DNA from: an uncultured Candidatus Nitrosopumilus sp.
GTDB taxonomy: Archaea > Thermoproteota > Nitrososphaeria > Nitrososphaerales > Nitrosopumilaceae
NCBI GenBank assembly: GCA_951812655.1
Contig: OX638319.1
Location: forward strand, 682,001 to 746,000
DNA: 64,000 bases
Direction of reading: 5' to 3'
Below are positions 1-64,000 of this stretch, one piece after another. Every line of letters starts with the position of its first letter. Position 1 is the first letter of the stretch. Under the pieces are notes generated by a model that had not been told where the DNA came from, did no database searches, and saw only the letters and a program-made list of their open reading frames with translations. A program made the translations under genes and the position numbers.

Positions 1-278
1 TCTACAAACACGTCTGATGGGTCACTCAAGCTTGTGTTTCCAAAGTCTACGATCTCTACAAACACGCCGTTTGCGTCAAACTTCTGTATTCTGTCATTTC
101 TGGTATCTGCGACGTACACGTTGCCATCAGAGTCTACAAACATGCCTCTTGGCTCATTAAATTCTCCATTGTCGATTCCTAATGATCCTATGTTTATTGA
201 AGGAACAACTGCAAATGATGTATTTATAAAAAAAGTTCCTGAAATTAAAACAAGTAAAATGAATAGAACTTTTAACAT
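1..278 (-). CDS. Secreted NHL-repeat protein (5' end only)
   Basis: The reading frame enters from the window edge and its ATG lies at 276-278, so only the first 92 residues are visible. They begin with a hydrophobic signal peptide ending in NTSFA, then show NHL-type blade sequence (PRGMFVDSDGNVYVADTRND, RIQKFDANG). NHL repeats form beta-propellers, usually extracellular in these archaea, but the ligand cannot be read from sequence. A TATA-like element at 301-310 sits about 27 nt upstream of the ATG, which supports this start and a leaderless transcript. It is divergent from the multicopper oxidase gene. Confidence 0.8.
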   Translation of the reverse strand, partial: MLKVLFILLVLISGTFFINTSFAVVPSINIGSLGIDNGEFNEPRGMFVDSDGNVYVADTRNDRIQKFDANGVFVEIVDFGNTSLSDPSDVFV

Positions 279-300
279 ATTTTTCTTTTTTTAATTTCTG

Positions 301-360
301 TTAATATAAATAATTTTTTTGGTTATTACTGAGACATAATCAAGAATAATTTTTTATATC
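301..360. promoter_or_regulatory. Two back-to-back TATA elements
   Basis: TTTATATTAA (read on the minus strand, 301-310) lies about 27 nt before the NHL gene start. TTTATATC (plus strand, 353-360) lies about 26 nt before the TTG start of the oxidase gene at 383. The spacing fits leaderless archaeal transcripts in both directions and supports the unusual TTG start. Confidence 0.55.
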
Positions 361-382
361 AGTATATCAGATAATTGCTGAA

Positions 383-3300
383 TTGTTAGGCAGATCTGGT
401 GCATTGTTATTATCTCTTGTAATAATTTCTGGAACTTCCTTAGTTGGCAGTTCTTTTTTATTCGATACTTCAGAGCTTGATATGCTTGAATGGATGCAGT
501 TTGCAGAGGCTGCTGGGGGACATGATATTCATCATAATATTTCTATGTCTGCCGTAGAGTTACCTGATGGACTGTATGCATACAAGATGGATAGTCATCA
601 AATTGTCGTTGATGGTGACACTGCTAGTGCCTTGGATGTCACTGTTAACAGATACGGGTCTGCAGATCCCAAACCTTCTATTCCAGGTCCGACAGTTGTA
701 ATCACTGAGGGCGAATCCGTAACTATTAACTTAACAAACAATGTTTCTTGTGATAAATTACCTCAATCAAATGTTTCAGGATATGAGATGTATAATGGAA
801 AAATTGGAATTCATGTACATGGTGTCCATTATTTGCCTGAAGATGACAGCACACAAGCAATCATGAATCCTGCATCTGCTACAGCATCAGCAAATTGTGG
901 TGGGGATGTTGTGGATTTTGAATGGATTGCAGCACCTGGCACGGCAGGAACATGGCCATATCATGACCATACTTTCTTAGGTGAAAATGGAGCTGAAGAT
1001 AAGGGTCTGTTTGGAACAGTTATTGTAAAACCTGAAAACGGAAAAACTGTTGGATTTGTAGATGATGATGGACAGATCCAAAAGGTCAAGGAAACACAAA
1101 TTGACAAGGACTTTATTTTATGGATGGTTTCAACTGAAGAGTTAGGACGAAGCATATTTTATGGAATGGAAATAGATAATCGTGCAGAATTTTTAACTGC
1201 AGACGACGATACTAATTTTGTAGATGATGTGGGTAGGCAGACTGCACTTTGGCAAAACCCTAATCTTGTAATTACTGAAGACAAAATTGTTAGATATCAC
1301 GTGTTAGGAATTGGAGATGACTTCCATGCTTTCCATCTTCATGGGCACAGATGGGTTGAACCTCAAACAACTAAAAATATCATTGATGTGAGGGAAATTG
1401 CTCCTCTAGAACGTCATACTTTCATCATTAAAGCCGGACAAGGTACAATTGATGAAAATGGGCAAGAATTTGTAGGTCCTGGAAATTGGATGTATCACTG
1501 TCACGTATTTTCTCACATGGAAGAGGGTATGAGTGGAATGATGAAGGTTCTTCCAAATGACGTTGCTGGTGTAACAGACAAACTTCCAACAATTGGTGCT
1601 GTTTTTACTATAAGTGATGAACCTGGTGTTTGGATGAAAACTCTTGATGCTGGAATTGCAGATTCTTTGACATCTGAGCAAGGAATTGGGTTTCCTTTGG
1701 GATCCTTAGGACCCGGCACTCATTTTGAGAACAGTGAAGGAAGATCAACTGCTGTGATATCTGTAGGTGAAACGGTACTTTGGACTATGAAAGATTCTCA
1801 AACTGTTCATACTGTTACTAGTTTAATTTGGCCTGCTTCCACACCGAATGTTGAAGCATCTGCACTCTTTATTGATAAACAGCTTCCAATCCGGGGTTCA
1901 ACATATCTTACAGGTTCAACTGGTGGTGTAAATGGTGTTATCAAAACCTTTGATGAACCTGGACTCTACGTATTTGTTTGTAAAATTCACCCATACATGT
2001 TTAGTGCTGTGATAGCCGACGATCCTGCTAGTACTGCACCTGATGGAAGTCTTGCACTCGACATTGGAGATGATCTTAGAATTCTTACCACTGCTTCTGT
2101 TTTAGCTACTGTGCAGGTTCCTGGTACCAATTTCAAAATTACTGATGTAGACACTTTAGCATCTGTGCTTGATACTGGTCTGGGTGCTGCTACTGGCCTT
2201 CAAACTGAGGCAGCTGCTGACGAAGTTGCAGGAATTGGAATTGATTTGGCTAAATCCCTGTTGACAACATTCTATGTGGCAACTGATACTAATAACTGGA
2301 AGGATTATTCCAAATCTGATTGGAATGTATCATTTCCTCCTGTACCTGTTCTTCTAGACAGTAATGGTGATAGAACTGATGCCTCGACCAATATAGTTGC
2401 CAATATGAGTGCCTTGAATATTCAAATGCAAAATATTCAGTCCGATATTTTTGATCCTCAAGGAAAACCAGGAGTTGGTGAAGTTCTAATTAATACACAA
2501 TTTGAACGAACCATGCAAAAAAATCATGATGGTACTCCTCAAGACAAACCTGGAACCATTACTGTTGTTAATGCCAACACCTGGAATATTGACCGAAAAG
2601 TAGCATTGCCTGAAATTAACATGAATAATCCACATAACATGTGGACCGATACCGCCAATGATGTCATTTATCAAACGCAATGGATTGATAAGCGAATGGT
2701 AGGGTTTGAAAGAGAATCTGGAAATATTATTAAGGATCAATTTGTAGGTCAATCGCCTTCACACATAATGACTGCACCGGATACTGGTAAAATCTACATA
2801 GCGATGAATGGAGAAGAGGCAGTAAATGAACTTGATCCTAAAACTTGGGAAACTACGAGAATTATTACTAGTGGGCAAGATTCACACCCACACGGTCACT
2901 GGATTAGTTCTGATGGCCAATATGTTGTAACACCAAATTTCTTTACACATAATTCTGCAATCATTGACTTACATGCCAATCCTCCCGTCGTAACTCAGGT
3001 CACTACTGGACTTGCACCAATTGCAATTGGAATGCATCCTGATACTAATGATTACTACACTGCTGATTTCTTAGGAAATACTTATACAAAAATTGATCCT
3101 GCAAATCCTGCAAATCCTACTACAATTGATATTACTTTAGATTCTCTAACCGGGTTTGGTGTTGTCACGGGCATTCCTATTCAAACTCCTGTGAGTCCTG
3201 ATGGCAAATACATGGTCACCGCCCAAGTCTTGAATTCCAAGCTTACTATAGTTGATACTGAAGTTGGCTCATCTACACAAGATACCATTGTGGCTGTATT

Positions 3301-3727
3301 GCCATGTGATCCTGGTTGTCATGGGGTTCAGTGGGGAGCCAAACTTAATCCTGTAACTGGTGTAGAGTCTGAGTATTATGCTTATGTTTCAAACAAATTC
3401 TCTAACTCCTTAATCGTTGTTGATCCTAATCCAAATATTGATACTAACGGAATCAATGGTATTGAAACTAATGGTGCTGATGCCAGCATAGTGGGTAGAA
3501 TCCTATTGATTGATGATAAGAATACTCAAAAAGATGACTATGTAATTGGCCTTGATGGAATGGGCGGCCAGGGTGTTTTAGCTATTCCAAATGTTTACCA
3601 GGGATGGATTGAAGAAACTAATGCATTGTGTTCAGCTGCTGACGCAAATTCTAGTAAGTGTTCAAATCAAGTATATGATTTCTTGTATGGGGCTAATGGA
3701 CTTAATGCTTCTCAAAGAGATCCATGA
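383..3727 (+). CDS. Secreted multicopper oxidase / amicyanin-like / beta-propeller fusion
   Basis: This 1114-residue extracellular protein starts with a signal peptide (TTG start, set by the TATA spacing). Two cupredoxin domains follow. The first has HVHGVH (144-149) and HDH (194-196); the second has HAFHLHGH (315-322) and HCHVFSHMEEGM with Cys373, His378 and Met383 as type-1 copper ligands. These give the trinuclear and type-1 copper sites of a two-domain multicopper oxidase, with type-1 copper only in domain 2. A third cupredoxin has His476 and the loop C533-x2-H536-P-x-M539, as in amicyanin. Residues from about 725 to the end form a YVTN-like beta-propeller. The electron donor and substrate are unknown. 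Related oxidases are abundant in ammonia-oxidising archaea, so a role in periplasmic nitrogen or copper redox chemistry is plausible but inferred. Confidence 0.85.
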   Translation: MLGRSGALLLSLVIISGTSLVGSSFLFDTSELDMLEWMQFAEAAGGHDIHHNISMSAVELPDGLYAYKMDSHQIVVDGDTASALDVTVNRYGSADPKPSIPGPTVVITEGESVTINLTNNVSCDKLPQSNVSGYEMYNGKIGIHVHGVHYLPEDDSTQAIMNPASATASANCGGDVVDFEWIAAPGTAGTWPYHDHTFLGENGAEDKGLFGTVIVKPENGKTVGFVDDDGQIQKVKETQIDKDFILWMVSTEELGRSIFYGMEIDNRAEFLTADDDTNFVDDVGRQTALWQNPNLVITEDKIVRYHVLGIGDDFHAFHLHGHRWVEPQTTKNIIDVREIAPLERHTFIIKAGQGTIDENGQEFVGPGNWMYHCHVFSHMEEGMSGMMKVLPNDVAGVTDKLPTIGAVFTISDEPGVWMKTLDAGIADSLTSEQGIGFPLGSLGPGTHFENSEGRSTAVISVGETVLWTMKDSQTVHTVTSLIWPASTPNVEASALFIDKQLPIRGSTYLTGSTGGVNGVIKTFDEPGLYVFVCKIHPYMFSAVIADDPASTAPDGSLALDIGDDLRILTTASVLATVQVPGTNFKITDVDTLASVLDTGLGAATGLQTEAAADEVAGIGIDLAKSLLTTFYVATDTNNWKDYSKSDWNVSFPPVPVLLDSNGDRTDASTNIVANMSALNIQMQNIQSDIFDPQGKPGVGEVLINTQFERTMQKNHDGTPQDKPGTITVVNANTWNIDRKVALPEINMNNPHNMWTDTANDVIYQTQWIDKRMVGFERESGNIIKDQFVGQSPSHIMTAPDTGKIYIAMNGEEAVNELDPKTWETTRIITSGQDSHPHGHWISSDGQYVVTPNFFTHNSAIIDLHANPPVVTQVTTGLAPIAIGMHPDTNDYYTADFLGNTYTKIDPANPANPTTIDITLDSLTGFGVVTGIPIQTPVSPDGKYMVTAQVLNSKLTIVDTEVGSSTQDTIVAVLPCDPGCHGVQWGAKLNPVTGVESEYYAYVSNKFSNSLIVVDPNPNIDTNGINGIETNGADASIVGRILLIDDKNTQKDDYVIGLDGMGGQGVLAIPNVYQGWIEETNALCSAADANSSKCSNQVYDFLYGANGLNASQRDP

Positions 3728-4314
3728 TCTTAATGATTAGAATTAGTTGTTGTATTGATGTTGAAATTCTTCCTATCGTCATAAAAAAATATTGTTCAAT
3801 TTAGCTTAAATTGGAAAATAATCAAATAAATTGAATAATCTATTTACTCTCTATTCTCATTTCTTAATTTTCTATTCTGTATCTGTTTCAGATGTTTTGT
3901 GATGAATTCTTTTTGCAATGCTTGCAAGTATCTTGACTTTACCATGCACATCTTAATTTGGTGTTGTTGTTGTTAAGATAAACCATTTCCTGTTTTCCAT
4001 CTCGTTACATGTTGGATAATGAGATAAATGTCAATTTGCTAATCGCTATGTCCTGTCATTCCAAGTATTTTTTGCTATTTTTCTATTCTTTTTTCCTGCT
4101 AATCATTAATCGTTCTTTTACAATTTTTTTATGCATTCAAGTCTTATGACGTGTTCTTGAATTCAATACATTTCCTGTTTTTCTATGGTTCTCTTTGAAT
4201 ATACATTGATATCATAATTTAAAATTTTTTCTCAAAAATGATTGTTTATGATGGATGTTCACTGGTTATAGACTACAAAAATATGTTAAACTTCGGTCAG
4301 AGCATTACTTTAAT

Positions 4315-4512
4315 TTACTTTGGTAAGAATGCCGAATTTTGTTTTGAAATGATTACAACGAGGTGTACTGGAAAGACACGAACTCTGGATGCATCTATCG
4401 TGTTTTCCTCCCTCCATCTGCCCACTTCCTCAAAGACTATTCCTTGAATTTCAGCAGGTATGATGTTCCTCGTCAGAACTAGTTTGCAAAAATGAAATTT
4501 AAGTAATTCTGA
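4315..4512 (-). pseudogene. Possible gene remnant without start codon
   Basis: A 65-codon open stretch ends at TAA (4315-4317) and is bounded upstream by a TGA. Its translation looks protein-like, with segments such as IPAEIQGIVFEEVGRWREEN and IDASRVRVFPVHLVVII, but no ATG, GTG or TTG precedes the well-composed part. I read it as the end of a decayed gene, or as a fragment left by a deletion. I do not recognise the family. Confidence 0.35.
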
Positions 4513-4595
4513 TCAATTTCTTTAAATTTGTTTGAATTTACACATTAATCGATACATACTTTCGTAATTCACGTGTTCTGCTTTATTATTATATT

Positions 4596-4718
4596 TTACG
4601 CATAAGCAGTGAAGGCAGACTCGGGATATCTGTCGTATATCCTATTGTCGTGCTGCATGTCAGTGCATACATCTTGGTATGGCAGAGGACATCTAAGAAT
4701 CTCTGTCTTCCAATTCAT
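4596..4718 (-). CDS. Small ORF, 40 aa, unknown
   Basis: The frame has an ATG (4716-4718) and a TAA stop, and encodes MNWKTEILRCPLPYQDVCTD followed by a polar Tyr-rich tail ending in FTAYA. The composition (Asp, Tyr, Arg, two Cys) is more protein-like than expected for AT-rich spacer. No clear TATA box or family assignment can be given. It may be a real small protein or the tail of a decayed gene. Confidence 0.35.
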   Translation of the reverse strand: MNWKTEILRCPLPYQDVCTDMQHDNRIYDRYPESAFTAYA

Positions 4719-4842
4719 TTCATTTTATCTTTGACGTGTGTTGAAAGTTTGAATATGTACTTGCTAGCAATTCTTTTTTTTAAATTGGTGCTTCTCTTCT
4801 TCTTTCATCCTTTTGCTTCATCTGTGGGGTTCTGAGATCAAA

Positions 4843-5517
4843 TTACTTTGTCATCTTTTTTGCTTTTGCAAATACTGACGACCATTGGTTCCAGGTAAGT
4901 CTGCCTGTCTGAGTGTTTTGTTTTGACGGATGATATGATGTGAGAATTTTGAATCCGTCATAGCTAAATAGATTGTTATGGCCAAACTTTTCTGGCTTCA
5001 CCTTGTACAATCTGCATGCAGCATCATATGCTATCTTTCCAAGACACAAAACAGTTGTAACGTTTTTCAGAATCTCTTTTTCTTGCTCCAAGTATCCAAA
5101 GCATGTGTCCATTTCTTCGCGAGTTGGTTTGTTTTGAGGCGGTGCGCATCTTACTGCGGCTGTAATGTATGCATTGTTGAGTATCAATCCGTCATCTGCA
5201 GTCTGACTGGTAGGAATAGATGCAAATCCATGTTTGTGCATCACTTTGGCTACCCAGTCTCCAGAAGAATCTCCTGTAAACATTCTTCCCGTCCTGTTTC
5301 CTCCATGAGCTGCAGGAGCTAATCCGACGATCAACAGTTTGGCCTTGACATCCCCAAATCCTGAAAGCGGTCTGCCATAGTATTTTTCTTCCTTGAACCG
5401 TCTTACCTTGTTTTTTGCCACGTCTCTAATGTATGCTGATAACCTTGGGCATTTCTTACATCCTGCAATCTTCTTGTTTAGGGATCCAATTGACTTCAAG
5501 CTGGAATTTTCTGCCAT
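4843..5517 (-). CDS. Family 5 uracil-DNA glycosylase (UdgB type)
   Basis: This base-excision repair enzyme removes uracil, and in family 5 also other deaminated bases, from DNA. The 224-residue protein has the N-terminal CKKCPR pair (Cys19, Cys22) and later cysteines near RCAPP and MDTCF, the usual four ligands of the Fe-S cluster. GLAPAAHGGNRTGRMFTGDS matches active-site motif A of family 5, which lacks the catalytic Asp/Asn of other families, and HPSKQNTQTGRL matches the closing motif. It lies 15 bp downstream of a PH-like gene on the same strand and may be cotranscribed with it. Confidence 0.9.
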   Translation of the reverse strand: MAENSSLKSIGSLNKKIAGCKKCPRLSAYIRDVAKNKVRRFKEEKYYGRPLSGFGDVKAKLLIVGLAPAAHGGNRTGRMFTGDSSGDWVAKVMHKHGFASIPTSQTADDGLILNNAYITAAVRCAPPQNKPTREEMDTCFGYLEQEKEILKNVTTVLCLGKIAYDAACRLYKVKPEKFGHNNLFSYDGFKILTSYHPSKQNTQTGRLTWNQWSSVFAKAKKMTK

Positions 5518-5532
5518 ATCTTTATCACTAGT

Positions 5533-5865
5533 TCAAATCATCTTTTTTAAAATGTTGAATGCGACACTGTGCCTTTCGGGAGTTATCCATAGTCTTTTGT
5601 ATACTTTATAGTCTGTCTCTAAAACAACTGCCTTATTTTTTGAGGGTCTTTGGGCATCAAAATGAAACCAATCCCTAAAGTTACTTGTCCCAGATATGCG
5701 AAGCCTTCCTGAAGACAGACTCATTTCTCTTTCTGAGACCCTTTTGACGTGTGAAATCATGACGTCTTTCTTGTCCCGTGGCAAAACCCATGACTTGAAT
5801 TGTATTCTGTCCTCAAAAATTGAAAGATGTTTGTCGCTATATAGAGGAGTTTTGACCATGTGCAT
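5533..5865 (-). CDS. Hypothetical protein, PH-domain-like
   Basis: About 110 residues from the ATG at 5863-5865; two TTG codons just upstream are possible but less likely starts. The pattern of short alternating strands followed by a terminal helix (about residues 95-110, HSVAFNILKKMI) resembles small bacterial/archaeal PH-fold proteins, with basic and aromatic residues around FRDWFHFDA. No catalytic motif is seen. It sits between the nitroreductase (19 bp upstream) and the glycosylase (15 bp downstream), all on the minus strand, suggesting one transcript. The function is unknown. Confidence 0.6.
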   Translation of the reverse strand: MHMVKTPLYSDKHLSIFEDRIQFKSWVLPRDKKDVMISHVKRVSEREMSLSSGRLRISGTSNFRDWFHFDAQRPSKNKAVVLETDYKVYKRLWITPERHSVAFNILKKMI

Positions 5866-5884
5866 CAACAAGAGATCCAGACAG

Positions 5885-6490
5885 CTATGAGAATTTATCC
5901 GTAAATACTACGCTATCAAGTGATAGCTGTCCCCCTCGCGGCATTGCGGGTTTTGCTTGCTTTCCTATTGCCATCAACATTGAGATCACGTGGTTCTCAG
6001 GTAGATTGATAATCTCTGAAACTTTTTTGGGATCAAACCCTATCATGGGATTTGAATCATACCCCATCGATTTTGCAGTAAGCATAATTGTCTGAGATGC
6101 AATGCCGCATGATCTCATCGCCTCGTCTCTTTGAAGCTCGTCATTTCCTTCGTAAAATGGTCCCATTGCAGATACAAGGAATTCTCTAGCTTCTTTTGGA
6201 GCATCTTTCCAATATCGTGCAGGGTTGTCTTTCCACGCTTTCAAATTTGCGCATATTACGATTAGCACTGATGAATCTGTAACCTGAGCTTGATCCCATG
6301 ATGCCGCACGAATATGCTTTCTGGTTTCCGGATCTCTGACTACGACAAATCTCCAGTTTTGCATGTTAAATGATGTCGGTGACAATATTGCCATCGATAG
6401 CATCTGATTAATTTCATCATCTGTAAGTTCATGATTTGTGTCATAATGTTTTACGGAGCGACGTTCCTTAATTGCGTCAAAGGTGTTCAT
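5885..6490 (-). CDS. Nitroreductase-family FMN oxidoreductase
   Basis: The 201-residue protein has the family's N-terminal KERRSVKHY (FMN phosphate contact), the LSPTSFNMQNWRFVVV segment and the C-terminal PAMPRGG loop. Members are FMN-dependent, NAD(P)H-using dimers acting on quinones, nitro compounds or other electrophiles, so the natural substrate cannot be read here. I prefer the ATG at 6490 over that at 6499, because the TATA-like ATATTTAT at 6514-6521 is then 27 nt away. It heads the minus-strand group with the PH-like and uracil-DNA glycosylase genes. Confidence 0.85.
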   Translation of the reverse strand: MNTFDAIKERRSVKHYDTNHELTDDEINQMLSMAILSPTSFNMQNWRFVVVRDPETRKHIRAASWDQAQVTDSSVLIVICANLKAWKDNPARYWKDAPKEAREFLVSAMGPFYEGNDELQRDEAMRSCGIASQTIMLTAKSMGYDSNPMIGFDPKKVSEIINLPENHVISMLMAIGKQAKPAMPRGGQLSLDSVVFTDKFS

Positions 6491-6534
6491 ACCTATCATA
6501 GGATCAAATCTCCATATTTATCATTTTAATATCG

Positions 6535-6648
6535 TCACACTTCATCGGATGAATCATTCTCAATAAAGTATGATTCAAGATTTCCACCACTGTTCTGATA
6601 GTGTATCACAATTCCGTGTTCTAGTCTTGTCGTTCTAATGTATTTCAT
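6535..6648 (-). CDS. Small ORF, 37 aa, unknown
   Basis: An ATG frame encodes MKYIRTTRLEHGIVIHYQNS followed by an acidic end (ENDSSDEV). It reads like a small beta-rich protein with balanced composition. It lies just upstream of the nitroreductase on the same strand, separated by that gene's own TATA element. I do not recognise the family. Confidence 0.4.
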   Translation of the reverse strand: MKYIRTTRLEHGIVIHYQNSGGNLESYFIENDSSDEV

Positions 6649-6934
6649 GACCTATCTCTGAAATTTTCTAATTTTGCAAAATCGACTTTCAATTTACATC
6701 TGCCTCAACCCTGATCCAGGTTAATTTACATCGACTCGTTCCGTTTTGCCAGTTTCTCAACAAAACCATCCTCTTTTTTGTATGCATGATGTAAATGCGT
6801 AAATTTCAATAAAAGAAATTACTGAGAAGTTATCTTTCGTTCATAAAAAAATTTGGAACAGAGTACGTGAAAATTAAAAAAATGCCAAGTCAAGTACTCC
6901 GAATTTAGTTTCCACTATGAAAACAACCGAGTAC
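6649..6934. other. Gap with no certain gene
   Basis: One very short minus-strand frame (6726-6809, TTG start, 27 codons, containing AYKKEDGFVEKLAKRNES) looks peptide-like but has no supporting promoter. Otherwise I see only AT-rich spacer, including a T/A run near 6844. Confidence 0.3.
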
Positions 6935-7219
6935 TTAGAGAATCTGCTTGCGAATTACCTCGTCGAAGGCTTGCAGGTATGCAATTGCTGAATGAATCTC
7001 TTCTTCTTGCATTGCATCTGCCGTGTTGATTGCAGTCGACCTGTCATTTGGAATTGACAGGATCTCAGCTTCCACGCCTTCAAGGATTTCTCCAAACTCG
7101 TGAACTAGGTTGTCTGCCTCGTCTTCTGGCATCAGATCGGTAAACCCGTATGCCATTGCCAGCATCAATGCCATGACAACTGTAAGGCCAACCGATTTCT
7201 TGTTGAGAATTCTAGTCAC
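6935..7219 (-). CDS. Small membrane-anchored or secreted protein, unknown
   Basis: From a GTG at 7219 the protein has 94 residues: a basic N-terminus, a hydrophobic segment (about residues 10-27, VGLTVVMALMLAMAYGF), then an acidic, helical remainder rich in Glu and Ala. A longer version from a GTG at 7282 is open and also has an AT-rich element about 27 nt upstream, so the start is uncertain; the shorter one gives a normal signal/anchor. It is divergent from the acidic Cys-repeat protein. No family recognised. Confidence 0.55.
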   Translation of the reverse strand: MTRILNKKSVGLTVVMALMLAMAYGFTDLMPEDEADNLVHEFGEILEGVEAEILSIPNDRSTAINTADAMQEEEIHSAIAYLQAFDEVIRKQIL

Positions 7220-7341
7220 ATCAAAAAGTCTCAAATTATCACACTTAAGAGAAGAGAACAAATGATTCTTGATTTCAGGCACGAATTTGTGAAAAAATGC
7301 CTCTTTTGTAATAAGAGATTCGTAACCATTCTACGATACGC

Positions 7342-7349
7342 TTTATATG
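7342..7349 (+). promoter_or_regulatory. TATA box deciding the start of the next gene
   Basis: TTTATATG lies about 26 nt before the ATG at 7371. It overlaps an earlier in-frame ATG at 7347, so that earlier codon cannot be the start of a normal transcript. Confidence 0.55.
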
Positions 7350-7370
7350 CAAAAAACTCGAAAAATCACA

Positions 7371-9155
7371 ATGAAAAGTACGCAACTTCTAAGCGTTGTT
7401 TTTTCACTGATTATGTTTACCGGCGTTACAGCTGGAAACGCAGCATTTGCTGAATCAGATGACATTGATGATATTCTAGAAGACTTTTGTGAAATGACAC
7501 TTGAGGAACAAAGCGACATTCTGTCCGAATATGATCTGGATGACTATGCAGACAAACTTGCAGCCATCTGTGAAATTGGCGATGAGGATGAGCGCGAGGA
7601 TTCACTTGAGGACGTCATTGACGCAATGGATCTAGATACGCATGATGACGAAACTGACGACGACTCTGATGACATCATTGAAGATTTTGAAGACTGCGTT
7701 GAAGCTGGACATCCAGTAATGGAATCGTATCCAGAGCAATGCAAGACTGATGACGGTCAAGTCTTTACAAATACAGACGATGACGACGATGAGCATGACG
7801 AAACAGATGACTACTACAGATACGAAACTGACGACGACTTTGATCTTGACGACCTGCTTGATGAATACTGCGAAATGACTGACGAAGAACAACGTCAATT
7901 GTTGGCAGACCATCCAAGGCTTGCACCATTTGGTGACAGACTGGCAAACTATTGCGAAATGTCCGAAGATGAGCAAGACGCAATCGATGAGCTAATCGAG
8001 GAGCATGGAGACAAAATCAGAGCCGAACTCAGGGAATATTCCAAAGACTATCGAATGGATTACAAAAAGGACATGATGAAGCATCTTACAAACTATTGTG
8101 AGATGTCTGATGCCGACAGGAAGGCATTTGTCGCAGAAAATGACAAGGCCGAAGATCATGAGGAGAAAATGAACGGTTACTGCGAACTTGATGAGGACGG
8201 AAAAGCCGACTTTATCGAGGAACACAGAGACGAGTACATTGCTCACATGAAGGAGAAGATGAATGACGGCAAGAAACATCACATGGACTACAGCAAGATG
8301 TGCGAACTGTCCGAATCAGACCGCGCATTGAAGATAGATGATCCTGAAAAGCTTGAAAGACTCTCTGCCTGGTGCGAAATGACACCTGAGGAGAAAGAGG
8401 ACTACAAGAAGGAGCATCACGGAGATGCCAAGATGATGAACAAGTCACAATACATGGAGAACAAGAAACATCACATGGACTACAGCAAGATGTGCGAACT
8501 GTCCGAATCAGACCGCGCATTGAAGATAGTTGATCCTGAAAAGCTTGAAAGACTCTCTGCCTGGTGCGAAATGACACCTGAGGAGAAAGAGGACTACAAG
8601 AAGGAGCATCACGGAGATGCAAAGGATGAGAAGAAGCATGAACTGAAAATGCATCTATCTGAGAACTCCGATTCAATCAAGGAGATGATCATGGAAAAGC
8701 GTGATCTTTCCGACGAGAGAAGAGAGGAAATCAAGATGAAGTACATAGAAAAGCATGGCGAACTGACTGACGAGAGAAAGTCAGAACTCAAAATGAAGTT
8801 CATGGATCACATGAAGACGATCAAGCACAAAATTTCTGATGAGCGCAAGTCTGACATTCATGACAGGCTGGCTGAGATGAAGGCCTTCAAGGCAGAACTC
8901 CGCGAAAAGGCATCAGAAATGACTGACAAGGAAAAGCAACAACTTAGAGAAGAATTCATTGAAAAGGCAAAGGACATGCGACTAGCATGGATTTCCCCCC
9001 ACACGCAAATGACTGCAGGCGTTGACGCAGCAGAAGTCCAGTGTCGCGAGGGACACAGCCTGGTAATGAAGGAATCAAACGGTGCCGCAATGTGCCTCAA
9101 GGCAAATACAGCACTGAAGATGATTGAGCGAGGAATCGTAGTTCCTGCAATCTAA
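7371..9155 (+). CDS. Secreted acidic protein with repeated two-cysteine CE(M/L) modules
   Basis: The 594-residue protein has a signal peptide ending ..GNAAFA (about residue 27). It is extremely acidic up to about residue 165 and carries five modules in which two C-E-[MLI] motifs flank 23-30 helical residues; the first pairs are Cys40/Cys67 and Cys167/Cys195. Between modules 1 and 2 is a DCVEAGHPVMESYPEQC segment, a motif seen in many secreted archaeal and bacterial proteins. The last part is a long charged helix, then VQCREGHSLVMKES and MCLKANTALKMIERG, a C-terminal pattern common in thaumarchaeal secreted proteins. Modules 4 and 5 are an almost exact DNA duplication. Possible roles are metal or cation binding or cell-surface architecture; none is proven. 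Confidence 0.75.
   Translation: MKSTQLLSVVFSLIMFTGVTAGNAAFAESDDIDDILEDFCEMTLEEQSDILSEYDLDDYADKLAAICEIGDEDEREDSLEDVIDAMDLDTHDDETDDDSDDIIEDFEDCVEAGHPVMESYPEQCKTDDGQVFTNTDDDDDEHDETDDYYRYETDDDFDLDDLLDEYCEMTDEEQRQLLADHPRLAPFGDRLANYCEMSEDEQDAIDELIEEHGDKIRAELREYSKDYRMDYKKDMMKHLTNYCEMSDADRKAFVAENDKAEDHEEKMNGYCELDEDGKADFIEEHRDEYIAHMKEKMNDGKKHHMDYSKMCELSESDRALKIDDPEKLERLSAWCEMTPEEKEDYKKEHHGDAKMMNKSQYMENKKHHMDYSKMCELSESDRALKIVDPEKLERLSAWCEMTPEEKEDYKKEHHGDAKDEKKHELKMHLSENSDSIKEMIMEKRDLSDERREEIKMKYIEKHGELTDERKSELKMKFMDHMKTIKHKISDERKSDIHDRLAEMKAFKAELREKASEMTDKEKQQLREEFIEKAKDMRLAWISPHTQMTAGVDAAEVQCREGHSLVMKESNGAAMCLKANTALKMIERGIVVPAI
8271..8624 (+). repeat. Intragenic tandem duplication, 192-bp period
   Basis: The segments 8271-8432 and 8463-8624 are nearly identical over 162 bp. 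The clearest difference is A versus T at 8338/8530 (Asp to Val), plus a wobble change near the end. The in-frame 64-codon period adds one complete two-cysteine module, which suggests a recent duplication. Confidence 0.95.
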
Positions 9156-9172
9156 TTTTTTTCTTTTTTTTA
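9156..9172 (+). terminator. T-rich terminator
   Basis: An almost pure T run follows directly after the TAA stop of the acidic repeat gene, the usual archaeal intrinsic termination signal. The second ferredoxin gene ends in a very similar way. Confidence 0.5.
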
Positions 9173-9448
9173 TTTACATTTGTAAAACAACAATTGTTCT
9201 TCTGTCTTTTTTTAATAGCAAATATATCAAGTGAATCTAAAATCAAACAGACGTAGAATTTAGAACATCTAATGCAGATTATGGATAAATTTAGATATTA
9301 AAATTATAAATCACAATAAAATTTCAAATCGATACCCCAATAATGTTTGTTCTCAAATACTGTAACAGATCATTAAATTTTTTCTCTAACTGTAAACTCT
9401 ACAGATAATGCTATGATATCTTTCTTCATCCAGATTTTGTGAATTAAC

Positions 9449-9535
9449 CTAGTTCCACTTTCCATACATCATTGGCTCTTCGTCTTTTTCGTCTTCAAAC
9501 TCCCTGATGATTCTCGGATAGTATTGTGCTTTCAT
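9449..9535 (-). CDS. Tiny ORF, 28 aa, unknown
   Basis: An ATG frame encodes MKAQYYPRIIREFEDEKDEE and a short end (PMMYGKWN). It lies in a 424-bp gap (9156-9579) that otherwise shows only AT-rich sequence, and it is divergent from the CARF-like regulator. The composition is plausible for a small acidic protein, but support is weak. Confidence 0.3.
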   Translation of the reverse strand: MKAQYYPRIIREFEDEKDEEPMMYGKWN

Positions 9536-9574
9536 GATTAGTTTAAAAAAAATAAACTATTAAATATCATCACC

Positions 9575-9599
9575 ATAGTATGTTTAATGAACATACTAT
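9575..9599. promoter_or_regulatory. Perfect 10-bp inverted repeat (likely operator)
   Basis: ATAGTATGTT (9575-9584) and AACATACTAT (9590-9599) are exact reverse complements separated by TAATG. The site lies just downstream of an AT-rich TATA candidate (about 9555-9566) and immediately before the ATG at 9601, covering the expected transcription start. It is well placed to be bound by the winged-helix protein encoded next to it. Confidence 0.7.
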
Positions 9600-9600
9600 A

Positions 9601-10344
9601 ATGAGTGAACATGCACGATTACGCATACATATTGCTCCCTTGGGCTTTGAATCTGACAGGGTGGTTCTACCTGCGATAGACATGAAGGCAGACAAGGTTT
9701 GGATTCTGACGCATAATGAATCTAAAAAAACCGATGCTCAGTCGTATCTTAACGATATCAAAAGCAGACTGAGAAAAACCAGAATAGAGTTTGAAATCAT
9801 GAGGCTGAACAGATTGGATTTGTCAAGCACGATAAAGGGTGTAAGGACCATAATGGATGAGGGGGAAGAGAACACGTACTATGTCAACGTTTCATCCGGA
9901 TCCAAAATTCAGGCCGTTGCATGTACGATGGCTTGCATGATGTTCAATCAGAAAAACAACTTGATCCCGTACTACGTTCAGCCAAAGGACTATTACGAAT
10001 ACGAGGGAGGGCAGATGTCCACGGGATTGGAAAAAATCCTCTACGTTCCAAAGTACGAGATCAAAACCCCCGAAGACAGGCTGGTTCAATCTTTGCAGAT
10101 AATTAAAACAAATGACAATCGAATCACCAAGAGTAATCTGGCAACAGTGGCAGAAGAGAAGGGAATCATCAAGATTGGGGCCAAGATGGACAATCACAAG
10201 CAGGCAAGGTTTGCAAGCCTGGACAAAAACATTATTCAGCCTTTGAAAAACGATTGGGGGTTTGTCAAGGAGAACAAGGATGGGCGGACCAGATGGGTTG
10301 AGCTAACGCCCGAAGGAGAGCGGATTTTGGAAATCCTGAATTAG
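9601..10344 (+). CDS. CARF-like winged-helix regulator (HFX_2341/DUF6293-like)
   Basis: The 247-residue protein begins with a Rossmann-like domain carrying RIHIAPLGFESDRVVLPAID and, near residues 100-105, VNVSSGSK, the kind of loop that binds nucleotide ligands in CARF domains. The C-terminal 80-90 residues form a winged-helix domain ending in RWVELTPEGERILEIL. Relatives are described as CARF-type transcription factors that may sense a small nucleotide. An upstream in-frame ATG (9580) is disfavoured because it lies inside the palindrome. No CRISPR array or cas gene is present in the window, so a role outside CRISPR is possible. The domain call is from motif memory. Confidence 0.7.
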   Translation: MSEHARLRIHIAPLGFESDRVVLPAIDMKADKVWILTHNESKKTDAQSYLNDIKSRLRKTRIEFEIMRLNRLDLSSTIKGVRTIMDEGEENTYYVNVSSGSKIQAVACTMACMMFNQKNNLIPYYVQPKDYYEYEGGQMSTGLEKILYVPKYEIKTPEDRLVQSLQIIKTNDNRITKSNLATVAEEKGIIKIGAKMDNHKQARFASLDKNIIQPLKNDWGFVKENKDGRTRWVELTPEGERILEILN

Positions 10345-10471
10345 AACAAATGTGGAATCAAACTCATGTTTTTTGCCAATCAAATGCTGTTTCTTGTCAA
10401 CTCGTAAAATTTTCTTTTTCAAAATTTTTTGTATGACGATGACCCGTCTCTTGAAATTGATGAATACTTGA

Positions 10472-10870
10472 TTATTTTACCCACAATGTCACAAACCGTC
10501 TGGATGCCTCAATTTTTACAATCAGGGTGCTGATGCTCAAGTCAATGCTTGCGATGAACTTCTCTATTTGCAGCCTGTCCTTCAAAGAAATGTCCTTTTC
10601 AAGCTCCTTTCGCAACCTCGCACGCTGCAATTCCATCCTTGTAAACTGCTTGTCAAGCCAGTCTTTGGAGAACGTGACCTTGCTCTCATCGTACAGCTCA
10701 GCGTGCCAATGCTTTATGTCCTCATTTATCGTGTTTCTGTTGACATTCAGAATTTCTGCAATGCGGACTGCCGGATATCCGTATTCGAAGTGAAGCCTGA
10801 ATACCTCGCCTCTTCTCTTTTCCTGTTCGGGTTTTGTGTACGGTCCGCCCTTTTTTGATTCCAAAGCCAT
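10472..10870 (-). CDS. HTH DNA-binding protein, thaumarchaeal type
   Basis: The 132-residue protein has an N-terminal helix-turn-helix: PAVRIAEILNVNRNTINEDI (about residues 33-52), preceded by KPEQEKRRGEVFRLHFEYGY. The second half is a charged coiled-coil-like region (LQRARLRKELEKDISLKDRL) suited to dimer formation. No catalytic residues are seen, so it is not a resolvase or transposase. It converges on the CARF-like regulator with a 127-bp spacer, and its promoter is flanked by long inverted repeats. Probably a transcription factor with unknown targets. Confidence 0.65.
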   Translation of the reverse strand: MALESKKGGPYTKPEQEKRRGEVFRLHFEYGYPAVRIAEILNVNRNTINEDIKHWHAELYDESKVTFSKDWLDKQFTRMELQRARLRKELEKDISLKDRLQIEKFIASIDLSISTLIVKIEASRRFVTLWVK

Positions 10871-10886
10871 ACAGTCAGTAAAACAT

Positions 10887-10948
10887 ACTAGAATAAGGGA
10901 ACTATCTACCTTTGAGAAAGTAAAAGAGGATAGTTCTTTTATACTAGT
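10887..10948. promoter_or_regulatory. Imperfect 20-bp inverted repeat around a promoter
   Basis: The 20-bp arms 10887-10906 and 10929-10948 pair at 17 of 20 positions with a 22-bp spacer. On the minus strand the far arm contains TATAAAAG, a TATA box about 70 nt before the HTH gene's ATG, so the two arms bracket the TATA box and the expected start site. This looks like a paired operator for an autoregulated HTH protein. Confidence 0.6.
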
Positions 10949-11005
10949 GCAAATTTTTCGCGTTTAAAAATAAAAAATAAAAAAAAATTGCCTAGTTCTG
11001 CATAG

Positions 11006-11182
11006 TCATGCTTCTTTGATCAGTGATTTGATGCTGGTGATGCTCTTCTCGTTGAGCTCTATTTCCTTGTGCTCTGCAAGTACATGCTCCTTGACCTGAC
11101 TCATCAGGACCTCTTCTGTATCTGCGGTCGCAGACCATCCGCAGTCCTTTCCGGCATCTGAACAGCTTATGCTTTTTGCCAT
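11006..11182 (-). CDS. DUF1059 family small protein
   Basis: The 58-residue protein begins MAKSISCSDAGKDCGWSATA and continues to a VKEHVLAEHKEI segment. The Cys pair with GKDCGW and the later His-x3-His are hallmarks of DUF1059, a small probable metal-binding family of unknown role. A longer minus-strand frame over the same DNA (10992-11252) has poor composition and is rejected. Another DUF1059 gene lies at 39087-39254. Confidence 0.75.
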   Translation of the reverse strand: MAKSISCSDAGKDCGWSATADTEEVLMSQVKEHVLAEHKEIELNEKSITSIKSLIKEA

Positions 11183-11345
11183 GACATGCAGTCTGATTGG
11201 AGATATTTATCTCATTTTCCAAGAACCGGGTTGTGACCAATTCTGTCTCCAAAGCAGCTCATGCTATGTAAAACGCAATGATTGCGATGGCGATGATGCC
11301 GGTTCCTTGAAACTGGGTTCGTATTTCAATGTGGAAGTTGAAAAC

Positions 11346-11570
11346 TTAGGCCTGTTGCGGTTCCTCATCTGCTTTGTGGTTTCCAAGGAAGCACTGCTTG
11401 CATGACTTGCTTCCGATCCTTGCCTTCAACAGGTCGGTCTGCTCCTGGGTTAGACGTCCGTGCTGTATCAGGTTGATGAGATCCTCTGTATGCACTGCCA
11501 CAAACACCGTGTTGCAGTTGCATTGCTTGCATTCACATCTGCTCCTGGTGGTCAACGAGTCTCGTGACAT
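11346..11570 (-). CDS. Small Cys-rich protein, probable zinc binding
   Basis: The 74-residue protein has RCECKQCNCNTVF near the N-terminus and KSCKQCFLGNHK near the C-terminus, separated by a helical segment (LTQEQTDLLKARIG). Five to six Cys plus His give enough ligands for one zinc site. There is no membrane segment. It belongs to a run of four small minus-strand genes (11.0-12.6 kb). Function unknown; a nucleic-acid or protein adaptor is a guess. Confidence 0.6.
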   Translation of the reverse strand: MSRDSLTTRSRCECKQCNCNTVFVAVHTEDLINLIQHGRLTQEQTDLLKARIGSKSCKQCFLGNHKADEEPQQA

Positions 11571-11599
11571 GAAACTTCCTTAAAAATAGTTTAGGTCAG

Positions 11600-11785
11600 T
11601 CAGACTCCAAACGATTGGGATTCCTTTGCACATTTAGGACATGACGTTCCGTTTGTCTCAGTGCCGCACCTTTTGCAGCGAGTATCAAGTCCTGCTACCT
11701 CGCGGGGATGGGTCTTTGACAGCTTGACTATCAGAATGATCACCAGTAGGATCCCGATTGCTATTCCGATGTATGCAAGTACCAT
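11600..11785 (-). CDS. Membrane-anchored zinc-ribbon protein
   Basis: The 61-residue protein has an N-terminal transmembrane helix (about 3-22, LAYIGIAIGILLVIILIVKL) followed by a cytosolic zinc ribbon, CKRCGTETNGTSCPKC, with two C-x2-C knuckles. Such one-helix zinc-ribbon proteins are common in archaea but rarely characterised. It is followed by the Cys-rich gene about 30 bp downstream on the same strand. Confidence 0.65.
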   Translation of the reverse strand: MVLAYIGIAIGILLVIILIVKLSKTHPREVAGLDTRCKRCGTETNGTSCPKCAKESQSFGV

Positions 11786-11844
11786 GACTCTGATCTTTTT
11801 GCAGACATTAAGACTCTTTCAGTCGTTCAGATCGATGCATATCC

Positions 11845-12618
11845 TCATACCCGGATGTCCCTGTCTGAAGCTGCAGGGTTGTTTCTCTTTGGAACGTCAT
11901 GTATCTCAAGTGATTCCAAAAGTCGCTGCTGCTCTGGAACCGATTCTGGATTTCCAAGTGATATCAGAATCCTGTCGTTGTGCTTTATCTCGTATCTGAG
12001 GATGCTGGAATATGGCTTTCCGTTGATCAAAAGCGTTAGGGACTTGTCCTCATCGTCCTCATCAGCACAGAATTTCTCTGACGTGTCATCCAGGAACCTT
12101 AGGTTTATGCAGCCGTCCTTTATCTCCATTCCCAACGATGCAAACAGCATGTGCAGCGGAACGTTGGTCGCATGCTTGTGAACCTGGTACGGGTTGTCGC
12201 TCTCAAAGTGAATGTACCTGCTCTGCAGCTGAAACTGCGGCACGCCAAAGTCCAGCTGGTTGCCGTCAACGAATACCGTAACTGCCGCATGAGCATGCGC
12301 GCTGCCGAACTTTCCAACCCCGTAATGCAATGCCATCTTTTCCTCTAGTGTCTTAAATCCTGCATTGTCCAGAATCTGGGAGTCTATGTCGCTTTGGTTG
12401 AGAAAGTAATAAGAAAAGAATCCTGCCGATATGACTGCAAAGACGATTGCGGAGATTGCAAGCGCTTTGCCTTTTGACTTTGTGTCTTCATGCGTATCTC
12501 CTGAAAGTCCAGGCCGTCCTACGTATTCGTCATGTCCAAAGTATGCCGAGTCGCTTTCCTCTGACCTTCCTGGAAGGTTAAAATCAGAATCGTCATTTGG
12601 AAGAACCTTGTCAGACAA
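11845..12618 (-). CDS. Single-span membrane protein with His-rich outer domain
   Basis: The 257-residue protein has a polar acidic N-terminus, one transmembrane helix (about residues 52-70, ALAISAIVFAVISAGFFSYY) and an exported domain. That domain has clustered His motifs, HYGVGKFGSAHAHAAVTVFV and YQVHKHATNVPLHML, that could bind copper or another metal, a Cys pair (DGCINL, EKFCADE), and an acidic loop. It looks specific to thaumarchaea and I know no function. Copper handling is an inference from the His pattern only. Confidence 0.55.
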   Translation of the reverse strand: MSDKVLPNDDSDFNLPGRSEESDSAYFGHDEYVGRPGLSGDTHEDTKSKGKALAISAIVFAVISAGFFSYYFLNQSDIDSQILDNAGFKTLEEKMALHYGVGKFGSAHAHAAVTVFVDGNQLDFGVPQFQLQSRYIHFESDNPYQVHKHATNVPLHMLFASLGMEIKDGCINLRFLDDTSEKFCADEDDEDKSLTLLINGKPYSSILRYEIKHNDRILISLGNPESVPEQQRLLESLEIHDVPKRNNPAASDRDIRV

Positions 12619-12697
12619 GCAATCCTAATTGCAACTAGATTGTATAAATTCCCATGCGTAAAACTGTGTAGTGCGGAGGTTATTGCATCTTTCAGTA

Positions 12698-13681
12698 CTA
12701 TCTGTATTCCCCGCCGCAGTCGCCTAAGACCTCGTGCAGGTCCTTTGACTTTGCGGTAATCTTTCCAATGGCTGTGATGTCCTCGTCATCCAGTCTGAGA
12801 TCAAATGCCTTGTCATTGTCTTCTGTATGGTTTGCAATTCCAAGCCTCGCTCCTATGATCACTCCTGCGACCTGGGGTCTGTCCAAGATAAACCTGGCAG
12901 ATACATTTGCAATGCTGCATTGGTGCTTCTTTGCGATTTTGTCTAGCGTGGCTAGCATCTCCTGAAACAGCTGCCATCCTCCCCACTCGTCTATCATGTT
13001 CTTGTATTTTTGCAGACTCGCAGTTACAAGTTCGCCCCTGCGAGGCTCCTCTGCTCCGAGATACTTTTCTGAAAAGAATCCTCCCAGCAACGTGCCGTAG
13101 GACAGAATCTTGATTCCGTGCTTTGCAAAAAACGGGGTCATGAACTCTTCTGGCCTCTGATCAAGTATGGAATACTGAACCTGGTTTGAGACTATCTCGA
13201 AACCCTGCTCGATCATTATTCTGACTCGTTCGGTATCAAAGTTTGTCAGACCGATATGTTTTATCTTCTGTTCTCTTTGCAATTTGGATAGATGATTCAG
13301 CGCGTCAAGATAGCTTGCGTTGTTATAGTCCCACCAATGAAACTGGAGAAGATCAATGCAGTCAGTATCCATCTTTTGCAATGACTGCTCTATGTAATGC
13401 GTGACGATGCTGTTGCTCATGGGGCCCGGACTGGGGACAAATTTTGTCAGGGCCTGAAACTCTTTTTTGTCATGCCCGCTTCTTCTGAACCTTCCAATCA
13501 GTAACTCTGCGGGGCCGTAAATGTCTGCAAGATCCCAAGTGGTAAATCCCGACTGCTGATACATTTCCATGTCCGACACTGCAGATTCAGGATCAATCTG
13601 ACCGTGACTTCCCGCAACCTGCCACATGCCGTTTAGGATCCTGCAAATCTCAAAGTCCTTTGCAAGGGTTGCCTTTTCCAT
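12698..13681 (-). CDS. Aldo/keto reductase
   Basis: This 327-residue NAD(P)H-dependent oxidoreductase has TIM-barrel AKR signatures: ILNGMWQVAG on strand 1, WDLADIYGPAELLIG (catalytic Asp and Tyr) and the DLLQFHWWDY strand containing the active-site His region. The C-terminal cofactor segment includes SYGTLLGGFF and VIIGARLG. The substrate is unknown. The frame stays open upstream to 13936, but that part overlaps the divergent gene and has poor composition, so I start at the ATG at 13681. Confidence 0.8.
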   Translation of the reverse strand: MEKATLAKDFEICRILNGMWQVAGSHGQIDPESAVSDMEMYQQSGFTTWDLADIYGPAELLIGRFRRSGHDKKEFQALTKFVPSPGPMSNSIVTHYIEQSLQKMDTDCIDLLQFHWWDYNNASYLDALNHLSKLQREQKIKHIGLTNFDTERVRIMIEQGFEIVSNQVQYSILDQRPEEFMTPFFAKHGIKILSYGTLLGGFFSEKYLGAEEPRRGELVTASLQKYKNMIDEWGGWQLFQEMLATLDKIAKKHQCSIANVSARFILDRPQVAGVIIGARLGIANHTEDNDKAFDLRLDDEDITAIGKITAKSKDLHEVLGDCGGEYR

Positions 13682-13776
13682 CAAACGCGTTATTTGATTC
13701 TCACCTAAATCTCCTTCTTTGTTTTCTTTGCATACGTGCATGCAAATCTTAAATCCGTGAAACTGATACAACACAC

Positions 13777-14217
13777 ATGAGCAAAGCCAGCAAGAAGGAT
13801 CCCAAAGTCGATGAATCTGACGTGATTGATCAGGTTGCAAAAAAGTATTTTTCTGAAATCGAGCATTCAGTACCGCACATGCAACAGGTGCTCTTTGACT
13901 TTCAAAACGAATGCTACAAGACATGGAAGAACGCAATCAACGCAAACATCTCGTTGCACAAGGAATTTCTGGAAAAGTCCGGACTTGATTACGAAGTATC
14001 CGATTCAATGGGTTCCCTAGTTGCGAAGCTCAACGATGAGGCTATTAGGTACAGGGCATACTGCAGAAAGATTGCCCTTTCAAACATAGATTCTGCAAAG
14101 CAAAATGCCAAGATCCTGAATGACAATGCTGGACTGTATGTGGACATGAACCGAAAGATGATGCAGTATTGGATGTCTGTATTTTTGCCACAGAGTGATA
14201 AGAAGAGTAAAGACTAG
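13777..14217 (+). CDS. Phasin-like helical protein, hypothetical
   Basis: The 146-residue protein is polar and almost entirely helical (VPHMQQVLFDFQNECYKTWK, then IALSNIDSAKQNAKILNDNA). That resembles phasin or PhaE-like proteins that coat polyhydroxyalkanoate granules, but no synthase is in the window and the similarity is only in helical pattern. A TATA-like element (TCTTAAATCC) is about 27 nt upstream. Its stop codon overlaps that of the next, convergent gene in the tetranucleotide CTAG. Confidence 0.5.
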   Translation: MSKASKKDPKVDESDVIDQVAKKYFSEIEHSVPHMQQVLFDFQNECYKTWKNAINANISLHKEFLEKSGLDYEVSDSMGSLVAKLNDEAIRYRAYCRKIALSNIDSAKQNAKILNDNAGLYVDMNRKMMQYWMSVFLPQSDKKSKD

Positions 14218-14336
14218 TCTAGGAACACTGCTGCGACAATTGCAATTACGCTTACTGCAATTGCAACTATTGCCATTTTGCTGTTCTTGCTCCATCCTTC
14301 CTTGATGGTTACCTTCATGATGTTCTGCTTGGACAT
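14214..14336 (-). CDS. Tiny one-helix membrane protein, 40 aa
   Basis: ATG to TAG encodes MSKQNIMKVTIKEGWSKNSK followed by one hydrophobic helix (MAIVAIAVSVIAIVAAVFL). The positive N-terminal half suggests an inside orientation. Too short for most annotation pipelines, but the clean amphipathic/hydrophobic layout argues for a real gene. Its stop shares CTAG with the convergent gene. Confidence 0.55.
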   Translation of the reverse strand: MSKQNIMKVTIKEGWSKNSKMAIVAIAVSVIAIVAAVFLD

Positions 14337-14410
14337 TTCTGTATTAACGTAGACCTCTGTCGGTGTCTCACAGAAATATCTAAATCACAACCATTCGGCA
14401 TCTAATTGAC

Positions 14411-15682
14411 TTGGAACTTCCACGAGGAATGAAGGACTTTGAAGGCGCCGAAAACGCAAACATTGAGCATGTGCGGTCTCATTTCAAAAAACTATCCGGT
14501 CTATACGGATTCTCGTTTATGGATCCGTCTCCAATCGAACTGCTTTCCACCCTGGAAACCAAATCCGGTCCTGCGATAAGAGATGAGATTTACTATTTCA
14601 AGGACAAGGGGGACAGGGAAGTTGCATTGCGCTTTGACTTTACTATGGGACTGACAAGATATGCTGCATCGCAAAAATCCATGAAGCTTCCCGCAAAGAT
14701 TTCCGCATTTGGTGGGGTGTTTAGATATGACGAGCCTCAAAAGGGACGGTATCGCTACTTTCACCAATGGGACCTCGAGGTATATGGAAAGGCAAACCTC
14801 GAATCTGAATCCGAAATTATAGAGATTACTTCCAGACTCTTTGACTCATTACTGCTTAAGGATATCACAATCGATATCAATCACAGGAATCTTGTCGAAT
14901 CATATATCAACAGGGTGTTTGGTTCTACTGAACCTCAGCTGGTCGCAGACATTTTGCGTGCAGTAGACAAGATTGCAAAAAAATCAAAGGAACAGATTCT
15001 CAAAGAGTTCGAGCAGAAGGGATACGAGACAGAGAAGATAGAAAAGATTTTGGAATTTTCGCAAATCAGGGGAACCGTTTCTGAAGTTGAGGCTGCCTTT
15101 GACACCGCCTTGCTGGAATCCTGGGATGATCTAAAGGCACTGATTGACTCTCTTGAAAACCGTGGAGTCTCCAATGTTCGAATCAACTTTGGAATAGTTC
15201 GAGGTCTGGACTATTATTCGGGTGTGGTCTTTGAGGTGTTTGACAAAAATTCCACTCTGGGTGCATTGGCGGGAGGCGGAAGATACGATACCCTGACCAA
15301 GGCCTTTGGGAGAGATGACCTTGGAGCCACTGGGGTTGCTGGAGGAGTGGAGAGAATCATTCTAACTATGCAAGAACAAAAAATCATTTCCGATAAGTCT
15401 GATGACCGGATTGCAGTACTGTACATCAATGAGGAAATGCAAAAGGTGGCATTATCCATTGCGTCCCTGCTGAGGCTAAACAACATTCCGACAGACATTG
15501 ATCTTGCGGGACGTAACATGAAAAAGCAGATGGACATTGCAACAAATGCTAAATTTGCAATCATTGTAGGTCCACAGGAACTGGAGAACGGAAATGTGGT
15601 TCTCAAGGATATGATTAACGGTACCGAGGGAACTATCTCGTTAGAAAAACTAACTGAGGATCCTAATCAGTTTCTAGTTTAG
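14411..15682 (+). CDS. hisS: Histidyl-tRNA synthetase
   Basis: This class II synthetase charges tRNA-His with histidine using ATP. The 423-residue protein shows motif 1 and the ALRFDFTMGLTRY region, motif 2 (FRYDEPQKGRYRYFHQWDLE), the histidine-binding GLDYYSGVVFE, and motif 3 (ATGVAGGVERI), followed by the anticodon-binding domain (about 325-420). The start is a TTG at 14411 just before ELPRGMKDF, the usual N-terminus. Its 3' end overlaps the convergent aIF6 gene by 9 bp. Confidence 0.95.
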   Translation: MELPRGMKDFEGAENANIEHVRSHFKKLSGLYGFSFMDPSPIELLSTLETKSGPAIRDEIYYFKDKGDREVALRFDFTMGLTRYAASQKSMKLPAKISAFGGVFRYDEPQKGRYRYFHQWDLEVYGKANLESESEIIEITSRLFDSLLLKDITIDINHRNLVESYINRVFGSTEPQLVADILRAVDKIAKKSKEQILKEFEQKGYETEKIEKILEFSQIRGTVSEVEAAFDTALLESWDDLKALIDSLENRGVSNVRINFGIVRGLDYYSGVVFEVFDKNSTLGALAGGGRYDTLTKAFGRDDLGATGVAGGVERIILTMQEQKIISDKSDDRIAVLYINEEMQKVALSIASLLRLNNIPTDIDLAGRNMKKQMDIATNAKFAIIVGPQELENGNVVLKDMINGTEGTISLEKLTEDPNQFLV

Positions 15683-16339
15683 GAATGCTCTTGTCAGGTT
15701 CATGATCTCGGGACCGCTTGTCAGTGAACCCACCACGATGCAGTTATTATTCGCAAGAATTCCTGATGAGACGTACGGAATGCCGTTGTTAATTGAGCTT
15801 GGCTCTACACTAACGCCCATGACGTTTGACACTGTCCTTATCTCTGCATCGCTGGCTCCGGGATGGATTGCAGCTCCGCTGTTGTTTGCGCTAAGTACTA
15901 CTCCTGATAGGTTCGAACCTGCTATCTTCTTTTGAACCACTTCCACTCCCAGCACGTCTGAGATTGTTCTGCAGTCTTCTTTTGATAGCAGAGTTGACAC
16001 AACAGCTCCCTTGTCATTTGCACAGATTACGTTTCCAAGTGCGTTAAACTTTGTATCCAATATCCCGACCTCTAAGTCTGTCACTTCCTTCAGGTAGTCG
16101 TACTCATTTTGATATGCAGTAGTTGGCAACAGAATGCCTTTGTTGTTCATCACTGATAATGCGCCAATCAGCCTGGTATTGGCAACTGCCGTATTGAGAA
16201 TTTCAATGTCAAGATATCCTGCAAGTTTTTCTGACTTTGTCTCTGCAAATCCCATTGGGACCAGTCCTATCTTGTCATTGACACTTATGTAGACTCCTAG
16301 GTTAGGTCCCCTGTACACGTCAAACTTGACAATATCCAT
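15674..16339 (-). CDS. eif6: Translation factor aIF6
   Basis: The 221-residue protein is the archaeal counterpart of eIF6, which binds the large ribosomal subunit and prevents premature subunit joining. It has the pentameric propeller pattern of five repeated segments with recurring ANN/AND turns (CANDKGAVV, SANNSGAAI, LANNNCIVVG). Start DIVKFDVYRGPNLGVYI and the length are typical. It converges with hisS, overlapping by 9 bp. Confidence 0.93.
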   Translation of the reverse strand: MDIVKFDVYRGPNLGVYISVNDKIGLVPMGFAETKSEKLAGYLDIEILNTAVANTRLIGALSVMNNKGILLPTTAYQNEYDYLKEVTDLEVGILDTKFNALGNVICANDKGAVVSTLLSKEDCRTISDVLGVEVVQKKIAGSNLSGVVLSANNSGAAIHPGASDAEIRTVSNVMGVSVEPSSINNGIPYVSSGILANNNCIVVGSLTSGPEIMNLTRAFLN

Positions 16340-16427
16340 ATCCCGAGAATTGAAAGTTCAGCGTTATGAACGTAAGGGAATTTCATTCCTGAATTAATCA
16401 CGGGTTCCTTCATGCAGAACGCATGTC

Positions 16428-16446
16428 TATCTAGCTTTAAATAATA
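16428..16446 (+). promoter_or_regulatory. Strong TATA promoter of ferredoxin 1
   Basis: TATCTAGCTTTAAATAATA is repeated without change upstream of the second ferredoxin gene. The TTTAAATAAT core (16436-16445) begins 30 nt before the ATG at 16466, as expected for a leaderless transcript. Confidence 0.75.
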
Positions 16447-16453
16447 ACCATAA

Positions 16454-16975
<522 letters not shown>

Positions 16976-17032
16976 GTCTGTGGGTCAAAATCAAACAATT
17001 CTTAATTTTCGAAATTTAGTCCCAACTAATTT

Positions 17033-17051
17033 TATCTAGCTTTAAATAATA
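17033..17051 (+). promoter_or_regulatory. Strong TATA promoter of ferredoxin 2
   Basis: This is an exact 19-bp copy of the element before ferredoxin 1. The TATA core TTTAAATAAT (17041-17050) begins 29 nt before the ATG at 17070. Each ferredoxin gene therefore appears to have its own promoter. Confidence 0.75.
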
Positions 17052-17069
17052 TTCTAAAACTATCTAGTC

Positions 17070-17618
17070 ATGGTAGATCTAGTTATACCAGAAGACTTTT
17101 GTCACAACGATGTAGAACCAACTGGAAAGACTAGCCACGCAGACGGTGAGAATCTTCACTTTATCTGGGGCGAAGGCAATTCAGAAGGAGCAGCGTTCTC
17201 AAACGATGATGTAAAGGCAGCCTATGAGGAAAGAGGAGAAGAACAAGTTCCCCTCGGAATTCACGGTACAACCGTTGCAGTCGATTGGGATTCCTGTGTA
17301 GCAGCTGGTGCATGCATGAGTGTATGTCCAGTTCAAACATTCCAATGGTTTAGAACCGAGAAAGACATTCCAGCAGCTGATTGTAAGGGTGAAACCTTTG
17401 AAGGCACTGGTTTGACAGAACAAGATGAAAGATTAGACTATACAGACAAATCACAACCAATCAGAGAACACGATTGTACGATTTGCATGGCCTGTCAAGA
17501 AATCTGTCCTGAAGGAGCAATCCGTATCGAGGCTTCTAACTTAGAATGGCACGAGAAAGCAGCTGGCATTTATGTGAAGATGCCATCTAGCGGTGGCGGA
17601 CCACACGCACACGATTAA
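17070..17618 (+). CDS. Sulfolobus-type 3Fe-4S/4Fe-4S ferredoxin, copy 2
   Basis: The 182-residue paralog of the preceding gene shares GEEQVPLG.. and [10 protein letters not shown]. The first cluster motif is CVAAGACMSVCP (second ligand Cys replaced by Ala, so a [3Fe-4S] site is even more likely), the second CTICMACQEICP. The N-terminal part keeps His residues (NDVEPTGKTSHADGENLHFI) and the C-terminus adds a His-containing tail (GGGPHAHD). The Asp/Ala difference at the first cluster suggests the two copies differ in redox behaviour. Confidence 0.9.
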   Translation: MVDLVIPEDFCHNDVEPTGKTSHADGENLHFIWGEGNSEGAAFSNDDVKAAYEERGEEQVPLGIHGTTVAVDWDSCVAAGACMSVCPVQTFQWFRTEKDIPAADCKGETFEGTGLTEQDERLDYTDKSQPIREHDCTICMACQEICPEGAIRIEASNLEWHEKAAGIYVKMPSSGGGPHAHD

Positions 17619-17619
17619 A

Positions 17620-17650
17620 GAATTTTTTTCTTTTTTCTTATTTTTCTATT
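17620..17650 (+). terminator. T-rich terminator after ferredoxin 2
   Basis: Several T runs (TTTTTTTCTTTTTTC, TTTTTC) follow the TAA stop, matching archaeal U-tract termination. Confidence 0.55.
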
Positions 17651-17690
17651 TACATCAACAGATTTTAATCGCTATTTTCAAAGAGTTTTT

Positions 17691-17774
17691 GCAGAGGTCG
17701 CCTAGCTCGGTAGGGCGCGGGCCTTGAGAGCCTGTGTGCGCAAGCATACGGGGGTTCAAATCCCTCTCTCTGCG
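17691..17774 (+). tRNA. tRNA-Ser (anticodon TGA)
   Basis: Acceptor strands GCAGAGG and TCTCTGC pair with one G-T, and the discriminator is G. The anticodon stem CGGGC/GCCTG closes the loop CTTGAGA, giving anticodon TGA. A long variable arm (around TGTGCGCAAGCATA) marks a class II tRNA. The T-arm has TTCAAAT. CCA is not encoded and no intron is seen. Confidence 0.9.
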
Positions 17775-17776
17775 TT

Positions 17777-18727
17777 TTAATTTTCTATACTTGCAAGCTC
17801 TGCAAGCATTGCGGAAAGCTGTATCTCAGAGTTTGCACCAACCAAAATCCTGTAATCATATTTTGCAATCACTTCCAAAATTTCTGCCAGCTTTTCATGC
17901 TTTGACTTGAACACTGCTGAATTGATATATTTTAAAAAGTCCGATTCAGACATTCCGTAAACCTTGATCAATTCTATCATTTGCTCTCTGGCTTCTGTCA
18001 CTTTACCCGAAAGAGCTGTTTTCAGAACCGTATCAACATCGCTTGTCTTTGTCAACCCTGCTGAAGCCTTTACGTTCTCTTGTGTGACTCCTCCAAGACT
18101 TGCAGTTGCCTGCATTAGATTAATGGCATGTCTTAGGTCTCCATCGGAATAGTCGTAGACTGCCTTTAGACCCTTTTTGTCTGCCTTCACCTTTTCTTTT
18201 TTGGCAATTTCTGAAAGCCTGCTGATTACATCCTCTTCTGGAATGGACGTAAACCTGAATGTGGCACATCTACTTTGAATGGGATCAATTATCTTTGAAA
18301 TGTTGTTTGCTATGAATATGAACCTGCAGATCTTTGCAGTATCCTCTATTATTCGTCTCAGTGCCGTCTGGGCATCAGATGTCATCTCATCAGCCTCGTC
18401 TAAAATTATGATCTTAAATGGAACCTCGTCCATTCCTGCAAATCTTGAAAACTTCTTTACTTTTTCTCTGACCATTCCGATTCCTCTCTCATCAGATGCA
18501 TTAAGTTCAAGCGTGTAGTTTTTGGCATGTTCTCCCAAGATCTGTCTAGAAATACATAGGGCAGTAGTTGTCTTTCCAACCCCTGCAGAACCAGAAAACA
18601 TCAGGTGAGGCATGTCTGCAGGATCCTTGATCAGGGCTTCCAGACTTCCAATAATTTCTGTCTGATTTACCACTTCTGAAAGTTTTGTAGGGCGATATTT
18701 TTCTACCCACATACCTGTTGAAGACAT
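17777..18727 (-). CDS. rfcS: Replication factor C small subunit
   Basis: This AAA+ clamp-loader subunit loads the PCNA ring together with the large subunit encoded at 42346. The 316-residue protein has RFC box II WVEKYRP, Walker A GSAGVGKT (46-53), Walker B with DEAD (110-113), and the SRC arginine-finger motif (QSRCATFRF). Length is normal for archaeal RfcS. The gene ends only 2 bp from the convergent tRNA-Ser. Confidence 0.95.
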   Translation of the reverse strand: MSSTGMWVEKYRPTKLSEVVNQTEIIGSLEALIKDPADMPHLMFSGSAGVGKTTTALCISRQILGEHAKNYTLELNASDERGIGMVREKVKKFSRFAGMDEVPFKIIILDEADEMTSDAQTALRRIIEDTAKICRFIFIANNISKIIDPIQSRCATFRFTSIPEEDVISRLSEIAKKEKVKADKKGLKAVYDYSDGDLRHAINLMQATASLGGVTQENVKASAGLTKTSDVDTVLKTALSGKVTEAREQMIELIKVYGMSESDFLKYINSAVFKSKHEKLAEILEVIAKYDYRILVGANSEIQLSAMLAELASIEN

Positions 18728-18918
18728 GAGTATTCCAGTCTAAATCCCATTAATAAATCCGAATTGGTTATTGCGATATACTGTAGGTTAAAATGAAAAT
18801 TTTAGGTAATTTGTACACTGCAGCCTCGGATTAATTAGGATCAATTGATCTCACAATATTGTTAACAGAATTGATCGATCCGATACTTGAGGATGTAAAT
18901 CAGACAAAGTGATCTTAA

Positions 18919-19437
18919 ATGGAAATTGATGAAGTTGAAAAAGTGCATTTGATAGGATATCGACTAAAGGACGCAAAGCTTACTATTAATCAGGATTTCA
19001 AATTCAATGTCGCTGGTATGAAAATTGAGGGGACCCAGGGTGATACCCATAATCTGCCTCAATGGATTGGCAAGATCTTATCTGACAATCACTTGGGAAC
19101 CCTTGATTCCCCTGACATGATTACCGAACTAAAGCAGGCGTTGTCCAAAGAAAAGATGGTTGGTGAATATCAAATGTCCACATTGGAACCTAGTTTTTAC
19201 ATCAAACTCAAAGAATCCATGAAAGAACTGAATCGTGATGACTATGACAAGGTGGAGAGTATGATGCTGGAATTGTTTAGGATGAGAAGAGGCAAGTTAG
19301 TAAGAATTGCAGATTCGATAAAGCTAAATTCTGAATTATATGGCAAGCTAACTGTTGAGGAAAATGTATTCTACAAAACAATTTATGATAACAGTAAAGA
19401 ATTTGAGAGACAAGTCACTGGTGACCTAAATGAGTAG
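18919..19437 (+). CDS. GINS-family replication factor
   Basis: The 172-residue protein is called as GINS from its helical C-terminal part (LEPSFYIKLKESMKELNRDD, then LMLELFRMRRGKLVRIAD-like sequence) and from its position directly before mcm, with an 8-bp overlap. GINS binds MCM and GAN/Cdc45 to form the archaeal replicative helicase complex. A small beta domain appears to come first, so the B-A order of Gins23 is possible; Gins23 versus Gins51 is not decided here. Confidence 0.7.
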   Translation: MEIDEVEKVHLIGYRLKDAKLTINQDFKFNVAGMKIEGTQGDTHNLPQWIGKILSDNHLGTLDSPDMITELKQALSKEKMVGEYQMSTLEPSFYIKLKESMKELNRDDYDKVESMMLELFRMRRGKLVRIADSIKLNSELYGKLTVEENVFYKTIYDNSKEFERQVTGDLNE

Positions 19438-21517
19438 CGCACAAGCAAGTACGTTCACAGACTCTGCTTTGTCAGACAAAGTAAAAGAATTCCTTATGCG
19501 ATTCAAGGACAAGAATGGCGAATACAAGTACGTAAACGCAATAGATGAGATGATGCCAAAGAATGCAAAATACATCATCGTTGATTATAATGATCTAGTG
19601 GTGGAACCACAAATTGAAATCATATTTTCTGAAAATCCTGACAGACTATTTGATGCGTTTTCCAGAGCTATCAAGGAAACACTTCAGACAAGATTCTCTG
19701 ATTATGCAGAAAAAATCAAAGATGAAGTCCGTGTCAGACTGATCAACTTTCCACTTGAGCGAAGTCTGAGACAGATTACTGCTGAAACAATTGGACATAT
19801 CACCAGTGTTTCTGGAATGGTTGTTAGAGCTTCAGAGGTAAAACCACTCGCAAAGGAATTAGTTTTTGTATGTCCTGATGAACATCCTACTAAAGTAATT
19901 CAGCTTAAGGGAATGGATGTCAAGCTTCCAGTAGTGTGCGATAATCCAAGCTGCAAGCACAGGGATTTTGAGCTAAAGCCCGAGGCCAGTAAATTTATTG
20001 ATTTTCAGATATTGAGGTTACAGGAACTTCCGGAGGACCTTCCTCCTGGACAGCTTCCTCATTACATAGATGTGACGACCAGACAGGATCTGGTGGACAA
20101 TTCGAGACCTGGTGATAGGATAATCCTTACTGGTGTAGTACGTGTAGAACAAGAATCTGTTGCAGGTGTTCAGAGAGGACATAGCGGATTATATCGGTTG
20201 AGAATTGAGGGAAACAATATTGAGTTTTTGAGTGGTCGTGGTTCAAAGACTGACAGAAAGATCGGAAGGGAAGAAATTTCTCCTGAGGAAGAAAAAATAA
20301 TCAAGTCATTAAGTCAAAGTTCTGATGTATATCAAAAGCTAGTTGACTCGTTTGCTCCACATATTCAAGGCCAGGCATTGATCAAAGAAGCCATCTTGTT
20401 ACTTATCGTGGGTTCCAATCAGAGGTTGCTTGGTGACGGTAGCAAGATTCGTGGGGATATCAACGTGTTTCTTGTCGGGGATCCTGGTACTGCAAAAAGT
20501 GAGATGCTAAAGTTTTGTGCAAGAATTGCACCCCGAGGATTGTATACTTCTGGTAGGGGTTCTACAGCTGCAGGACTTACCGCTGCTGTCGTACGTGATA
20601 AAACTGGGATCATGATGCTAGAAGCCGGTGCTGTTGTACTTGGTGATCAGGGACTTGTAAGCATAGATGAATTTGACAAGATGAAACCCGAGGACAGAAG
20701 TGCATTACACGAAGTCATGGAACAACAGTCTGCAAGTATCGCTAAAGGTGGAATAGTTGCTACATTAAACGCGAGAACTTCGATCTTGGCTGCAGCAAAC
20801 CCGATGTATGGAAAATATGATCCATTCAAAAATATCACGGAAAATGTAAATCTGCCAATTCCATTGCTTACTCGATTTGATTTGATCTTTGTTGTGAGGG
20901 ATATACCTACCAAAGAACGAGATGAATCCATTGCAAGGCACATAATTCAAAGGAATACAAAGCAAGGTACTGACAAAAAGTCAGTCATCGAAGTTGACTT
21001 GCTAACAAAATATCTCTCATACGCTAAACGTGGTGTTCCGGAACTGACCAAGGAGGCTGAAGACAAAATTTTGTCATATTATCTTCAAATGAGAAACGTT
21101 GAATCTGAAGAGATGATCACTGTTACGCCAAGGCAGTTGGAGGGAATTATTCGTCTTTCTACTGCCAGGGCAAGAATACTGATGAAAGACAAGGTGGAAG
21201 CAGAAGATGCCGAGCGAGCCATATTTCTAATTCAGAGCATGTTACAGGATGCAGGTGTTGATGTCAATACTGGAAAAGTTGACCTTGGTGTACTCCAAGG
21301 AAAGCCACGTAGTGAGATCTCAAAAATGCAGCTGTTTATGGATATACTCAAGGGTCTTGAGGGGGATAACAAGGTACCAGTGGATGAAAAAACATTTGTG
21401 CAAGAACTCGAAAAAAGTGATAAGTTTACCGAAGAGGAAGCTAGAAACTACATTCGAAGAATGCTCAGAGAAGCATCTATTTATGAATCAAAACCCGGTC
21501 ACTATAACCGAGTATGA
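19430..21517 (+). CDS. mcm: MCM replicative DNA helicase
   Basis: The 695-residue AAA+ helicase unwinds DNA ahead of the fork. It shows the N-terminal domain with a zinc site (Cys near CPDEHP and CDNPSCKHRDF, about 148-180), Walker A GDPGTAKSEM (from about 350), Walker B SIDEFDKM (about 411-418), sensor 1 LAAANP, the arginine finger LLTRFD (about 480), and a C-terminal winged helix. It overlaps the GINS gene upstream and hel308 downstream (ATGA), indicating an operon. Confidence 0.96.
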   Translation: MSSAQASTFTDSALSDKVKEFLMRFKDKNGEYKYVNAIDEMMPKNAKYIIVDYNDLVVEPQIEIIFSENPDRLFDAFSRAIKETLQTRFSDYAEKIKDEVRVRLINFPLERSLRQITAETIGHITSVSGMVVRASEVKPLAKELVFVCPDEHPTKVIQLKGMDVKLPVVCDNPSCKHRDFELKPEASKFIDFQILRLQELPEDLPPGQLPHYIDVTTRQDLVDNSRPGDRIILTGVVRVEQESVAGVQRGHSGLYRLRIEGNNIEFLSGRGSKTDRKIGREEISPEEEKIIKSLSQSSDVYQKLVDSFAPHIQGQALIKEAILLLIVGSNQRLLGDGSKIRGDINVFLVGDPGTAKSEMLKFCARIAPRGLYTSGRGSTAAGLTAAVVRDKTGIMMLEAGAVVLGDQGLVSIDEFDKMKPEDRSALHEVMEQQSASIAKGGIVATLNARTSILAAANPMYGKYDPFKNITENVNLPIPLLTRFDLIFVVRDIPTKERDESIARHIIQRNTKQGTDKKSVIEVDLLTKYLSYAKRGVPELTKEAEDKILSYYLQMRNVESEEMITVTPRQLEGIIRLSTARARILMKDKVEAEDAERAIFLIQSMLQDAGVDVNTGKVDLGVLQGKPRSEISKMQLFMDILKGLEGDNKVPVDEKTFVQELEKSDKFTEEEARNYIRRMLREASIYESKPGHYNRV

Positions 21518-23640
21518 ACATAGAGAAACTGGATCTTTCTGATGCTGCAATTGATTTTCTAAAATTACAGGGTTTCAAAAAACTATATCCGCCACAAGCA
21601 GACAGTGTTGAATCTGGATTACTTGACGGAAAAAGCATCCTCGTATCTGCTCCCACTGCGAGCGGAAAGACTCTGATTGCAATGCTTGCGATGCTTAGTT
21701 ACCTCTCAAAGAACAAGGGCAAGGTAATCTATCTCAGTCCTCTACGGGCGTTGGCTGCTGAAAAGTTTTCAGAGTTTAAAAAATTAGAAAAAATTTCGAT
21801 GGGAAACAGAGTGAAAGTTGCGATATCTACAGGCGACTTTGAAAACATTGAAAAAAATCTGGAGAAAAGCAACGTGCTGATTTTGACAAATGAAAAAATG
21901 GATTCCATTATCAGACATGGTGCTGAATGGGTCGAAGACATTGGATTGGTGATTTCTGATGAGGTACACTTGATCGGAGACGAAAACAGAGGCCCTACAC
22001 TTGAGATGATCCTTACACAGCTGAAATTGCTTGATTCAAAGCCTCAGATTGTAGGCCTGAGTGCCACGATTACCAATTCTGATGAGATTGCGGATTGGCT
22101 TGGCTGCAGTCTTGTAAAAAATGACTGGCGACCTGTTCCGCTCTCAGAGGGAGTATGTGATGGAGGCACGATAACCATGAGTGATGGTAAAACCTCCGAA
22201 GTTGACCTCAGTCTTAGGGGGACTCCTATTGATCTAGGTGTACAATCCGTCCAACAAGGAGGACAGTCGTTGGTATTTGCAGAAACCAGAGCTCGCTCCA
22301 AGTCTCTTGCCACAAAAGCATCTGATGTCATATCTCAAATGCTGGAAAAAAAAGAAATTACTAAATTAACAAAGATTTCAAAAAAACTTCTCACTGAAAA
22401 TGAACATACTGAATTGGTAAAAACTCTGGCACTACTCGTGAAAAAGGGAGTTGCATTTCATCATGCTGGATTAAATCAAAGATGTCGGGAAATTATAGAG
22501 GAGGAATTTCGAAACGGTGCGATAAAGTTATTGTCCTCAACTCCCACGTTGGCAGCTGGTGTCAATCTTCCTGCACGAAGGGTAGTGATATCAAACATTA
22601 ATCGATACAATGCCAAAGTTGGAGCAAATAGGCCTATTAGTATTCTGGAATACAAACAGCTTTGTGGAAGAGCGGGGAGGCCGCAATATGATGATTATGG
22701 AGAATCAATTATTGTCGGAAATGGTAACACTGATGATCTTATTGAATATTATATCAACGGCGAACCCGAACCAATTGTATCTAAGATCACCGACGACAAA
22801 TCCTTTCGCACTCACATTCTCAGTGTCATAGTTACGCATCCTGGAATCAAGAAAGAAGAAATCTTGGAATTCTTTTTACAAACTCTTGGTGGACTGCAAT
22901 CTCGTAAACCAACAATAAAATTTGCAATTGACATATCACTGCGTTTTCTTTCAAGTAAATTTCTGATAATCAAAAAAGGTGAAAGATATGCAGCTACAGA
23001 ATTTGGAAAAAAAACATCCATGCTGTACATTGATCCTCTTACTGCAACATACTTTAGGGATTCAGTAGAAGATGTATCCAAAGAAAGAAAACACACGTTT
23101 GGTTATTTACATCTAATAACAAACTGCGAGGAATTTTTTCCAAAATTCTCGCTTCGACAAAAAGACTATGAATCTGCAAGTATGATGATTGAAAATCATT
23201 CTTCAGAACTACTTGAACCTATTTCGGAATATGATTGCTCAAGAAGCCTATTGGCACTGCAGTCCTGGATTACAGAATCCACCGAGTTGTCTCTGTCTGA
23301 TAACCTTGGAATAGAGTCTGGGGATATGCACAGGATGACTGAGAATGCAGATTGGCTTGTATACTGTCTTAGGGAGATTTCCAAGCATGTTGAAAGGCCA
23401 GATCTACTTGAGGAACTAGATGATTTGAGAAAAAGGGTGGTTTATGGAATTCGTGAGGAACTACTTGACCTCGTAAAAGTTAAGGGAATAGGAAGAGTCC
23501 GATCAAGAATTCTTTTCAAACATGGTGTAGAGAACTTGGATGATTTGAGAAAAATCCCTGTGAACAAATTAGGCGAAATAGACAAGATTGGCTCTACCAT
23601 CGCTGATAACATTAAGGCAGAGTTACGAAAGGTTAGATGA
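21514..23640 (+). CDS. hel308: Hel308-type superfamily 2 DNA helicase
   Basis: The 708-residue repair helicase is expected to unwind lagging strands at stalled forks. Motifs: Q-motif GFKKLYPPQ, Walker A APTASGKT (about 46-53), motif II DEVH (about 149-152), motif III SATITN, motif VI QLCGRAGRPQYD, and a C-terminal helix-hairpin-helix region (VKGIGRVRSRILFKHGVENL). It starts within the mcm stop (ATGA overlap), placing it in the replication operon. Confidence 0.93.
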   Translation: MNIEKLDLSDAAIDFLKLQGFKKLYPPQADSVESGLLDGKSILVSAPTASGKTLIAMLAMLSYLSKNKGKVIYLSPLRALAAEKFSEFKKLEKISMGNRVKVAISTGDFENIEKNLEKSNVLILTNEKMDSIIRHGAEWVEDIGLVISDEVHLIGDENRGPTLEMILTQLKLLDSKPQIVGLSATITNSDEIADWLGCSLVKNDWRPVPLSEGVCDGGTITMSDGKTSEVDLSLRGTPIDLGVQSVQQGGQSLVFAETRARSKSLATKASDVISQMLEKKEITKLTKISKKLLTENEHTELVKTLALLVKKGVAFHHAGLNQRCREIIEEEFRNGAIKLLSSTPTLAAGVNLPARRVVISNINRYNAKVGANRPISILEYKQLCGRAGRPQYDDYGESIIVGNGNTDDLIEYYINGEPEPIVSKITDDKSFRTHILSVIVTHPGIKKEEILEFFLQTLGGLQSRKPTIKFAIDISLRFLSSKFLIIKKGERYAATEFGKKTSMLYIDPLTATYFRDSVEDVSKERKHTFGYLHLITNCEEFFPKFSLRQKDYESASMMIENHSSELLEPISEYDCSRSLLALQSWITESTELSLSDNLGIESGDMHRMTENADWLVYCLREISKHVERPDLLEELDDLRKRVVYGIREELLDLVKVKGIGRVRSRILFKHGVENLDDLRKIPVNKLGEIDKIGSTIADNIKAELRKVR

Positions 23641-24633
23641 TTGATCGAATTAATTGCACCATCCATAATCTCTTGCGTTGCAGCATTTCTTGTTGTATTT
23701 TCCACAACTCCGAAACTGATCAAATTTTTAGAAAAAAGAAATATTTCAGTTAAAGATGTCAACAAAAAAGGAAATGTTTTTGTTGCAAGGCCTGGGGGCC
23801 CTGCAATTATTGCAGGAATTGTCACATCTGAAATAATTCTCTATGCGTTTTTACAAATGAATGAAATTCTAGCCGTACTGATTACTACATCTGCCGCATT
23901 CGTGATCGGATATATTGATGACAGAAAAGTAATGGGAGGATGGTTTAAGCCTGTGGCACTTGCCTTTGCAGCAATTCCCATAATCGCACTTGGAACGTAT
24001 GATACAAATCTGGCGTTTCCACTGTTTGGGACTGTACAGATTCCTGCATTGTATCTTGCATTGATAATTTTTATGATTCCTATTACTGGAAATACAATCA
24101 ATTCCATTGATGTCTTAAATGGTGTTGCCAGTGGTTTTATTGCAATTGCAGGTTTTTCTTTGTCTATTTCTTTGATAATAATACAAAATTACGAGATTGC
24201 TGTGATTAGCTTGCCTCTGGCATTTGCTTCATTGGCATTTTACAAGTATCACAAGATTCCAAGTAAAATATTCCCCGGTGATTCTGGAGCGTTGACACTT
24301 GGTGCAATGTATGGTGCAATTGCCATAGTTGGTGGTGTGGAAGTCATTGCAGCTGTGGCATTATTACCTGCAGTGATTAACTCATTTCTGTTTCTCTCAA
24401 GTGTTAGGAGAATCGTCGAGCATAGACAAATACCGGGAAAACCTGTAGGTCACACCGAAGACTTTAGGTTAATGGCTACTGATGAAAAAAAGGCACCTGT
24501 AACCCTAGTGAGATTGATTCTTGCATCCAGACCGTTATCTGAAAGACAAGTCTGTTTAATAATATTCAAGCTGGCTCTTTTTTCAGGCATTCTGGCTGTA
24601 ATTACTTCATTAATGATGGATGTCTCTTTATGA
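23641..24633 (+). CDS. Glycosyltransferase family 4 (MraY/AglH-like phosphosugar transferase)
   Basis: This polytopic membrane enzyme (330 residues, about 9-10 helices) belongs to the family transferring a sugar-1-phosphate from a UDP-sugar to a polyprenyl/dolichyl phosphate. It has the conserved motifs RPGGPAI, GYIDDRK (catalytic Asp-Asp), NTINSIDVLNGVASG and FPGDSGAL, plus a late His (GHTEDF). In archaea it starts lipid-linked glycan assembly for N-glycosylation. The TTG start follows the hel308 stop immediately, so it is likely translated from the same mRNA. Confidence 0.85.
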   Translation: MIELIAPSIISCVAAFLVVFSTTPKLIKFLEKRNISVKDVNKKGNVFVARPGGPAIIAGIVTSEIILYAFLQMNEILAVLITTSAAFVIGYIDDRKVMGGWFKPVALAFAAIPIIALGTYDTNLAFPLFGTVQIPALYLALIIFMIPITGNTINSIDVLNGVASGFIAIAGFSLSISLIIIQNYEIAVISLPLAFASLAFYKYHKIPSKIFPGDSGALTLGAMYGAIAIVGGVEVIAAVALLPAVINSFLFLSSVRRIVEHRQIPGKPVGHTEDFRLMATDEKKAPVTLVRLILASRPLSERQVCLIIFKLALFSGILAVITSLMMDVSL

Positions 24634-24860
24634 AATTGGGTCTGTTTGGATTTCTATTTGTGATGTGGTTATTGATTCTTGTTGGCGGTGGCATCGTGGT
24701 CGTAATTCTGGGTCCAATATCTGTATCTGAATTTGGCAATCTTAATTGGTTTGTGGCGTCTTCGATCAAGGCTACTTTGGCCATAATTCTTGTTATTGCA
24801 TGGATCTATATTTTGTCAAAAATTAAAAATCTAATTTTCAATAAGGAGATAAAATCCTAG
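24630..24860 (+). CDS. Small two-helix membrane protein
   Basis: The 76-residue protein has two hydrophobic helices (about 3-27 and 45-65) separated by a short polar loop, and a basic C-terminal end. It overlaps the glycosyltransferase gene by ATGA, so it is probably the last gene of that operon. Its stop shares the tetranucleotide CTAG with the convergent acetyltransferase gene. Function unknown. Confidence 0.65.
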   Translation: MKLGLFGFLFVMWLLILVGGGIVVVILGPISVSEFGNLNWFVASSIKATLAIILVIAWIYILSKIKNLIFNKEIKS

Positions 24861-25333
24861 GATTCCTTCCATTTTCTTTGCTTCTTGTCATATTCTTCTC
24901 TGCCATATCTGATGAATGCGGGTGCTCCCATCACAACAGAATTATCGGGAACATCTTTTGTCACAATAGCACCCATTGCCACCACGCTGTTCTTTCCAAT
25001 TGTTATTCCTGCTTTGATCACCGCACGGGCTCCAATTACCGCATTGTCTTCGATGGTAACTCCGATCATCTTGCTGTTCATTGGATAGGGATCATTTGTC
25101 AATACAGCTGCAGGTCCGATGAATACATTTTTTCCAATTCTTGAGAGTGGTGAAATGTATGCTTGACCCTCGATCTTTGTATTATCGCCGATTTTTACGT
25201 TATAATCAACATGTGCAAGAGATCCAATTTTGACATTGTCCCCAATTTCTACGTCGTCACCGACATATGAAAAATGCCAGATCTGTACGTTTTCACCAAT
25301 TTTGGCTTTTTCTGAAATAAAATTATTGATCAT
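24857..25333 (-). CDS. Left-handed beta-helix acyltransferase (WlbB/WbpD-like)
   Basis: The 158-residue protein consists of hexapeptide repeats (IGENVQIWHFSYVGDDVEIG and similar), the fold of LpxA/WlbB acyltransferases, with the IGPAAVLTND and AVIGARAVIKAG segments typical of UDP-amino-sugar N-acetyltransferases. The cofactor is expected to be acetyl-CoA. It is followed upstream on the same strand by Trm112-like and Gfo/Idh/MocA genes, a set that suggests synthesis of an acetamido sugar. Confidence 0.82.
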   Translation of the reverse strand: MINNFISEKAKIGENVQIWHFSYVGDDVEIGDNVKIGSLAHVDYNVKIGDNTKIEGQAYISPLSRIGKNVFIGPAAVLTNDPYPMNSKMIGVTIEDNAVIGARAVIKAGITIGKNSVVAMGAIVTKDVPDNSVVMGAPAFIRYGREEYDKKQRKWKES

Positions 25334-25337
25334 AATA

Positions 25338-25607
25338 TTACAAATGCCATGGATTTGCCTTTGCAGTAATCTTTTCGGGCAATTGCTTCTTGTAATTTTT
25401 CAGGAATTCCATCTCCTGTTTTTTATCTCGTAACTCATCTGGAAGCATTATGGGAATCTCTTCGATAATTGGATAGAATCTGGAACACTTAGCGCAAAAT
25501 AACGCTCCTTCTGCTACCACATCATTCTTCTCGTTGATTTCAAATAATTCCAAAGGATGAGTTTTGTCAATAGGACAAGCCAAAATATCCATCATTGTTT
25601 TGTTCAT
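25338..25607 (-). CDS. Trm112-like zinc-ribbon protein
   Basis: The 89-residue protein has LACPIDKTHPLELF, a second Cys pair in ALFCAKCSRFYPI and IPIMLPDE, the pattern of Trm112/YcaR. In eukaryotes and archaea Trm112 is the activator of several methyltransferases for tRNA, rRNA and release factor. Here it sits inside a sugar-gene operon (4-bp overlap with the dehydrogenase gene), as small YcaR-type proteins often do, so its partner cannot be fixed from sequence. Confidence 0.75.
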   Translation of the reverse strand: MNKTMMDILACPIDKTHPLELFEINEKNDVVAEGALFCAKCSRFYPIIEEIPIMLPDELRDKKQEMEFLKNYKKQLPEKITAKANPWHL

Positions 25608-26539
25608 CTTAGATCCAGGTAAATTGGGATTCCTTTTTGACTAGATAAAAGTGCAGCTTCGGCAATTTTTGTAACGCTAACAGCTTCTTTTGCTCTGACA
25701 ACTTGCCCATTTTTATGTTCTATGGTATCAAGAAAATTCTGAATTTCCAACATCAACGGTTCCTTTTTTTCATTAACAATGGTTTCTAATTCATCGTTTT
25801 TTTCTACAGTTACTTCTTGACTGATAAAGTCTGATGAAATTGTCGCATCAGTACACACTGCCTTGAATTTTCTGACTTTGTTAGGCGTGATCCAATTGGA
25901 TGAGATGATGGCTACTTTGTCATTTTTGTATCCTAGCATGATGCTTGCAAAATCCTCATGTTCGTGCTTTATTTTCCCCGCTCTTGCAAATACTACATGC
26001 GGCATGTCTTCAAATAACCAATTTGCCGTATCTATATCGTGAACAGAAGTATCGTAAATAATTCCTACATCCTTGATGTGTAGTGGAATTCTATTCTCTC
26101 TGTGAAATTCAAGCATTACCAGTTCGCCGTGCTTTTTTTCTTTGACTATTTTTTTCACAACATCTACTGCTGGATTGAATCTTTCAATGTATCCGCATGT
26201 GAGGATCACTTTGTTTTTTTCTGCAATTTTTGCAAGTTCTTCTCCTTCTTTCGAATCATATGTCATTGGTTTTTCTACAAAGACATGTTTTTTTGCCTCT
26301 AGTAACTGCCTAGCAATTTCTGTATGGGTTGATGTGGGAGTTACCACAAGTGCTGCGTCAAATATTTCTGATGTAAGTAGTGCGTCTAACGTATCGTAAC
26401 TGTTTACTGAGTATTTTTCCCCCTGCTCTTTACTTTTTTGGGCATCTGTGTCACAAACTGCTGCTAGTTTGTTCAATTTAGATAAAATTCTTGTATGGTT
26501 TTTGCCCCATCCTCCAACTCCTATTTGGGCAATCCTCAT
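25604..26539 (-). CDS. Gfo/Idh/MocA-family sugar dehydrogenase
   Basis: The 311-residue NAD(P)-dependent oxidoreductase has an N-terminal Rossmann motif IGVGGWGKNHTRIL, the VEKPMTYDS motif with catalytic Lys (about residue 94), and the later DTSVHDIDTANWLF segment carrying the catalytic Asp/His. Together with the beta-helix acetyltransferase it resembles WlbA/WlbB, which oxidise and acetylate UDP-sugars. It directly abuts the ilvE stop codon, so transcripts may be joined. Confidence 0.85.
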   Translation of the reverse strand: MRIAQIGVGGWGKNHTRILSKLNKLAAVCDTDAQKSKEQGEKYSVNSYDTLDALLTSEIFDAALVVTPTSTHTEIARQLLEAKKHVFVEKPMTYDSKEGEELAKIAEKNKVILTCGYIERFNPAVDVVKKIVKEKKHGELVMLEFHRENRIPLHIKDVGIIYDTSVHDIDTANWLFEDMPHVVFARAGKIKHEHEDFASIMLGYKNDKVAIISSNWITPNKVRKFKAVCTDATISSDFISQEVTVEKNDELETIVNEKKEPLMLEIQNFLDTIEHKNGQVVRAKEAVSVTKIAEAALLSSQKGIPIYLDLR

Positions 26540-27457
26540 TTAGTATGCCTCAGTTAGCCAATGGGCATAGTCATGATTTTTGCTCATTACGATATCTGTA
26601 TACTCTTGCATCATCTTTTTTGTAATGTCTCCTGGCTTGCCATCGTTAATTTTTACCGCATCCATTGAAACGATCGGTGTTATCTCAGCTGCAGTGCCTG
26701 TTAGAAAAATCTCATCTGATATGATTAGCTCACTTCGTGTTATCTCCCTTTCAACTACATCAATGTCTAGATCTTTTCCAATTCTAATGACGGCATCACG
26801 TGTAATTCCTTCCAACGCTGATGATGAAAGAGGGGGAGTTATCAGTTGGTTGTTTCTTACGATGAAAATATTTTCGCCTGGTGCTTCACTAACATTCCCG
26901 TTATGATCAAGCAAAATGGCTTCATCCACTCCGTTTCTTTTTGCCTCTTGTGTGGCAATAATGGAATTTAGATAGTTTCCTCCCATTTTTGCCTGCGGTG
27001 GAGTTGAAATGTCTGAGAATTTTCTCCATGATACGACGCCTGCGGTAATTCCATTTTTGTCGAATAAATCTCCAAACGGAAACGTAAAAATTGCAACATT
27101 TGTCGGAGCATTTTTTGTCACATGTAGACTTATTCCGTAATCTCCTACAAAATAGAATGGCCTGATATAACATGATTCTTTTATCTTGTTTTTTTTGCAA
27201 ATGCCTAATACTGCATCACTAATCTCTTGATCTGAGAAATTAAGTGAAATATCGTAAAACTGCCCTGATTTTCTGAATCGCTTTACATGTTCATCCAATC
27301 TGAATACGTTAAGATTTTCTCCGTTCCAATATGCCCTTATTCCTTCAAAGATTGATGTTCCATAGTGAATGGCATGGGTCGTAATTGGAATCATAGCTTT
27401 TTTTGTAAGTGTGTATTTCCCATCAAACCATACGTATTTTGAAAGTGGAAGTTTCAT
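26540..27457 (-). CDS. ilvE: Branched-chain amino acid aminotransferase
   Basis: This 305-residue PLP enzyme interconverts branched-chain amino acids and 2-oxo acids with 2-oxoglutarate/glutamate. Typical motifs are HYGTSIFEGIRAYW, the PLP-Lys region KMGGNYLNSI (an unlinked Lys in this segment is expected to be the Schiff base), GNVSEAPGENIFIV, and the FLTGTAAEITPI end. Residue pattern and length fit IlvE better than D-amino-acid transaminase or lyase. Confidence 0.9.
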   Translation of the reverse strand: MKLPLSKYVWFDGKYTLTKKAMIPITTHAIHYGTSIFEGIRAYWNGENLNVFRLDEHVKRFRKSGQFYDISLNFSDQEISDAVLGICKKNKIKESCYIRPFYFVGDYGISLHVTKNAPTNVAIFTFPFGDLFDKNGITAGVVSWRKFSDISTPPQAKMGGNYLNSIIATQEAKRNGVDEAILLDHNGNVSEAPGENIFIVRNNQLITPPLSSSALEGITRDAVIRIGKDLDIDVVEREITRSELIISDEIFLTGTAAEITPIVSMDAVKINDGKPGDITKKMMQEYTDIVMSKNHDYAHWLTEAY

Positions 27458-27545
27458 AGGAAACTTTCACGCGATGTGTATTAATCTATTTTCAATCAAG
27501 CTTGTATTTTTTGGTTGACTGCCTTATGTAAATAATGCATTTGAT

Positions 27546-28157
27546 CTACTCTTTTGACCAACCTTCTTTTGGAAATTTCATTCCTACTACTCTGGTAGTC
27601 ATGTCGTCAATTACTGCAAATTTTTCCACCGTCTTCCAATCGTCTTCTATTATCTTGACAATTTTTTCAGGAACATCTTCTTTCCATGATGATTCTTTTT
27701 CCAATGCTGCATCGTAAAGTTTTTCCTTTACTGAAGCTGCAGAAAGTGACTTTCTTTCACCGACTTTGGGTTTCAGTCGATAAAATTTTAGCATATAGCC
27801 TTCTGCCTTGTCTCCAGTATACGAAAAAAACCTTCCTTCCACACCTTTGAGAATTTGTTTTCTCAACTTCCATGATTTTGGGGTTAGTAATGGCGGCAAA
27901 TATTTTTTGAATGGCGCAAAAAATGTATAATCATCTGTAATCTGAATTGTATCGCCAAATACAGACTTTAGCATCTTTTTTCTAGTCTCAAAATTGAATG
28001 GAAAGCTCTTGCTATTGATTTCTCTGTCCTCATCTTTGAATACTACTGGCATCACTTTCACAATGTCTGCATCTTTTTTCAAGTCTGTGATGATTTCAAC
28101 ATGGGCATTAGTTACAGGATTTAGATGTGCAAGATATAGAGCAGTAATCAATTGCAT
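27546..28157 (-). CDS. HIGH-superfamily nucleotidyltransferase-like protein
   Basis: The 203-residue protein starts with ALYLAHLNPVTNAHVEII, matching the N-terminal T/HxGH motif of cytidylyl/adenylyltransferases (compare PPAT, DPITNGH), with Ala in place of Gly. Near the end RKSLSAASVKEKLY resembles the ISSTxIR nucleotide-binding motif. The substrate is unknown: NMN, phosphopantetheine or another phosphate ester are possible. It stands alone between ilvE and the ferredoxin-NADP reductase. Confidence 0.6.
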   Translation of the reverse strand: MQLITALYLAHLNPVTNAHVEIITDLKKDADIVKVMPVVFKDEDREINSKSFPFNFETRKKMLKSVFGDTIQITDDYTFFAPFKKYLPPLLTPKSWKLRKQILKGVEGRFFSYTGDKAEGYMLKFYRLKPKVGERKSLSAASVKEKLYDAALEKESSWKEDVPEKIVKIIEDDWKTVEKFAVIDDMTTRVVGMKFPKEGWSKE

Positions 28158-28202
28158 CCACTAAATAAATCTCATATTTCAATGATTGATTTTTTAAAAT
28201 CT

Positions 28203-29048
28203 CTATCCGTATGATTCGTATTTAACTTCAAAGCTTCCGTCTTCTCGTTTGTCGTGTTCTGTGACAAAGCCTTTTGGATTCAAAAAGTCCATTACGCCAT
28301 CAATTGTTCCTTGCCAACCGCAAACGTAGAAAATTGTGTTCTCTTTAGTTATTTTATCTCCAATTAGTTCTTCAAGTGCTGACATTCCGTTGTCTCGGGG
28401 TCTAAGGAATGTTTCAACTCTTCCAACTTGACCTGCCCATGACCTGTTAAACCACTCTTGCGGTCTGCTGATTGCTGCTCTGTATCTAAAGTTCCATTCA
28501 TCTTTTCCTCTGGATATACTTTCGTTTTCAAGATTGGTTAACAAATCTTTGTAACTCAATTCATCCACGTAACTTGCTCCGTGCAATATTATGATCTCAC
28601 GTTTGTCATTGGAATCATGAAGATGTTGTGCAAAGCTAACAAATGGTGCTAGACCTGTACCTCCGCCTATGCAGATAATTCTTCTGTTATCTTTTTCACC
28701 GCTAGTAAGCTCTTTATTAATCAACAATGCTCTGCCTGTAGGCTTTAGCCAGAGGATTTCGTCCCCTTCTTTTACATTGAATATCTGCGTGGTAAGCCTG
28801 CCTGGAAGCGGTTTTCTAACCCATCGTATTACTATCTCTATGTAATCCCTATTTTCTGGATGTGATGCAATCGAATATGCACGTCGAACTATCTTTCCGT
28901 TGTCCGCAGGATTTGGCAATCCTAGGGTGATAAATTGACCTGCTTTGTAATCTGGAACTGGACCTTCTTTTGGGACCATCCTCAAAATTACGAGATCCTC
29001 TTTTAGTAATTGAACATAAGTGACTGTTGCTTTGTTATCTACTACCAT
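28203..29048 (-). CDS. Ferredoxin-NADP+ reductase, copy 1
   Basis: The 281-residue flavoenzyme moves electrons between ferredoxin and NADP(H). It has the FAD motif RRAYSIASHPEN, the NADP-binding GGGTGLAPFVSFAQHLHDS and the C-terminal YVCGWQGTIDGVMDFL, ending in an aromatic residue (YESYG) as usual. A paralog lies at 39366-40208 with the same motifs. With the two tandem ferredoxins this provides ferredoxin-linked NADPH chemistry in an organism whose complex I lacks NuoEFG. Confidence 0.9.
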   Translation of the reverse strand: MVVDNKATVTYVQLLKEDLVILRMVPKEGPVPDYKAGQFITLGLPNPADNGKIVRRAYSIASHPENRDYIEIVIRWVRKPLPGRLTTQIFNVKEGDEILWLKPTGRALLINKELTSGEKDNRRIICIGGGTGLAPFVSFAQHLHDSNDKREIIILHGASYVDELSYKDLLTNLENESISRGKDEWNFRYRAAISRPQEWFNRSWAGQVGRVETFLRPRDNGMSALEELIGDKITKENTIFYVCGWQGTIDGVMDFLNPKGFVTEHDKREDGSFEVKYESYG

Positions 29049-29173
29049 GACGATTCATTGCGTCTTTGGAAGGTTAAATATATTGTGTTAATTACATACA
29101 TCGATTTTCCTGCAGACCGCTAAACGTTAATAACCAATTCTGAGATCTTATTTCAATCAGAATTCTGATTATT

Positions 29174-29247
29174 GGGCCGGTCGTCTAGTCTGGTAGGATA
29201 GGTGCATGGCATGCATCGGATCGAGGGTTCAAATCCCTTCCGGTCCA
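29174..29247 (+). tRNA. tRNA-Ala (anticodon GGC)
   Basis: Acceptor GGGCCGG/CCGGTCC contains the G3-U70 wobble pair that marks alanine tRNAs, and the discriminator is A. Anticodon stem GGTGC/GCATC closes the loop ATGGCAT (anticodon GGC). T-arm TTCAAAT present, no intron, CCA not encoded. Confidence 0.92.
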
Positions 29248-29248
29248 C

Positions 29249-29845
29249 TTATTTTTCTATTAAAGATAACATGTTTTTGATTTCATTATCCTTCTCTTCC
29301 AGAATTTTATTCATTTTCTGTTTTGAAACCAAAACATTCAAATCTATTATGGCCTGTAACGCGCTTTTTCTTACTTCAATATTTGGGTCTGATAGTGCCT
29401 CTATGAAAATACTGTCATTTTGTTGATATTTCAAATGTCCTAATGCTCCAATTGCACATGACCTTACATGGGGACTGTCATCTTTCACTAGATTCAATAC
29501 GCTCGGAATGGATGGTGTCTCATTTCTGTTTGCCAATATTAGTAATATTGAGCATTTCATATTTTCACTTCCTGTGTTTAAATCACCAATCAAAAAGTCC
29601 AAAATTTCATTTTTATTTAGCAAAAGTGAGCTGTATGCCTCTCCTCTAACTTTGATTTCTTTGTCATCAAGCGTCAAAACAATCTTTTTCAAAATTTCCG
29701 GCTCATCTGTCTGATCCTGAGATTCCAGAATTCTGATTTTTTCACTGTCATTCCCAAGTTCTAAAATTTTTAAAATATTTTCCAAGTTGTGATTAATTTC
29801 AATATTTCCAGTTAATATTGGTTCAAATCTTTCAAATTTTTTCAC
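29249..29845 (-). CDS. HEAT-repeat protein
   Basis: The 198-residue protein is made of about five helical repeats of 30-odd residues, clearest in SPHVRSCAIGALGHLKYQQN and DPNIEVRKSALQAIIDLNVL, which match HEAT/PBS-lyase repeats. Such proteins are scaffolds without catalytic residues. The GTG start at 29845 lies about 27 nt from the TTTAAA element that also serves Alba in the other direction. It ends 1 bp from the convergent tRNA-Ala. Confidence 0.75.
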   Translation of the reverse strand: MKKFERFEPILTGNIEINHNLENILKILELGNDSEKIRILESQDQTDEPEILKKIVLTLDDKEIKVRGEAYSSLLLNKNEILDFLIGDLNTGSENMKCSILLILANRNETPSIPSVLNLVKDDSPHVRSCAIGALGHLKYQQNDSIFIEALSDPNIEVRKSALQAIIDLNVLVSKQKMNKILEEKDNEIKNMLSLIEK

Positions 29846-29864
29846 CTTATTGGAAAAAATTCTC

Positions 29865-29879
29865 CTAGCTTTAAATTAT
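29865..29879. promoter_or_regulatory. Shared TATA element of Alba and HEAT genes
   Basis: CTAGCTTTAAATTAT matches the ferredoxin promoters (CTAGCTTTAAATAAT) except at one position. TTTAAA (29870-29875) is centred about 27 nt from the GTG at 29845 (minus) and from the ATG at 29899 (plus). It thus decides the second ATG as the Alba start and may drive both genes. Confidence 0.65.
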
Positions 29880-29898
29880 CCCAAAATGGGTAATGTGC

Positions 29899-30186
29899 AT
29901 GTCAAATGAAACTCGAGACACCGTATTCATTGGTAAGAAACCATTGATGGCATATGTAACATCAGCGCTAATTCAATTGGCAAACTTACCTACCGTCAAC
30001 ATCAAAGCTAGAGGACTCAGCATAGGTCGTGCTGTAGATGTAGCTCAAATCATTGCAAGAAAAACAGAAAATGCAGGCTACGCTATCGGAGAAATCAGTA
30101 TTGGCTCAGAGTCACTAGAGTCACAAGATGGTAAAACTAGAAACGTTTCAACAATAGAAATTGAAATAAAGAGAATCACATCTTAG
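29899..30186 (+). CDS. albA: Alba chromatin protein
   Basis: The 95-residue dimeric DNA/RNA-binding protein compacts archaeal chromatin. It contains FIGKKPLMAYVTSALIQLAN with the Lys normally acetylated in Alba (near residue 15), the hydrophobic dimer surface, KARGLSIGRAVDVAQIIARK, and a basic beta-hairpin that contacts the minor groove. The start at 29899, not 29893, follows from the TATA spacing. Confidence 0.93.
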   Translation: MSNETRDTVFIGKKPLMAYVTSALIQLANLPTVNIKARGLSIGRAVDVAQIIARKTENAGYAIGEISIGSESLESQDGKTRNVSTIEIEIKRITS

Positions 30187-30212
30187 TTGTTCTTTATTTG
30201 AATTTTTTTATT

Positions 30213-31079
30213 TTATTCACTTTTTGATTTTTCAAAACCCTTTTCTATTTTTCTGAATTTTTGTAGCTCCACTAGCTCGTTAAATTGATCAAAATCAACC
30301 AGTCCCTGTTTGTAATTTAGAGTGCTTCCAGCGTCTTTCAAGTCTTTCAAAATACTCATTGTTGCAAATGTGTTGGCATATAACACTGAAAGAGGATATA
30401 GTATTATTTTAAATCCCAACTCATCCAATGCTTCTGCCGAATTCAATGGTGTTGCTCCTCCTTCAATCATGTTGGCCACTAGTGGTGCATTGATCTCATT
30501 TCCAATTCTTTTCATTTCTTCTAGAGATTCTGGGGCTTCAATAAAAATTGCATCTGCACCAGTTTTTTTATTTTGTTTCCCTCGTTCAATTGCTTCATCT
30601 AGTCCTTCTGTGGCTCTTGCGTCAGTTCGTGCTACTATGACAAAGTCCTTATTCGTTCTTGCATCTATTGCAGCTGACAGCTTTTCTGTATATTCTTCTT
30701 GTGTGATTACTTCTTTTCCCTGCATATGGCCACATCTTTTGGGCCATTTTTGATCTTCTAGAAAAATGCCTCCTGCACCTGCCGCTTCTAATTCTTTAAC
30801 CAATTTCCATACACTTAATGCATTACCATATCCCGTGTCAGCGTCAACAATTACCGGCATTGGCACTGCATTGCAAATCCTTCTGGCATTATCTACTGTC
30901 TCAGTGGCACCGACAAATCCGATATCAGGCATCCCAAATAATGTTGCAGATGTACCGTATCCTGTTTGAAAGATTGCGTCGAATCCTACTTTCTGAGAAA
31001 TCTTTGCACCAAGTGCATCATAAACGCCTGGAATGACGAGCGGTTTTTCTATTTTTAACATATCCTTCAAGCTTTTCAT
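30213..31079 (-). CDS. PEP mutase/isocitrate lyase-family enzyme (methylisocitrate lyase-like)
   Basis: The 288-residue TIM-barrel enzyme shows the family hallmarks DADTGYGNA (metal-binding Asp), IFLEDQKWPKRCGHMQGKEV (the K[KR]CGH active-site Cys loop of 2-methylisocitrate and isocitrate lyases) and VARTDARA. The family covers C-C lyases, mutases and oxaloacetate decarboxylases. No methylcitrate synthase is nearby, so the exact substrate is not decided. Confidence 0.8.
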   Translation of the reverse strand: MKSLKDMLKIEKPLVIPGVYDALGAKISQKVGFDAIFQTGYGTSATLFGMPDIGFVGATETVDNARRICNAVPMPVIVDADTGYGNALSVWKLVKELEAAGAGGIFLEDQKWPKRCGHMQGKEVITQEEYTEKLSAAIDARTNKDFVIVARTDARATEGLDEAIERGKQNKKTGADAIFIEAPESLEEMKRIGNEINAPLVANMIEGGATPLNSAEALDELGFKIILYPLSVLYANTFATMSILKDLKDAGSTLNYKQGLVDFDQFNELVELQKFRKIEKGFEKSKSE

Positions 31080-31190
31080 GATGGTGTTGCATTACTGAAT
31101 TATTTATTATTTTAATCTGAAATTTTTCTAACTTGTGAAGAAACTTTGAAAATATTTTTTGTAAACCAGAATTTGGATTTCATGTACATT

Positions 31191-31700
31191 TCAGTCTATC
31201 TTAATTTCCTTGCCTTTTTCACTCGTTTCCTTTTCCTGAATTTTTTTCAATTCAGACTCTAAAAATAGCTTGTATTTTTTTGTCTCATCATCTGTCATAT
31301 TTGAAAAATTCGAACTAAGAATTGAACCCATGGCTGCAATTTTTTCCAACAGATCTACTGCTACAAATCTTCCCACATTTCCCAATCTGAACAACACTTC
31401 TAATTGTTTTTTGACAATGTCATTCACTTTATCTACATCTGATGCGGTATTCTCACCTTTTTCGGTTAACTGATATTTCCCATCTTCGGTTTCTTCAATC
31501 AGCTCCTCATCAAGTAACCTCCCCAATAACGGATAAATCAATCCGGGTGATGGTTTCCAAATCCCATTACTTTGCTCTGCAGCATAATCGATGATTTCTT
31601 TACCTGTATGTGGGGTATTTTTTAACAATTCCAGAATAAAATACCTTGAAAACCCTCTTGGAACTGAACTTCCTACTCTTTGAAACCATTCTGCAATCAT
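31191..31700 (-). CDS. PadR-family transcriptional regulator
   Basis: The 169-residue protein has an N-terminal winged helix: SRYFILELLKNTPHTGKEII (helices 1-2), the PSPGLIYPLLGRLLDEELIE recognition helix region and the wing (DGKYQLTEKGEN), then a helical dimer domain. PadR proteins repress until a ligand binds. I start at the ATG at 31700; a GTG at 31715 would place the coding region over the double palindrome. The gene is divergent from sdhA, 95 bp away between start codons. Confidence 0.85.
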   Translation of the reverse strand: MIAEWFQRVGSSVPRGFSRYFILELLKNTPHTGKEIIDYAAEQSNGIWKPSPGLIYPLLGRLLDEELIEETEDGKYQLTEKGENTASDVDKVNDIVKKQLEVLFRLGNVGRFVAVDLLEKIAAMGSILSSNFSNMTDDETKKYKLFLESELKKIQEKETSEKGKEIKID

Positions 31701-31722
31701 CACTAGTGATATCACTAGTGAT
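31699..31722. promoter_or_regulatory. Tandem perfect palindromes (PadR operator candidate)
   Basis: ATCACTAGTGAT occurs twice back to back (31699-31710 and 31711-31722); each copy is palindromic, and so is the whole 24 bp. It sits between the TATA box (AAATATAT on the minus strand, about 31722-31730) and the ATG of the PadR gene, where a repressor would block transcription. This is a strong autoregulation candidate. Confidence 0.75.
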
Positions 31723-31794
31723 ATATTTTAAGATTGTCTACTCCTCATTCAATTACTACATATTTATCCCGCCTATAGCAAGTTTGACTGAAAA

Positions 31795-33507
31795 ATGGTT
31801 GATTCATTAGAATTTGATCTGATTATATGTGGTTCTGGACTAGCTGGTCTTCGAGCAGCTATTGCTGCTGCAAAGAAAGGCCCTAATTTGAAAATTGGAA
31901 TTGTTTCAAAAGTACAGGTTATGCGTTCTCATTCAGTTTCAGCAGAGGGAGGAACAGCTGCAGTTCTTTTTGAGGATGAGGGCGATACCATTGAATCTCA
32001 TATTTATGATACCGTAAAGGGAAGTGATTTTCTTGCTGATCAAGACGTTGCTGAAAGACTTTGTGTTGAAATGCCCCAGGAAGTTCATCAGTTAGATCAT
32101 TGGGGGATGCCTTGGTCTAGAAGAGATGACGGTAGAATTGATCAACGAAATTTTGGCGGTTACAGTTTTCCTAGAGCCACGTATGCGTCTGACAAAGTGG
32201 GATTCTTTGAAATGCAAACTCTGTATGATACGTGCCAAAAATTTGAAAACATTGAATATCTTAACGAGTGGTTTGTAACATCAATAATTCATGATGGAAA
32301 ACGGTTCATGGGAGTCACTGCTATTGAATTGGGGTCTGGTACATTTTACACAATCAAAGGAAAGGCACTCATAATCGCAACTGGTGGTGCTGGAAGGTTA
32401 TACAGCTTTTCTACATATGCACTTTCGTCTACGCCAGATGGCTTGGATATGGGATTGCGTGCTGGCATGGCACTAAAGGACATGGAGTTTGTGCAATTTC
32501 ACCCAACAGGAATTCTTCCGTCGGGAATTTTAATCACCGAAGGTGCTAGAGGTGAAGGCGGATATCTACTAAATAGCAAAGGTGAGAGATTCATGAAAAC
32601 CTATGCCGCGGGTAAAATGGAATTAGCACCACGTGATATTGTCTCACGTTCAATCATGACTGAAATCCAAGAAGGACGTGGATTCAAACATGAAACTGGG
32701 GTGGATTGTATGAAACTTGATCTTAGACATCTTGGTGATGAGAAAATTAAAGAGAAACTGGGTGGGATTAGAGAAATTTCCATCAAATTTTCTGGTCAGG
32801 ATCCATCACAAGACTTGCTTGATATTCGACCTGTTTGCCATTACATGATGGGTGGTCTTCATACTGATATTGACGGTGCAACTGAAATTCAAGGAGTTTG
32901 GGCCGCAGGTGAGGCTGCTTGTAACAGTGTACATGGTTCTAATCGTTTAGGCGCAAATTCGACTTCTGAGTGTATTGTGTGGGGGAAAATTACTGGTGAA
33001 CTGGCAATTGATTACATTCAAAAAAACCCTTCATCAAATCCATGGCCTCATCATCTGGTTATGGCTGAAGAAAAACGAATCTATGATGGAATTTTCAGGG
33101 GAAACGGGGATGCAAATCCATATGAAATTAGACAGCAGCTCACGGATACCATGAATGAGAAAGCCTATGTTTACAAGGATGAGAAAAATCTTGTTGAAGG
33201 ACTAAAGAAAATACGCGAATTAAAACAACAAACCTGGAAGCATGTTGATGATAAGGCTAAAGAATACAATACCAATTTTGCAAACGTGATGGAGCTTGAT
33301 TCTATGTTCAGAGTTGCAGAAATTGTACTGCTCGGGGCAATAAACAGAAAGGAATCAAGAGGTGCCCACGCAAGAACTGATTATCCAAAGCGTGATGATG
33401 CAAACTTTTTACATCATACTCTTGCTTATTATGATCCAAACGAACCTATTATGAAAACATATCCTGTTACCATTACAAAATATCAACCCGTGGAGAGGAA
33501 GTACTAG
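31795..33507 (+). CDS. sdhA: Succinate dehydrogenase flavoprotein subunit
   Basis: This 570-residue FAD subunit oxidises succinate to fumarate. It has the FAD-binding ICGSGLAGLRAAIAAAKKG, the flavinylation His in VMRSHSVSAEGGTAAV, substrate-site residues in QFHPTGI and TEGARGEGGYLLN, HYMMGGLHTD, and RLGANSTSECIVWG. It is followed directly by sdhC, D and B on the same strand. A TATA-like CATATTTATCC lies upstream of the ATG. Confidence 0.95.
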   Translation: MVDSLEFDLIICGSGLAGLRAAIAAAKKGPNLKIGIVSKVQVMRSHSVSAEGGTAAVLFEDEGDTIESHIYDTVKGSDFLADQDVAERLCVEMPQEVHQLDHWGMPWSRRDDGRIDQRNFGGYSFPRATYASDKVGFFEMQTLYDTCQKFENIEYLNEWFVTSIIHDGKRFMGVTAIELGSGTFYTIKGKALIIATGGAGRLYSFSTYALSSTPDGLDMGLRAGMALKDMEFVQFHPTGILPSGILITEGARGEGGYLLNSKGERFMKTYAAGKMELAPRDIVSRSIMTEIQEGRGFKHETGVDCMKLDLRHLGDEKIKEKLGGIREISIKFSGQDPSQDLLDIRPVCHYMMGGLHTDIDGATEIQGVWAAGEAACNSVHGSNRLGANSTSECIVWGKITGELAIDYIQKNPSSNPWPHHLVMAEEKRIYDGIFRGNGDANPYEIRQQLTDTMNEKAYVYKDEKNLVEGLKKIRELKQQTWKHVDDKAKEYNTNFANVMELDSMFRVAEIVLLGAINRKESRGAHARTDYPKRDDANFLHHTLAYYDPNEPIMKTYPVTITKYQPVERKY

Positions 33508-33939
33508 ATGACGCAAGACGAACACAAAGAGGGTGTAAAAGGAATGGTAAATCCTCGTAGGTACGGTATTGAACGCGTTGCATATTTGATGATGCGATTG
33601 AGTGGATTGGGATTACTTGCTTATTTCATAGGTCATATTTACGAAACGAGTAATATTTTGAGAGGCCAAGTCGGATGGGATGAATTCATGGATCTCATTT
33701 CTGGAACTGAGGGACATATCGTAATGTCTATTGTAATCGCAATGTGTGTATTTCATACTGTAAATGGTGTTCGAGTAATGTTGGGACATGGGGGTGTTGG
33801 AGTAGGGACCCCTGCAAGACCAGATTATCCATATGATCCAGCATCTCAGAACTATCGACATAAAATAGGAATTTATTCTGCAATAGTACTTGCGGCATTT
33901 GCAATGATGTACGGTTTAGCGGTAATGTTTGGTGAATAA
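33508..33939 (+). CDS. sdhC: Succinate dehydrogenase membrane anchor (SdhC-like)
   Basis: The 143-residue membrane protein has three predicted helices (about 25-45, 75-95, 115-140). His in LAYFIGHIYETS and in VFHTVNGVRVML are good heme b ligand candidates, as in SdhC. It starts immediately after the sdhA stop, so the cluster is translated as one unit. It shares no strong sequence with SdhD but forms the anchor with it. Confidence 0.82.
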   Translation: MTQDEHKEGVKGMVNPRRYGIERVAYLMMRLSGLGLLAYFIGHIYETSNILRGQVGWDEFMDLISGTEGHIVMSIVIAMCVFHTVNGVRVMLGHGGVGVGTPARPDYPYDPASQNYRHKIGIYSAIVLAAFAMMYGLAVMFGE

Positions 33940-33940
33940 G

Positions 33941-34285
33941 ATGAGAGAAAGTACAATAATGAAAGTTCACTATGGGACAGCTTTGGCAGCTGTTGCCTTG
34001 GTTGCGGTTCATATTTTGATGCGTCTGACAATGGGGTATTCCGAATCTCTGGAGTATGAAAATGTGCTCGCAAATTACAAATTTGTCCCGTATGCCATAA
34101 TGTTGGAGCTTATCCTGATCCTTCTTTCAGTTCACGGATTTAATGGTCTAAGGGTTATTCTGTTGGAATTGAAACAGGGAAAAATGTATGAAAAAGCCGT
34201 TTCGTATGGTTGCCTTGCTGGAATGATTGGATTAATAGCATATGGTTCAAGAACAATTATTATGACTAACATGGGGATGGTATAG
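33941..34285 (+). CDS. sdhD: Succinate dehydrogenase membrane anchor (SdhD-like)
   Basis: The 114-residue protein has three hydrophobic helices (LAAVALVAVHILMRLTMG, FVPYAIMLELILILLSVHGF, CLAGMIGLIAYGS). His in AVHILM and SVHGFNGLRVI could serve as heme or quinone ligands. I use the ATG at 33941, one base after the sdhC stop, rather than a TTG at 33929 that would overlap sdhC. Confidence 0.78.
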   Translation: MRESTIMKVHYGTALAAVALVAVHILMRLTMGYSESLEYENVLANYKFVPYAIMLELILILLSVHGFNGLRVILLELKQGKMYEKAVSYGCLAGMIGLIAYGSRTIIMTNMGMV

Positions 34286-34287
34286 AA

Positions 34288-35043
34288 ATGGCGCAGGTTT
34301 CTAGCATGTCTGATGGGCAATCTTCCACAATGAAGTCGATCACTCTCAAAATTTCAAGATTCAATCCCGAACATGATGAATCCAGTCAGTTCATGGAATT
34401 CAATGTAAACTATGAAAAATGGACAACTGTTCTGGAAGCAATTCTTGATGTGAAAAAACATTTTGATCATTCTGTAGCTGTTCGTTATTCTTGTAGACAG
34501 GCTACTTGTGGTTCTTGTGGTATGATAATTAATGGAAAACCTAGATTGGCATGTTTTACCAAAATTAGTGAATTGGATTCCAATGTTGTCACTGTTGAAC
34601 CTATGAATAATTTTCCTGTCATTCGTGATTTGGCAGTAAAATTTGAAAGACTCTTTGATACTCATCAAAAAATTAAGCCATATCTAATCCGTGATGACAC
34701 CGAATTAGAATCCGATCAAAAGGAATTCTTGCAAACTCCTGAAGAAGTAGAGCAGTACATACAATTTGCAAATTGTATCAAATGCGGTTTGTGCAATTCT
34801 GCATGTCCTACGATGGCCACTGATTCATCATTTGTCGGTCCTCAGGCACTAGCTCAGGCGTATCGATATGTTGCTGATAGTAGAGATAAGGGAAAAGATT
34901 CGAGGTTAAAAGTCATCGATGATTCACATGGCATTTGGAGATGTCATTTTGCTGGTTCATGTAGTCAAGTATGTCCAAAGGGTGTTGATCCTGCCATGGG
35001 AATTCAATTACTTAGAGGATACATGTTGGGTTTTAGAGACTAA
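34288..35043 (+). CDS. sdhB: Succinate dehydrogenase iron-sulfur subunit
   Basis: The 251-residue subunit carries electrons from FAD to quinone. It shows a [2Fe-2S] site (SCRQATCGSCGM and a later Cys in RLACF), a [4Fe-4S] motif CIKCGLCNSACP, and a third site around CHFAGSCSQVCPKGVDP, which is classical SdhB. The start is the ATG at 34288; internal Met codons at about residues 7 and 15 are possible alternatives. It converges with the MIP18-like gene, stops overlapping by 4 bp. Confidence 0.94.
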   Translation: MAQVSSMSDGQSSTMKSITLKISRFNPEHDESSQFMEFNVNYEKWTTVLEAILDVKKHFDHSVAVRYSCRQATCGSCGMIINGKPRLACFTKISELDSNVVTVEPMNNFPVIRDLAVKFERLFDTHQKIKPYLIRDDTELESDQKEFLQTPEEVEQYIQFANCIKCGLCNSACPTMATDSSFVGPQALAQAYRYVADSRDKGKDSRLKVIDDSHGIWRCHFAGSCSQVCPKGVDPAMGIQLLRGYMLGFRD

Positions 35044-35363
35044 CCTAGTTTCTTCGGATTTGGACTGTTGTTTACTTGATTGTTGATCTGTTCAGCCATG
35101 AAGTGATTTGAAACATTTACTTTTACATCTTTAACGCCTTCTACTTTCAAAAGGTTATCGTGCACATCCTGACATATCTTAAATCCAAATACTGCTGGAC
35201 AGAATGGACTGGTAAGGTGTAGATCAACTTTGACATTACTATCGTTGATGTCCACTTCATCAATTAGTTCTAGTTCTACAATGGATGTGTTGATTTCTGG
35301 ATCTACGATCTTTGACAGCTCATCGAAAATTTTTACTCTCATCAGTTTGATATCTTGGCTCAT
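35040..35363 (-). CDS. MIP18/SufT-like (DUF59) protein
   Basis: The 107-residue protein matches the DUF59 family that assists iron-sulfur cluster maturation: IVDPEINTSIVELELIDEVD, the VDLHLTSPFCPAVFGF segment with the conserved Cys, and a VEGVKDVKVNV end. It sits next to sdhB, which needs three Fe-S clusters, though they are on opposite strands. The ATG at 35363 is chosen by its 24-nt distance to the TATATATA element; an upstream TTG/ATG reading is unlikely. Confidence 0.82.
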   Translation of the reverse strand: MSQDIKLMRVKIFDELSKIVDPEINTSIVELELIDEVDINDSNVKVDLHLTSPFCPAVFGFKICQDVHDNLLKVEGVKDVKVNVSNHFMAEQINNQVNNSPNPKKLG

Positions 35364-35383
35364 GACGAGAAAATCATTGATGC

Positions 35384-35391
35384 TATATATA
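35384..35391. promoter_or_regulatory. Symmetric TATA shared by two divergent genes
   Basis: TATATATA (35384-35391) is centred about 25 nt from the ATG of the DUF59 gene (35363, minus strand) and about 25 nt from the argH ATG (35413, plus strand). Being palindromic it can recruit TBP in either direction. It favours the ATG at 35413 over the adjacent GTG at 35410. Confidence 0.65.
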
Positions 35392-35412
35392 ACCATTTTA
35401 GAACCATAGGTG

Positions 35413-36873
35413 ATGTATCGATCTCGTCTTGGGACTAATTTGAGTGATATTACATTGGATTACGTTTCATCAATTAGTGATGACTCTGAAATCGCGCTTT
35501 ATGATATCTTGGGAAGTCAGGCACATTCTTTGATGCTATTCCAAAATGACATAATTTCAAAAAAGGATGCAAAAAAAATTTTATCTGCTTTAGAGAACTT
35601 AAAAAATAAAAAATTTGATTCTTCTTCTGGTGCTGAAGACATTCATGAACTAATTGAATCGTTGATTATCAAAGAAGCTGGGATGGAAAGTGGTGGCAAA
35701 ATGCATACTGCAAGATCACGTAATGATCAGGTTGTCTTAGACATACGAATGAAAATTCGAGATGATATCAATATTCTTTGTAATTGTCTATTGGACACAA
35801 TCGAAGCTCTTGTGTCGGTGGCTAAAAATCACCAGAAAACAATAATGCCTCTTTACACTCATTTGCAACAAGCTCAGGCAGGTCTGTTTTCTCATTACCT
35901 GTTGGCTCATGCTGATATTTTGACTAGGGATTTTGAAAGACTGTATGAAACATTTCGGCGAATCAATCATAGTCCTCTTGGTGCTGGTCCCGTTGGAGGT
36001 ACAAGTATACCCATTGACAGACATAGTACTGCAAAGATGCTAGGTTTTGACGGACTTGTTGAAAATTCTCTTGACGCAACAAGTGCACGTGATTTTGTAG
36101 CAGAATATGTGTCTGTGATTTCTATATTGATGACCAATTTGAGTAGAATCTCTGAAGATTTTGTGATCTGGTCTACGTCGGAATTCTCTTTTATCGAACT
36201 TTCAGATGAATTCACATCCCCTTCAAGTGTAATGCCTCAGAAAAAAAATCCTGATATATTGGAATTAACTAGAGGCAAAACTGCTGAAATAATTGGAAAT
36301 TTAACTGCCATTTTGACAACTGTCAAAGGTCTTGCATCTGGTTATGGGCGTGATTTACAACAAGTAAAATCATCTATTTGGTCCACATCCAGAATATCTA
36401 TCAGTGCATTGTTAATCATAAAATCAATTCTTCTTACATTGAAGGTAAATGTAAAGAAGATGAAAAAAGTGACCGAATCAAGTAATCTCATTGCATTGGA
36501 TATTGCTGAGAAATTGGTCCAAGAGGGTATTCCGTTTAGAGTGACTCATAAAATTTCTGGAATTCTGGTTCAACTCTCACATAATTCAAAAAAACCTATC
36601 TCAAAACTAACTTTGTCTGAAATAGAAGAATCTGTTACTGGTACAAAAGTTGATCCTGTACTTGTTTCAAAAATTATCTCTACCACGACAGTTGTGTCAT
36701 CTCTCAAAGACAGAAAATCTTTTGGTTCTTCAGGTTCTAATGAACAAAAGAGGATGATTTCTGATAGATCTGAATTAATCAATAAATTTAGAAGCGATGT
36801 GTCCGAAAGAGAAAATAAAATTAATTCCTCCATCGGTGAACTAGAACGTCAAATTAGCAGAATAATTGAGTGA
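35413..36873 (+). CDS. argH: Argininosuccinate lyase
   Basis: The 486-residue enzyme of arginine biosynthesis cleaves argininosuccinate to arginine and fumarate. It carries the superfamily signature SSVMPQKKNPDI (from about residue 268), the HTARSRNDQV region and THLQQAQ, plus GPVGGTS. Length is slightly above average because of a basic, Ser-rich C-terminus. No other arg gene is adjacent. The fumarate it makes feeds the same TCA reactions as sdh, though no link is needed. Confidence 0.95.
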   Translation: MYRSRLGTNLSDITLDYVSSISDDSEIALYDILGSQAHSLMLFQNDIISKKDAKKILSALENLKNKKFDSSSGAEDIHELIESLIIKEAGMESGGKMHTARSRNDQVVLDIRMKIRDDINILCNCLLDTIEALVSVAKNHQKTIMPLYTHLQQAQAGLFSHYLLAHADILTRDFERLYETFRRINHSPLGAGPVGGTSIPIDRHSTAKMLGFDGLVENSLDATSARDFVAEYVSVISILMTNLSRISEDFVIWSTSEFSFIELSDEFTSPSSVMPQKKNPDILELTRGKTAEIIGNLTAILTTVKGLASGYGRDLQQVKSSIWSTSRISISALLIIKSILLTLKVNVKKMKKVTESSNLIALDIAEKLVQEGIPFRVTHKISGILVQLSHNSKKPISKLTLSEIEESVTGTKVDPVLVSKIISTTTVVSSLKDRKSFGSSGSNEQKRMISDRSELINKFRSDVSERENKINSSIGELERQISRIIE

Positions 36874-36890
36874 ACATAATGATAGAGGAG

Positions 36891-36964
36891 CGGGTCTAAA
36901 GGGATTCGGACCCTTGACAACCGGATTAAAAGTCCGGTGCGCTACCTGGCTGCGCCATAGACCC
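36891..36964 (-). tRNA. tRNA-Lys (anticodon TTT)
   Basis: Acceptor GGGTCTA/TAGACCC pairs perfectly with discriminator G. Anticodon stem CCGGA/TCCGG closes the loop CTTTTAA (anticodon TTT). T-arm AAGGG-TCCGAAT-CCCTT has TCCGAAT instead of the usual TTCGAAT. No intron and no encoded CCA seen. Confidence 0.92.
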
Positions 36965-37059
36965 TCGCAAAAAATATCTTATTGTATAATTTAGTCTTTT
37001 ACAAAAGATTTTGCCGTGACAGAAACTTTTAATCTGGCAATTTGTCTTAAAGAATTCGT

Positions 37060-37134
37060 GCCCTTGTAGTATAGCCCGGTCTAGAATTCGGCCCTGTCAC
37101 GGCTGAGACGCGTGTTCAAATCCCGCCGAGGGCG
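37060..37134 (+). tRNA. tRNA-Asp (anticodon GTC), T-stem mismatch
   Basis: Acceptor GCCCTTG/CGAGGGC pairs with one T-G, discriminator G, and CCA is encoded (37135-37137). The loop CTGTCAC gives anticodon GTC. The T-stem GCGTG/CCCGC contains a T-C mismatch (37113 with 37123), which is unusual in a functional tRNA. Confidence 0.88.
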
Positions 37135-37199
37135 CCATTATTTCTATTTTGATCAACTAGTCGCTGTCATTCTTTTTTTGGGATGTTTATGACATTATT

Positions 37200-37214
37200 T
37201 TCGCCAAAGGCGAA
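37200..37214. promoter_or_regulatory. Perfect inverted repeat TTCGCC-AAA-GGCGAA
   Basis: The 6-bp arms lie about 30 bp upstream of the TATA-like ATATTAAAAT (37241-37250) of the next gene pair. It could be an activator/repressor site of the coiled-coil/HemA-like operon, or a hairpin ending the tRNA-Asp transcript. Confidence 0.45.
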
Positions 37215-37271
37215 TTAAGTGACTCATATTTCCCACAAGAATATTAAAATTCAGGCAATTTTACTCAAAAT

Positions 37272-37985
37272 ATGATGTCTGAAGAGAAAAAAGAATCTGG
37301 GGTACAAGAAAAACCTACTGAGAGTATGGCATCAGAAAAACCTGCCAAGGAGGACATTGCTAAAGACGAATCCACAAAGACTGTGGATAATGTAAAAGTA
37401 GTGTTTAGTGCATCTGAAAAAGCCGAAGCTGCAGCCAAAGCTGCTGAAGAGGCAGAAAATGCCTTAAAGGAGGCTATGGCGAAAGTTGAAGCAGCAAAAG
37501 CTGAGGCTGAATCTGCTGCAGAAGAAGAATACAAAGCAATTGCAGCTGAAGTAAAAGCTGACGCTGCCAAAAAATCTGATTATACGTTTAAGAGAAAAGG
37601 TGAGGAGATCTTTAGACGAGAAATGGGAGAACCTGAGTTTTTCTTAGATAAAAAAGATAGGTTCTTGAGACCTATTTTGACTCCTGAGGAACAGGAATCT
37701 CTTACAAGAAAAGCAGAAACACCGCATGATCAAACTCCTGCATATGTTCCTGAACATGTCTTAAGTCCCGAATTTGAAGGTGTTTCAAATTATGAGCGTG
37801 GTGTAGATTCATTTTTGGATGAATTGAAACAAAAATTTGAGAAATTAAAAAATGATCCTGATGCTTCTGAAAAAGAAATCATGGATACTAAAAATGAAAT
37901 TACTTATTTGGAGTCATTACATGAAAATTTCTATATCGGAATGAACGTGTTCAGAACTGCAAAAGGCGGAAGGGATAAGTCCTAA
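37272..37985 (+). CDS. Hypothetical coiled-coil protein upstream of HemA-like gene
   Basis: The 237-residue cytosolic protein has an Lys/Glu/Ala-rich, low-complexity N-terminal coiled coil (about 45-100), followed by a more structured part (EPEFFLDKKDRFLRPILTPE and FLDELKQKFEKLKN). There is no signal peptide or membrane segment. TATA spacing supports the ATG at 37272, though 37275 is equally close. Only about 18 bp separate it from the HemA-like gene, so the two are likely cotranscribed; it may be a partner or regulator of tetrapyrrole synthesis, by position only. Confidence 0.6.
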   Translation: MMSEEKKESGVQEKPTESMASEKPAKEDIAKDESTKTVDNVKVVFSASEKAEAAAKAAEEAENALKEAMAKVEAAKAEAESAAEEEYKAIAAEVKADAAKKSDYTFKRKGEEIFRREMGEPEFFLDKKDRFLRPILTPEEQESLTRKAETPHDQTPAYVPEHVLSPEFEGVSNYERGVDSFLDELKQKFEKLKNDPDASEKEIMDTKNEITYLESLHENFYIGMNVFRTAKGGRDKS

Positions 37986-38003
37986 AATTAAAAGGTGGAT
38001 GAA

Positions 38004-39080
38004 ATGAGTCAGATATCTTTTGATGTAATGAATGCGAGAGTCACTTTCAAGAATGTTCCTATCCACACGTTAGCAAAATTCACTTTCAAAGATGTTCACG
38101 CAGCATGTGAGGAGTTCAAGAAAATCCCTGGTGTTGATGAATGTGTAATTGTTCAAACAGCAAGCAGGGTGGAAATTTTTACCGTCAGCAATGTTGAAAC
38201 TGATGACTCTCCTGATGCAAGAAGGGCAGAAGGCAAGGCACTCGTGTTGAATCAAATCAAAGACACCTGGGTATCTTTATCCTCATTAGAGCAAATTGAC
38301 ATAGATCATTTTGATCAAACCATGGAGCTCTACAAGGGTGATGACGTCTATTTGCATCTGTTGCGTTTGGCTTCTGGATTAGATTCTGTTGTTGTAGGAA
38401 AGCAGGAGATTTTTGATGAGATAATTCTTTCTCATGCTAAAGCAAAGAGTGCTGGTCTATCCGGTCATGTCCTCAACAAATTATTTGAAAGTGTCATCAG
38501 ATTGGCTATTCGAATGAGGGATACTACAGGAATTTCAAAGGACGTAGTATCATTAGGTGATGTTGCTGTAAAACTTGTTGATGAGAAAGCAGGTCTTGAT
38601 CCAAAAAAGAAGGTGTTGGTTGTGGGAACCGGTGAGCCTGCAGCAATGCTTGCAAAAACCTTGAACAAAAAAGAAATTGTATTTGATGTCGCAAGTAGGG
38701 GAATTGAACGTGCTACTGGATTTACCACCATCTTGGGAGGGACTCCTATAGACTTCAATGATGTTTTGGCAAAATTTGATAAATATGATATTATTTTTGT
38801 TGCTACAACATCAGACTACTTCTTAATCACCTATGATAGAATTAGATTGTTAATGGAAGAAAAGAAAAAAGGGACGTTGATTTTGGATCTGTCTGATCCC
38901 AGAACTGTTGATGAAGGAATCACTGTACTTCCTGGAATCAAGCTGTTATTCAAAGATCAGGTTGCAGAAATCTTTGAAGAAAGTGTAAAAGCTAGATCAG
39001 GTGTTGTACCTGCAGTGGAGAAGATCATTGAGAAAGAACTTCCGATATTATCTGCTAGAATGAAAAGAATTGATGCTTAA
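38004..39080 (+). CDS. hemA: Glutamyl-tRNA reductase-like protein lacking the catalytic Cys
   Basis: The 358-residue protein follows the GluTR plan: N-terminal domain, RLASGLDSVVVGKQEIFDEI, Rossmann domain (KKVLVVGTGEPAAMLAKTL) and a short C-terminal dimer region; GluTR normally has about 400-430 residues. GluTR reduces glutamyl-tRNA to glutamate-1-semialdehyde for heme and B12. Its nucleophile is Cys in the motif TCNRxE; here the aligned sequence is QTASRVE, so Cys is Ala53 and Asn is Ser. The nearest Cys is Cys47, six residues before. Either this lineage uses another residue or the protein has a different function. The ATG at 38004 follows an AGGTGG Shine-Dalgarno-like stretch. Confidence 0.75.
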   Translation: MSQISFDVMNARVTFKNVPIHTLAKFTFKDVHAACEEFKKIPGVDECVIVQTASRVEIFTVSNVETDDSPDARRAEGKALVLNQIKDTWVSLSSLEQIDIDHFDQTMELYKGDDVYLHLLRLASGLDSVVVGKQEIFDEIILSHAKAKSAGLSGHVLNKLFESVIRLAIRMRDTTGISKDVVSLGDVAVKLVDEKAGLDPKKKVLVVGTGEPAAMLAKTLNKKEIVFDVASRGIERATGFTTILGGTPIDFNDVLAKFDKYDIIFVATTSDYFLITYDRIRLLMEEKKKGTLILDLSDPRTVDEGITVLPGIKLLFKDQVAEIFEESVKARSGVVPAVEKIIEKELPILSARMKRIDA

Positions 39081-39086
39081 TTAATT

Positions 39087-39254
39087 CTATAACCCTTGTT
39101 TTCTTAAGAGAAATTGTGTAACTGCTTCTTTTGAATAGTCTATGCCGTGCACTTCATCAGTGTGTCGTCTAAATTCCTCTATGACAGTTTCTATTTCTCC
39201 TTCAGCCACAAAGTCACAATCAAAACCATAATCCCTACACTTGAGTTTTGCCAT
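39087..39254 (-). CDS. DUF1059 family small protein
   Basis: The 55-residue protein reads MAKLKCRDYGFDCDFVAEGE with a later FRRHTDEVHGIDYS, the Cys-x6-Cys and His-x4-His arrangement of DUF1059. The start is the ATG at 39254; a longer frame to 39290 begins with a hydrophobic stretch lacking support. A TATA-like TTTTTATATCG lies upstream. Function unknown; probably a small metal-binding protein, paralog of the gene at 11006-11182. Confidence 0.72.
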   Translation of the reverse strand: MAKLKCRDYGFDCDFVAEGEIETVIEEFRRHTDEVHGIDYSKEAVTQFLLRKQGL

Positions 39255-39365
39255 AATTTTGGAAAAAATAATCGATATAAAAATCCACACGTATTGAGTT
39301 GATATTCTGCTCTTACTGTATCTCTAACATTATAGTTCTATTGTTAATTTCTGAAATGTATGCTC

Positions 39366-40208
39366 TTATCCGTATGACTCAAACTTAATACCAAAACTCC
39401 CATCTGGCTTTTTTTCATGTTCCGTAACGAATCCTTGTGGTCCTAAATAATCAATTACGCCGTCAATTGTCCCTTGATATCCACAGATGTATATGATTGC
39501 ATTTTCTGGAGTAAGCTTTTCCCCTACCATTTCTTCAACTGGTGACAATCCTGTTTTTTTATCTGGTTTGAAAAATGATTCAACTCTTCCTACATGACCA
39601 TTCCAAGATCTGTTGAAGAATTCTTTTGGTCTGCTAATTGCAGCTCTGTATCTAAAGTTCCATTGATCTCTTCCTCTTTTTTCACTTTCTAATTCAAAAT
39701 CAGTTAGCAGGCGTTTGTAGCTTAATTCATCCACATAACTTGCACCATGAAGAATGATAACTTCTCGTTTATCATTTGTATCATGGAAATGTTTTGCAAA
39801 TGCAATAAACGGTGCTAATCCGGTACCTCCTCCAACACAAATGACTCTTCTATTGTCTTTTTTTCCATTGTGTAACGTGTCACTAATTTGTAGTGCTGCT
39901 CCTGTTGGATCTCCTAGAGCTACCTCATCGCCTACACTTAGGTAAAACAATTCTGTAGTTACACGACCAGGAAGTGGTTTTCTAACCCATCTGATGACAA
40001 ATTCAAAATAGTCTCTATTTTCGGCATGTGATGCAATTGAATATGCCCTTCTGACCACTTTTTTTTCTGCAGGTATTGGTAGACCTATTGTCAAAAATTG
40101 ACCTGTTTTGTATTCAGGCATTCCATTTTCTGGAAGCAATCGTATGATCACAAGATCCTCTTTGAGTAACTCCCTATAGATGACCTTGGCTTTCATCTCA
40201 GTAACCAT
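39366..40208 (-). CDS. Ferredoxin-NADP+ reductase, copy 2
   Basis: The 280-residue paralog of the reductase at 28203-29048 has the same motifs: RRAYSIASHAENRDYFEFVI, GGGTGLAPFIAFAKHFHDTN and YICGYQGTIDGVIDYL. The two proteins begin alike (MVTEMKAKV.. versus MVVDNKATV..), fixing the ATG at 40208. A TATA-like element (ATATATTTATCC) lies about 30 nt upstream and an inverted repeat further up. Two reductases could serve two ferredoxins or opposite directions of flow. Confidence 0.9.
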   Translation of the reverse strand: MVTEMKAKVIYRELLKEDLVIIRLLPENGMPEYKTGQFLTIGLPIPAEKKVVRRAYSIASHAENRDYFEFVIRWVRKPLPGRVTTELFYLSVGDEVALGDPTGAALQISDTLHNGKKDNRRVICVGGGTGLAPFIAFAKHFHDTNDKREVIILHGASYVDELSYKRLLTDFELESEKRGRDQWNFRYRAAISRPKEFFNRSWNGHVGRVESFFKPDKKTGLSPVEEMVGEKLTPENAIIYICGYQGTIDGVIDYLGPQGFVTEHEKKPDGSFGIKFESYG

Positions 40209-40268
40209 ACAAGATGCTTTTTCTTGACTTTGGATAAATATATTTCTGTCATGATGTCTTCCAAAATC

Positions 40269-40290
40269 CCACAATCATTCAAAATTGTGG
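40269..40290. promoter_or_regulatory. Inverted repeat CCACAAT..ATTGTGG
   Basis: CCACAAT (40269-40275) and ATTGTGG (40284-40290) pair perfectly across 8 bp. The direct repeat AAAATTGTG recurs just beyond. It lies upstream of the TATA box of reductase copy 2, a location suited to an activator; the bound protein is unknown. Confidence 0.4.
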
Positions 40291-40350
40291 TAAAAATTGT
40301 GAAATCATCCTAAAAATACAGAATATGAAAAATATGCATTTGTGATAAAT

Positions 40351-41151
40351 TCATTGATTGATCTGAGACATTATCTCGTCAAGAATTTTTTGGTTTGCGG
40401 CTGCAATAAATGAAACCCTTGTTTGATAGCTGAGATCTGCATCGAGTGGTTTTAGTTCTGCATCTAATAACAAACCACCTGCCTCTTTAACAATCACGTA
40501 ACCTGCAGCAATATCCTGAATCCTGATTTTGTCTCTAAAATCAATAAAAATATCCATCAATCCTCTTGCAAACATTGCCATTTCTAGTGCGTTAGCACCA
40601 AAATGTCTGGTATGATTATGATTTTCAAAAATTGGGTGCATCTTATTCATCAACTCGATCGATGAACCAGATGTGTTGATTCCAACTATTTTGTAGATTG
40701 GATCTTTATTGTGAACTTTGATTTGCTCATTTTCAAAAAATGCGCCTTTGTTTTTAGATGCCCAGTACATCTCACCATTTGAAAGATTTGTTATTACTCC
40801 GTCTGTAATTGAACTAAGCTTATTTTCAGTTGCAAAAGCTAATGAGCTACAGAAAAAAGGTACGCCCCTTACTGCATTTGCAGATCCATCAATAGCATCC
40901 ATGATTACAAATCCTTTTGATTTGTCTGATATCTCAACCCGTCCGCATTCTTCACCCAACACTATGCAATCAAAATTTATTTCTTTGAGATAATCTAGAA
41001 CTGTTTTTTCAGCAATTATGTCAATGTTTCTTGAAGTATCTCCCCCTGCCCCAATACCAAAATCACCCGCGGCATTATCTGTTCCTGGAAGATCTTTTAC
41101 ATTCGCGTAAATTCTGTTGGAAGCTTCACGAAGAATTTCAACAACTTCCAT
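40351..41151 (-). CDS. Inositol monophosphatase-family enzyme
   Basis: This 266-residue Mg2+-dependent sugar phosphatase has the metal-binding motifs GEECGRVE and DAIDGSANAVRGVPFF, plus IQDIAAGYVIVKEAGG near the end, typical of the IMPase/FBPase family. In archaea such enzymes hydrolyse inositol-1-phosphate or fructose-1,6-bisphosphate; which one cannot be told. It stands alone, divergent from the hypothetical gene at 41234. Confidence 0.85.
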   Translation of the reverse strand: MEVVEILREASNRIYANVKDLPGTDNAAGDFGIGAGGDTSRNIDIIAEKTVLDYLKEINFDCIVLGEECGRVEISDKSKGFVIMDAIDGSANAVRGVPFFCSSLAFATENKLSSITDGVITNLSNGEMYWASKNKGAFFENEQIKVHNKDPIYKIVGINTSGSSIELMNKMHPIFENHNHTRHFGANALEMAMFARGLMDIFIDFRDKIRIQDIAAGYVIVKEAGGLLLDAELKPLDADLSYQTRVSFIAAANQKILDEIMSQINQ

Positions 41152-41233
41152 ATTGTAAAACCAGACATTCGTAATTTAAGTGAAGAAAAATTTCTTTTGA
41201 AAGCATAAATAACAATAAAGAAGCTAAACGTTT

Positions 41234-42349
41234 GTGAGTGGCAAAGATCAATCTGTAATTAGTAAAGAATCTTTGATGAGTACCAAACCCGGAAAACAGA
41301 TTATGAAACAGGCTTTATTCAAATCTAAAGGTTACAAATTATTCAATAAATACAAGGAAGAAACCGAAAATCAGTTTCCTGATTTTGCAGTTAGATTTGC
41401 AAAGGGATTGCTTGCAGAAATTAAATCAGATACAAATCCTAATGCTACCCAGCAATCTTTTGGTAATGAGGTTGGTTCTACTGAAATCATTCTAAATTCC
41501 TCAGAAATTGGGCCTATAAAATCAAAATTAGAAAGTCTTGAGGTAATGCAAGATAGGGTAAATCGAATTTTAAATTCAAATTTTGTTAAAATGACGTTTC
41601 CTGTTTTTAATGGACTGTTTGATGCGGCAGCAGAATACTCTGGAAGAGATGATCCGCAACTAAAACAGGATATGGTTGAAGGTCATATTCTTGCAATCGA
41701 TCTAAGTGAGCCTATGGACAGAATTGTGGATAAAGACGAAGATTTAGAATTCCTTGACGATTACAAATTGATGAATCCTTACATATTGAAATTGGCACGA
41801 GATAAAATTTCAAAAGGTGGAGAAAAAGTCCTCCAAGAATTTGAAGCGGGATTTGAAGATGCACGGGTTGGACAATATCTCGATGAAAAATTGAAATCAA
41901 AACCTACAGAAATAACTGAGGAAGAAATGAGTATGTCTTACAAAAAATATCGTGCTGTAATGGGAACTGCTGGAAGAAACATGGCTTTGGCAGAAAGACC
42001 TTTAGGAGAAATCTTCTATTTGGGTATGGCTAGGGCTGCTGAAGGTGTTGGATGTGGAAATGAAATTGAAGATTCTATTAAACACGGATTTGTTAAAATT
42101 CCTTCTTGGCCTTTGTATTACTCATTATTGGCAAATGATGTCAAAAAAGGATTTGATATTACATTGGAGAAAAGTAATTTGTACTTGCATGATGCCCGAT
42201 TAACCCTTGAACTATTGCCTGATGATTTTTCTCATAAGGAATTCTTGGAATTCTTGTTTTTAACCGTGGATCATTACAATCAATTCTGGTTCAACAAATT
42301 ACAAAAGGCTGACAAATGGTCTGAGTTTACTTCTAAACTTCCCAAGTGA
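41234..42349 (+). CDS. Hypothetical protein cotranscribed with rfcL
   Basis: The 371-residue, mostly helical, soluble protein has no signal peptide or membrane segment and no recognised motif; a Glu/Lys-rich N-terminal part is followed by segments such as GRNMALAERPLGEIFYLGMA. GTG start. Its stop overlaps the GTG start of rfcL by GTGA, so translation is coupled, which hints at a replication role. A thaumarchaeal family by appearance. Confidence 0.55.
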   Translation: MSGKDQSVISKESLMSTKPGKQIMKQALFKSKGYKLFNKYKEETENQFPDFAVRFAKGLLAEIKSDTNPNATQQSFGNEVGSTEIILNSSEIGPIKSKLESLEVMQDRVNRILNSNFVKMTFPVFNGLFDAAAEYSGRDDPQLKQDMVEGHILAIDLSEPMDRIVDKDEDLEFLDDYKLMNPYILKLARDKISKGGEKVLQEFEAGFEDARVGQYLDEKLKSKPTEITEEEMSMSYKKYRAVMGTAGRNMALAERPLGEIFYLGMARAAEGVGCGNEIEDSIKHGFVKIPSWPLYYSLLANDVKKGFDITLEKSNLYLHDARLTLELLPDDFSHKEFLEFLFLTVDHYNQFWFNKLQKADKWSEFTSKLPK

Positions 42350-43515
42350 TTCCATTGATGTGGTCTGAAAAATACCGACCTCAGATAATCTCTGACATGG
42401 TTGGAAATGAAGATGCCCGAGTAGCAATTGTTGAATGGTTTGTCAAGTGGAAAAAAGGTACAAAACCACTACTCTTGGTAGGTCCTCCTGGTATAGGAAA
42501 AACAACAATAGCCTATCTTGTGGCCAAACAGTTTGGATATGATCTGATTGGACTCAATGCAAGTGATGTTAGAAGTAAGACCAGAATTAATGAGATTCTT
42601 GTGCCAGTCATGAATAACGTGAGTGTTTTGGGATCCCCGATGATCTTTGTTGATGAGGTGGATGGAATTCATGGTCGTAGTGATTATGGAGGTGCTTCGG
42701 CATTGGTTGATATTCTGAAAGAGTCTGCTGTCCCAATTGTTTTGGCTGCCAATAATGATACTTCTGACAAAATGAAAGGCGTAAAAAAAGCTGTCAAAAT
42801 CGTCCGTTTTAAAAAAATTCCTCCTAGATTACTGCGCGTTTATCTTGAAAATATTTTAAAAAAACAATCTGTTCAATTGAGTCCTGGTTCTTTGATTAAA
42901 GTCATTGATAACTCAAAAGGTGACATACGGTCAATGATTAATCTTGCACAATCGTTGGTTACTGGATTTAACCCTCAAACTGATGGCTCTTTTGAGCACG
43001 TCAATGTTGAAGATGGTGTAAATGCTTTCTTTAAGGCAAATTCCATTGAAGAAGCTAGAGGCGTTTTGTATTCCATGCAAATTGATCCTAGAGAAAAAAT
43101 TAATTCATTTTACTCTAGTATTATCACAAGTAATTTGGATTACTCTTCACTTGCAAAATATTTAGAAACTCTGTCTGAAGCCGATATGCTTTTTGGAAAA
43201 ATAATGAAAACTCAAAACTGGAGACTGCTGCGGTATTTGAATGATATTCTGATTAAACTATATCAAAATGATGAAAGAATACGGTACTCCCAATACAATC
43301 TTTCTTGGCCATTACTCAATAGAATTAGGTGGGACGGTGCAAAAATTAAGTCTATGTCATCTGTGATGGCAAAGAAACTTCACATGTCGTCCAGCGCTTT
43401 TGTCACTTTGTGTTTTCCTTTTGTCTTGTCTTGCATTAAAAACAAAACTCTGAAACTGGATATGGAAGAAACTTTTGGTGATGTAATTGAGAAGGAGATG
43501 AAACTATTTCCATGA
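42346..43515 (+). CDS. rfcL: Replication factor C large subunit
   Basis: The 389-residue AAA+ subunit of the sliding-clamp loader partners RfcS (17777-18727). It shows RFC box II WSEKYRP, Walker A GPPGIGKT (46-53) and Walker B DEVD (103-106). The C-terminal collar domain is shorter than in many archaea and no PIP-box-like end is obvious. GTG start overlapping the previous stop; ATGA overlap with the next gene. Confidence 0.92.
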   Translation: MIPLMWSEKYRPQIISDMVGNEDARVAIVEWFVKWKKGTKPLLLVGPPGIGKTTIAYLVAKQFGYDLIGLNASDVRSKTRINEILVPVMNNVSVLGSPMIFVDEVDGIHGRSDYGGASALVDILKESAVPIVLAANNDTSDKMKGVKKAVKIVRFKKIPPRLLRVYLENILKKQSVQLSPGSLIKVIDNSKGDIRSMINLAQSLVTGFNPQTDGSFEHVNVEDGVNAFFKANSIEEARGVLYSMQIDPREKINSFYSSIITSNLDYSSLAKYLETLSEADMLFGKIMKTQNWRLLRYLNDILIKLYQNDERIRYSQYNLSWPLLNRIRWDGAKIKSMSSVMAKKLHMSSSAFVTLCFPFVLSCIKNKTLKLDMEETFGDVIEKEMKLFP

Positions 43516-43823
43516 GCTGGCGAAAAATACCCATGAAGTTTCCTGGTACATGCATGGTATGCGATAAAAAAATTAACGTGAATGAAATTGGCTTGTGGGC
43601 AAAAGGTGTGGGTGTTAAGCATGAAAAATGTGCTCAGGTAAACGAATTACGGTGCATAGTGTGTGGCTCATCTGCTGGTTGTCCACAATGTGAATTTCAA
43701 GAAAACTGTGACATTCCCAATGTCTCCCAATTATGTATATGCAAGAAATGCAGTGAAGAAAAAAATGCTTTTGAATTGTATCAAAAATCAGTTAGTAAGA
43801 AATTTCCACTAGTTAACGCGTGA
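43512..43823 (+). CDS. Cys-rich zinc-binding protein
   Basis: The 103-residue protein holds three to four Cys pairs: GTCMVCDKKI, RCIVCGSSAGCPQCEFQENC and LCICKKCSEE, likely two zinc sites. It overlaps rfcL by ATGA, so it may assist replication or repair, but this is only inferred from position. No enzyme motif. Confidence 0.6.
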   Translation: MSWRKIPMKFPGTCMVCDKKINVNEIGLWAKGVGVKHEKCAQVNELRCIVCGSSAGCPQCEFQENCDIPNVSQLCICKKCSEEKNAFELYQKSVSKKFPLVNA

Positions 43824-43864
43824 AGTTCTAAAAAAAATGAAAATTTCACAATTTTTACAAAAAT

Positions 43865-43877
43865 TTTACATTGTAAA
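43865..43877. promoter_or_regulatory. Palindrome TTTACA-T-TGTAAA
   Basis: A perfect 13-bp palindrome sits in a very AT-rich leader between the zinc-protein gene and the carboxylase operon. The sequence resembles bacterial BirA half sites (TTGTAAAC), but no archaeal equivalent is established, and it could also be a chance feature of AT-rich DNA. Confidence 0.3.
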
Positions 43878-43927
43878 TTTTTAAAATTAAATTAATATAT
43901 GAATACATTCTGCTATAAATTGCAGTT

Positions 43928-45475
43928 ATGCATTCTGAAAAGATAGAAGGATATTCTGAAAAAAATTATGCCGCGTTGCAGGGTGGCGGTCAAGAACGAA
44001 TTGAGGCCCAGCATAACAAGGGCAAGTTAACTGCTCGTGAAAGAATTAGCATTTTACTAGACGAGGGTACTTTTACTGAAATTGATCCTATGACTACTCA
44101 TCATTATCACGAATATGACATGCAGAAGAAGAAATTCTTTACAGATGGCGTGGTTGGCGGATATGGGAATGTTGATGGAAGACAAGTGTTCGTTTTTGCC
44201 TATGATTTCACTGTACTAGGTGGAACATTGAGTCAGATGGGAGCTAAAAAGATTTGCAAGCTAATGGATCATGCTGTTCAAACTGGTTGTCCCATCATAG
44301 GCGTTATGGATTCTGGTGGGGCTAGGATTCAAGAGGGAATTATGAGCCTCGACGGGTTTGCAGATATATTTTATCATAATCAATTGGCTTCGGGCGTAAT
44401 TCCTCAAATTACTGCTAGTATTGGTCCCTCTGCAGGTGGTTCTGTGTATTCCCCAGCCATGACTGACTTTGTAATAATGGTTGAAAAGGTTGGAACTATG
44501 TTTGTTACAGGTCCTGATGTGGTTAAGACAGTGTTAGGTGAGGAAATCTCATTTGATGATCTGGGCGGTGCAATGACTCACGGTTCAAAAAGTGGTGTTG
44601 CTCATTTCGTAGCCCAAAATGAATACGAATGTATGGATTATATCAAAAAATTAATCTCTTATTTACCTCAAAATAATTCCGAAGCTCCGCCAAAAGTTGC
44701 TACTGGTGATGATCCTAACCGTTTGGATCCTAAATTGATCGATATTATTCCTGAAAATCCATTGCAACCATATGACATGAAAGAAATCATTAATTCAATT
44801 GTTGATAACCATGAATTCTTTGAAGTCCATGAGTTGTTTGCACCAAATATCATAGTGGGTTATGGTAGAATGAATGGAAAAGTTGTAGGAATAGTTGCAA
44901 ATCAGCCAATTCATCTTGCAGGTGCTCTTGATATCGATTCATCAAATAAGGCTGCACGTTTCATTCGTTTTTGTGACTCATTTAATGTGCCTATCATTAC
45001 TTTAGTTGATACCCCTGGCTACATGCCAGGTTCTAACCAAGAGCATAATGGAATTATTAGACATGGAAGTAAACTTCTATATGCCTATTGTGAAGCTACT
45101 GTCCCAAGAATTACTTTGGTAATTGGCAAAGCATATGGTGGAGCATACATTGCAATGGGCAGTAAAAATCTTCGTACTGACATTAATTATGCCTGGCCAA
45201 CTGCCAGATGTGCTGTATTAGGTGGTGAAGCTGCAGTTAAAATCATGTATAGAAAGGATCTTAGTAATGCTGAAAATGCCGAAGAACTAAAGAAACAGCT
45301 GGTTGATGAATTTGCAGAAAAGTTTGAAAATCCTTATGTTGCAGCATCTCATGGAACTGTTGATAACGTGATTGATCCTGCTGAAACAAGACCTATGCTG
45401 ATTAAAGCACTTGAAATGCTCGAAAACAAAAGAGTAAAACAACTACCAAGAAAACATGGAAATATCAATTTGTGA
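43928..45475 (+). CDS. pccB: Acetyl/propionyl-CoA carboxylase, carboxyltransferase subunit
   Basis: The 515-residue decarboxylase-fold subunit transfers CO2 from carboxybiotin to acyl-CoA. Typical segments are KGKLTARERISILLDEGTF, GVMDSGGARIQEG, oxyanion-hole glycines (IGPSAGGSVYSP) and VDTPGYMPG with AYGGAYIAMGSK. In ammonia-oxidising archaea this enzyme carboxylates both acetyl-CoA and propionyl-CoA in the 3-hydroxypropionate/4-hydroxybutyrate cycle. It is followed by the biotin carboxylase and carrier genes. Confidence 0.93.
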   Translation: MHSEKIEGYSEKNYAALQGGGQERIEAQHNKGKLTARERISILLDEGTFTEIDPMTTHHYHEYDMQKKKFFTDGVVGGYGNVDGRQVFVFAYDFTVLGGTLSQMGAKKICKLMDHAVQTGCPIIGVMDSGGARIQEGIMSLDGFADIFYHNQLASGVIPQITASIGPSAGGSVYSPAMTDFVIMVEKVGTMFVTGPDVVKTVLGEEISFDDLGGAMTHGSKSGVAHFVAQNEYECMDYIKKLISYLPQNNSEAPPKVATGDDPNRLDPKLIDIIPENPLQPYDMKEIINSIVDNHEFFEVHELFAPNIIVGYGRMNGKVVGIVANQPIHLAGALDIDSSNKAARFIRFCDSFNVPIITLVDTPGYMPGSNQEHNGIIRHGSKLLYAYCEATVPRITLVIGKAYGGAYIAMGSKNLRTDINYAWPTARCAVLGGEAAVKIMYRKDLSNAENAEELKKQLVDEFAEKFENPYVAASHGTVDNVIDPAETRPMLIKALEMLENKRVKQLPRKHGNINL

Positions 45476-45481
45476 TTTGAG

Positions 45482-46969
45482 ATGATTGAAAAAGTACTTA
45501 TCGCTAACAGAGGAGAAATTGCTTTACGTGTTATTAGAACGTGTAAGAGACTTGGAATCAAAACAGTTGCCGTTTATTCTGATGAAGATGTTAATTCACT
45601 TCATGTCAAGCAAGCAACTGAAGCATATCATATAGGTGAAGCAGCACCTGCTAAATCATATCTTAATCAAGAAAAAATACTCGATGTCATGTTGTCGTCT
45701 GGTGCTGATGCAGTTCATCCTGGGTATGGTTTTCTTTCTGAAAATGATGATTTTGCAAGGCTATGTGAAAAAAATAAAATTAATTTTATTGGCCCATCTG
45801 CAGATTCGATGAATCTTTGTGGTGATAAGATGGAATGTAAGGCTGCAATGTTAAAAGCCAATGTGCCAACGGTTCCTGGCAGTCCTGGTTTAGTTAAAGA
45901 TGCTGATGATGCAGAAAAAATTGCAAATGATATTGGATATCCTGTAATGCTGAAATCAGTTTATGGTGGCGGTGGTCGAGGAATTAGAATAGTAACTAAT
46001 GATAAAGAATTACAAGAAGGTTTTGACACAGTAACATCTGAATCTATAGCCGCTGTTGGAAAATCAGCTATCATTGTTGAAAAATTCTTAGAAAAAACAA
46101 GACACATTGAATATCAAATGTGTCGAGATAAGCATGGTAATTCAGTACATCTCTTTGAAAGAGAATGCTCCATTCAAAGGAGAAATCAAAAATTAATTGA
46201 ACAAACACCATCTCCTGTAGTAGATGATGCAAAAAGAGAAGAAATTGGTGAAATAGTTGTTAGAGCAGCAGAAGCCGTTGATTATACTAACCTAGGAACT
46301 GCAGAATTCCTAAGGGCTGATAATGGAGAATTTTATTTTATAGAAATTAATGCAAGATTACAAGTAGAACATCCAATCTCTGAAATGGTTTCTGGGTTAG
46401 ACTTTGTCAAACTTCAACTGGATATCGCAAATGGAGAGCCATTACCATTTAAACAAAGTGATCTCAAAATGAATGGTTATGCTATTGAATGCAGAATCAA
46501 CGCCGAAGATACATTCTTAGACTTTGCTCCGTCAACAGGCCCAGTTCCTGATGTAACTATTCCTACAGGACCATACGTTCGATGTGATACGTATCTTTAT
46601 CCTGGTTGCACTGTATCTCCATTTTATGACTCACTAATGGCAAAACTTGTCACATGGGGTCAAACTTATGATGAATCTAGAACTAGAATGCTTGCCGCAT
46701 TAAATGACTTTTACATTCAAGGTGTAGAAACTTCAATTCCTTTGTACAAAACTATTCTGGAAACTGACGAATACAAAAACGGTGATCTTTCGACAGATTT
46801 TCTCAAACGTTATGGTATTATTGATAGGTTGACTAAAGATCTTAAAAATGAACAAGAAGAGAAAAGTGAGGCTGCTTTAGCAGCTGCAATTATTCATTCT
46901 GAATACTTTAAGAGCAGGGCACAAAATAGCACTGTTAATAACACAAATTGGAAGTACAAACTGGATTGA
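45482..46969 (+). CDS. accC: Biotin carboxylase subunit
   Basis: The 495-residue ATP-grasp enzyme carboxylates biotin with bicarbonate. It starts MIEKVLIANRGEIALRVIRT and shows YGGGGRGIRIV (glycine-rich loop), the catalytic EINARLQVEHPISEMVSG, and the C-terminal lid. It lies 6 bp after the carboxyltransferase gene and 6 bp before the biotin carrier gene, forming one operon. Confidence 0.95.
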   Translation: MIEKVLIANRGEIALRVIRTCKRLGIKTVAVYSDEDVNSLHVKQATEAYHIGEAAPAKSYLNQEKILDVMLSSGADAVHPGYGFLSENDDFARLCEKNKINFIGPSADSMNLCGDKMECKAAMLKANVPTVPGSPGLVKDADDAEKIANDIGYPVMLKSVYGGGGRGIRIVTNDKELQEGFDTVTSESIAAVGKSAIIVEKFLEKTRHIEYQMCRDKHGNSVHLFERECSIQRRNQKLIEQTPSPVVDDAKREEIGEIVVRAAEAVDYTNLGTAEFLRADNGEFYFIEINARLQVEHPISEMVSGLDFVKLQLDIANGEPLPFKQSDLKMNGYAIECRINAEDTFLDFAPSTGPVPDVTIPTGPYVRCDTYLYPGCTVSPFYDSLMAKLVTWGQTYDESRTRMLAALNDFYIQGVETSIPLYKTILETDEYKNGDLSTDFLKRYGIIDRLTKDLKNEQEEKSEAALAAAIIHSEYFKSRAQNSTVNNTNWKYKLD

Positions 46970-46975
46970 TGTTAA

Positions 46976-47488
46976 ATGGATTATAAAATACCGGACATTG
47001 AAAAATCATTTGTAGGAAAGATCATACAAAATCTTGGAAATAATGATTATGTAATTAAAATCGATGATAACGAACATGCTCTAAAAATCATAACCATGGA
47101 TTCTACAGGCGTCGAATTTGTTTTGGATCAAAAGTATCACAAGGCAAAATACCTTGAACAGTCTATAAATGAAATGAATGTTGTAATTGACAACGTTCCT
47201 GTTACTCTAAATTTACATTCTCATTTTGATAAAATCGTCTACAAGAACTCTGGTGGTTCAGGTTCTGGAAGTTCTCAATTAGGACTGAAAAGCCAAATTC
47301 CTGGAAAGGTTGTATCTTTGGCCGTTGCTGAAGGTGATTCTGTACAGAAAGGTGATGTTGTATGTACTTTGGAATCTATGAAAATGCAGGTTGCAATTAA
47401 AGCCCATAAAGATGGTGTTGTAAAATCAATTAAAGCAAAAGAAACTGCCACTGTTGCTAAAGGTGACATAGTTGCAGAAATTGAATAA
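46976..47488 (+). CDS. accB: Biotin carboxyl carrier protein
   Basis: The 170-residue carrier has a C-terminal biotinyl domain with ESMKMQ; Lys136 is the biotinylation site, flanked by the usual valine/glycine strands (GDVVCTL, GDIVAEIE). The N-terminal half is specific to archaeal carboxylases. Its TAA stop is inside the first unit of the 19-bp tandem array. It delivers carboxybiotin between the two preceding subunits. Confidence 0.93.
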   Translation: MDYKIPDIEKSFVGKIIQNLGNNDYVIKIDDNEHALKIITMDSTGVEFVLDQKYHKAKYLEQSINEMNVVIDNVPVTLNLHSHFDKIVYKNSGGSGSGSSQLGLKSQIPGKVVSLAVAEGDSVQKGDVVCTLESMKMQVAIKAHKDGVVKSIKAKETATVAKGDIVAEIE

Positions 47489-47632
47489 GAAATTTTTATT
47501 GTTTTAAGAAATTTTTATTGTTTTAAGAAATTTTTATTGTTTTAAGAAATTTTTATTGTTTTAAGAAATTTTTATTGTTTTAAGAAATTTTTATTGTTTT
47601 AAGAAATTTTTATTGTTTTAAGAAATTTTTAA
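47486..47632. repeat. Tandem array of a 19-bp unit between convergent genes
   Basis: The unit TAAGAAATTTTTATTGTTT starts at 47486, 47505, 47524, 47543, 47562, 47581 and 47600 (seven copies), with a partial eighth at 47619. The first copy contains the accB stop codon and the last full copy the peroxiredoxin stop codon (47610-47612). The copies look identical and each carries a T tract readable as a terminator for accB. No spacers, so not CRISPR. Confidence 0.95.
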
Positions 47633-48077
47633 TCTCTTCATAATTTGGTTCTTTAAGAGGATCTTCAGAAATCCACTTGTAACCAATTTTTCCATCTTCC
47701 ATGATTACAAAAACCGAACGTTTTGCAGCATTGTAATCTTTAATGTGAAGTAAATCCGGCATCAAAATTCCATAATCTTTGATTGTTTTACTTGTATAGT
47801 CTCCTAGTAATGGAAAATTAAAATTGTGTTTTTCTGCAAATGCCTTGTTTGCAAATGGACCATCATTGCTGATCGATACAATCTTTGCACCTAATTCTGA
47901 AATTTCTTTCCATGAGTCCCTAAATGTGCAAAGTTCTACTTCACAAACTGGTGAACTTGCTGCAACTATGAATGACAAGACAATTTTTCCACCTTTAAAT
48001 TCGTCTAATGTTCGTAATTTTAGATCGGTATCTGGAAGTTCGAATCCAGGCGCAATATCTCCTATGTTTAGCGACAT
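47610..48077 (-). CDS. Peroxiredoxin (AhpC/Bcp type)
   Basis: The 155-residue thiol peroxidase reduces peroxides with the peroxidatic Cys45 in SSPVCEVELCTFRD; Cys50 is a possible resolving Cys. The family motif is P-x3-[TS]-x2-C; here the Thr position is Ser42 but the Pro position is Val38, an uncommon change. The last codons (NFLKQ) lie in the 19-bp repeat array, so the C-terminus may be recent. Confidence 0.85.
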   Translation of the reverse strand: MSLNIGDIAPGFELPDTDLKLRTLDEFKGGKIVLSFIVAASSPVCEVELCTFRDSWKEISELGAKIVSISNDGPFANKAFAEKHNFNFPLLGDYTSKTIKDYGILMPDLLHIKDYNAAKRSVFVIMEDGKIGYKWISEDPLKEPNYEEIKNFLKQ

Positions 48078-48139
48078 GATCGTCGTCTTACATTATCCTA
48101 TTAAGGCCTTTACACGATATTTTTTTAAAAAAATTGATC

Positions 48140-48162
48140 TAAAAAGGAACCATACCTTTTTA
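48140..48162. promoter_or_regulatory. Inverted repeat overlapping the nuo operon TATA box
   Basis: TAAAAAGG (48140-48147) and CCTTTTTA (48155-48162) pair perfectly across AACCATA. The right arm runs into the TATA-like TTTTTATAC, placed about 28 nt before the nuoA TTG start. A protein bound here would block transcription of complex I. Confidence 0.55.
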
Positions 48163-48188
48163 TACAAAAATCAGGGTGAAAAGCTAAA

Positions 48189-48563
48189 TTGGTCGGGGAA
48201 TTAGCGGGCAATTATAGTACCGTTGTATTGATGTTTGGCTTTGCTATGGCAGCTATGGCTCCAGCACTAGTCATATCTAGAATGGTATCTCCCAGGAAAA
48301 AAAGCAATCCTGTGAAATTTTTGCCAATGGAATGTGGCCAAGTCCCGACTGGTGAAGGTAGAACTCATTTCATGATGCAGTATTATCCATACATTCTGAT
48401 GTTTGTCGTCTTTGACGTGATGGCAATTTTCTTGTATGCGTGGGGAAGTGCACTATTAGAAATCCCGAAAATTGCAACTTTGCCTATGATGGGATTCTTG
48501 GCAATTATGTTTGGAGCAATGGCATTTGCACTGTATCAGTCAGGGAGACGAAGGATATGGTAG
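48189..48563 (+). CDS. nuoA: NADH dehydrogenase-like complex I subunit A
   Basis: This 124-residue membrane subunit of the proton-pumping complex has three helices and the subunit A signature region KFLPMECGQVPTGEGRTHF, with Cys in the conserved ECG. The TTG start at 48189 follows from the upstream TATA box. It opens an 11-gene operon (ABCDHIJKMLN) without nuoEFG, so the electron donor is likely ferredoxin or another carrier instead of NADH. Confidence 0.88.
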   Translation: MVGELAGNYSTVVLMFGFAMAAMAPALVISRMVSPRKKSNPVKFLPMECGQVPTGEGRTHFMMQYYPYILMFVVFDVMAIFLYAWGSALLEIPKIATLPMMGFLAIMFGAMAFALYQSGRRRIW

Positions 48564-48606
48564 TTATTTATTACAAATTACGTTTACGAGGATTGGAGAC
48601 TGAATC

Positions 48607-49131
48607 ATGATTAAGGATCTTGTTACCCCCGAAAACGCCAACGTCTTCGTTGGGAAGCTCGGGGACATACTCGAGAAGGCCATCGACAAGCCGCTGGGCT
48701 ATGCCATAAACTGGGGACGAATCTGGTCGCTGTGGCCCGTCCACATCGAGACCGCGTGCTGCAGCGTAGAGTTTGGCGCGGCCTCCAGTCCGAGATACGA
48801 CGTCGAGAGGTTCGGAATCATCGAGGCGTTCGGATCTCTAAGGCAGTGCGATCTCGTGGTCGTTCAGGGAACGATTACCAGGAAGATGGCTCCGAGACTC
48901 AGGCTGGTATACGATCAGATGCCCGAACCAAAGTACGTGATTGCCATGGGCGCATGCGCCATTACCGGCGGACTGTACTTTGACTCGTACAACGTGCTTC
49001 CGGGAATCGACGGCGTGATACCTGTGGACGTGTACGTTCCGGGATGCCCGCCAAGGCCTGAGACGCTGATACAGGGATGCATGCTGCTTCAGGAGAAGAT
49101 CAAGAGGATGAAGGCCAGGAAGTTTGTATGA
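48607..49131 (+). CDS. nuoB: Complex I subunit B (N2 cluster), GC-rich codons
   Basis: The 174-residue subunit ligates the terminal [4Fe-4S] cluster N2 (ETACCSVEFG, VVQGTITRK, GACAITGG, VPGCPPRPE), which passes electrons to quinone. The nucleotide composition is unlike its neighbours: 35/60 and 39/60 G+C in 48661-48780 versus about 23-25/60 in nuoA and nuoC. The shift starts and ends with the coding region. It could be a copy acquired or converted from a GC-rich relative. The protein itself looks intact. Confidence 0.93.
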   Translation: MIKDLVTPENANVFVGKLGDILEKAIDKPLGYAINWGRIWSLWPVHIETACCSVEFGAASSPRYDVERFGIIEAFGSLRQCDLVVVQGTITRKMAPRLRLVYDQMPEPKYVIAMGACAITGGLYFDSYNVLPGIDGVIPVDVYVPGCPPRPETLIQGCMLLQEKIKRMKARKFV

Positions 49132-49724
49132 TGAGTTCTGATACTGCGACTACTGCGGAAAAAAAACCTGTAGCTAAAGCACCTCCTCCTAAACCTGCTG
49201 CAAAAAAACCAGAACCTGAACCCGTTGAATTGCCTGTGTTTGAAAAGGGTATTTCTGACAAAATAGTTGAAAAATTTGGTGACAAGATTGAAGTCGCATT
49301 TGTCAAAGAGGATCGTGTAAGAATTAACGTTGGAAAAGAAGACGTTCATGATGTTGCAGAATTTGTTCGTGATGAATTGAGTTATGATCATGTCGAATCT
49401 GTTTCAGGGGTAGATTATCCTCAAGATAATGAGATTGAGGTTGTTTATCATATAGGATCTTATTCTGATTCTTCATTGGCTAGACAGGTTCTAGTTTTGG
49501 CTACTCGTGCTCAGAGAGAAACTAATCCTATACCTGGGAATGATGCTACAAAACTTCCTACACTTAGAGATGTATTTTACAGTGTGGAGTTTCATGAACG
49601 AGAAATATTTGAAATGTTTGGTGTTTTCTTTGAAGGTCATCCTGATAATAGACGATTACTTTTACCCGAAGATTGGGCTGACTTGCCACCACTTAGAAAG
49701 GACTTTGCAATAAAAGGAAGATAG
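49128..49724 (+). CDS. nuoC: Complex I subunit C
   Basis: The 198-residue peripheral subunit (30-kDa family) starts at an ATG overlapping the nuoB stop. It has a lineage-specific Pro/Ala/Lys-rich N-terminal tail (about 1-35), then the conserved domain with FYSVEFHEREIFEMFGVFFE and GHPDNRRLLLPEDW, the subunit C signature. A/T-rich codons resume here, in contrast to nuoB. Confidence 0.9.
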   Translation: MMSSDTATTAEKKPVAKAPPPKPAAKKPEPEPVELPVFEKGISDKIVEKFGDKIEVAFVKEDRVRINVGKEDVHDVAEFVRDELSYDHVESVSGVDYPQDNEIEVVYHIGSYSDSSLARQVLVLATRAQRETNPIPGNDATKLPTLRDVFYSVEFHEREIFEMFGVFFEGHPDNRRLLLPEDWADLPPLRKDFAIKGR

Positions 49725-49726
49725 AC

Positions 49727-50863
49727 ATGACTAATGAATTACCTCCTGGATTAGCACTCCAAAAAGTTGACGAGCGAATAATGACTCTAAATGTCGGGCC
49801 ACAACATCCCGGTTCTGGTCACATGAGAATCATTGTACAGATTGATGGCGATTATATTGTTGCATGTGATCCTGATCCCGGATATGTACATCGTGGAGAA
49901 GAAAAAATGGCAGAATATAGAAATTATATCACAAATATCCCTCATCTGGAAAGGCCTGTAATTCATGACTCGTGCAATGTGTTATATCCTTACGTTTTGG
50001 GAGCAGAAGAACTTCTTGGTATAGAAGTACCAGAACGAGCAAAATATGTTAGAGTTATCGCATCCGAATTAAATCGATGTATCTACATCATGTATTGGCT
50101 AGCAATCTATGGAATCTTTTTGGGACATTCTACTATGTTCATGTGGCCAGCTGGAGATCGTGAACTCTTAATTGATCTAATGGAAAAAATGACTGGTGCA
50201 AGAGTTACACACGCTCATTTCGTTCCAGGTGGAGTCAGAAATGATTTGCCTCCTAACTTTGAGGACGTATGTTTGCGTCAGGTAAACTATTTTGAAAAAA
50301 GAATCAAAGAATACGCTGCGGTTTTCTATGATAATCCTATTCTGATTGCTAGAACTCAGGATACCGGAGTCTTGTCGAGACAAGATGCCATTAGATATGG
50401 AACAACTGGATCTGTGCTTAGGGCCAGTGGTGTTGATTATGATCTTAGAAAGAAGGAACCCTATGACGTGTATGACGAGTTGGATATTCATACCAATGTA
50501 ATGAAGGAAGGTGATTCATACGCAAGATCTAGAATTCCCTGGCTTGACATGATAGAAAGTTGTAACATTATTAGACAAGCACTCCAAAAAATGCCTAAAT
50601 CTGGCTCTGTTCGAACCAAACTAAAACCCAATCCCAAGGGCAAAGGGCTTGACTCCGTATACAAGCGTGTGGAATCTGGTCGTGGTTCATTGGGTTGCTA
50701 TATTGTATCTGATGGCAAGCCTGAACCATACCGTGTAAAATTAAGTGTACCGTCCTTTAGAAACTTGATTGCATTGCCAAATCTCCTAAGGGGGGAAAAA
50801 TTAGGTAATATGCCATCTGTTTATTGGAGTCTTAATTATTGGCCAGTGGAGGCAGACCGATAA
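49727..50863 (+). CDS. nuoD: Complex I subunit D
   Basis: The 378-residue 49-kDa-type subunit forms the quinone site with NuoB. It shows MTLNVGPQHPGSGHMRIIVQ (quinone-facing His), GYVHRGEEKMAEYRNY and the DLRKKEPYDVYD segment. The C-terminal ESGRGSLGCYIVSDG segment is also conserved. Like other NuoD proteins it has lost the NiFe ligands of its hydrogenase ancestor. It directly precedes nuoH. Confidence 0.94.
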   Translation: MTNELPPGLALQKVDERIMTLNVGPQHPGSGHMRIIVQIDGDYIVACDPDPGYVHRGEEKMAEYRNYITNIPHLERPVIHDSCNVLYPYVLGAEELLGIEVPERAKYVRVIASELNRCIYIMYWLAIYGIFLGHSTMFMWPAGDRELLIDLMEKMTGARVTHAHFVPGGVRNDLPPNFEDVCLRQVNYFEKRIKEYAAVFYDNPILIARTQDTGVLSRQDAIRYGTTGSVLRASGVDYDLRKKEPYDVYDELDIHTNVMKEGDSYARSRIPWLDMIESCNIIRQALQKMPKSGSVRTKLKPNPKGKGLDSVYKRVESGRGSLGCYIVSDGKPEPYRVKLSVPSFRNLIALPNLLRGEKLGNMPSVYWSLNYWPVEADR

Positions 50864-52162
50864 ATGTCTGCCATTGCACCAAATTTCAAATTAAGTGAGT
50901 TTATCAAGTCATTGCTTGATAATATCTTCTGGGTAGTTCTTCTAGTTGTCCTAATTGGCTTACCCGCAATCATGATGATTCTGTTTGTCATCGAAATGCC
51001 TGTAATTAATGGCGACTTGCTAACACCATTTCTTGCATTAACGTGGTTAGCGGATCCTTCACGTATTCTTCCTGTAGTCAAAGCATTCATGGCAACTGAT
51101 ATCTTTAAGGTCATGGCATTTCCAGGATTTGGATTTGCAGCATTAATTGCGGCTGGTACTATCTTTGTTGAAAGAAAGATGATGGCAAAATTGCAACTTA
51201 GAGTTGGTCCTTTCTATTGTGGAAAGGTTGAAGGTATTTTACAATTAATGGGTGACGGACTAAAACTAATCTCAAAAGAAATAATCATTCCTGCAAAAGC
51301 TGATAAGCCTATCTTCTGGGCAGCACCTGTACTGTTTGTTGCTACAGCAGCAGCATTTGTGGCATTCATTCCTGTTGCTCCTGGATGGGTAGTTGCAGAT
51401 GTCGAATTAGGATTGCTTGGAGTATTTGCGGTGATTGGATTCTTCCCAATTGTTACTATCTTGTCTGCTTGGTCTGCAAACAGTAAGTTCCCCTTCATTG
51501 GAGGTATTAGGGCTTTATTCCAAATGGTTTCCTTTGAAATTCCATTAATTTTATCACTCCTTGGTGTTGTCATGTTGACTGGTTCTCTAAATCTGTCTGA
51601 AATTGCAGCTAGCCAATCTAGTTTCCCATGGATTGTATTTTTACCAATAGGCGCAATAGTCTTCTTTATTACTATGCTTGCAGAACTGGAAAGAATTCCT
51701 TTTGACTTACCTGAGGCTGAAAGTGAAATTGTAGCAGGATGGTTAACTGAACTATCTGGAATGATGTATGGTCTTGTTCAATTGGGGACATATCTGAAGC
51801 TTTATGCGTTTGCTGGATTGTTTGTGGTACTATTCCTTGGCGGTTGGAATGGTCCGATGGTTGTACCTCCGTTCCCTGCAGAACTTCTTGAGGGCGTTGA
51901 AATGGGTCCTGTGACTGTTGGTCCTTTCCCTGGACTGCCTTTATTTGATCAAGAAATGCTTAATGGCGCTTTGTGGTTTGTTCTGAAGACTGTGGCCGTG
52001 ATATTCTTTATCATACTGCCTAGAGGTGTTTTCCCAAGGATTAGAGTCGATATGTTGCTGAATCTTGGATGGACTAAGCTAATCGGGTTAGCTTTCGTTA
52101 ACATCTTTATTGCACTGGGCTTGCTTTACGCTGGTGTGTTAGGACCGGGAGGACTACAATAA
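50864..52162 (+). CDS. nuoH: Complex I subunit H
   Basis: The 432-residue membrane subunit (8 or more helices) connects the quinone site to the proton channels. It contains VERKMMAKLQLRVGPFYCGK, the LAELERIPFDLPEAESEIVA motif with conserved Glu residues, and a long hydrophobic N-terminal part. It overlaps nuoI by one base (TAATG). Confidence 0.94.
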   Translation: MSAIAPNFKLSEFIKSLLDNIFWVVLLVVLIGLPAIMMILFVIEMPVINGDLLTPFLALTWLADPSRILPVVKAFMATDIFKVMAFPGFGFAALIAAGTIFVERKMMAKLQLRVGPFYCGKVEGILQLMGDGLKLISKEIIIPAKADKPIFWAAPVLFVATAAAFVAFIPVAPGWVVADVELGLLGVFAVIGFFPIVTILSAWSANSKFPFIGGIRALFQMVSFEIPLILSLLGVVMLTGSLNLSEIAASQSSFPWIVFLPIGAIVFFITMLAELERIPFDLPEAESEIVAGWLTELSGMMYGLVQLGTYLKLYAFAGLFVVLFLGGWNGPMVVPPFPAELLEGVEMGPVTVGPFPGLPLFDQEMLNGALWFVLKTVAVIFFIILPRGVFPRIRVDMLLNLGWTKLIGLAFVNIFIALGLLYAGVLGPGGLQ

Positions 52163-52659
52163 TGGGAACTGCATCTGGGATCGTTCGTGCTCTTAATTCT
52201 GGAATAAAGCACCTTGCAATTAAGAGATTCACGCTAAGATATCCTGAAGAGAAATTAAAATTTGTCGGTGATGGTTACCAATTTGATCCCTCTACAGGTG
52301 TCGGAATTGCTGGATTGAAGGGACGTCACATGCTATTTCATGATCACTGCACTGGTTGTCAATTATGCTCAATTGCATGTGAAGGTGTAGCTGAAGCAAT
52401 TGCAATGGTTAAAGTTCCAGAAGAACAAAAACAAAACAAAAAATCAATCATGCCTCAGATTGACTACGGAAAATGTGTGTTTTGTGGTCTTTGTGTGGAT
52501 GCATGTCCGTTTTATGCGCTATACATGACTAATGACTATGAACTGTCTTCCTTTTCCAAGGAAGGTTTGATTTACACTCCTGCTCAATTACAGGTTAAAC
52601 CATACGTTGCACAAGATAGTGAAATCCAAATATCTGATAGAGGTGCCACCCATGGCTGA
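52162..52659 (+). CDS. nuoI: Complex I subunit I (two [4Fe-4S] clusters)
   Basis: The 165-residue ferredoxin-like subunit transfers electrons toward N2. Motif 1 is CTGCQLCSIACEG (Glu in place of the usual Pro after the last Cys) and motif 2 is CVFCGLCVDACP. In the absence of NuoEFG this subunit is the probable entry point for electrons from ferredoxin. It overlaps nuoJ by 8 bp. Confidence 0.93.
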   Translation: MGTASGIVRALNSGIKHLAIKRFTLRYPEEKLKFVGDGYQFDPSTGVGIAGLKGRHMLFHDHCTGCQLCSIACEGVAEAIAMVKVPEEQKQNKKSIMPQIDYGKCVFCGLCVDACPFYALYMTNDYELSSFSKEGLIYTPAQLQVKPYVAQDSEIQISDRGATHG

Positions 52660-53164
52660 TGCTGTATTTCTTGCATTAACAGTAATTACAATTGGTTCGG
52701 CGATTGCCGCACTTGAACTACGTTCACTAATTTACGGATCTATTGCTTTAATGGGAACTCTTGGCGGTATTGCTGGATTTTTCTTTTTGTTAGATGCCCC
52801 ATTTGTTGCGTTGTTCCAACTTGCAGTCTATGTTGGCTCTATCGCTGTCTTGATTTTGTTTACTGTCATGTTGGTAAAAAGAGAATTAATATTCAATAAA
52901 ATCGAAGATAAAAGAAGAAAGTTTGCAGGGCTTGGACTGATGCTTTTGGTGATGGTATCCTTAGGTGCAGTATTTTTAGATTCTGGTATCAAAACTATTA
53001 CTACTGATGAGCCTGCATCTGATTTTAGAGATATTGGAACTGACTTTGTAACATATTATTGGCCTGCATTAATTCTGATGGGATTAATTCTCGCTGGCTC
53101 TGTGACCGGAGCCCTGGTATTAGCTAAACGAGAGGATGTGGAGAATGACCAGCGAGCTAGTTGA
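52652..53164 (+). CDS. nuoJ: Complex I subunit J
   Basis: The 170-residue protein has five predicted helices, including LFQLAVYVGSIAVLILFTVM with the conserved Tyr/Val pattern of NuoJ. The start is the ATG at 52652; the open frame upstream to 52607 overlaps nuoI and lacks support. It shares its 3' end with the start of nuoK. Confidence 0.9.
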   Translation: MADAVFLALTVITIGSAIAALELRSLIYGSIALMGTLGGIAGFFFLLDAPFVALFQLAVYVGSIAVLILFTVMLVKRELIFNKIEDKRRKFAGLGLMLLVMVSLGAVFLDSGIKTITTDEPASDFRDIGTDFVTYYWPALILMGLILAGSVTGALVLAKREDVENDQRAS

Positions 53165-53450
53165 TTTTACTCTTGTTTCAATTGCCCTATTGGGAATAGG
53201 CATTTACGGTCTAGCCGTAAAGCGGAACTTTATCCGAATGCTATTTGCCGTAGAAATAATCATTAATGCAGCAAATCTCAATTTGGTGGCATTTGGAAGG
53301 TTTTTGCCTCATGCTGGAGGTCAGACTATGGCATTATTCTCTATCGCAATCGCTGCTGCAGAAGTCGCAGTTGGATTATCTTTGATAATTGTGGCATATC
53401 GTATGTATCAAAATGTCGATATTGCCGACTTTAGGAGTTTGAAAGGATAA
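53145..53450 (+). CDS. nuoK: Complex I subunit K
   Basis: The 101-residue protein has three helices with the two conserved acidic residues of NuoK (MLFAVEIIINAANLN and IAAAEVAVGLSL) that take part in proton transfer. I choose the ATG at 53145, which begins MTSELVDF; an upstream ATG at 53136 lies in nuoJ. Confidence 0.9.
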   Translation: MTSELVDFTLVSIALLGIGIYGLAVKRNFIRMLFAVEIIINAANLNLVAFGRFLPHAGGQTMALFSIAIAAAEVAVGLSLIIVAYRMYQNVDIADFRSLKG

Positions 53451-55003
53451 TGGAATATGCATTATTGCAGGCAGTTTTCTTGCCTTTACTCTTATCTCCA
53501 ATTGCATACATAATTGGAAGAAAAATGGGACCTACTCCCGCAATGTGGTTTACATTCGTAATTCTATTGTACACCACAATTCTTGTAATCAATGCAGCGT
53601 TATCTGGAACAGTAGAGGAACACTATCCATGGACAGAACAGTTTGGTGAATTTGGATTCTTGATGGATGGGCTTGCATCACCATTTGCAATAATGATCTA
53701 TGTCCTATCTACCATATTGGTACTTTATTCAAAACCATACATGATTCACAAATTCCATGAACAGTTTGAGGAGGAACAAAAGATGACCGCATCCGGAAGC
53801 GGTCAAACATCCGTAGTTGAGTCATCTTCTCTCACAAACTATGTTAATGCAAAATCTGGACTTTACTTTGCACTCTATCTTGTCTTTGCTATGGGTATGC
53901 TTGGAACTGTTCTGGCCACCAATTTGATTGAATTTTATATTTTCTTTGAGGTGATGCTCATTCCGGGTTTCTTCTTAGTAGCCCTTTGGGGAGATGGTCC
54001 GAGAAGAAAGATTGGTTTGATGTTCTTATTTTGGACTCATGCCGGAGCGGTTGTTCTATTATTAGGATTCTTAATGATCGGTCTGAGTATTGGTAGTTTT
54101 GATTTTGCGGATATCAACGAATCTGAAATTCCTCCTGATATTGTAATGATTTCTGCAATTGCTATCGCAATCGGTCTAGGAGTTAAGCTGGCTGTCTTTA
54201 TGTTCCATGTTTGGCTTCCTTATGTTCACGGTTCTGCACCTACACCTATCAGTGCATTGCTGTCACCAGCTATGATTGGAATTGGTGCTTATGGTATTTT
54301 CAGATTAATTATAGAATTCTTGCCCATGACGTTTGCAGATCTTTCAATATGGTTCCATATCTGGGGCCTTGTGACGATGCTTTATGGTGGTGCAATGGCA
54401 CTAATGCAAGATGATCTGAAACGCATGCTTGCTTATTCAAGCATCAGTCAGATGGGTTACATTCTGTTTGGTATTGGTTCAATTTCTGTACTTGGTCTTG
54501 CCGGTGCTGAGATGATGTATGTTACCCACGCAATTGGTAAGGGTATTCTCTTCATGATGGCAGGTATAATTATTGTCAAAGTAGGAACCAGGAGTATCTC
54601 CAAGCTTGGAGGATTGGCTGGTAAGATGCCAATTACTGCAGTATGTGCGGTAATCGGAGCTCTGACAATAATGGGCGTTCCGCCAACAAGCGGTTTCATG
54701 GGCGAATGGATCCTATTCTTCGGTGCTCTGGAGACTGCCATTGAAGAGGGATCGACACTTAGGGCAGTAACCTTCGGTCTTGGTCTCGTTGCAACAGCTC
54801 TTACAATGTCATACATGCTATGGATGCTAAAACGTGTATTCTTTGGAAAAACTCCTGAACATCTTGAAAATGTAAAGGAGGGAAGTTGGTACATGACTGC
54901 ACCTATGATGGTATTGGCAGGATTCTCAATCGTAGTCGGTATCTATCCTGACATTTTCTTGAAAACAATTATTCCATATATGAGCGGAGTGTTGGGGGTA
55001 TAG
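53450..55003 (+). CDS. nuoM: Complex I subunit M
   Basis: The 517-residue antiporter-like proton channel has about 14 helices. Conserved Glu in FEVMLIPGFFLV and Lys/His residues in KLAVFMFHVWLPYVHGSAPT and QDDLKRMLAYSSISQMGYI form the proton path. In this cluster M precedes L, as in other thaumarchaea. A Ser/Thr-rich loop of about 25 residues (105-130) is extra compared with bacteria. Confidence 0.93.
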   Translation: MEYALLQAVFLPLLLSPIAYIIGRKMGPTPAMWFTFVILLYTTILVINAALSGTVEEHYPWTEQFGEFGFLMDGLASPFAIMIYVLSTILVLYSKPYMIHKFHEQFEEEQKMTASGSGQTSVVESSSLTNYVNAKSGLYFALYLVFAMGMLGTVLATNLIEFYIFFEVMLIPGFFLVALWGDGPRRKIGLMFLFWTHAGAVVLLLGFLMIGLSIGSFDFADINESEIPPDIVMISAIAIAIGLGVKLAVFMFHVWLPYVHGSAPTPISALLSPAMIGIGAYGIFRLIIEFLPMTFADLSIWFHIWGLVTMLYGGAMALMQDDLKRMLAYSSISQMGYILFGIGSISVLGLAGAEMMYVTHAIGKGILFMMAGIIIVKVGTRSISKLGGLAGKMPITAVCAVIGALTIMGVPPTSGFMGEWILFFGALETAIEEGSTLRAVTFGLGLVATALTMSYMLWMLKRVFFGKTPEHLENVKEGSWYMTAPMMVLAGFSIVVGIYPDIFLKTIIPYMSGVLGV

Positions 55004-55006
55004 ATT

Positions 55007-57085
55007 ATGGCAACTGAAACTTTTGGATTACCATTTGAAGTTGGAACTCTTAGTGCTTGGCTAGTTTGGATTCTTCCATTTGCTGCAGCAATGATTATTC
55101 CAGGTGTTGGAAAATTATCCAAACATGCAACTGGCTATGTAGCTGTTGCCTTTGCTTTGATGAGTGCCTTATCTGCGGCAACCATGATTCCTGTTGCCCT
55201 AGAAGCTCATGAGATGCATAGTCAAATCATGTGGATAGAGGCAATAGGTCTCAAAGCGGGTGTACTTGCAGATCCACTTTCAATAATAATGGCAAACGTA
55301 GTTGGTTGGATTTCATTCCTCATTATGATATACAGTACAGGCTACATGAAAGGCGATAAAGATATCATGAGATTCTGGTTCTGGATGATGTTCTTTATTG
55401 GTTCTATGCAGCTAATCGTATTATCTGATAACTTGCTTCAAGTCTTCTTTGGATGGGAAGGTGTAGGGCTCGCTTCGTATGCGTTGATCAGCTTTTGGTA
55501 TCGTGATAAAAAGAAAGATCATGTGGGTGTGGAAGGTCGAACCGTTCTAGGTATGTTGGATTACTATGCTCCAACTCATGCAGGAATGAAGGCTTTCATC
55601 ATGACTAAAGTTGGCGATGTAATGATGATTGCAGGGATGCTTTTGATCTTTTTGTTTGCAGGTACTTTTGGATTTAAGGAGTTAATGGGAGATCATGAAT
55701 GGGCTATTGCCATGAATGCACAGGGATTACTGGTTCCTGCATTTGTTCTTCTCTTTGGTGGTGCTATGGGTAAATCAGCTCAATTCCCATTAAACGAATG
55801 GCTTCTAGAAGCAATGACCGGCCCTACCGCCGTATCTGCATTAATTCACGCTGCAACAATGGTCAAAGCAGGTGTGTTCTTGGTGGCAAGGATTGGCCCG
55901 ATTGTATTTGCGTTGGGAGCTGCAGGAATTATGGCGGATCAATTCTTTGAGATTATTGCGTGGGTTGGTGCAATCACTGCATTGTTACTTGCGACACAAG
56001 GCATGGTTAATAACGAAATTAAGAAAGTTCTTGCTTATTCTACTGGTTCTCAAATTGGTTACATGATGATGGCCTTGGGTGTAGCAGGATTGACACATCA
56101 ATACGTTGATGGTTATACTGCTGGATTTTTCCATTTAATCTCTCACGCAATGTTTAAGGCTTCGCTGTTCATGGCAGCAGGTTCTCTGTTGCATATTGTA
56201 GGCTCTAGATTCATGAGTGATATGGGTGGTTTACGAAAACAAATGAAGAAAACGTATGCATTCATGTGGGCTGCTGGTCTTGGTTTAATGGGCGCACCAT
56301 TTATCACAACAGGATTCTGGAGTAAGGATGCAATATTTGCCACAGTATATGAGTCTGGAAGTGAATGGGCCATGCCACTTTATGTAATTGCGGTATTAAC
56401 TGCAATAATCACCGCATTTTATACAACAAGAATGATTGGAATGGTTTTCTTTGGAAAGAACAGCAAACATATCGAGAAGATGAACCAAGAAGGACATCAA
56501 ATACATGAAGCACCAATGTCCATGTGGATTCCATACGGAATTCTTGCTGTACTTACAATTGGAATAGGTCTTATCGGTTTATCTGCAGAAGAAGGATTAC
56601 ATCACTTATTCGATGAATATCTTGAACATTCATTTGGAATTCATTCTGAACACGCTGCAAACGAGGCATCAATCTTACCTGAATTCTTGCAAGGTCTTAA
56701 TCCTGTAGCATTAGGTTCTTCATTGGTGGCATTTGCTACCGGAATTGGACTTGGCTATATCTTCTATATTGGAAGATGGGTTGATCCTGTGAAATTTGTA
56801 AATTCAAATATCTTCTTTTATTCGATTCACAAACTTTTCTTAAACAGATGGTATCTTAACGCAATAGTGTATTGGTGCTTTGTTGTGGCTCCATTGTGGT
56901 TGGCTAGAGCGATATTCAGATACTTTGAAAAGACGGCTATTGATTATGGTATGAATGATGGAGTTCAGAAAGCAGTTGGATGGAGTGCCAAGGTTGTTCA
57001 AGGGACTCAAACCGGTGTGTCACAGTCATATCTATTCGTGTTTGGAGCAGGATTGCTATTCGTAGTTCTGATATTGTTGATATAG
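55007..57085 (+). CDS. nuoL: Complex I subunit L
   Basis: The 692-residue channel subunit is the longest antiporter-like unit, with the lateral helix HL near the C-terminus. It shows GWEGVGLASYALISFWYRDK, KSAQFPLNEWLLEAMTGPTA, and NNEIKKVLAYSTGSQIGYMM. A His-rich stretch (EHSFGIHSEHAANE, about residue 540) lies in a loop. Confidence 0.93.
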   Translation: MATETFGLPFEVGTLSAWLVWILPFAAAMIIPGVGKLSKHATGYVAVAFALMSALSAATMIPVALEAHEMHSQIMWIEAIGLKAGVLADPLSIIMANVVGWISFLIMIYSTGYMKGDKDIMRFWFWMMFFIGSMQLIVLSDNLLQVFFGWEGVGLASYALISFWYRDKKKDHVGVEGRTVLGMLDYYAPTHAGMKAFIMTKVGDVMMIAGMLLIFLFAGTFGFKELMGDHEWAIAMNAQGLLVPAFVLLFGGAMGKSAQFPLNEWLLEAMTGPTAVSALIHAATMVKAGVFLVARIGPIVFALGAAGIMADQFFEIIAWVGAITALLLATQGMVNNEIKKVLAYSTGSQIGYMMMALGVAGLTHQYVDGYTAGFFHLISHAMFKASLFMAAGSLLHIVGSRFMSDMGGLRKQMKKTYAFMWAAGLGLMGAPFITTGFWSKDAIFATVYESGSEWAMPLYVIAVLTAIITAFYTTRMIGMVFFGKNSKHIEKMNQEGHQIHEAPMSMWIPYGILAVLTIGIGLIGLSAEEGLHHLFDEYLEHSFGIHSEHAANEASILPEFLQGLNPVALGSSLVAFATGIGLGYIFYIGRWVDPVKFVNSNIFFYSIHKLFLNRWYLNAIVYWCFVVAPLWLARAIFRYFEKTAIDYGMNDGVQKAVGWSAKVVQGTQTGVSQSYLFVFGAGLLFVVLILLI

Positions 57086-57098
57086 GAGATTTGATGAG

Positions 57099-58583
57099 AT
57101 GTTAGAAATTACTTCAACTCCATTGGTTTTAATCGCAATACTGGGAACGGTGGGAATACTTCTTCCTATAATCAGTATTGTTAGAAAAGAACAAGGATCA
57201 AACTCATTTTATGCTGTAATTGCATTTGCCGCATTAATTGTATCCATGGGTTATGTTGGATACCAGTTCATAAATGAGAATGTTGTATCATCTGCTCTTT
57301 TCTCTGATGATGTAATAGTTGATGATGCATTTGGTGGATTCTTTGCAATTGCAATGCTAATTGTTGCTATCTTCACCACCGTTGGCTCGTTTAATTACAT
57401 GAGAAAGCATAATTCTCCCGCTGTTTACTATTCCTTGATCCTTCTTGCAACGATAGGAATGGTGTTGGTTGCATATTCAACTGATCTAGTCATGTTATTT
57501 GTCGCGTGGGAGCTGATGAGTATTCCTACGTATATCTTGGTCGGCTATATGAAAAAGAATCCTAGCTCAAATGAAGCCGCTTTGAAATATTTCTTGTTTG
57601 GTGCGTTATCATCGGCAATTATCGTTTACGGAATCTCAATTTCATATGGATTAACTGGTTCAACCAATATTGGAGAAGTAATACAGGGCTATTCCACACT
57701 CGATCCTTCACTTTTGCCTCTTGCACTACTTTCAGTTGGAATGTTTATCGCAGGATTTGGATTCAAGATGGGACTCGTGCCTTTCCATCAGTGGTTGCCA
57801 GATACCTATGAGGGAGCTCCACCTGCTATTACTGCACTATTGGCCGCTGCAACAAAGAAAGCCGGATTTGCTGCGACAATCAGAATTGTGGTTTTGGGAA
57901 TGGTCGTTCTAAATCTTGATTGGACATTGGCACTTGGTATAATCGCAATCATGACAATGACAATTGGCAATGTTGCTGCAATCATGCAAAAGAATATTTC
58001 CAGAATGTTGGCTTATTCTAGTATCGCACATGCAGGCTATATCTTGATTGGATTAGCTGTTGCGCCTCACAGTTCTCTTGGTTTACAAGGATCTTTGTAC
58101 CAAATAATGAACCATGCAGTCATGAAAGGTGCTGCGTTTATTGCAATTACAGGTATCGTTACAACTCTTGCAGTTACTCACATTGACAAACTTAAGGGTC
58201 TTGGAAGAAGAATGCCGATTACTGCACTAGGACTCGTGCTTGCATTGTTTGCATTAGCTGGAATTCCTCCTCTTTCCGGATTCTGGAGTAAGTTGATGTT
58301 GTTTGGTAGTGCATTAGATGCTAGTTCTGCATTATGGTGGGCTCCTTGGCTTGCAATTGCAGGTGTTCTTAACAGTGCGTTGTCTCTTGCTTACTACGGC
58401 TGGTTAACAAGAAAAATGTACTTTGAGGGAGAAAATGAAAAGAGAGTTGCAGAACCAAAATCAATCATTGCCGTGATGATCTTCTCATCTATATTCCTAG
58501 TAGGATTTGGTGTATATCCGGAACCCTTGCTGAAATTTGTAGAGCTCGCGACTCCTGTGGTTAGTTTGGGTCTTATGCCTTAA
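57099..58583 (+). CDS. nuoN: Complex I subunit N
   Basis: The 494-residue antiporter-like subunit closes the operon. It has AWELMSIPTYILVGYMKKN, KMGLVPFHQWLPDTYEGAPP and QKNISRMLAYSSIAHAGYIL. Its stop TAA is inside the first copy of a 67-bp tandem duplication shared with the convergent prenyl synthase gene. The end of the protein (VVSLGLMP) is encoded within that repeat. Confidence 0.93.
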   Translation: MLEITSTPLVLIAILGTVGILLPIISIVRKEQGSNSFYAVIAFAALIVSMGYVGYQFINENVVSSALFSDDVIVDDAFGGFFAIAMLIVAIFTTVGSFNYMRKHNSPAVYYSLILLATIGMVLVAYSTDLVMLFVAWELMSIPTYILVGYMKKNPSSNEAALKYFLFGALSSAIIVYGISISYGLTGSTNIGEVIQGYSTLDPSLLPLALLSVGMFIAGFGFKMGLVPFHQWLPDTYEGAPPAITALLAAATKKAGFAATIRIVVLGMVVLNLDWTLALGIIAIMTMTIGNVAAIMQKNISRMLAYSSIAHAGYILIGLAVAPHSSLGLQGSLYQIMNHAVMKGAAFIAITGIVTTLAVTHIDKLKGLGRRMPITALGLVLALFALAGIPPLSGFWSKLMLFGSALDASSALWWAPWLAIAGVLNSALSLAYYGWLTRKMYFEGENEKRVAEPKSIIAVMIFSSIFLVGFGVYPEPLLKFVELATPVVSLGLMP

Positions 58584-58670
58584 ACGATGTAAATTTTATC
58601 AATTTTGTAGAGCTCGCGACTCCTGTGGTTAGTTTGGGTCTTATGCCTTAAACGATGTAAATTTTATCAA
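58536..58670. repeat. 67-bp direct tandem duplication at the nuoN/prenyl synthase junction
   Basis: Copies 58536-58602 and 58604-58670 (period 68) appear identical throughout; the bases beside them differ. Copy 1 holds the nuoN stop (58581-58583); copy 2 holds the prenyl synthase stop (58641-58643). In a single-copy ancestor the two stops would overlap by about 11 bp. Confidence 0.95.
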
Positions 58671-59492
58671 ATTGTCTAAGTTCATTTTTGCGTCACTGTC
58701 TGGGATTTTTCTTAAGCTTGTTCTGGCTTTTTCTGAAAATTCTTTTAGTAACTCTTCCATTTTGTTGAACACGTCTCTGGGGTCTGAGCTCTTTTTAATC
58801 AGCAAGTTGAACAGTTTGTCCTCATTTTTCCAATCTAGTAAATCATCTCGAATCTGATATGCAATTCCAAGATTTTTTCCATATGACGTTAGCAATTCAA
58901 TTTGTTCATCTGTCCCGTTAGCAATTATTGCTCCAGCTCTGGCTGCTACTTCAAATGCCGTTGCAGTTTTGTATTCAATTACTTTGAGGTAATCATCAAA
59001 TGTCACATCTTCACTGGTCTCCAATCTGCCTTCTATCATCTCCCCTTCACTCATCAGCATGGCAGTGGTTGCCAAATCTTTAGTAATTCTCGCATTGTCT
59101 AACCTGGATGAGATTGCCAAAATTAACCCCAAAACAAAATCCCCTGTTAGGACACTGGTGTTGTACCCGTACTTGATGTGGAATGGTTCTTTCTGCCTTC
59201 TCATAGTCTCATTATCTATTATGTCATCATGAATGATTGATTCCATGTGTAGAAATTCAACAGCACAAGAAGCTGCTAACACGTTTTCATCGATTTTACC
59301 CACTGTTTCTGCAGATAAATTCAAAATAATTGGTCTTATTCGCTTGCCGCCTTCTAAGGAATATTTTAGTGGTTCAATAAATTCAGATTCAGAGTATATT
59401 GAAAGTTCATCTTCAAGAGCTTGATCTATTCTTTTGATATATTTTCCATAGGTTTCAAGTAGAGGATTTATCTCGATATTTTTCCTGTCCAA
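58641..59492 (-). CDS. Polyprenyl (geranylgeranyl/farnesyl) diphosphate synthase
   Basis: The enzyme (283 residues from the TTG at 59492) condenses isopentenyl units for archaeal membrane lipids. It has GGKRIRPIILNL, the first Asp-rich motif HDDIIDNETMRRQ, and the second QIRDDLLDW; a small residue pattern before motif 1 suggests a C20 product. An apparent extension to 59693 overlaps the tRNA-Glu gene and is rejected. A TTG at 59507 is another possible start. The C-terminus (TSFKA) lies in the tandem repeat. Confidence 0.88.
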   Translation of the reverse strand: MDRKNIEINPLLETYGKYIKRIDQALEDELSIYSESEFIEPLKYSLEGGKRIRPIILNLSAETVGKIDENVLAASCAVEFLHMESIIHDDIIDNETMRRQKEPFHIKYGYNTSVLTGDFVLGLILAISSRLDNARITKDLATTAMLMSEGEMIEGRLETSEDVTFDDYLKVIEYKTATAFEVAARAGAIIANGTDEQIELLTSYGKNLGIAYQIRDDLLDWKNEDKLFNLLIKKSSDPRDVFNKMEELLKEFSEKARTSLRKIPDSDAKMNLDNLIKFTSFKA

Positions 59493-59537
59493 GATGAGCC
59501 TGATCAAAAAACTTTGCCGTACGTAAATAAATCTTGG

Positions 59538-59628
59538 TGCTCCAGCCGGGATTTTCATCGAATGATTTTGAACCCGGGATCTTTGCCTTGAAAGGGCAAA
59601 ATGCTTGACCGGTCTACACCACTGGAAC
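59538..59628 (-). tRNA. tRNA-Glu (anticodon TTC) with a 15-nt T-loop insertion
   Basis: Acceptor GTTCCAG/CTGGAGC, discriminator A, and CCA encoded at 59535-59537. Anticodon stem TTGCC/GGCAA closes CTTTCAA (anticodon TTC). The T-stem CCGGG/CCCGG encloses 22 nt (59551-59572) instead of 7. Removing 15 nt restores TTCAAAT, and the extra part contains the hairpin TCAT-TCG-ATGA, as expected of a non-canonical archaeal tRNA intron. The exact cut sites are not certain. Confidence 0.88.
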
Positions 59629-59708
59629 CCATGAAAATTCTGTATTCTGACCATAAAATCTTTTGTAAACCACAAAGATTTTTTTACTGGCAATTTTGAC
59701 GTTGAATC

Positions 59709-60341
59709 ATGAGCGTAATAAAAAAGATTGATGAAATGATTGAAGAAAGAAGTTTACTAAAACACCCATTCTACCAAATGTGGTCTGATGGGAAGTTAAC
59801 TAGAGAATCTCTTGCAGGCTATTCTAAAGAATATTTTCAACTTGTTAAAGCGGTTCCATCATTTATGACTCCTATAATAGACAAGTCCCCTGATTCTGTA
59901 GTCCGTGAATTAGTTGAAAACCAACAGGAAGAATCTGATCATATCAAACCGTGGATAGAATTTGCTGGAGAGCTTGGAATATCTGAGGATGAACTAACTT
60001 CTTATTCTGGCACATCAAAAACCCGCAAAGCAGTTTCTGATTTGAATGCACTTATGAACACTTTTGACGGTGGCGCCTGCGCCATGTATGCATTTGAAAA
60101 AGAGATTCCTAAAATTAGTCAAACCAAACTTGATGGATTGGCAGAATTTTACGGGATGACAAGTAACGACGCAACGCAATACTTCAAACTCCACACTGAA
60201 GCTGACATTAGACATGCTGCATCCTGGAGAAATATTGTAGATTCATCTTCTGTTGATTCAGAAGTCTTGATTGAAATTGCGGACAAATCAATCTCTGCGC
60301 AGAATTTGCTGCTTGACAGTTGTTTTGAAGAATACTGTTAA
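59709..60341 (+). CDS. TenA/PqqC/CADD-like (heme-oxygenase fold) protein
   Basis: The 210-residue, all-helical protein shows NQQEESDHIKPWIEFAGELG and YFKLHTEADIRHAASW, which carry the Glu/His and His/Asp positions used as a di-metal site in CADD-type proteins, together with Tyr/His near the N-terminus. In bacteria CADD makes p-aminobenzoate from an internal Tyr. Whether this thaumarchaeal protein does so is only inferred. Thiaminase TenA or another metal oxidase remain options. Confidence 0.65.
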   Translation: MSVIKKIDEMIEERSLLKHPFYQMWSDGKLTRESLAGYSKEYFQLVKAVPSFMTPIIDKSPDSVVRELVENQQEESDHIKPWIEFAGELGISEDELTSYSGTSKTRKAVSDLNALMNTFDGGACAMYAFEKEIPKISQTKLDGLAEFYGMTSNDATQYFKLHTEADIRHAASWRNIVDSSSVDSEVLIEIADKSISAQNLLLDSCFEEYC

Positions 60342-60381
60342 CCTCACAACATTTTAAACCTGAGAAAGGCTATTTTGCTTA

Positions 60382-60455
60382 GGGCCCGTAACTCAGCTTG
60401 GTAGAGTAACCGGCTCATAACCGGTGAGCCAAGGGATCGAAGCCCTTCGGGCCCA
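60382..60455 (+). tRNA. tRNA with anticodon CAT (Ile2 or elongator Met)
   Basis: Acceptor GGGCCCG/CGGGCCC, discriminator A. Anticodon stem ACCGG/CCGGT closes CTCATAA (anticodon CAT). T-stem AAGGG/CCCTT encloses ATCGAAG, with A where T54 is expected. It lacks the initiator's three G-C pairs in the anticodon stem. The GGGCCCG start resembles tRNA-Ile2, whose C34 is modified, but Met-elongator is not excluded. Confidence 0.85.
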
Positions 60456-60567
60456 TCATTTTCCATTAGTTTTAAAATGAGCCCATTCAAAATTATCTGG
60501 CCGCAATGAAGAATCAGAGTTATATCTGAATTGATGATTGGAAGGCATTTGTCTGAGCTGCCAAAAA

Positions 60568-61173
60568 TCATTTATTAATTTGATCTTTCACTTTATCTAG
60601 AACATTTTTGTCTACTAGATTCTGTTCATACAAAGCCTCTGTAATTTGTAAAATGTTCAGAACTGAATGCATCCTAACATCCAATTCTGACAAAGCCTCG
60701 TCTGCTCCTTCCATTCTGTTGACTATCACATATGCATCCTTCACGGAAATTTTTGCATCTTTCAGTGATTTAACTGCGTTAACAACCGAACCGCCAGTTG
60801 TTGCGACATCGTCAATCATAACTACTGCCATGTCGTCGCGAATTTCCCCTTCTATAGATTTCGTTGTACCGTAATCTTTTGGTTTGCTTCTTACATAGAT
60901 TAGCGGTCTAATTGTTTCGATGGCTAATGCAGAAGCTATAACTAAACCTCCGGTAGGCACGGATACAATGGAATCAAAGCTATCTAATCCTATGTCCTGC
61001 ACAATCTTGCTTTCAAGATGTTTCACCATTTTTCTAAATTCAATGGGGTAGCTCGGCACTAATCTTAAATCTACATAGTATGAACTCTTTTTTCCACTGG
61101 CAAGTGTATAGTCTCCAAATTTTATTATCTCTTTTTTGTACAAAAATGTCGCAAACTCTTTAACAAATTCCAT
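60568..61173 (-). CDS. pyrE: Orotate phosphoribosyltransferase
   Basis: This 201-residue enzyme of UMP synthesis has the PRPP-binding motif VVMIDDVATTGGSVVNAVKS, the early Lys/Tyr residues SGKKSSYYVDLR and a flexible loop SKPKDYGTTKSIEGE. I start at the ATG at 61173, about 25 nt from the GGATTTATTT element, instead of the open frame up to 61221. Confidence 0.93.
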   Translation of the reverse strand: MEFVKEFATFLYKKEIIKFGDYTLASGKKSSYYVDLRLVPSYPIEFRKMVKHLESKIVQDIGLDSFDSIVSVPTGGLVIASALAIETIRPLIYVRSKPKDYGTTKSIEGEIRDDMAVVMIDDVATTGGSVVNAVKSLKDAKISVKDAYVIVNRMEGADEALSELDVRMHSVLNILQITEALYEQNLVDKNVLDKVKDQINK

Positions 61174-61192
61174 ACTAAAATTAACTACACTG

Positions 61193-61202
61193 GATTTATT
61201 TT
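61193..61202. promoter_or_regulatory. AT element shared by pyrE and the LarA-like gene
   Basis: GGATTTATTT on the plus strand (AAATAAATCC on the minus) lies about 25 nt from the pyrE ATG (61173) and about 26 nt from the divergent ATG at 61224. The single element can serve as TATA for both directions. Confidence 0.5.
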
Positions 61203-61223
61203 GTTTTGTATTGTGAGTCAATT

Positions 61224-62306
61224 ATGCCCGAGATCTGGTTAAATTATGGTATTACAGACGTTGTTTTGGATATAAAAGCGGAGAATTTGGAGCAAAAGAT
61301 CGACTCCGAAGGAAAAATTTTGGATGATTTGACAATCAATGAAAAACTTAATGCACTTGATTTGTCAAAACCCCTTGAACTTGTAGTTTTACATAACTCA
61401 AAATCAGTTCAAAAAATCATTACTTCATTGTTCACACTGTGTGAGCAGAAATCAAAACCATTTCCAAAAATTTTCACTGAGAGAAAAATCCTAAATCAAG
61501 TTAAATCTGGTTTGCCTGAGGGAAGCTCAATAAATGAATTCGATGATGCTGAAATATCTAATTCAAATCTTGTATTTGTAGGTGAGATGGAATTTAATGG
61601 ATTGTTTGGTTATGAGACAATCTCTACTAGACTGATAAAAAAATTTGGCCAAGAAAACATGCTTTCGGCTTATGCCAAAAGGCATGGTAATCTTCCTGCA
61701 CCTGGAAAATATTCTGAAAGCTTAACAGAGGCAAAAAAGTTTACTGATAATTTTGAAATTAAGGGGATTGAAATTGTCGCAAACTCTGAAGGTATTTTAG
61801 ATTTCTCAATTGGCCATCCTTCTGAAACTATTTCATCTGCCCATATCTTAGAATCAAATTCCATTAAAGATGTTGGCGAGCATAAAACAATGGTGATAAG
61901 CACTGGTAAAGATGCTAGCAATTCAACCCTTTCAAACTCTTTTTCCTCGCTTTGGAATTGTTCAAATGCAATCAAAAATGATGGCCTAGCAATTTTAGTT
62001 GCTGAATGTAAGGGTGGGTTAGGAACTGAAACCCTTCAGCAATTCGTTGAAGGAAGATTAACTTTAGAACAGCTTCTAAATCCCTCACAATACATTAACG
62101 GAATGGAAGATCTGTTGTTTCTTTCGGAAATACAAAAGAGTTTTCAAATTGGATTGATTTCAATTCTGCCTGATTTTTATGTGAAAAAGCTCAACATGAT
62201 CTCAATGCCTGGAATAAAATATTCCATGGACTATGTTCTTAAAACACAGGGAATGAGACAAAAAGTTGCTGTGGTTGCAGACGGTGCAAGACTTTTGCTA
62301 AGGTAG
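61224..62306 (+). CDS. LarA-like protein (nickel-pincer racemase superfamily?)
   Basis: The 360-residue protein begins MPEIWLNYGITDVVLDIKAE, like LarA-type proteins, and near the C-terminal half has NCSNAIKNDGLAILVAECKG followed by GLGTETLQQF, resembling the glycine-rich LarA domain. The His cluster that binds nickel is not obvious, so racemase activity is doubtful. Its ATG at 61224 fits the upstream element. It overlaps the convergent protease gene by 9 bp. Confidence 0.45.
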   Translation: MPEIWLNYGITDVVLDIKAENLEQKIDSEGKILDDLTINEKLNALDLSKPLELVVLHNSKSVQKIITSLFTLCEQKSKPFPKIFTERKILNQVKSGLPEGSSINEFDDAEISNSNLVFVGEMEFNGLFGYETISTRLIKKFGQENMLSAYAKRHGNLPAPGKYSESLTEAKKFTDNFEIKGIEIVANSEGILDFSIGHPSETISSAHILESNSIKDVGEHKTMVISTGKDASNSTLSNSFSSLWNCSNAIKNDGLAILVAECKGGLGTETLQQFVEGRLTLEQLLNPSQYINGMEDLLFLSEIQKSFQIGLISILPDFYVKKLNMISMPGIKYSMDYVLKTQGMRQKVAVVADGARLLLR

Positions 62307-63407
62307 GAGACTCGGCAAAAAATTTGATGGGAGTGGAGCACATAATACGGCTAGTCCTATGATTCCAATGTATACTAGTTTTCTACTTTTTGATAGAGGT
62401 GAAACATCATCTAAAGGTGATGCACTAGGATTTCTTGAACTTAACACTAGAATCAAAATCGCCATTAGCCAATAATTCAACAAAACTAGAATTCCCATGC
62501 TTCCAAATGTTGCATATCTGTGTAGCTTTGATCCTAGTAATGTCCTTGCCATGTGTCCTCCATCTAATTGCCATGCTGGCAGCAAATTCAAAAATGTAAT
62601 CAAGAATCCAATCCACGCTGCAAACATTATTGGCGTCATGATGATTTCTGTCCCTGCTCCCCCTTTTCCAAATAATGCCAAACTGGCTGTCATTAGCAGT
62701 GGTTCTCCCTGATCCCATTCGATCAATCCCCCTTCAGCAAATAACCCGGCGGCAACTTCCTGATCTAAAACTGGCGCAGTGTATGCACCGTAAACTGAAA
62801 CTATTACTGCAATCGCCAATCCTGCAACGGGACCTGCAATGGCCACGTCAAACAAAATTTCTCTATTGATGGTCAATCCACGTGACTGGATGAACGCCCC
62901 AAATGTGGGAATTCCTATCACTGGTAGTCCTGGAATAAAATACGGCCATGTTGTCTTTAGACCATGCGCTTTTGCAGCAATAATGTGACCGAGTTCGTGA
63001 ATTCCTAGAATTCCTAGCAATGATAATGTGTAAACTGCTGCCATTTCAAGTGGATCTCCAATTTCAACTATCGAATTTGTTCCTGATGTCCTATAGTACC
63101 CGTCAATCATTACAAACGAAATAACTATTGCAAACATGATCCGTGGAGTCCATGATGTATTCATCCACCTTCTTTGTTTTTTTGGAGAAAACTTTTGAAT
63201 GATGACATATAGTTTTCCATCATCCATTTTTTCTAATTTACAAACATAGCTCATATTTTCTAATTTTCTTGCTAAATCCTCAAACTTTAATTTGAAATCT
63301 TTATCTTCTATCCCAAACTCCAATGAGAATTCCGTTTTTGTAAAATCACTAACGTTGAAAATAGAATTAACTATCGAAATGATGTCTTCTTGAGATGGAT
63401 TTTCCAC
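62298..63407 (-). CDS. Site-2 protease/M50 intramembrane metalloprotease
   Basis: The 369-residue membrane enzyme cleaves single-span proteins inside the bilayer. It has the zinc motif HELGH in LGIHELGHIIAAKAHG (about residue 155), the later QLDGGHMART carrying the third metal ligand Asp, and about eight helices. An acidic soluble N-terminal domain of about 90 residues precedes. GTG start. Confidence 0.87.
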   Translation of the reverse strand: MENPSQEDIISIVNSIFNVSDFTKTEFSLEFGIEDKDFKLKFEDLARKLENMSYVCKLEKMDDGKLYVIIQKFSPKKQRRWMNTSWTPRIMFAIVISFVMIDGYYRTSGTNSIVEIGDPLEMAAVYTLSLLGILGIHELGHIIAAKAHGLKTTWPYFIPGLPVIGIPTFGAFIQSRGLTINREILFDVAIAGPVAGLAIAVIVSVYGAYTAPVLDQEVAAGLFAEGGLIEWDQGEPLLMTASLALFGKGGAGTEIIMTPIMFAAWIGFLITFLNLLPAWQLDGGHMARTLLGSKLHRYATFGSMGILVLLNYWLMAILILVLSSRNPSASPLDDVSPLSKSRKLVYIGIIGLAVLCAPLPSNFLPSLLP

Positions 63408-63480
63408 TCTATGATGATGGATTTTTCCATTAAATGGTCTTTTGGTTTAAAATTAAATATTGATGTCGTCACGATATATC

Positions 63481-63978
63481 ATGCAGGTAATTATTAGACA
63501 ATTGGGGAATTGTAATCTTAGGAGAGCAGAACCTAGCGATCTAATATCAGTAATGGAAATAAATCTAAAAACTCTTCCTGAACACTATTCTGATTATTTC
63601 TATGAGAGCTTACTTGCAGAACTTCCTGAAGCATTCATTGTTGCAGAAATTGAAGGAAAGCATGTTGGTTATATTATGTGCAAGACTGAATTCGGATTTT
63701 CCAATTTTAAAAAACTAGGTTTTGTAAAAAAGGGCCATGTTGTTTCTATAGCGGTTGTGGATGAACATCGAAAGAAGGGTATTGGAAACGCACTTGTTGA
63801 AGAATCGGTTAACGGTGTTAAGTTAAGAAAATGTGATGAGTTCTACTTGGAAGTACGATGTAGTAATACTGATGCCGTAAGACTTTACGAGAAACAGGGG
63901 TTTGTAATTAGACAACAATTAAACGCCTATTATCGAGATGGTGAGGATGCATATCTTATGGCAATCGAATTAAATTAG
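63481..63978 (+). CDS. GNAT N-terminal acetyltransferase (RimI/Ard1-like)
   Basis: The 165-residue enzyme acetylates protein N-termini or another amine using acetyl-CoA. It has the NLRRAEPSDLISVMEIN start, the acetyl-CoA loop VDEHRKKGIGNAL, and LEVRCSNTDAVRLYEKQGFV, as in archaeal Naa10-like RimI. The ATG at 63481 is about 26 nt from an AATTAAATAT element; upstream in-frame codons at 63460 and 63463 are less likely. Confidence 0.88.
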   Translation: MQVIIRQLGNCNLRRAEPSDLISVMEINLKTLPEHYSDYFYESLLAELPEAFIVAEIEGKHVGYIMCKTEFGFSNFKKLGFVKKGHVVSIAVVDEHRKKGIGNALVEESVNGVKLRKCDEFYLEVRCSNTDAVRLYEKQGFVIRQQLNAYYRDGEDAYLMAIELN

Positions 63979-64000
63979 TTCAAACCAATAAATAAGTCAC

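Follow-up and report, generated by a model that had tools for sequence, protein, structure and literature searches.

In the closed, single-contig 1.67-Mb genome of Nitrosopumilus, an ammonia-oxidising archaeon, the convergent junction between nuoN and a polyprenyl diphosphate synthase gene carries a short tandem duplication that is real, recent and of a known kind, located at a recurrent site. Very likely, the duplication arose by a slippage-type event that left both proteins intact and was close to neutral, and in this source genome (G000) it is probably neutral. Positions refer to the 64,000-nucleotide stretch of DNA that was analysed (the window) and are collected in Table 1.

Table 1. Positions of genes, repeat copies and breakpoint motifs in the window.
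Feature	Position	Strand	Basis or remark
nuoN, NADH-quinone oxidoreductase subunit N, 494 aa	57099-58583	+	Pfam PF00361, 4.8e-68
Polyprenyl (geranylgeranyl-type) diphosphate synthase	58641-59492	-	Pfam PF00348, 4.2e-50
Copy 1 of the 68-bp unit (AAATTTGTAG...TTTTATC)	58533-58600		nuoN coding end and start of spacer
Copy 2 of the 68-bp unit	58601-58668		Spacer and synthase 3' end
Spacer between nuoN and synthase stops	58584-58640		57 bp, created by duplication; ancestrally an 11-bp overlap
Left microhomology AAATT (nuoN Lys-Phe codons)	58533-58537	+	Sequence; G036 breakpoint comparison
Right microhomology AAATT inside the synthase gene	58669-58673	+	Duplication joins back to left AAATT
Array of 19 bp x 7.7, accB/peroxiredoxin convergent junction	47486-47631		TRF

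The two genes are located on opposite strands and converge. For nuoN, the best NCBIfam match was TIGR01770 (NuoN, 6.4e-98), slightly below the family cut-off; the synthase reading frame stays open to 59693 with a TTG start. Direct comparison of the window sequence gave 100% identity over 67 bp between 58536-58602 and 58604-58670, and a chance origin of this identity was excluded (about 3e-30). The preliminary description had reported a 67-bp duplication at 58536-58670, and the two identical copies of that length were recovered; the period, however, is 68 and not 67, as a single T (58603) stands between them. Tandem Repeats Finder (TRF) called 58536-58670 with period 68, 2.0 copies, 100% match and a score of 270. 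Comparison with the relative G036 resolved the repeat into two adjacent 68-bp copies of the true unit, for which a later A-to-T change at 58603 is the sole mismatch. Each gene uses a different copy, as had been proposed: copy 1 holds the nuoN stop codon TAA (58581-58583), and copy 2 holds that of the synthase (58641-58643). Vestigial counterparts of the synthase stop (58573-58575) and of the nuoN stop (58649-58651) were found inside copy 1 and copy 2, respectively.

A single copy had been predicted to bring the two stops into an overlap of about 11 bp, and strain comparison had been suggested for finding that state. Both expectations were borne out. Among relatives, the overlap was exactly 11 bp in 101 of 111 locus rows, a set which counts some genomes twice (two collections) and comprises 82 distinct single-copy junction sequences. 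Overlaps of 18 or 26 bp were seen in three more distant rows, and two further rows did not extend far enough to be scored. A second batch (26 rows) gave the same value (-11) throughout, except for the rows of the four duplicated genomes. Twelve genomes of the genus consist of a single contig. Only two of them, G000 and G036, were duplicated, and eight gave -11 on direct reading; for G006 and G027, only the absence of the two-copy pattern is established. The sequence common to both gene ends, ATGCCTTAA, encodes NuoN Met-Pro-stop on one strand and synthase Lys-Ala-stop on the other. Thus, the 3' ends of the two genes share coding bases on opposite strands, and this arrangement is conserved in relatives. 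Direct repeats with adjacent copies were found together with a single-copy ancestor, and sequence comparison supports the view that tandem duplication of that ancestral junction, with its 11-bp overlap, produced the junction of the source genome.

Short homologies were found at both breakpoints. In G036 the copy junction is exactly as expected from joining AAATT in nuoN (AAATTTGTAG) to AAATT in the synthase end (AAATTGTC), and the source genome agrees with this expectation except for the A-to-T change. Duplicated junctions were also found in G021 (locus L049), with breakpoint homology of about AATT, and in G085 (locus L101), where the same nuoN site is combined with a later AAATTT (or TAAATTT). 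The nuoN-side start site is the same in all four duplicated genomes, and the microhomologies are AT-rich and 4-7 bp long. Flanking direct repeats of at least 10 bp were present in 13 of the 82 single-copy relatives and in 3 of 228 other tight convergent junctions (nominal p = 4e-6, with rows related by descent).

In the proposed mechanism, one event of the slippage type, between short direct repeats rich in A and T, would copy 68 bp covering both stops. Such a unit would hold the complete 3' ends of both genes, with the left copy ending nuoN and the right copy ending the synthase, so that neither protein would be changed and the mutation would be tolerated. The unused half of each copy would then drift, and the two gene ends would evolve independently. 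The simplest reading invokes slippage between the flanking repeats; we infer that this was replication slippage and not some other process based on microhomology, and that its product was nearly neutral. Slippage is not proved by these motifs, because a microhomology of 4-7 bp is easily found in AT-rich DNA, and three to four events at one junction with a common left breakpoint could speak against blind slippage alone.

The duplicated junction was present in the four genomes only, with unit lengths of 68 bp (G000 and G036, same breakpoints), 62 bp (L049) and 77 bp (L101). A search of 250 family genomes for the perfect duplicated pattern matched only G000, G036 and G021. Misassembly is frequent for tandem repeats. 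Nevertheless, an assembly artefact has a negligible probability here: G000 is assembled into one closed contig, the duplication is also present in G036, a second and separate closed genome, with a sequence variant peculiar to it, and two drafts carry decayed versions.

Between the two copies, 1 of 68 sites differs in G000 and 0 of 68 in G036, whereas copy 1 differs between the two genomes at 8 of 68 sites. Identity within but not between genomes can be explained only if the events were independent and used the same breakpoints, or if the copies were homogenised. In a DNA tree of nuoN and the synthase gene (37 rows), four changes were needed: G036 pairs with the single-copy G068 (100/99) with G000 outside, and the L049 and L101 duplications are located in separate clades beside single-copy sisters. 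From the tree placement and the differences within and between genomes, the junction was therefore duplicated at least three times, and four times if G000 and G036 are separate.

Only the last count depends on whether G000 and G036 share an event. A single old duplication, inherited by G000, G036 and G068 from their common ancestor, with its copies kept alike in each genome through gene conversion or cycles of contraction and expansion, is a serious possibility, rated just short of even. It would account for the identical breakpoints in both genomes, and the accB 19-bp array is likewise found in both, with units one fixed base apart. The 8 of 68 differences between the genomes, compared with 0-1 within each, and the grouping of single-copy G068 with G036 argue against it, and separate events require no homogenisation. 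The single copy in G068, a draft, may itself be an assembly collapse, because long perfect arrays are missing from drafts: arrays containing >55 bp of uninterrupted identity occurred at 22.5, 32.5 and 13.8 per Mb in samples of closed genomes versus 4.4 and 3.7 per Mb in draft samples. This scarcity is a sign of collapsed repeats. Since drafts under-report perfect repeats, duplication counts in drafts are lower bounds. The draft loci L034-L111 and L268-L287 with L033 had roughly 4-9 times fewer long-identity arrays than closed genomes.

The fate of the freed halves was followed in the two decayed duplications. In L049 the nuoN-coding copy had 0 changes over 59 bp relative to the single-copy sister, and the other copy had 9 changes in its freed half plus 2 silent changes in the synthase part. 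In L101 the synthase end changed from FKA-stop to FTV-stop (Lys-Ala to Thr-Val), and copy 1 keeps NuoN Met-Pro-stop; under the old overlap, these substitutions would also alter the last two residues of NuoN. Judged from these comparisons of aligned copies, freed halves decayed in both lineages and the halves still coding were kept. The perfect identity of the copies might be taken as the mark of a functional element in DNA or RNA, for instance a terminator or regulatory site present in duplicate. This explanation is extremely unlikely, given that freed halves decayed in the older duplications and that most relatives are without the repeat; in addition, no terminator-like site was found in the junction region by a bacterial-type scan.

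Together, the genomes form a natural series from a single copy with overlap to fresh identical copies (G036, G000), a partly decayed state (L101) and a strongly decayed state (L049). The series shows the uncoupling of overlapping convergent genes without change to either protein, and it shows that the old overlap constrained both C-termini. A stronger reading holds that duplication at this recurrent site was a favoured one-step route that freed the gene ends from their shared 11 bp, followed by separate evolution of the C-termini (RIS_SAG_04, Lys-Ala to Thr-Val). This reading is considered rather unlikely.

The preliminary description had further suggested that convergent junctions are preferred sites of tandem repeats and that the duplication was selected to relieve the overlap. 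For the survey it had proposed, 2.0 Mb of regularly spaced stretches from nine closed genomes were used (G000, 800 kb; G036, 400 kb; seven others, 800 kb), with genes called by a home-made gene caller. Most strong arrays lay inside genes and kept the reading frame. At convergent junctions 5 were found versus 5.15 expected from random placement; two of these correspond, in G036, to arrays of the window itself, leaving 3 unselected arrays outside the window. When thresholds were loosened, the rates of unselected arrays were 3 of 411 for convergent, 5 of 409 for divergent and 10 of 1260 for codirectional junctions (Fisher p = 1.0). Of the arrays that span a junction, 1 was convergent and 1 codirectional (p = 0.36), too few for more than low power. 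In the 2.0 Mb of closed genomes, tandem repeats were thus not found in excess at convergent junctions relative to the others, and enrichment at convergent junctions was rejected. TRF arrays overlapping convergent junctions were also counted in the 20-kb neighbourhood of 70 relatives, giving 3 of 287, two of them at the nuoN-synthase junction; compared with 2.0 expected by placement, these are too few to claim a hot spot.

Selection for relieving the stop overlap, or a clash of converging transcription or replication, fared no better. The duplication separates convergent genes in one step with neither protein altered, it recurred at this junction, and both G000 and G036 carry a further array at a convergent junction 11 kb from this one. 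These points are outweighed by the lack of an array excess at convergent junctions, by the 11-bp overlap kept in almost all relatives, by the overlap of one third of convergent pairs in G000 (62 of 181 in the sample, most commonly by 4 bp) and by the result of the terminator scan, which leave such selection highly improbable. Strong selection to relieve an 11-bp overlap would be unlikely in any case, because this overlap persists across the family and convergent overlaps are common.

Compared with known short tandem duplications at microhomologies, the junction is of the same kind: one extra copy of tens of bp was added, the breakpoints are located in 4-7 bp direct repeats, young copies are identical and older ones decayed. 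It differs in that the repeat spans both stops of overlapping convergent genes and its visible result is gene separation; the mechanism is one that we infer. The ancestral nuoN-synthase state is an ordinary short convergent overlap as known from prokaryotes. Convergent overlaps are reported to be commoner in Archaea than in the majority of Bacteria (PMC2174442), and movement of start and stop codons has been discussed as a route to overlap formation (PMC4161906). In contrast to that route, the present case is the reverse, with an overlap lost by tandem duplication. The word 'duplication' is absent from the main text of both papers, and nothing relevant on tandem repeats at convergent genes in prokaryotes was found among open-access papers. 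Because perfect tandem repeats are hidden in draft genomes, surveys of such duplications must use closed ones.

Perfect tandem arrays abound in G000, in the manner of the coding and intergenic minisatellites of Nitrosopumilus, and the accB 19-bp array is of that kind. Most of these minisatellites are intragenic with periods divisible by three, whereas the nuoN-synthase repeat has two copies and spans a junction. The accB array had been noted as a second tandem repeat at a convergent junction in the window, and it is real. It has 7.7 copies in G000 and 13.6 in G036, with units differing by one fixed base (also L161 7996-8253; L213). In the draft G068 the accB junction holds about 1.6 copies of a variant 19-bp unit, and other relatives have a short gap without the array. 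The distribution is the same as that of the nuoN duplication, with the same caution on G068.

Further tandem repeats were recorded. A 192-bp unit (1.9 copies) is located in frame (64 codons) at 8270-8636 of the window, within the open reading frame 7347-9155, and very long perfect in-frame coding minisatellites were found in G000 with units of 24 bp (31.7 copies, L134 2680-3439) and 15 bp (58.6 copies, L140 4862-5740). A third convergent junction of this genome has a junction-spanning repeat of 25 bp in 2 copies (91%) with a 14-bp gap (L139 14508-14556; about 614508-614556 of G000:C1). Perfect or near-perfect 41-bp arrays are located in long codirectional intergenic gaps (L145 17866-18111 in G000, 6.0 copies; L171 1198-1365 in G036, 4.1 copies). 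In G004, a 251-bp tandem duplication (L177 5757-6216; 1.8 copies, 98%) spans a codirectional junction and represents an analogous event in a different orientation.
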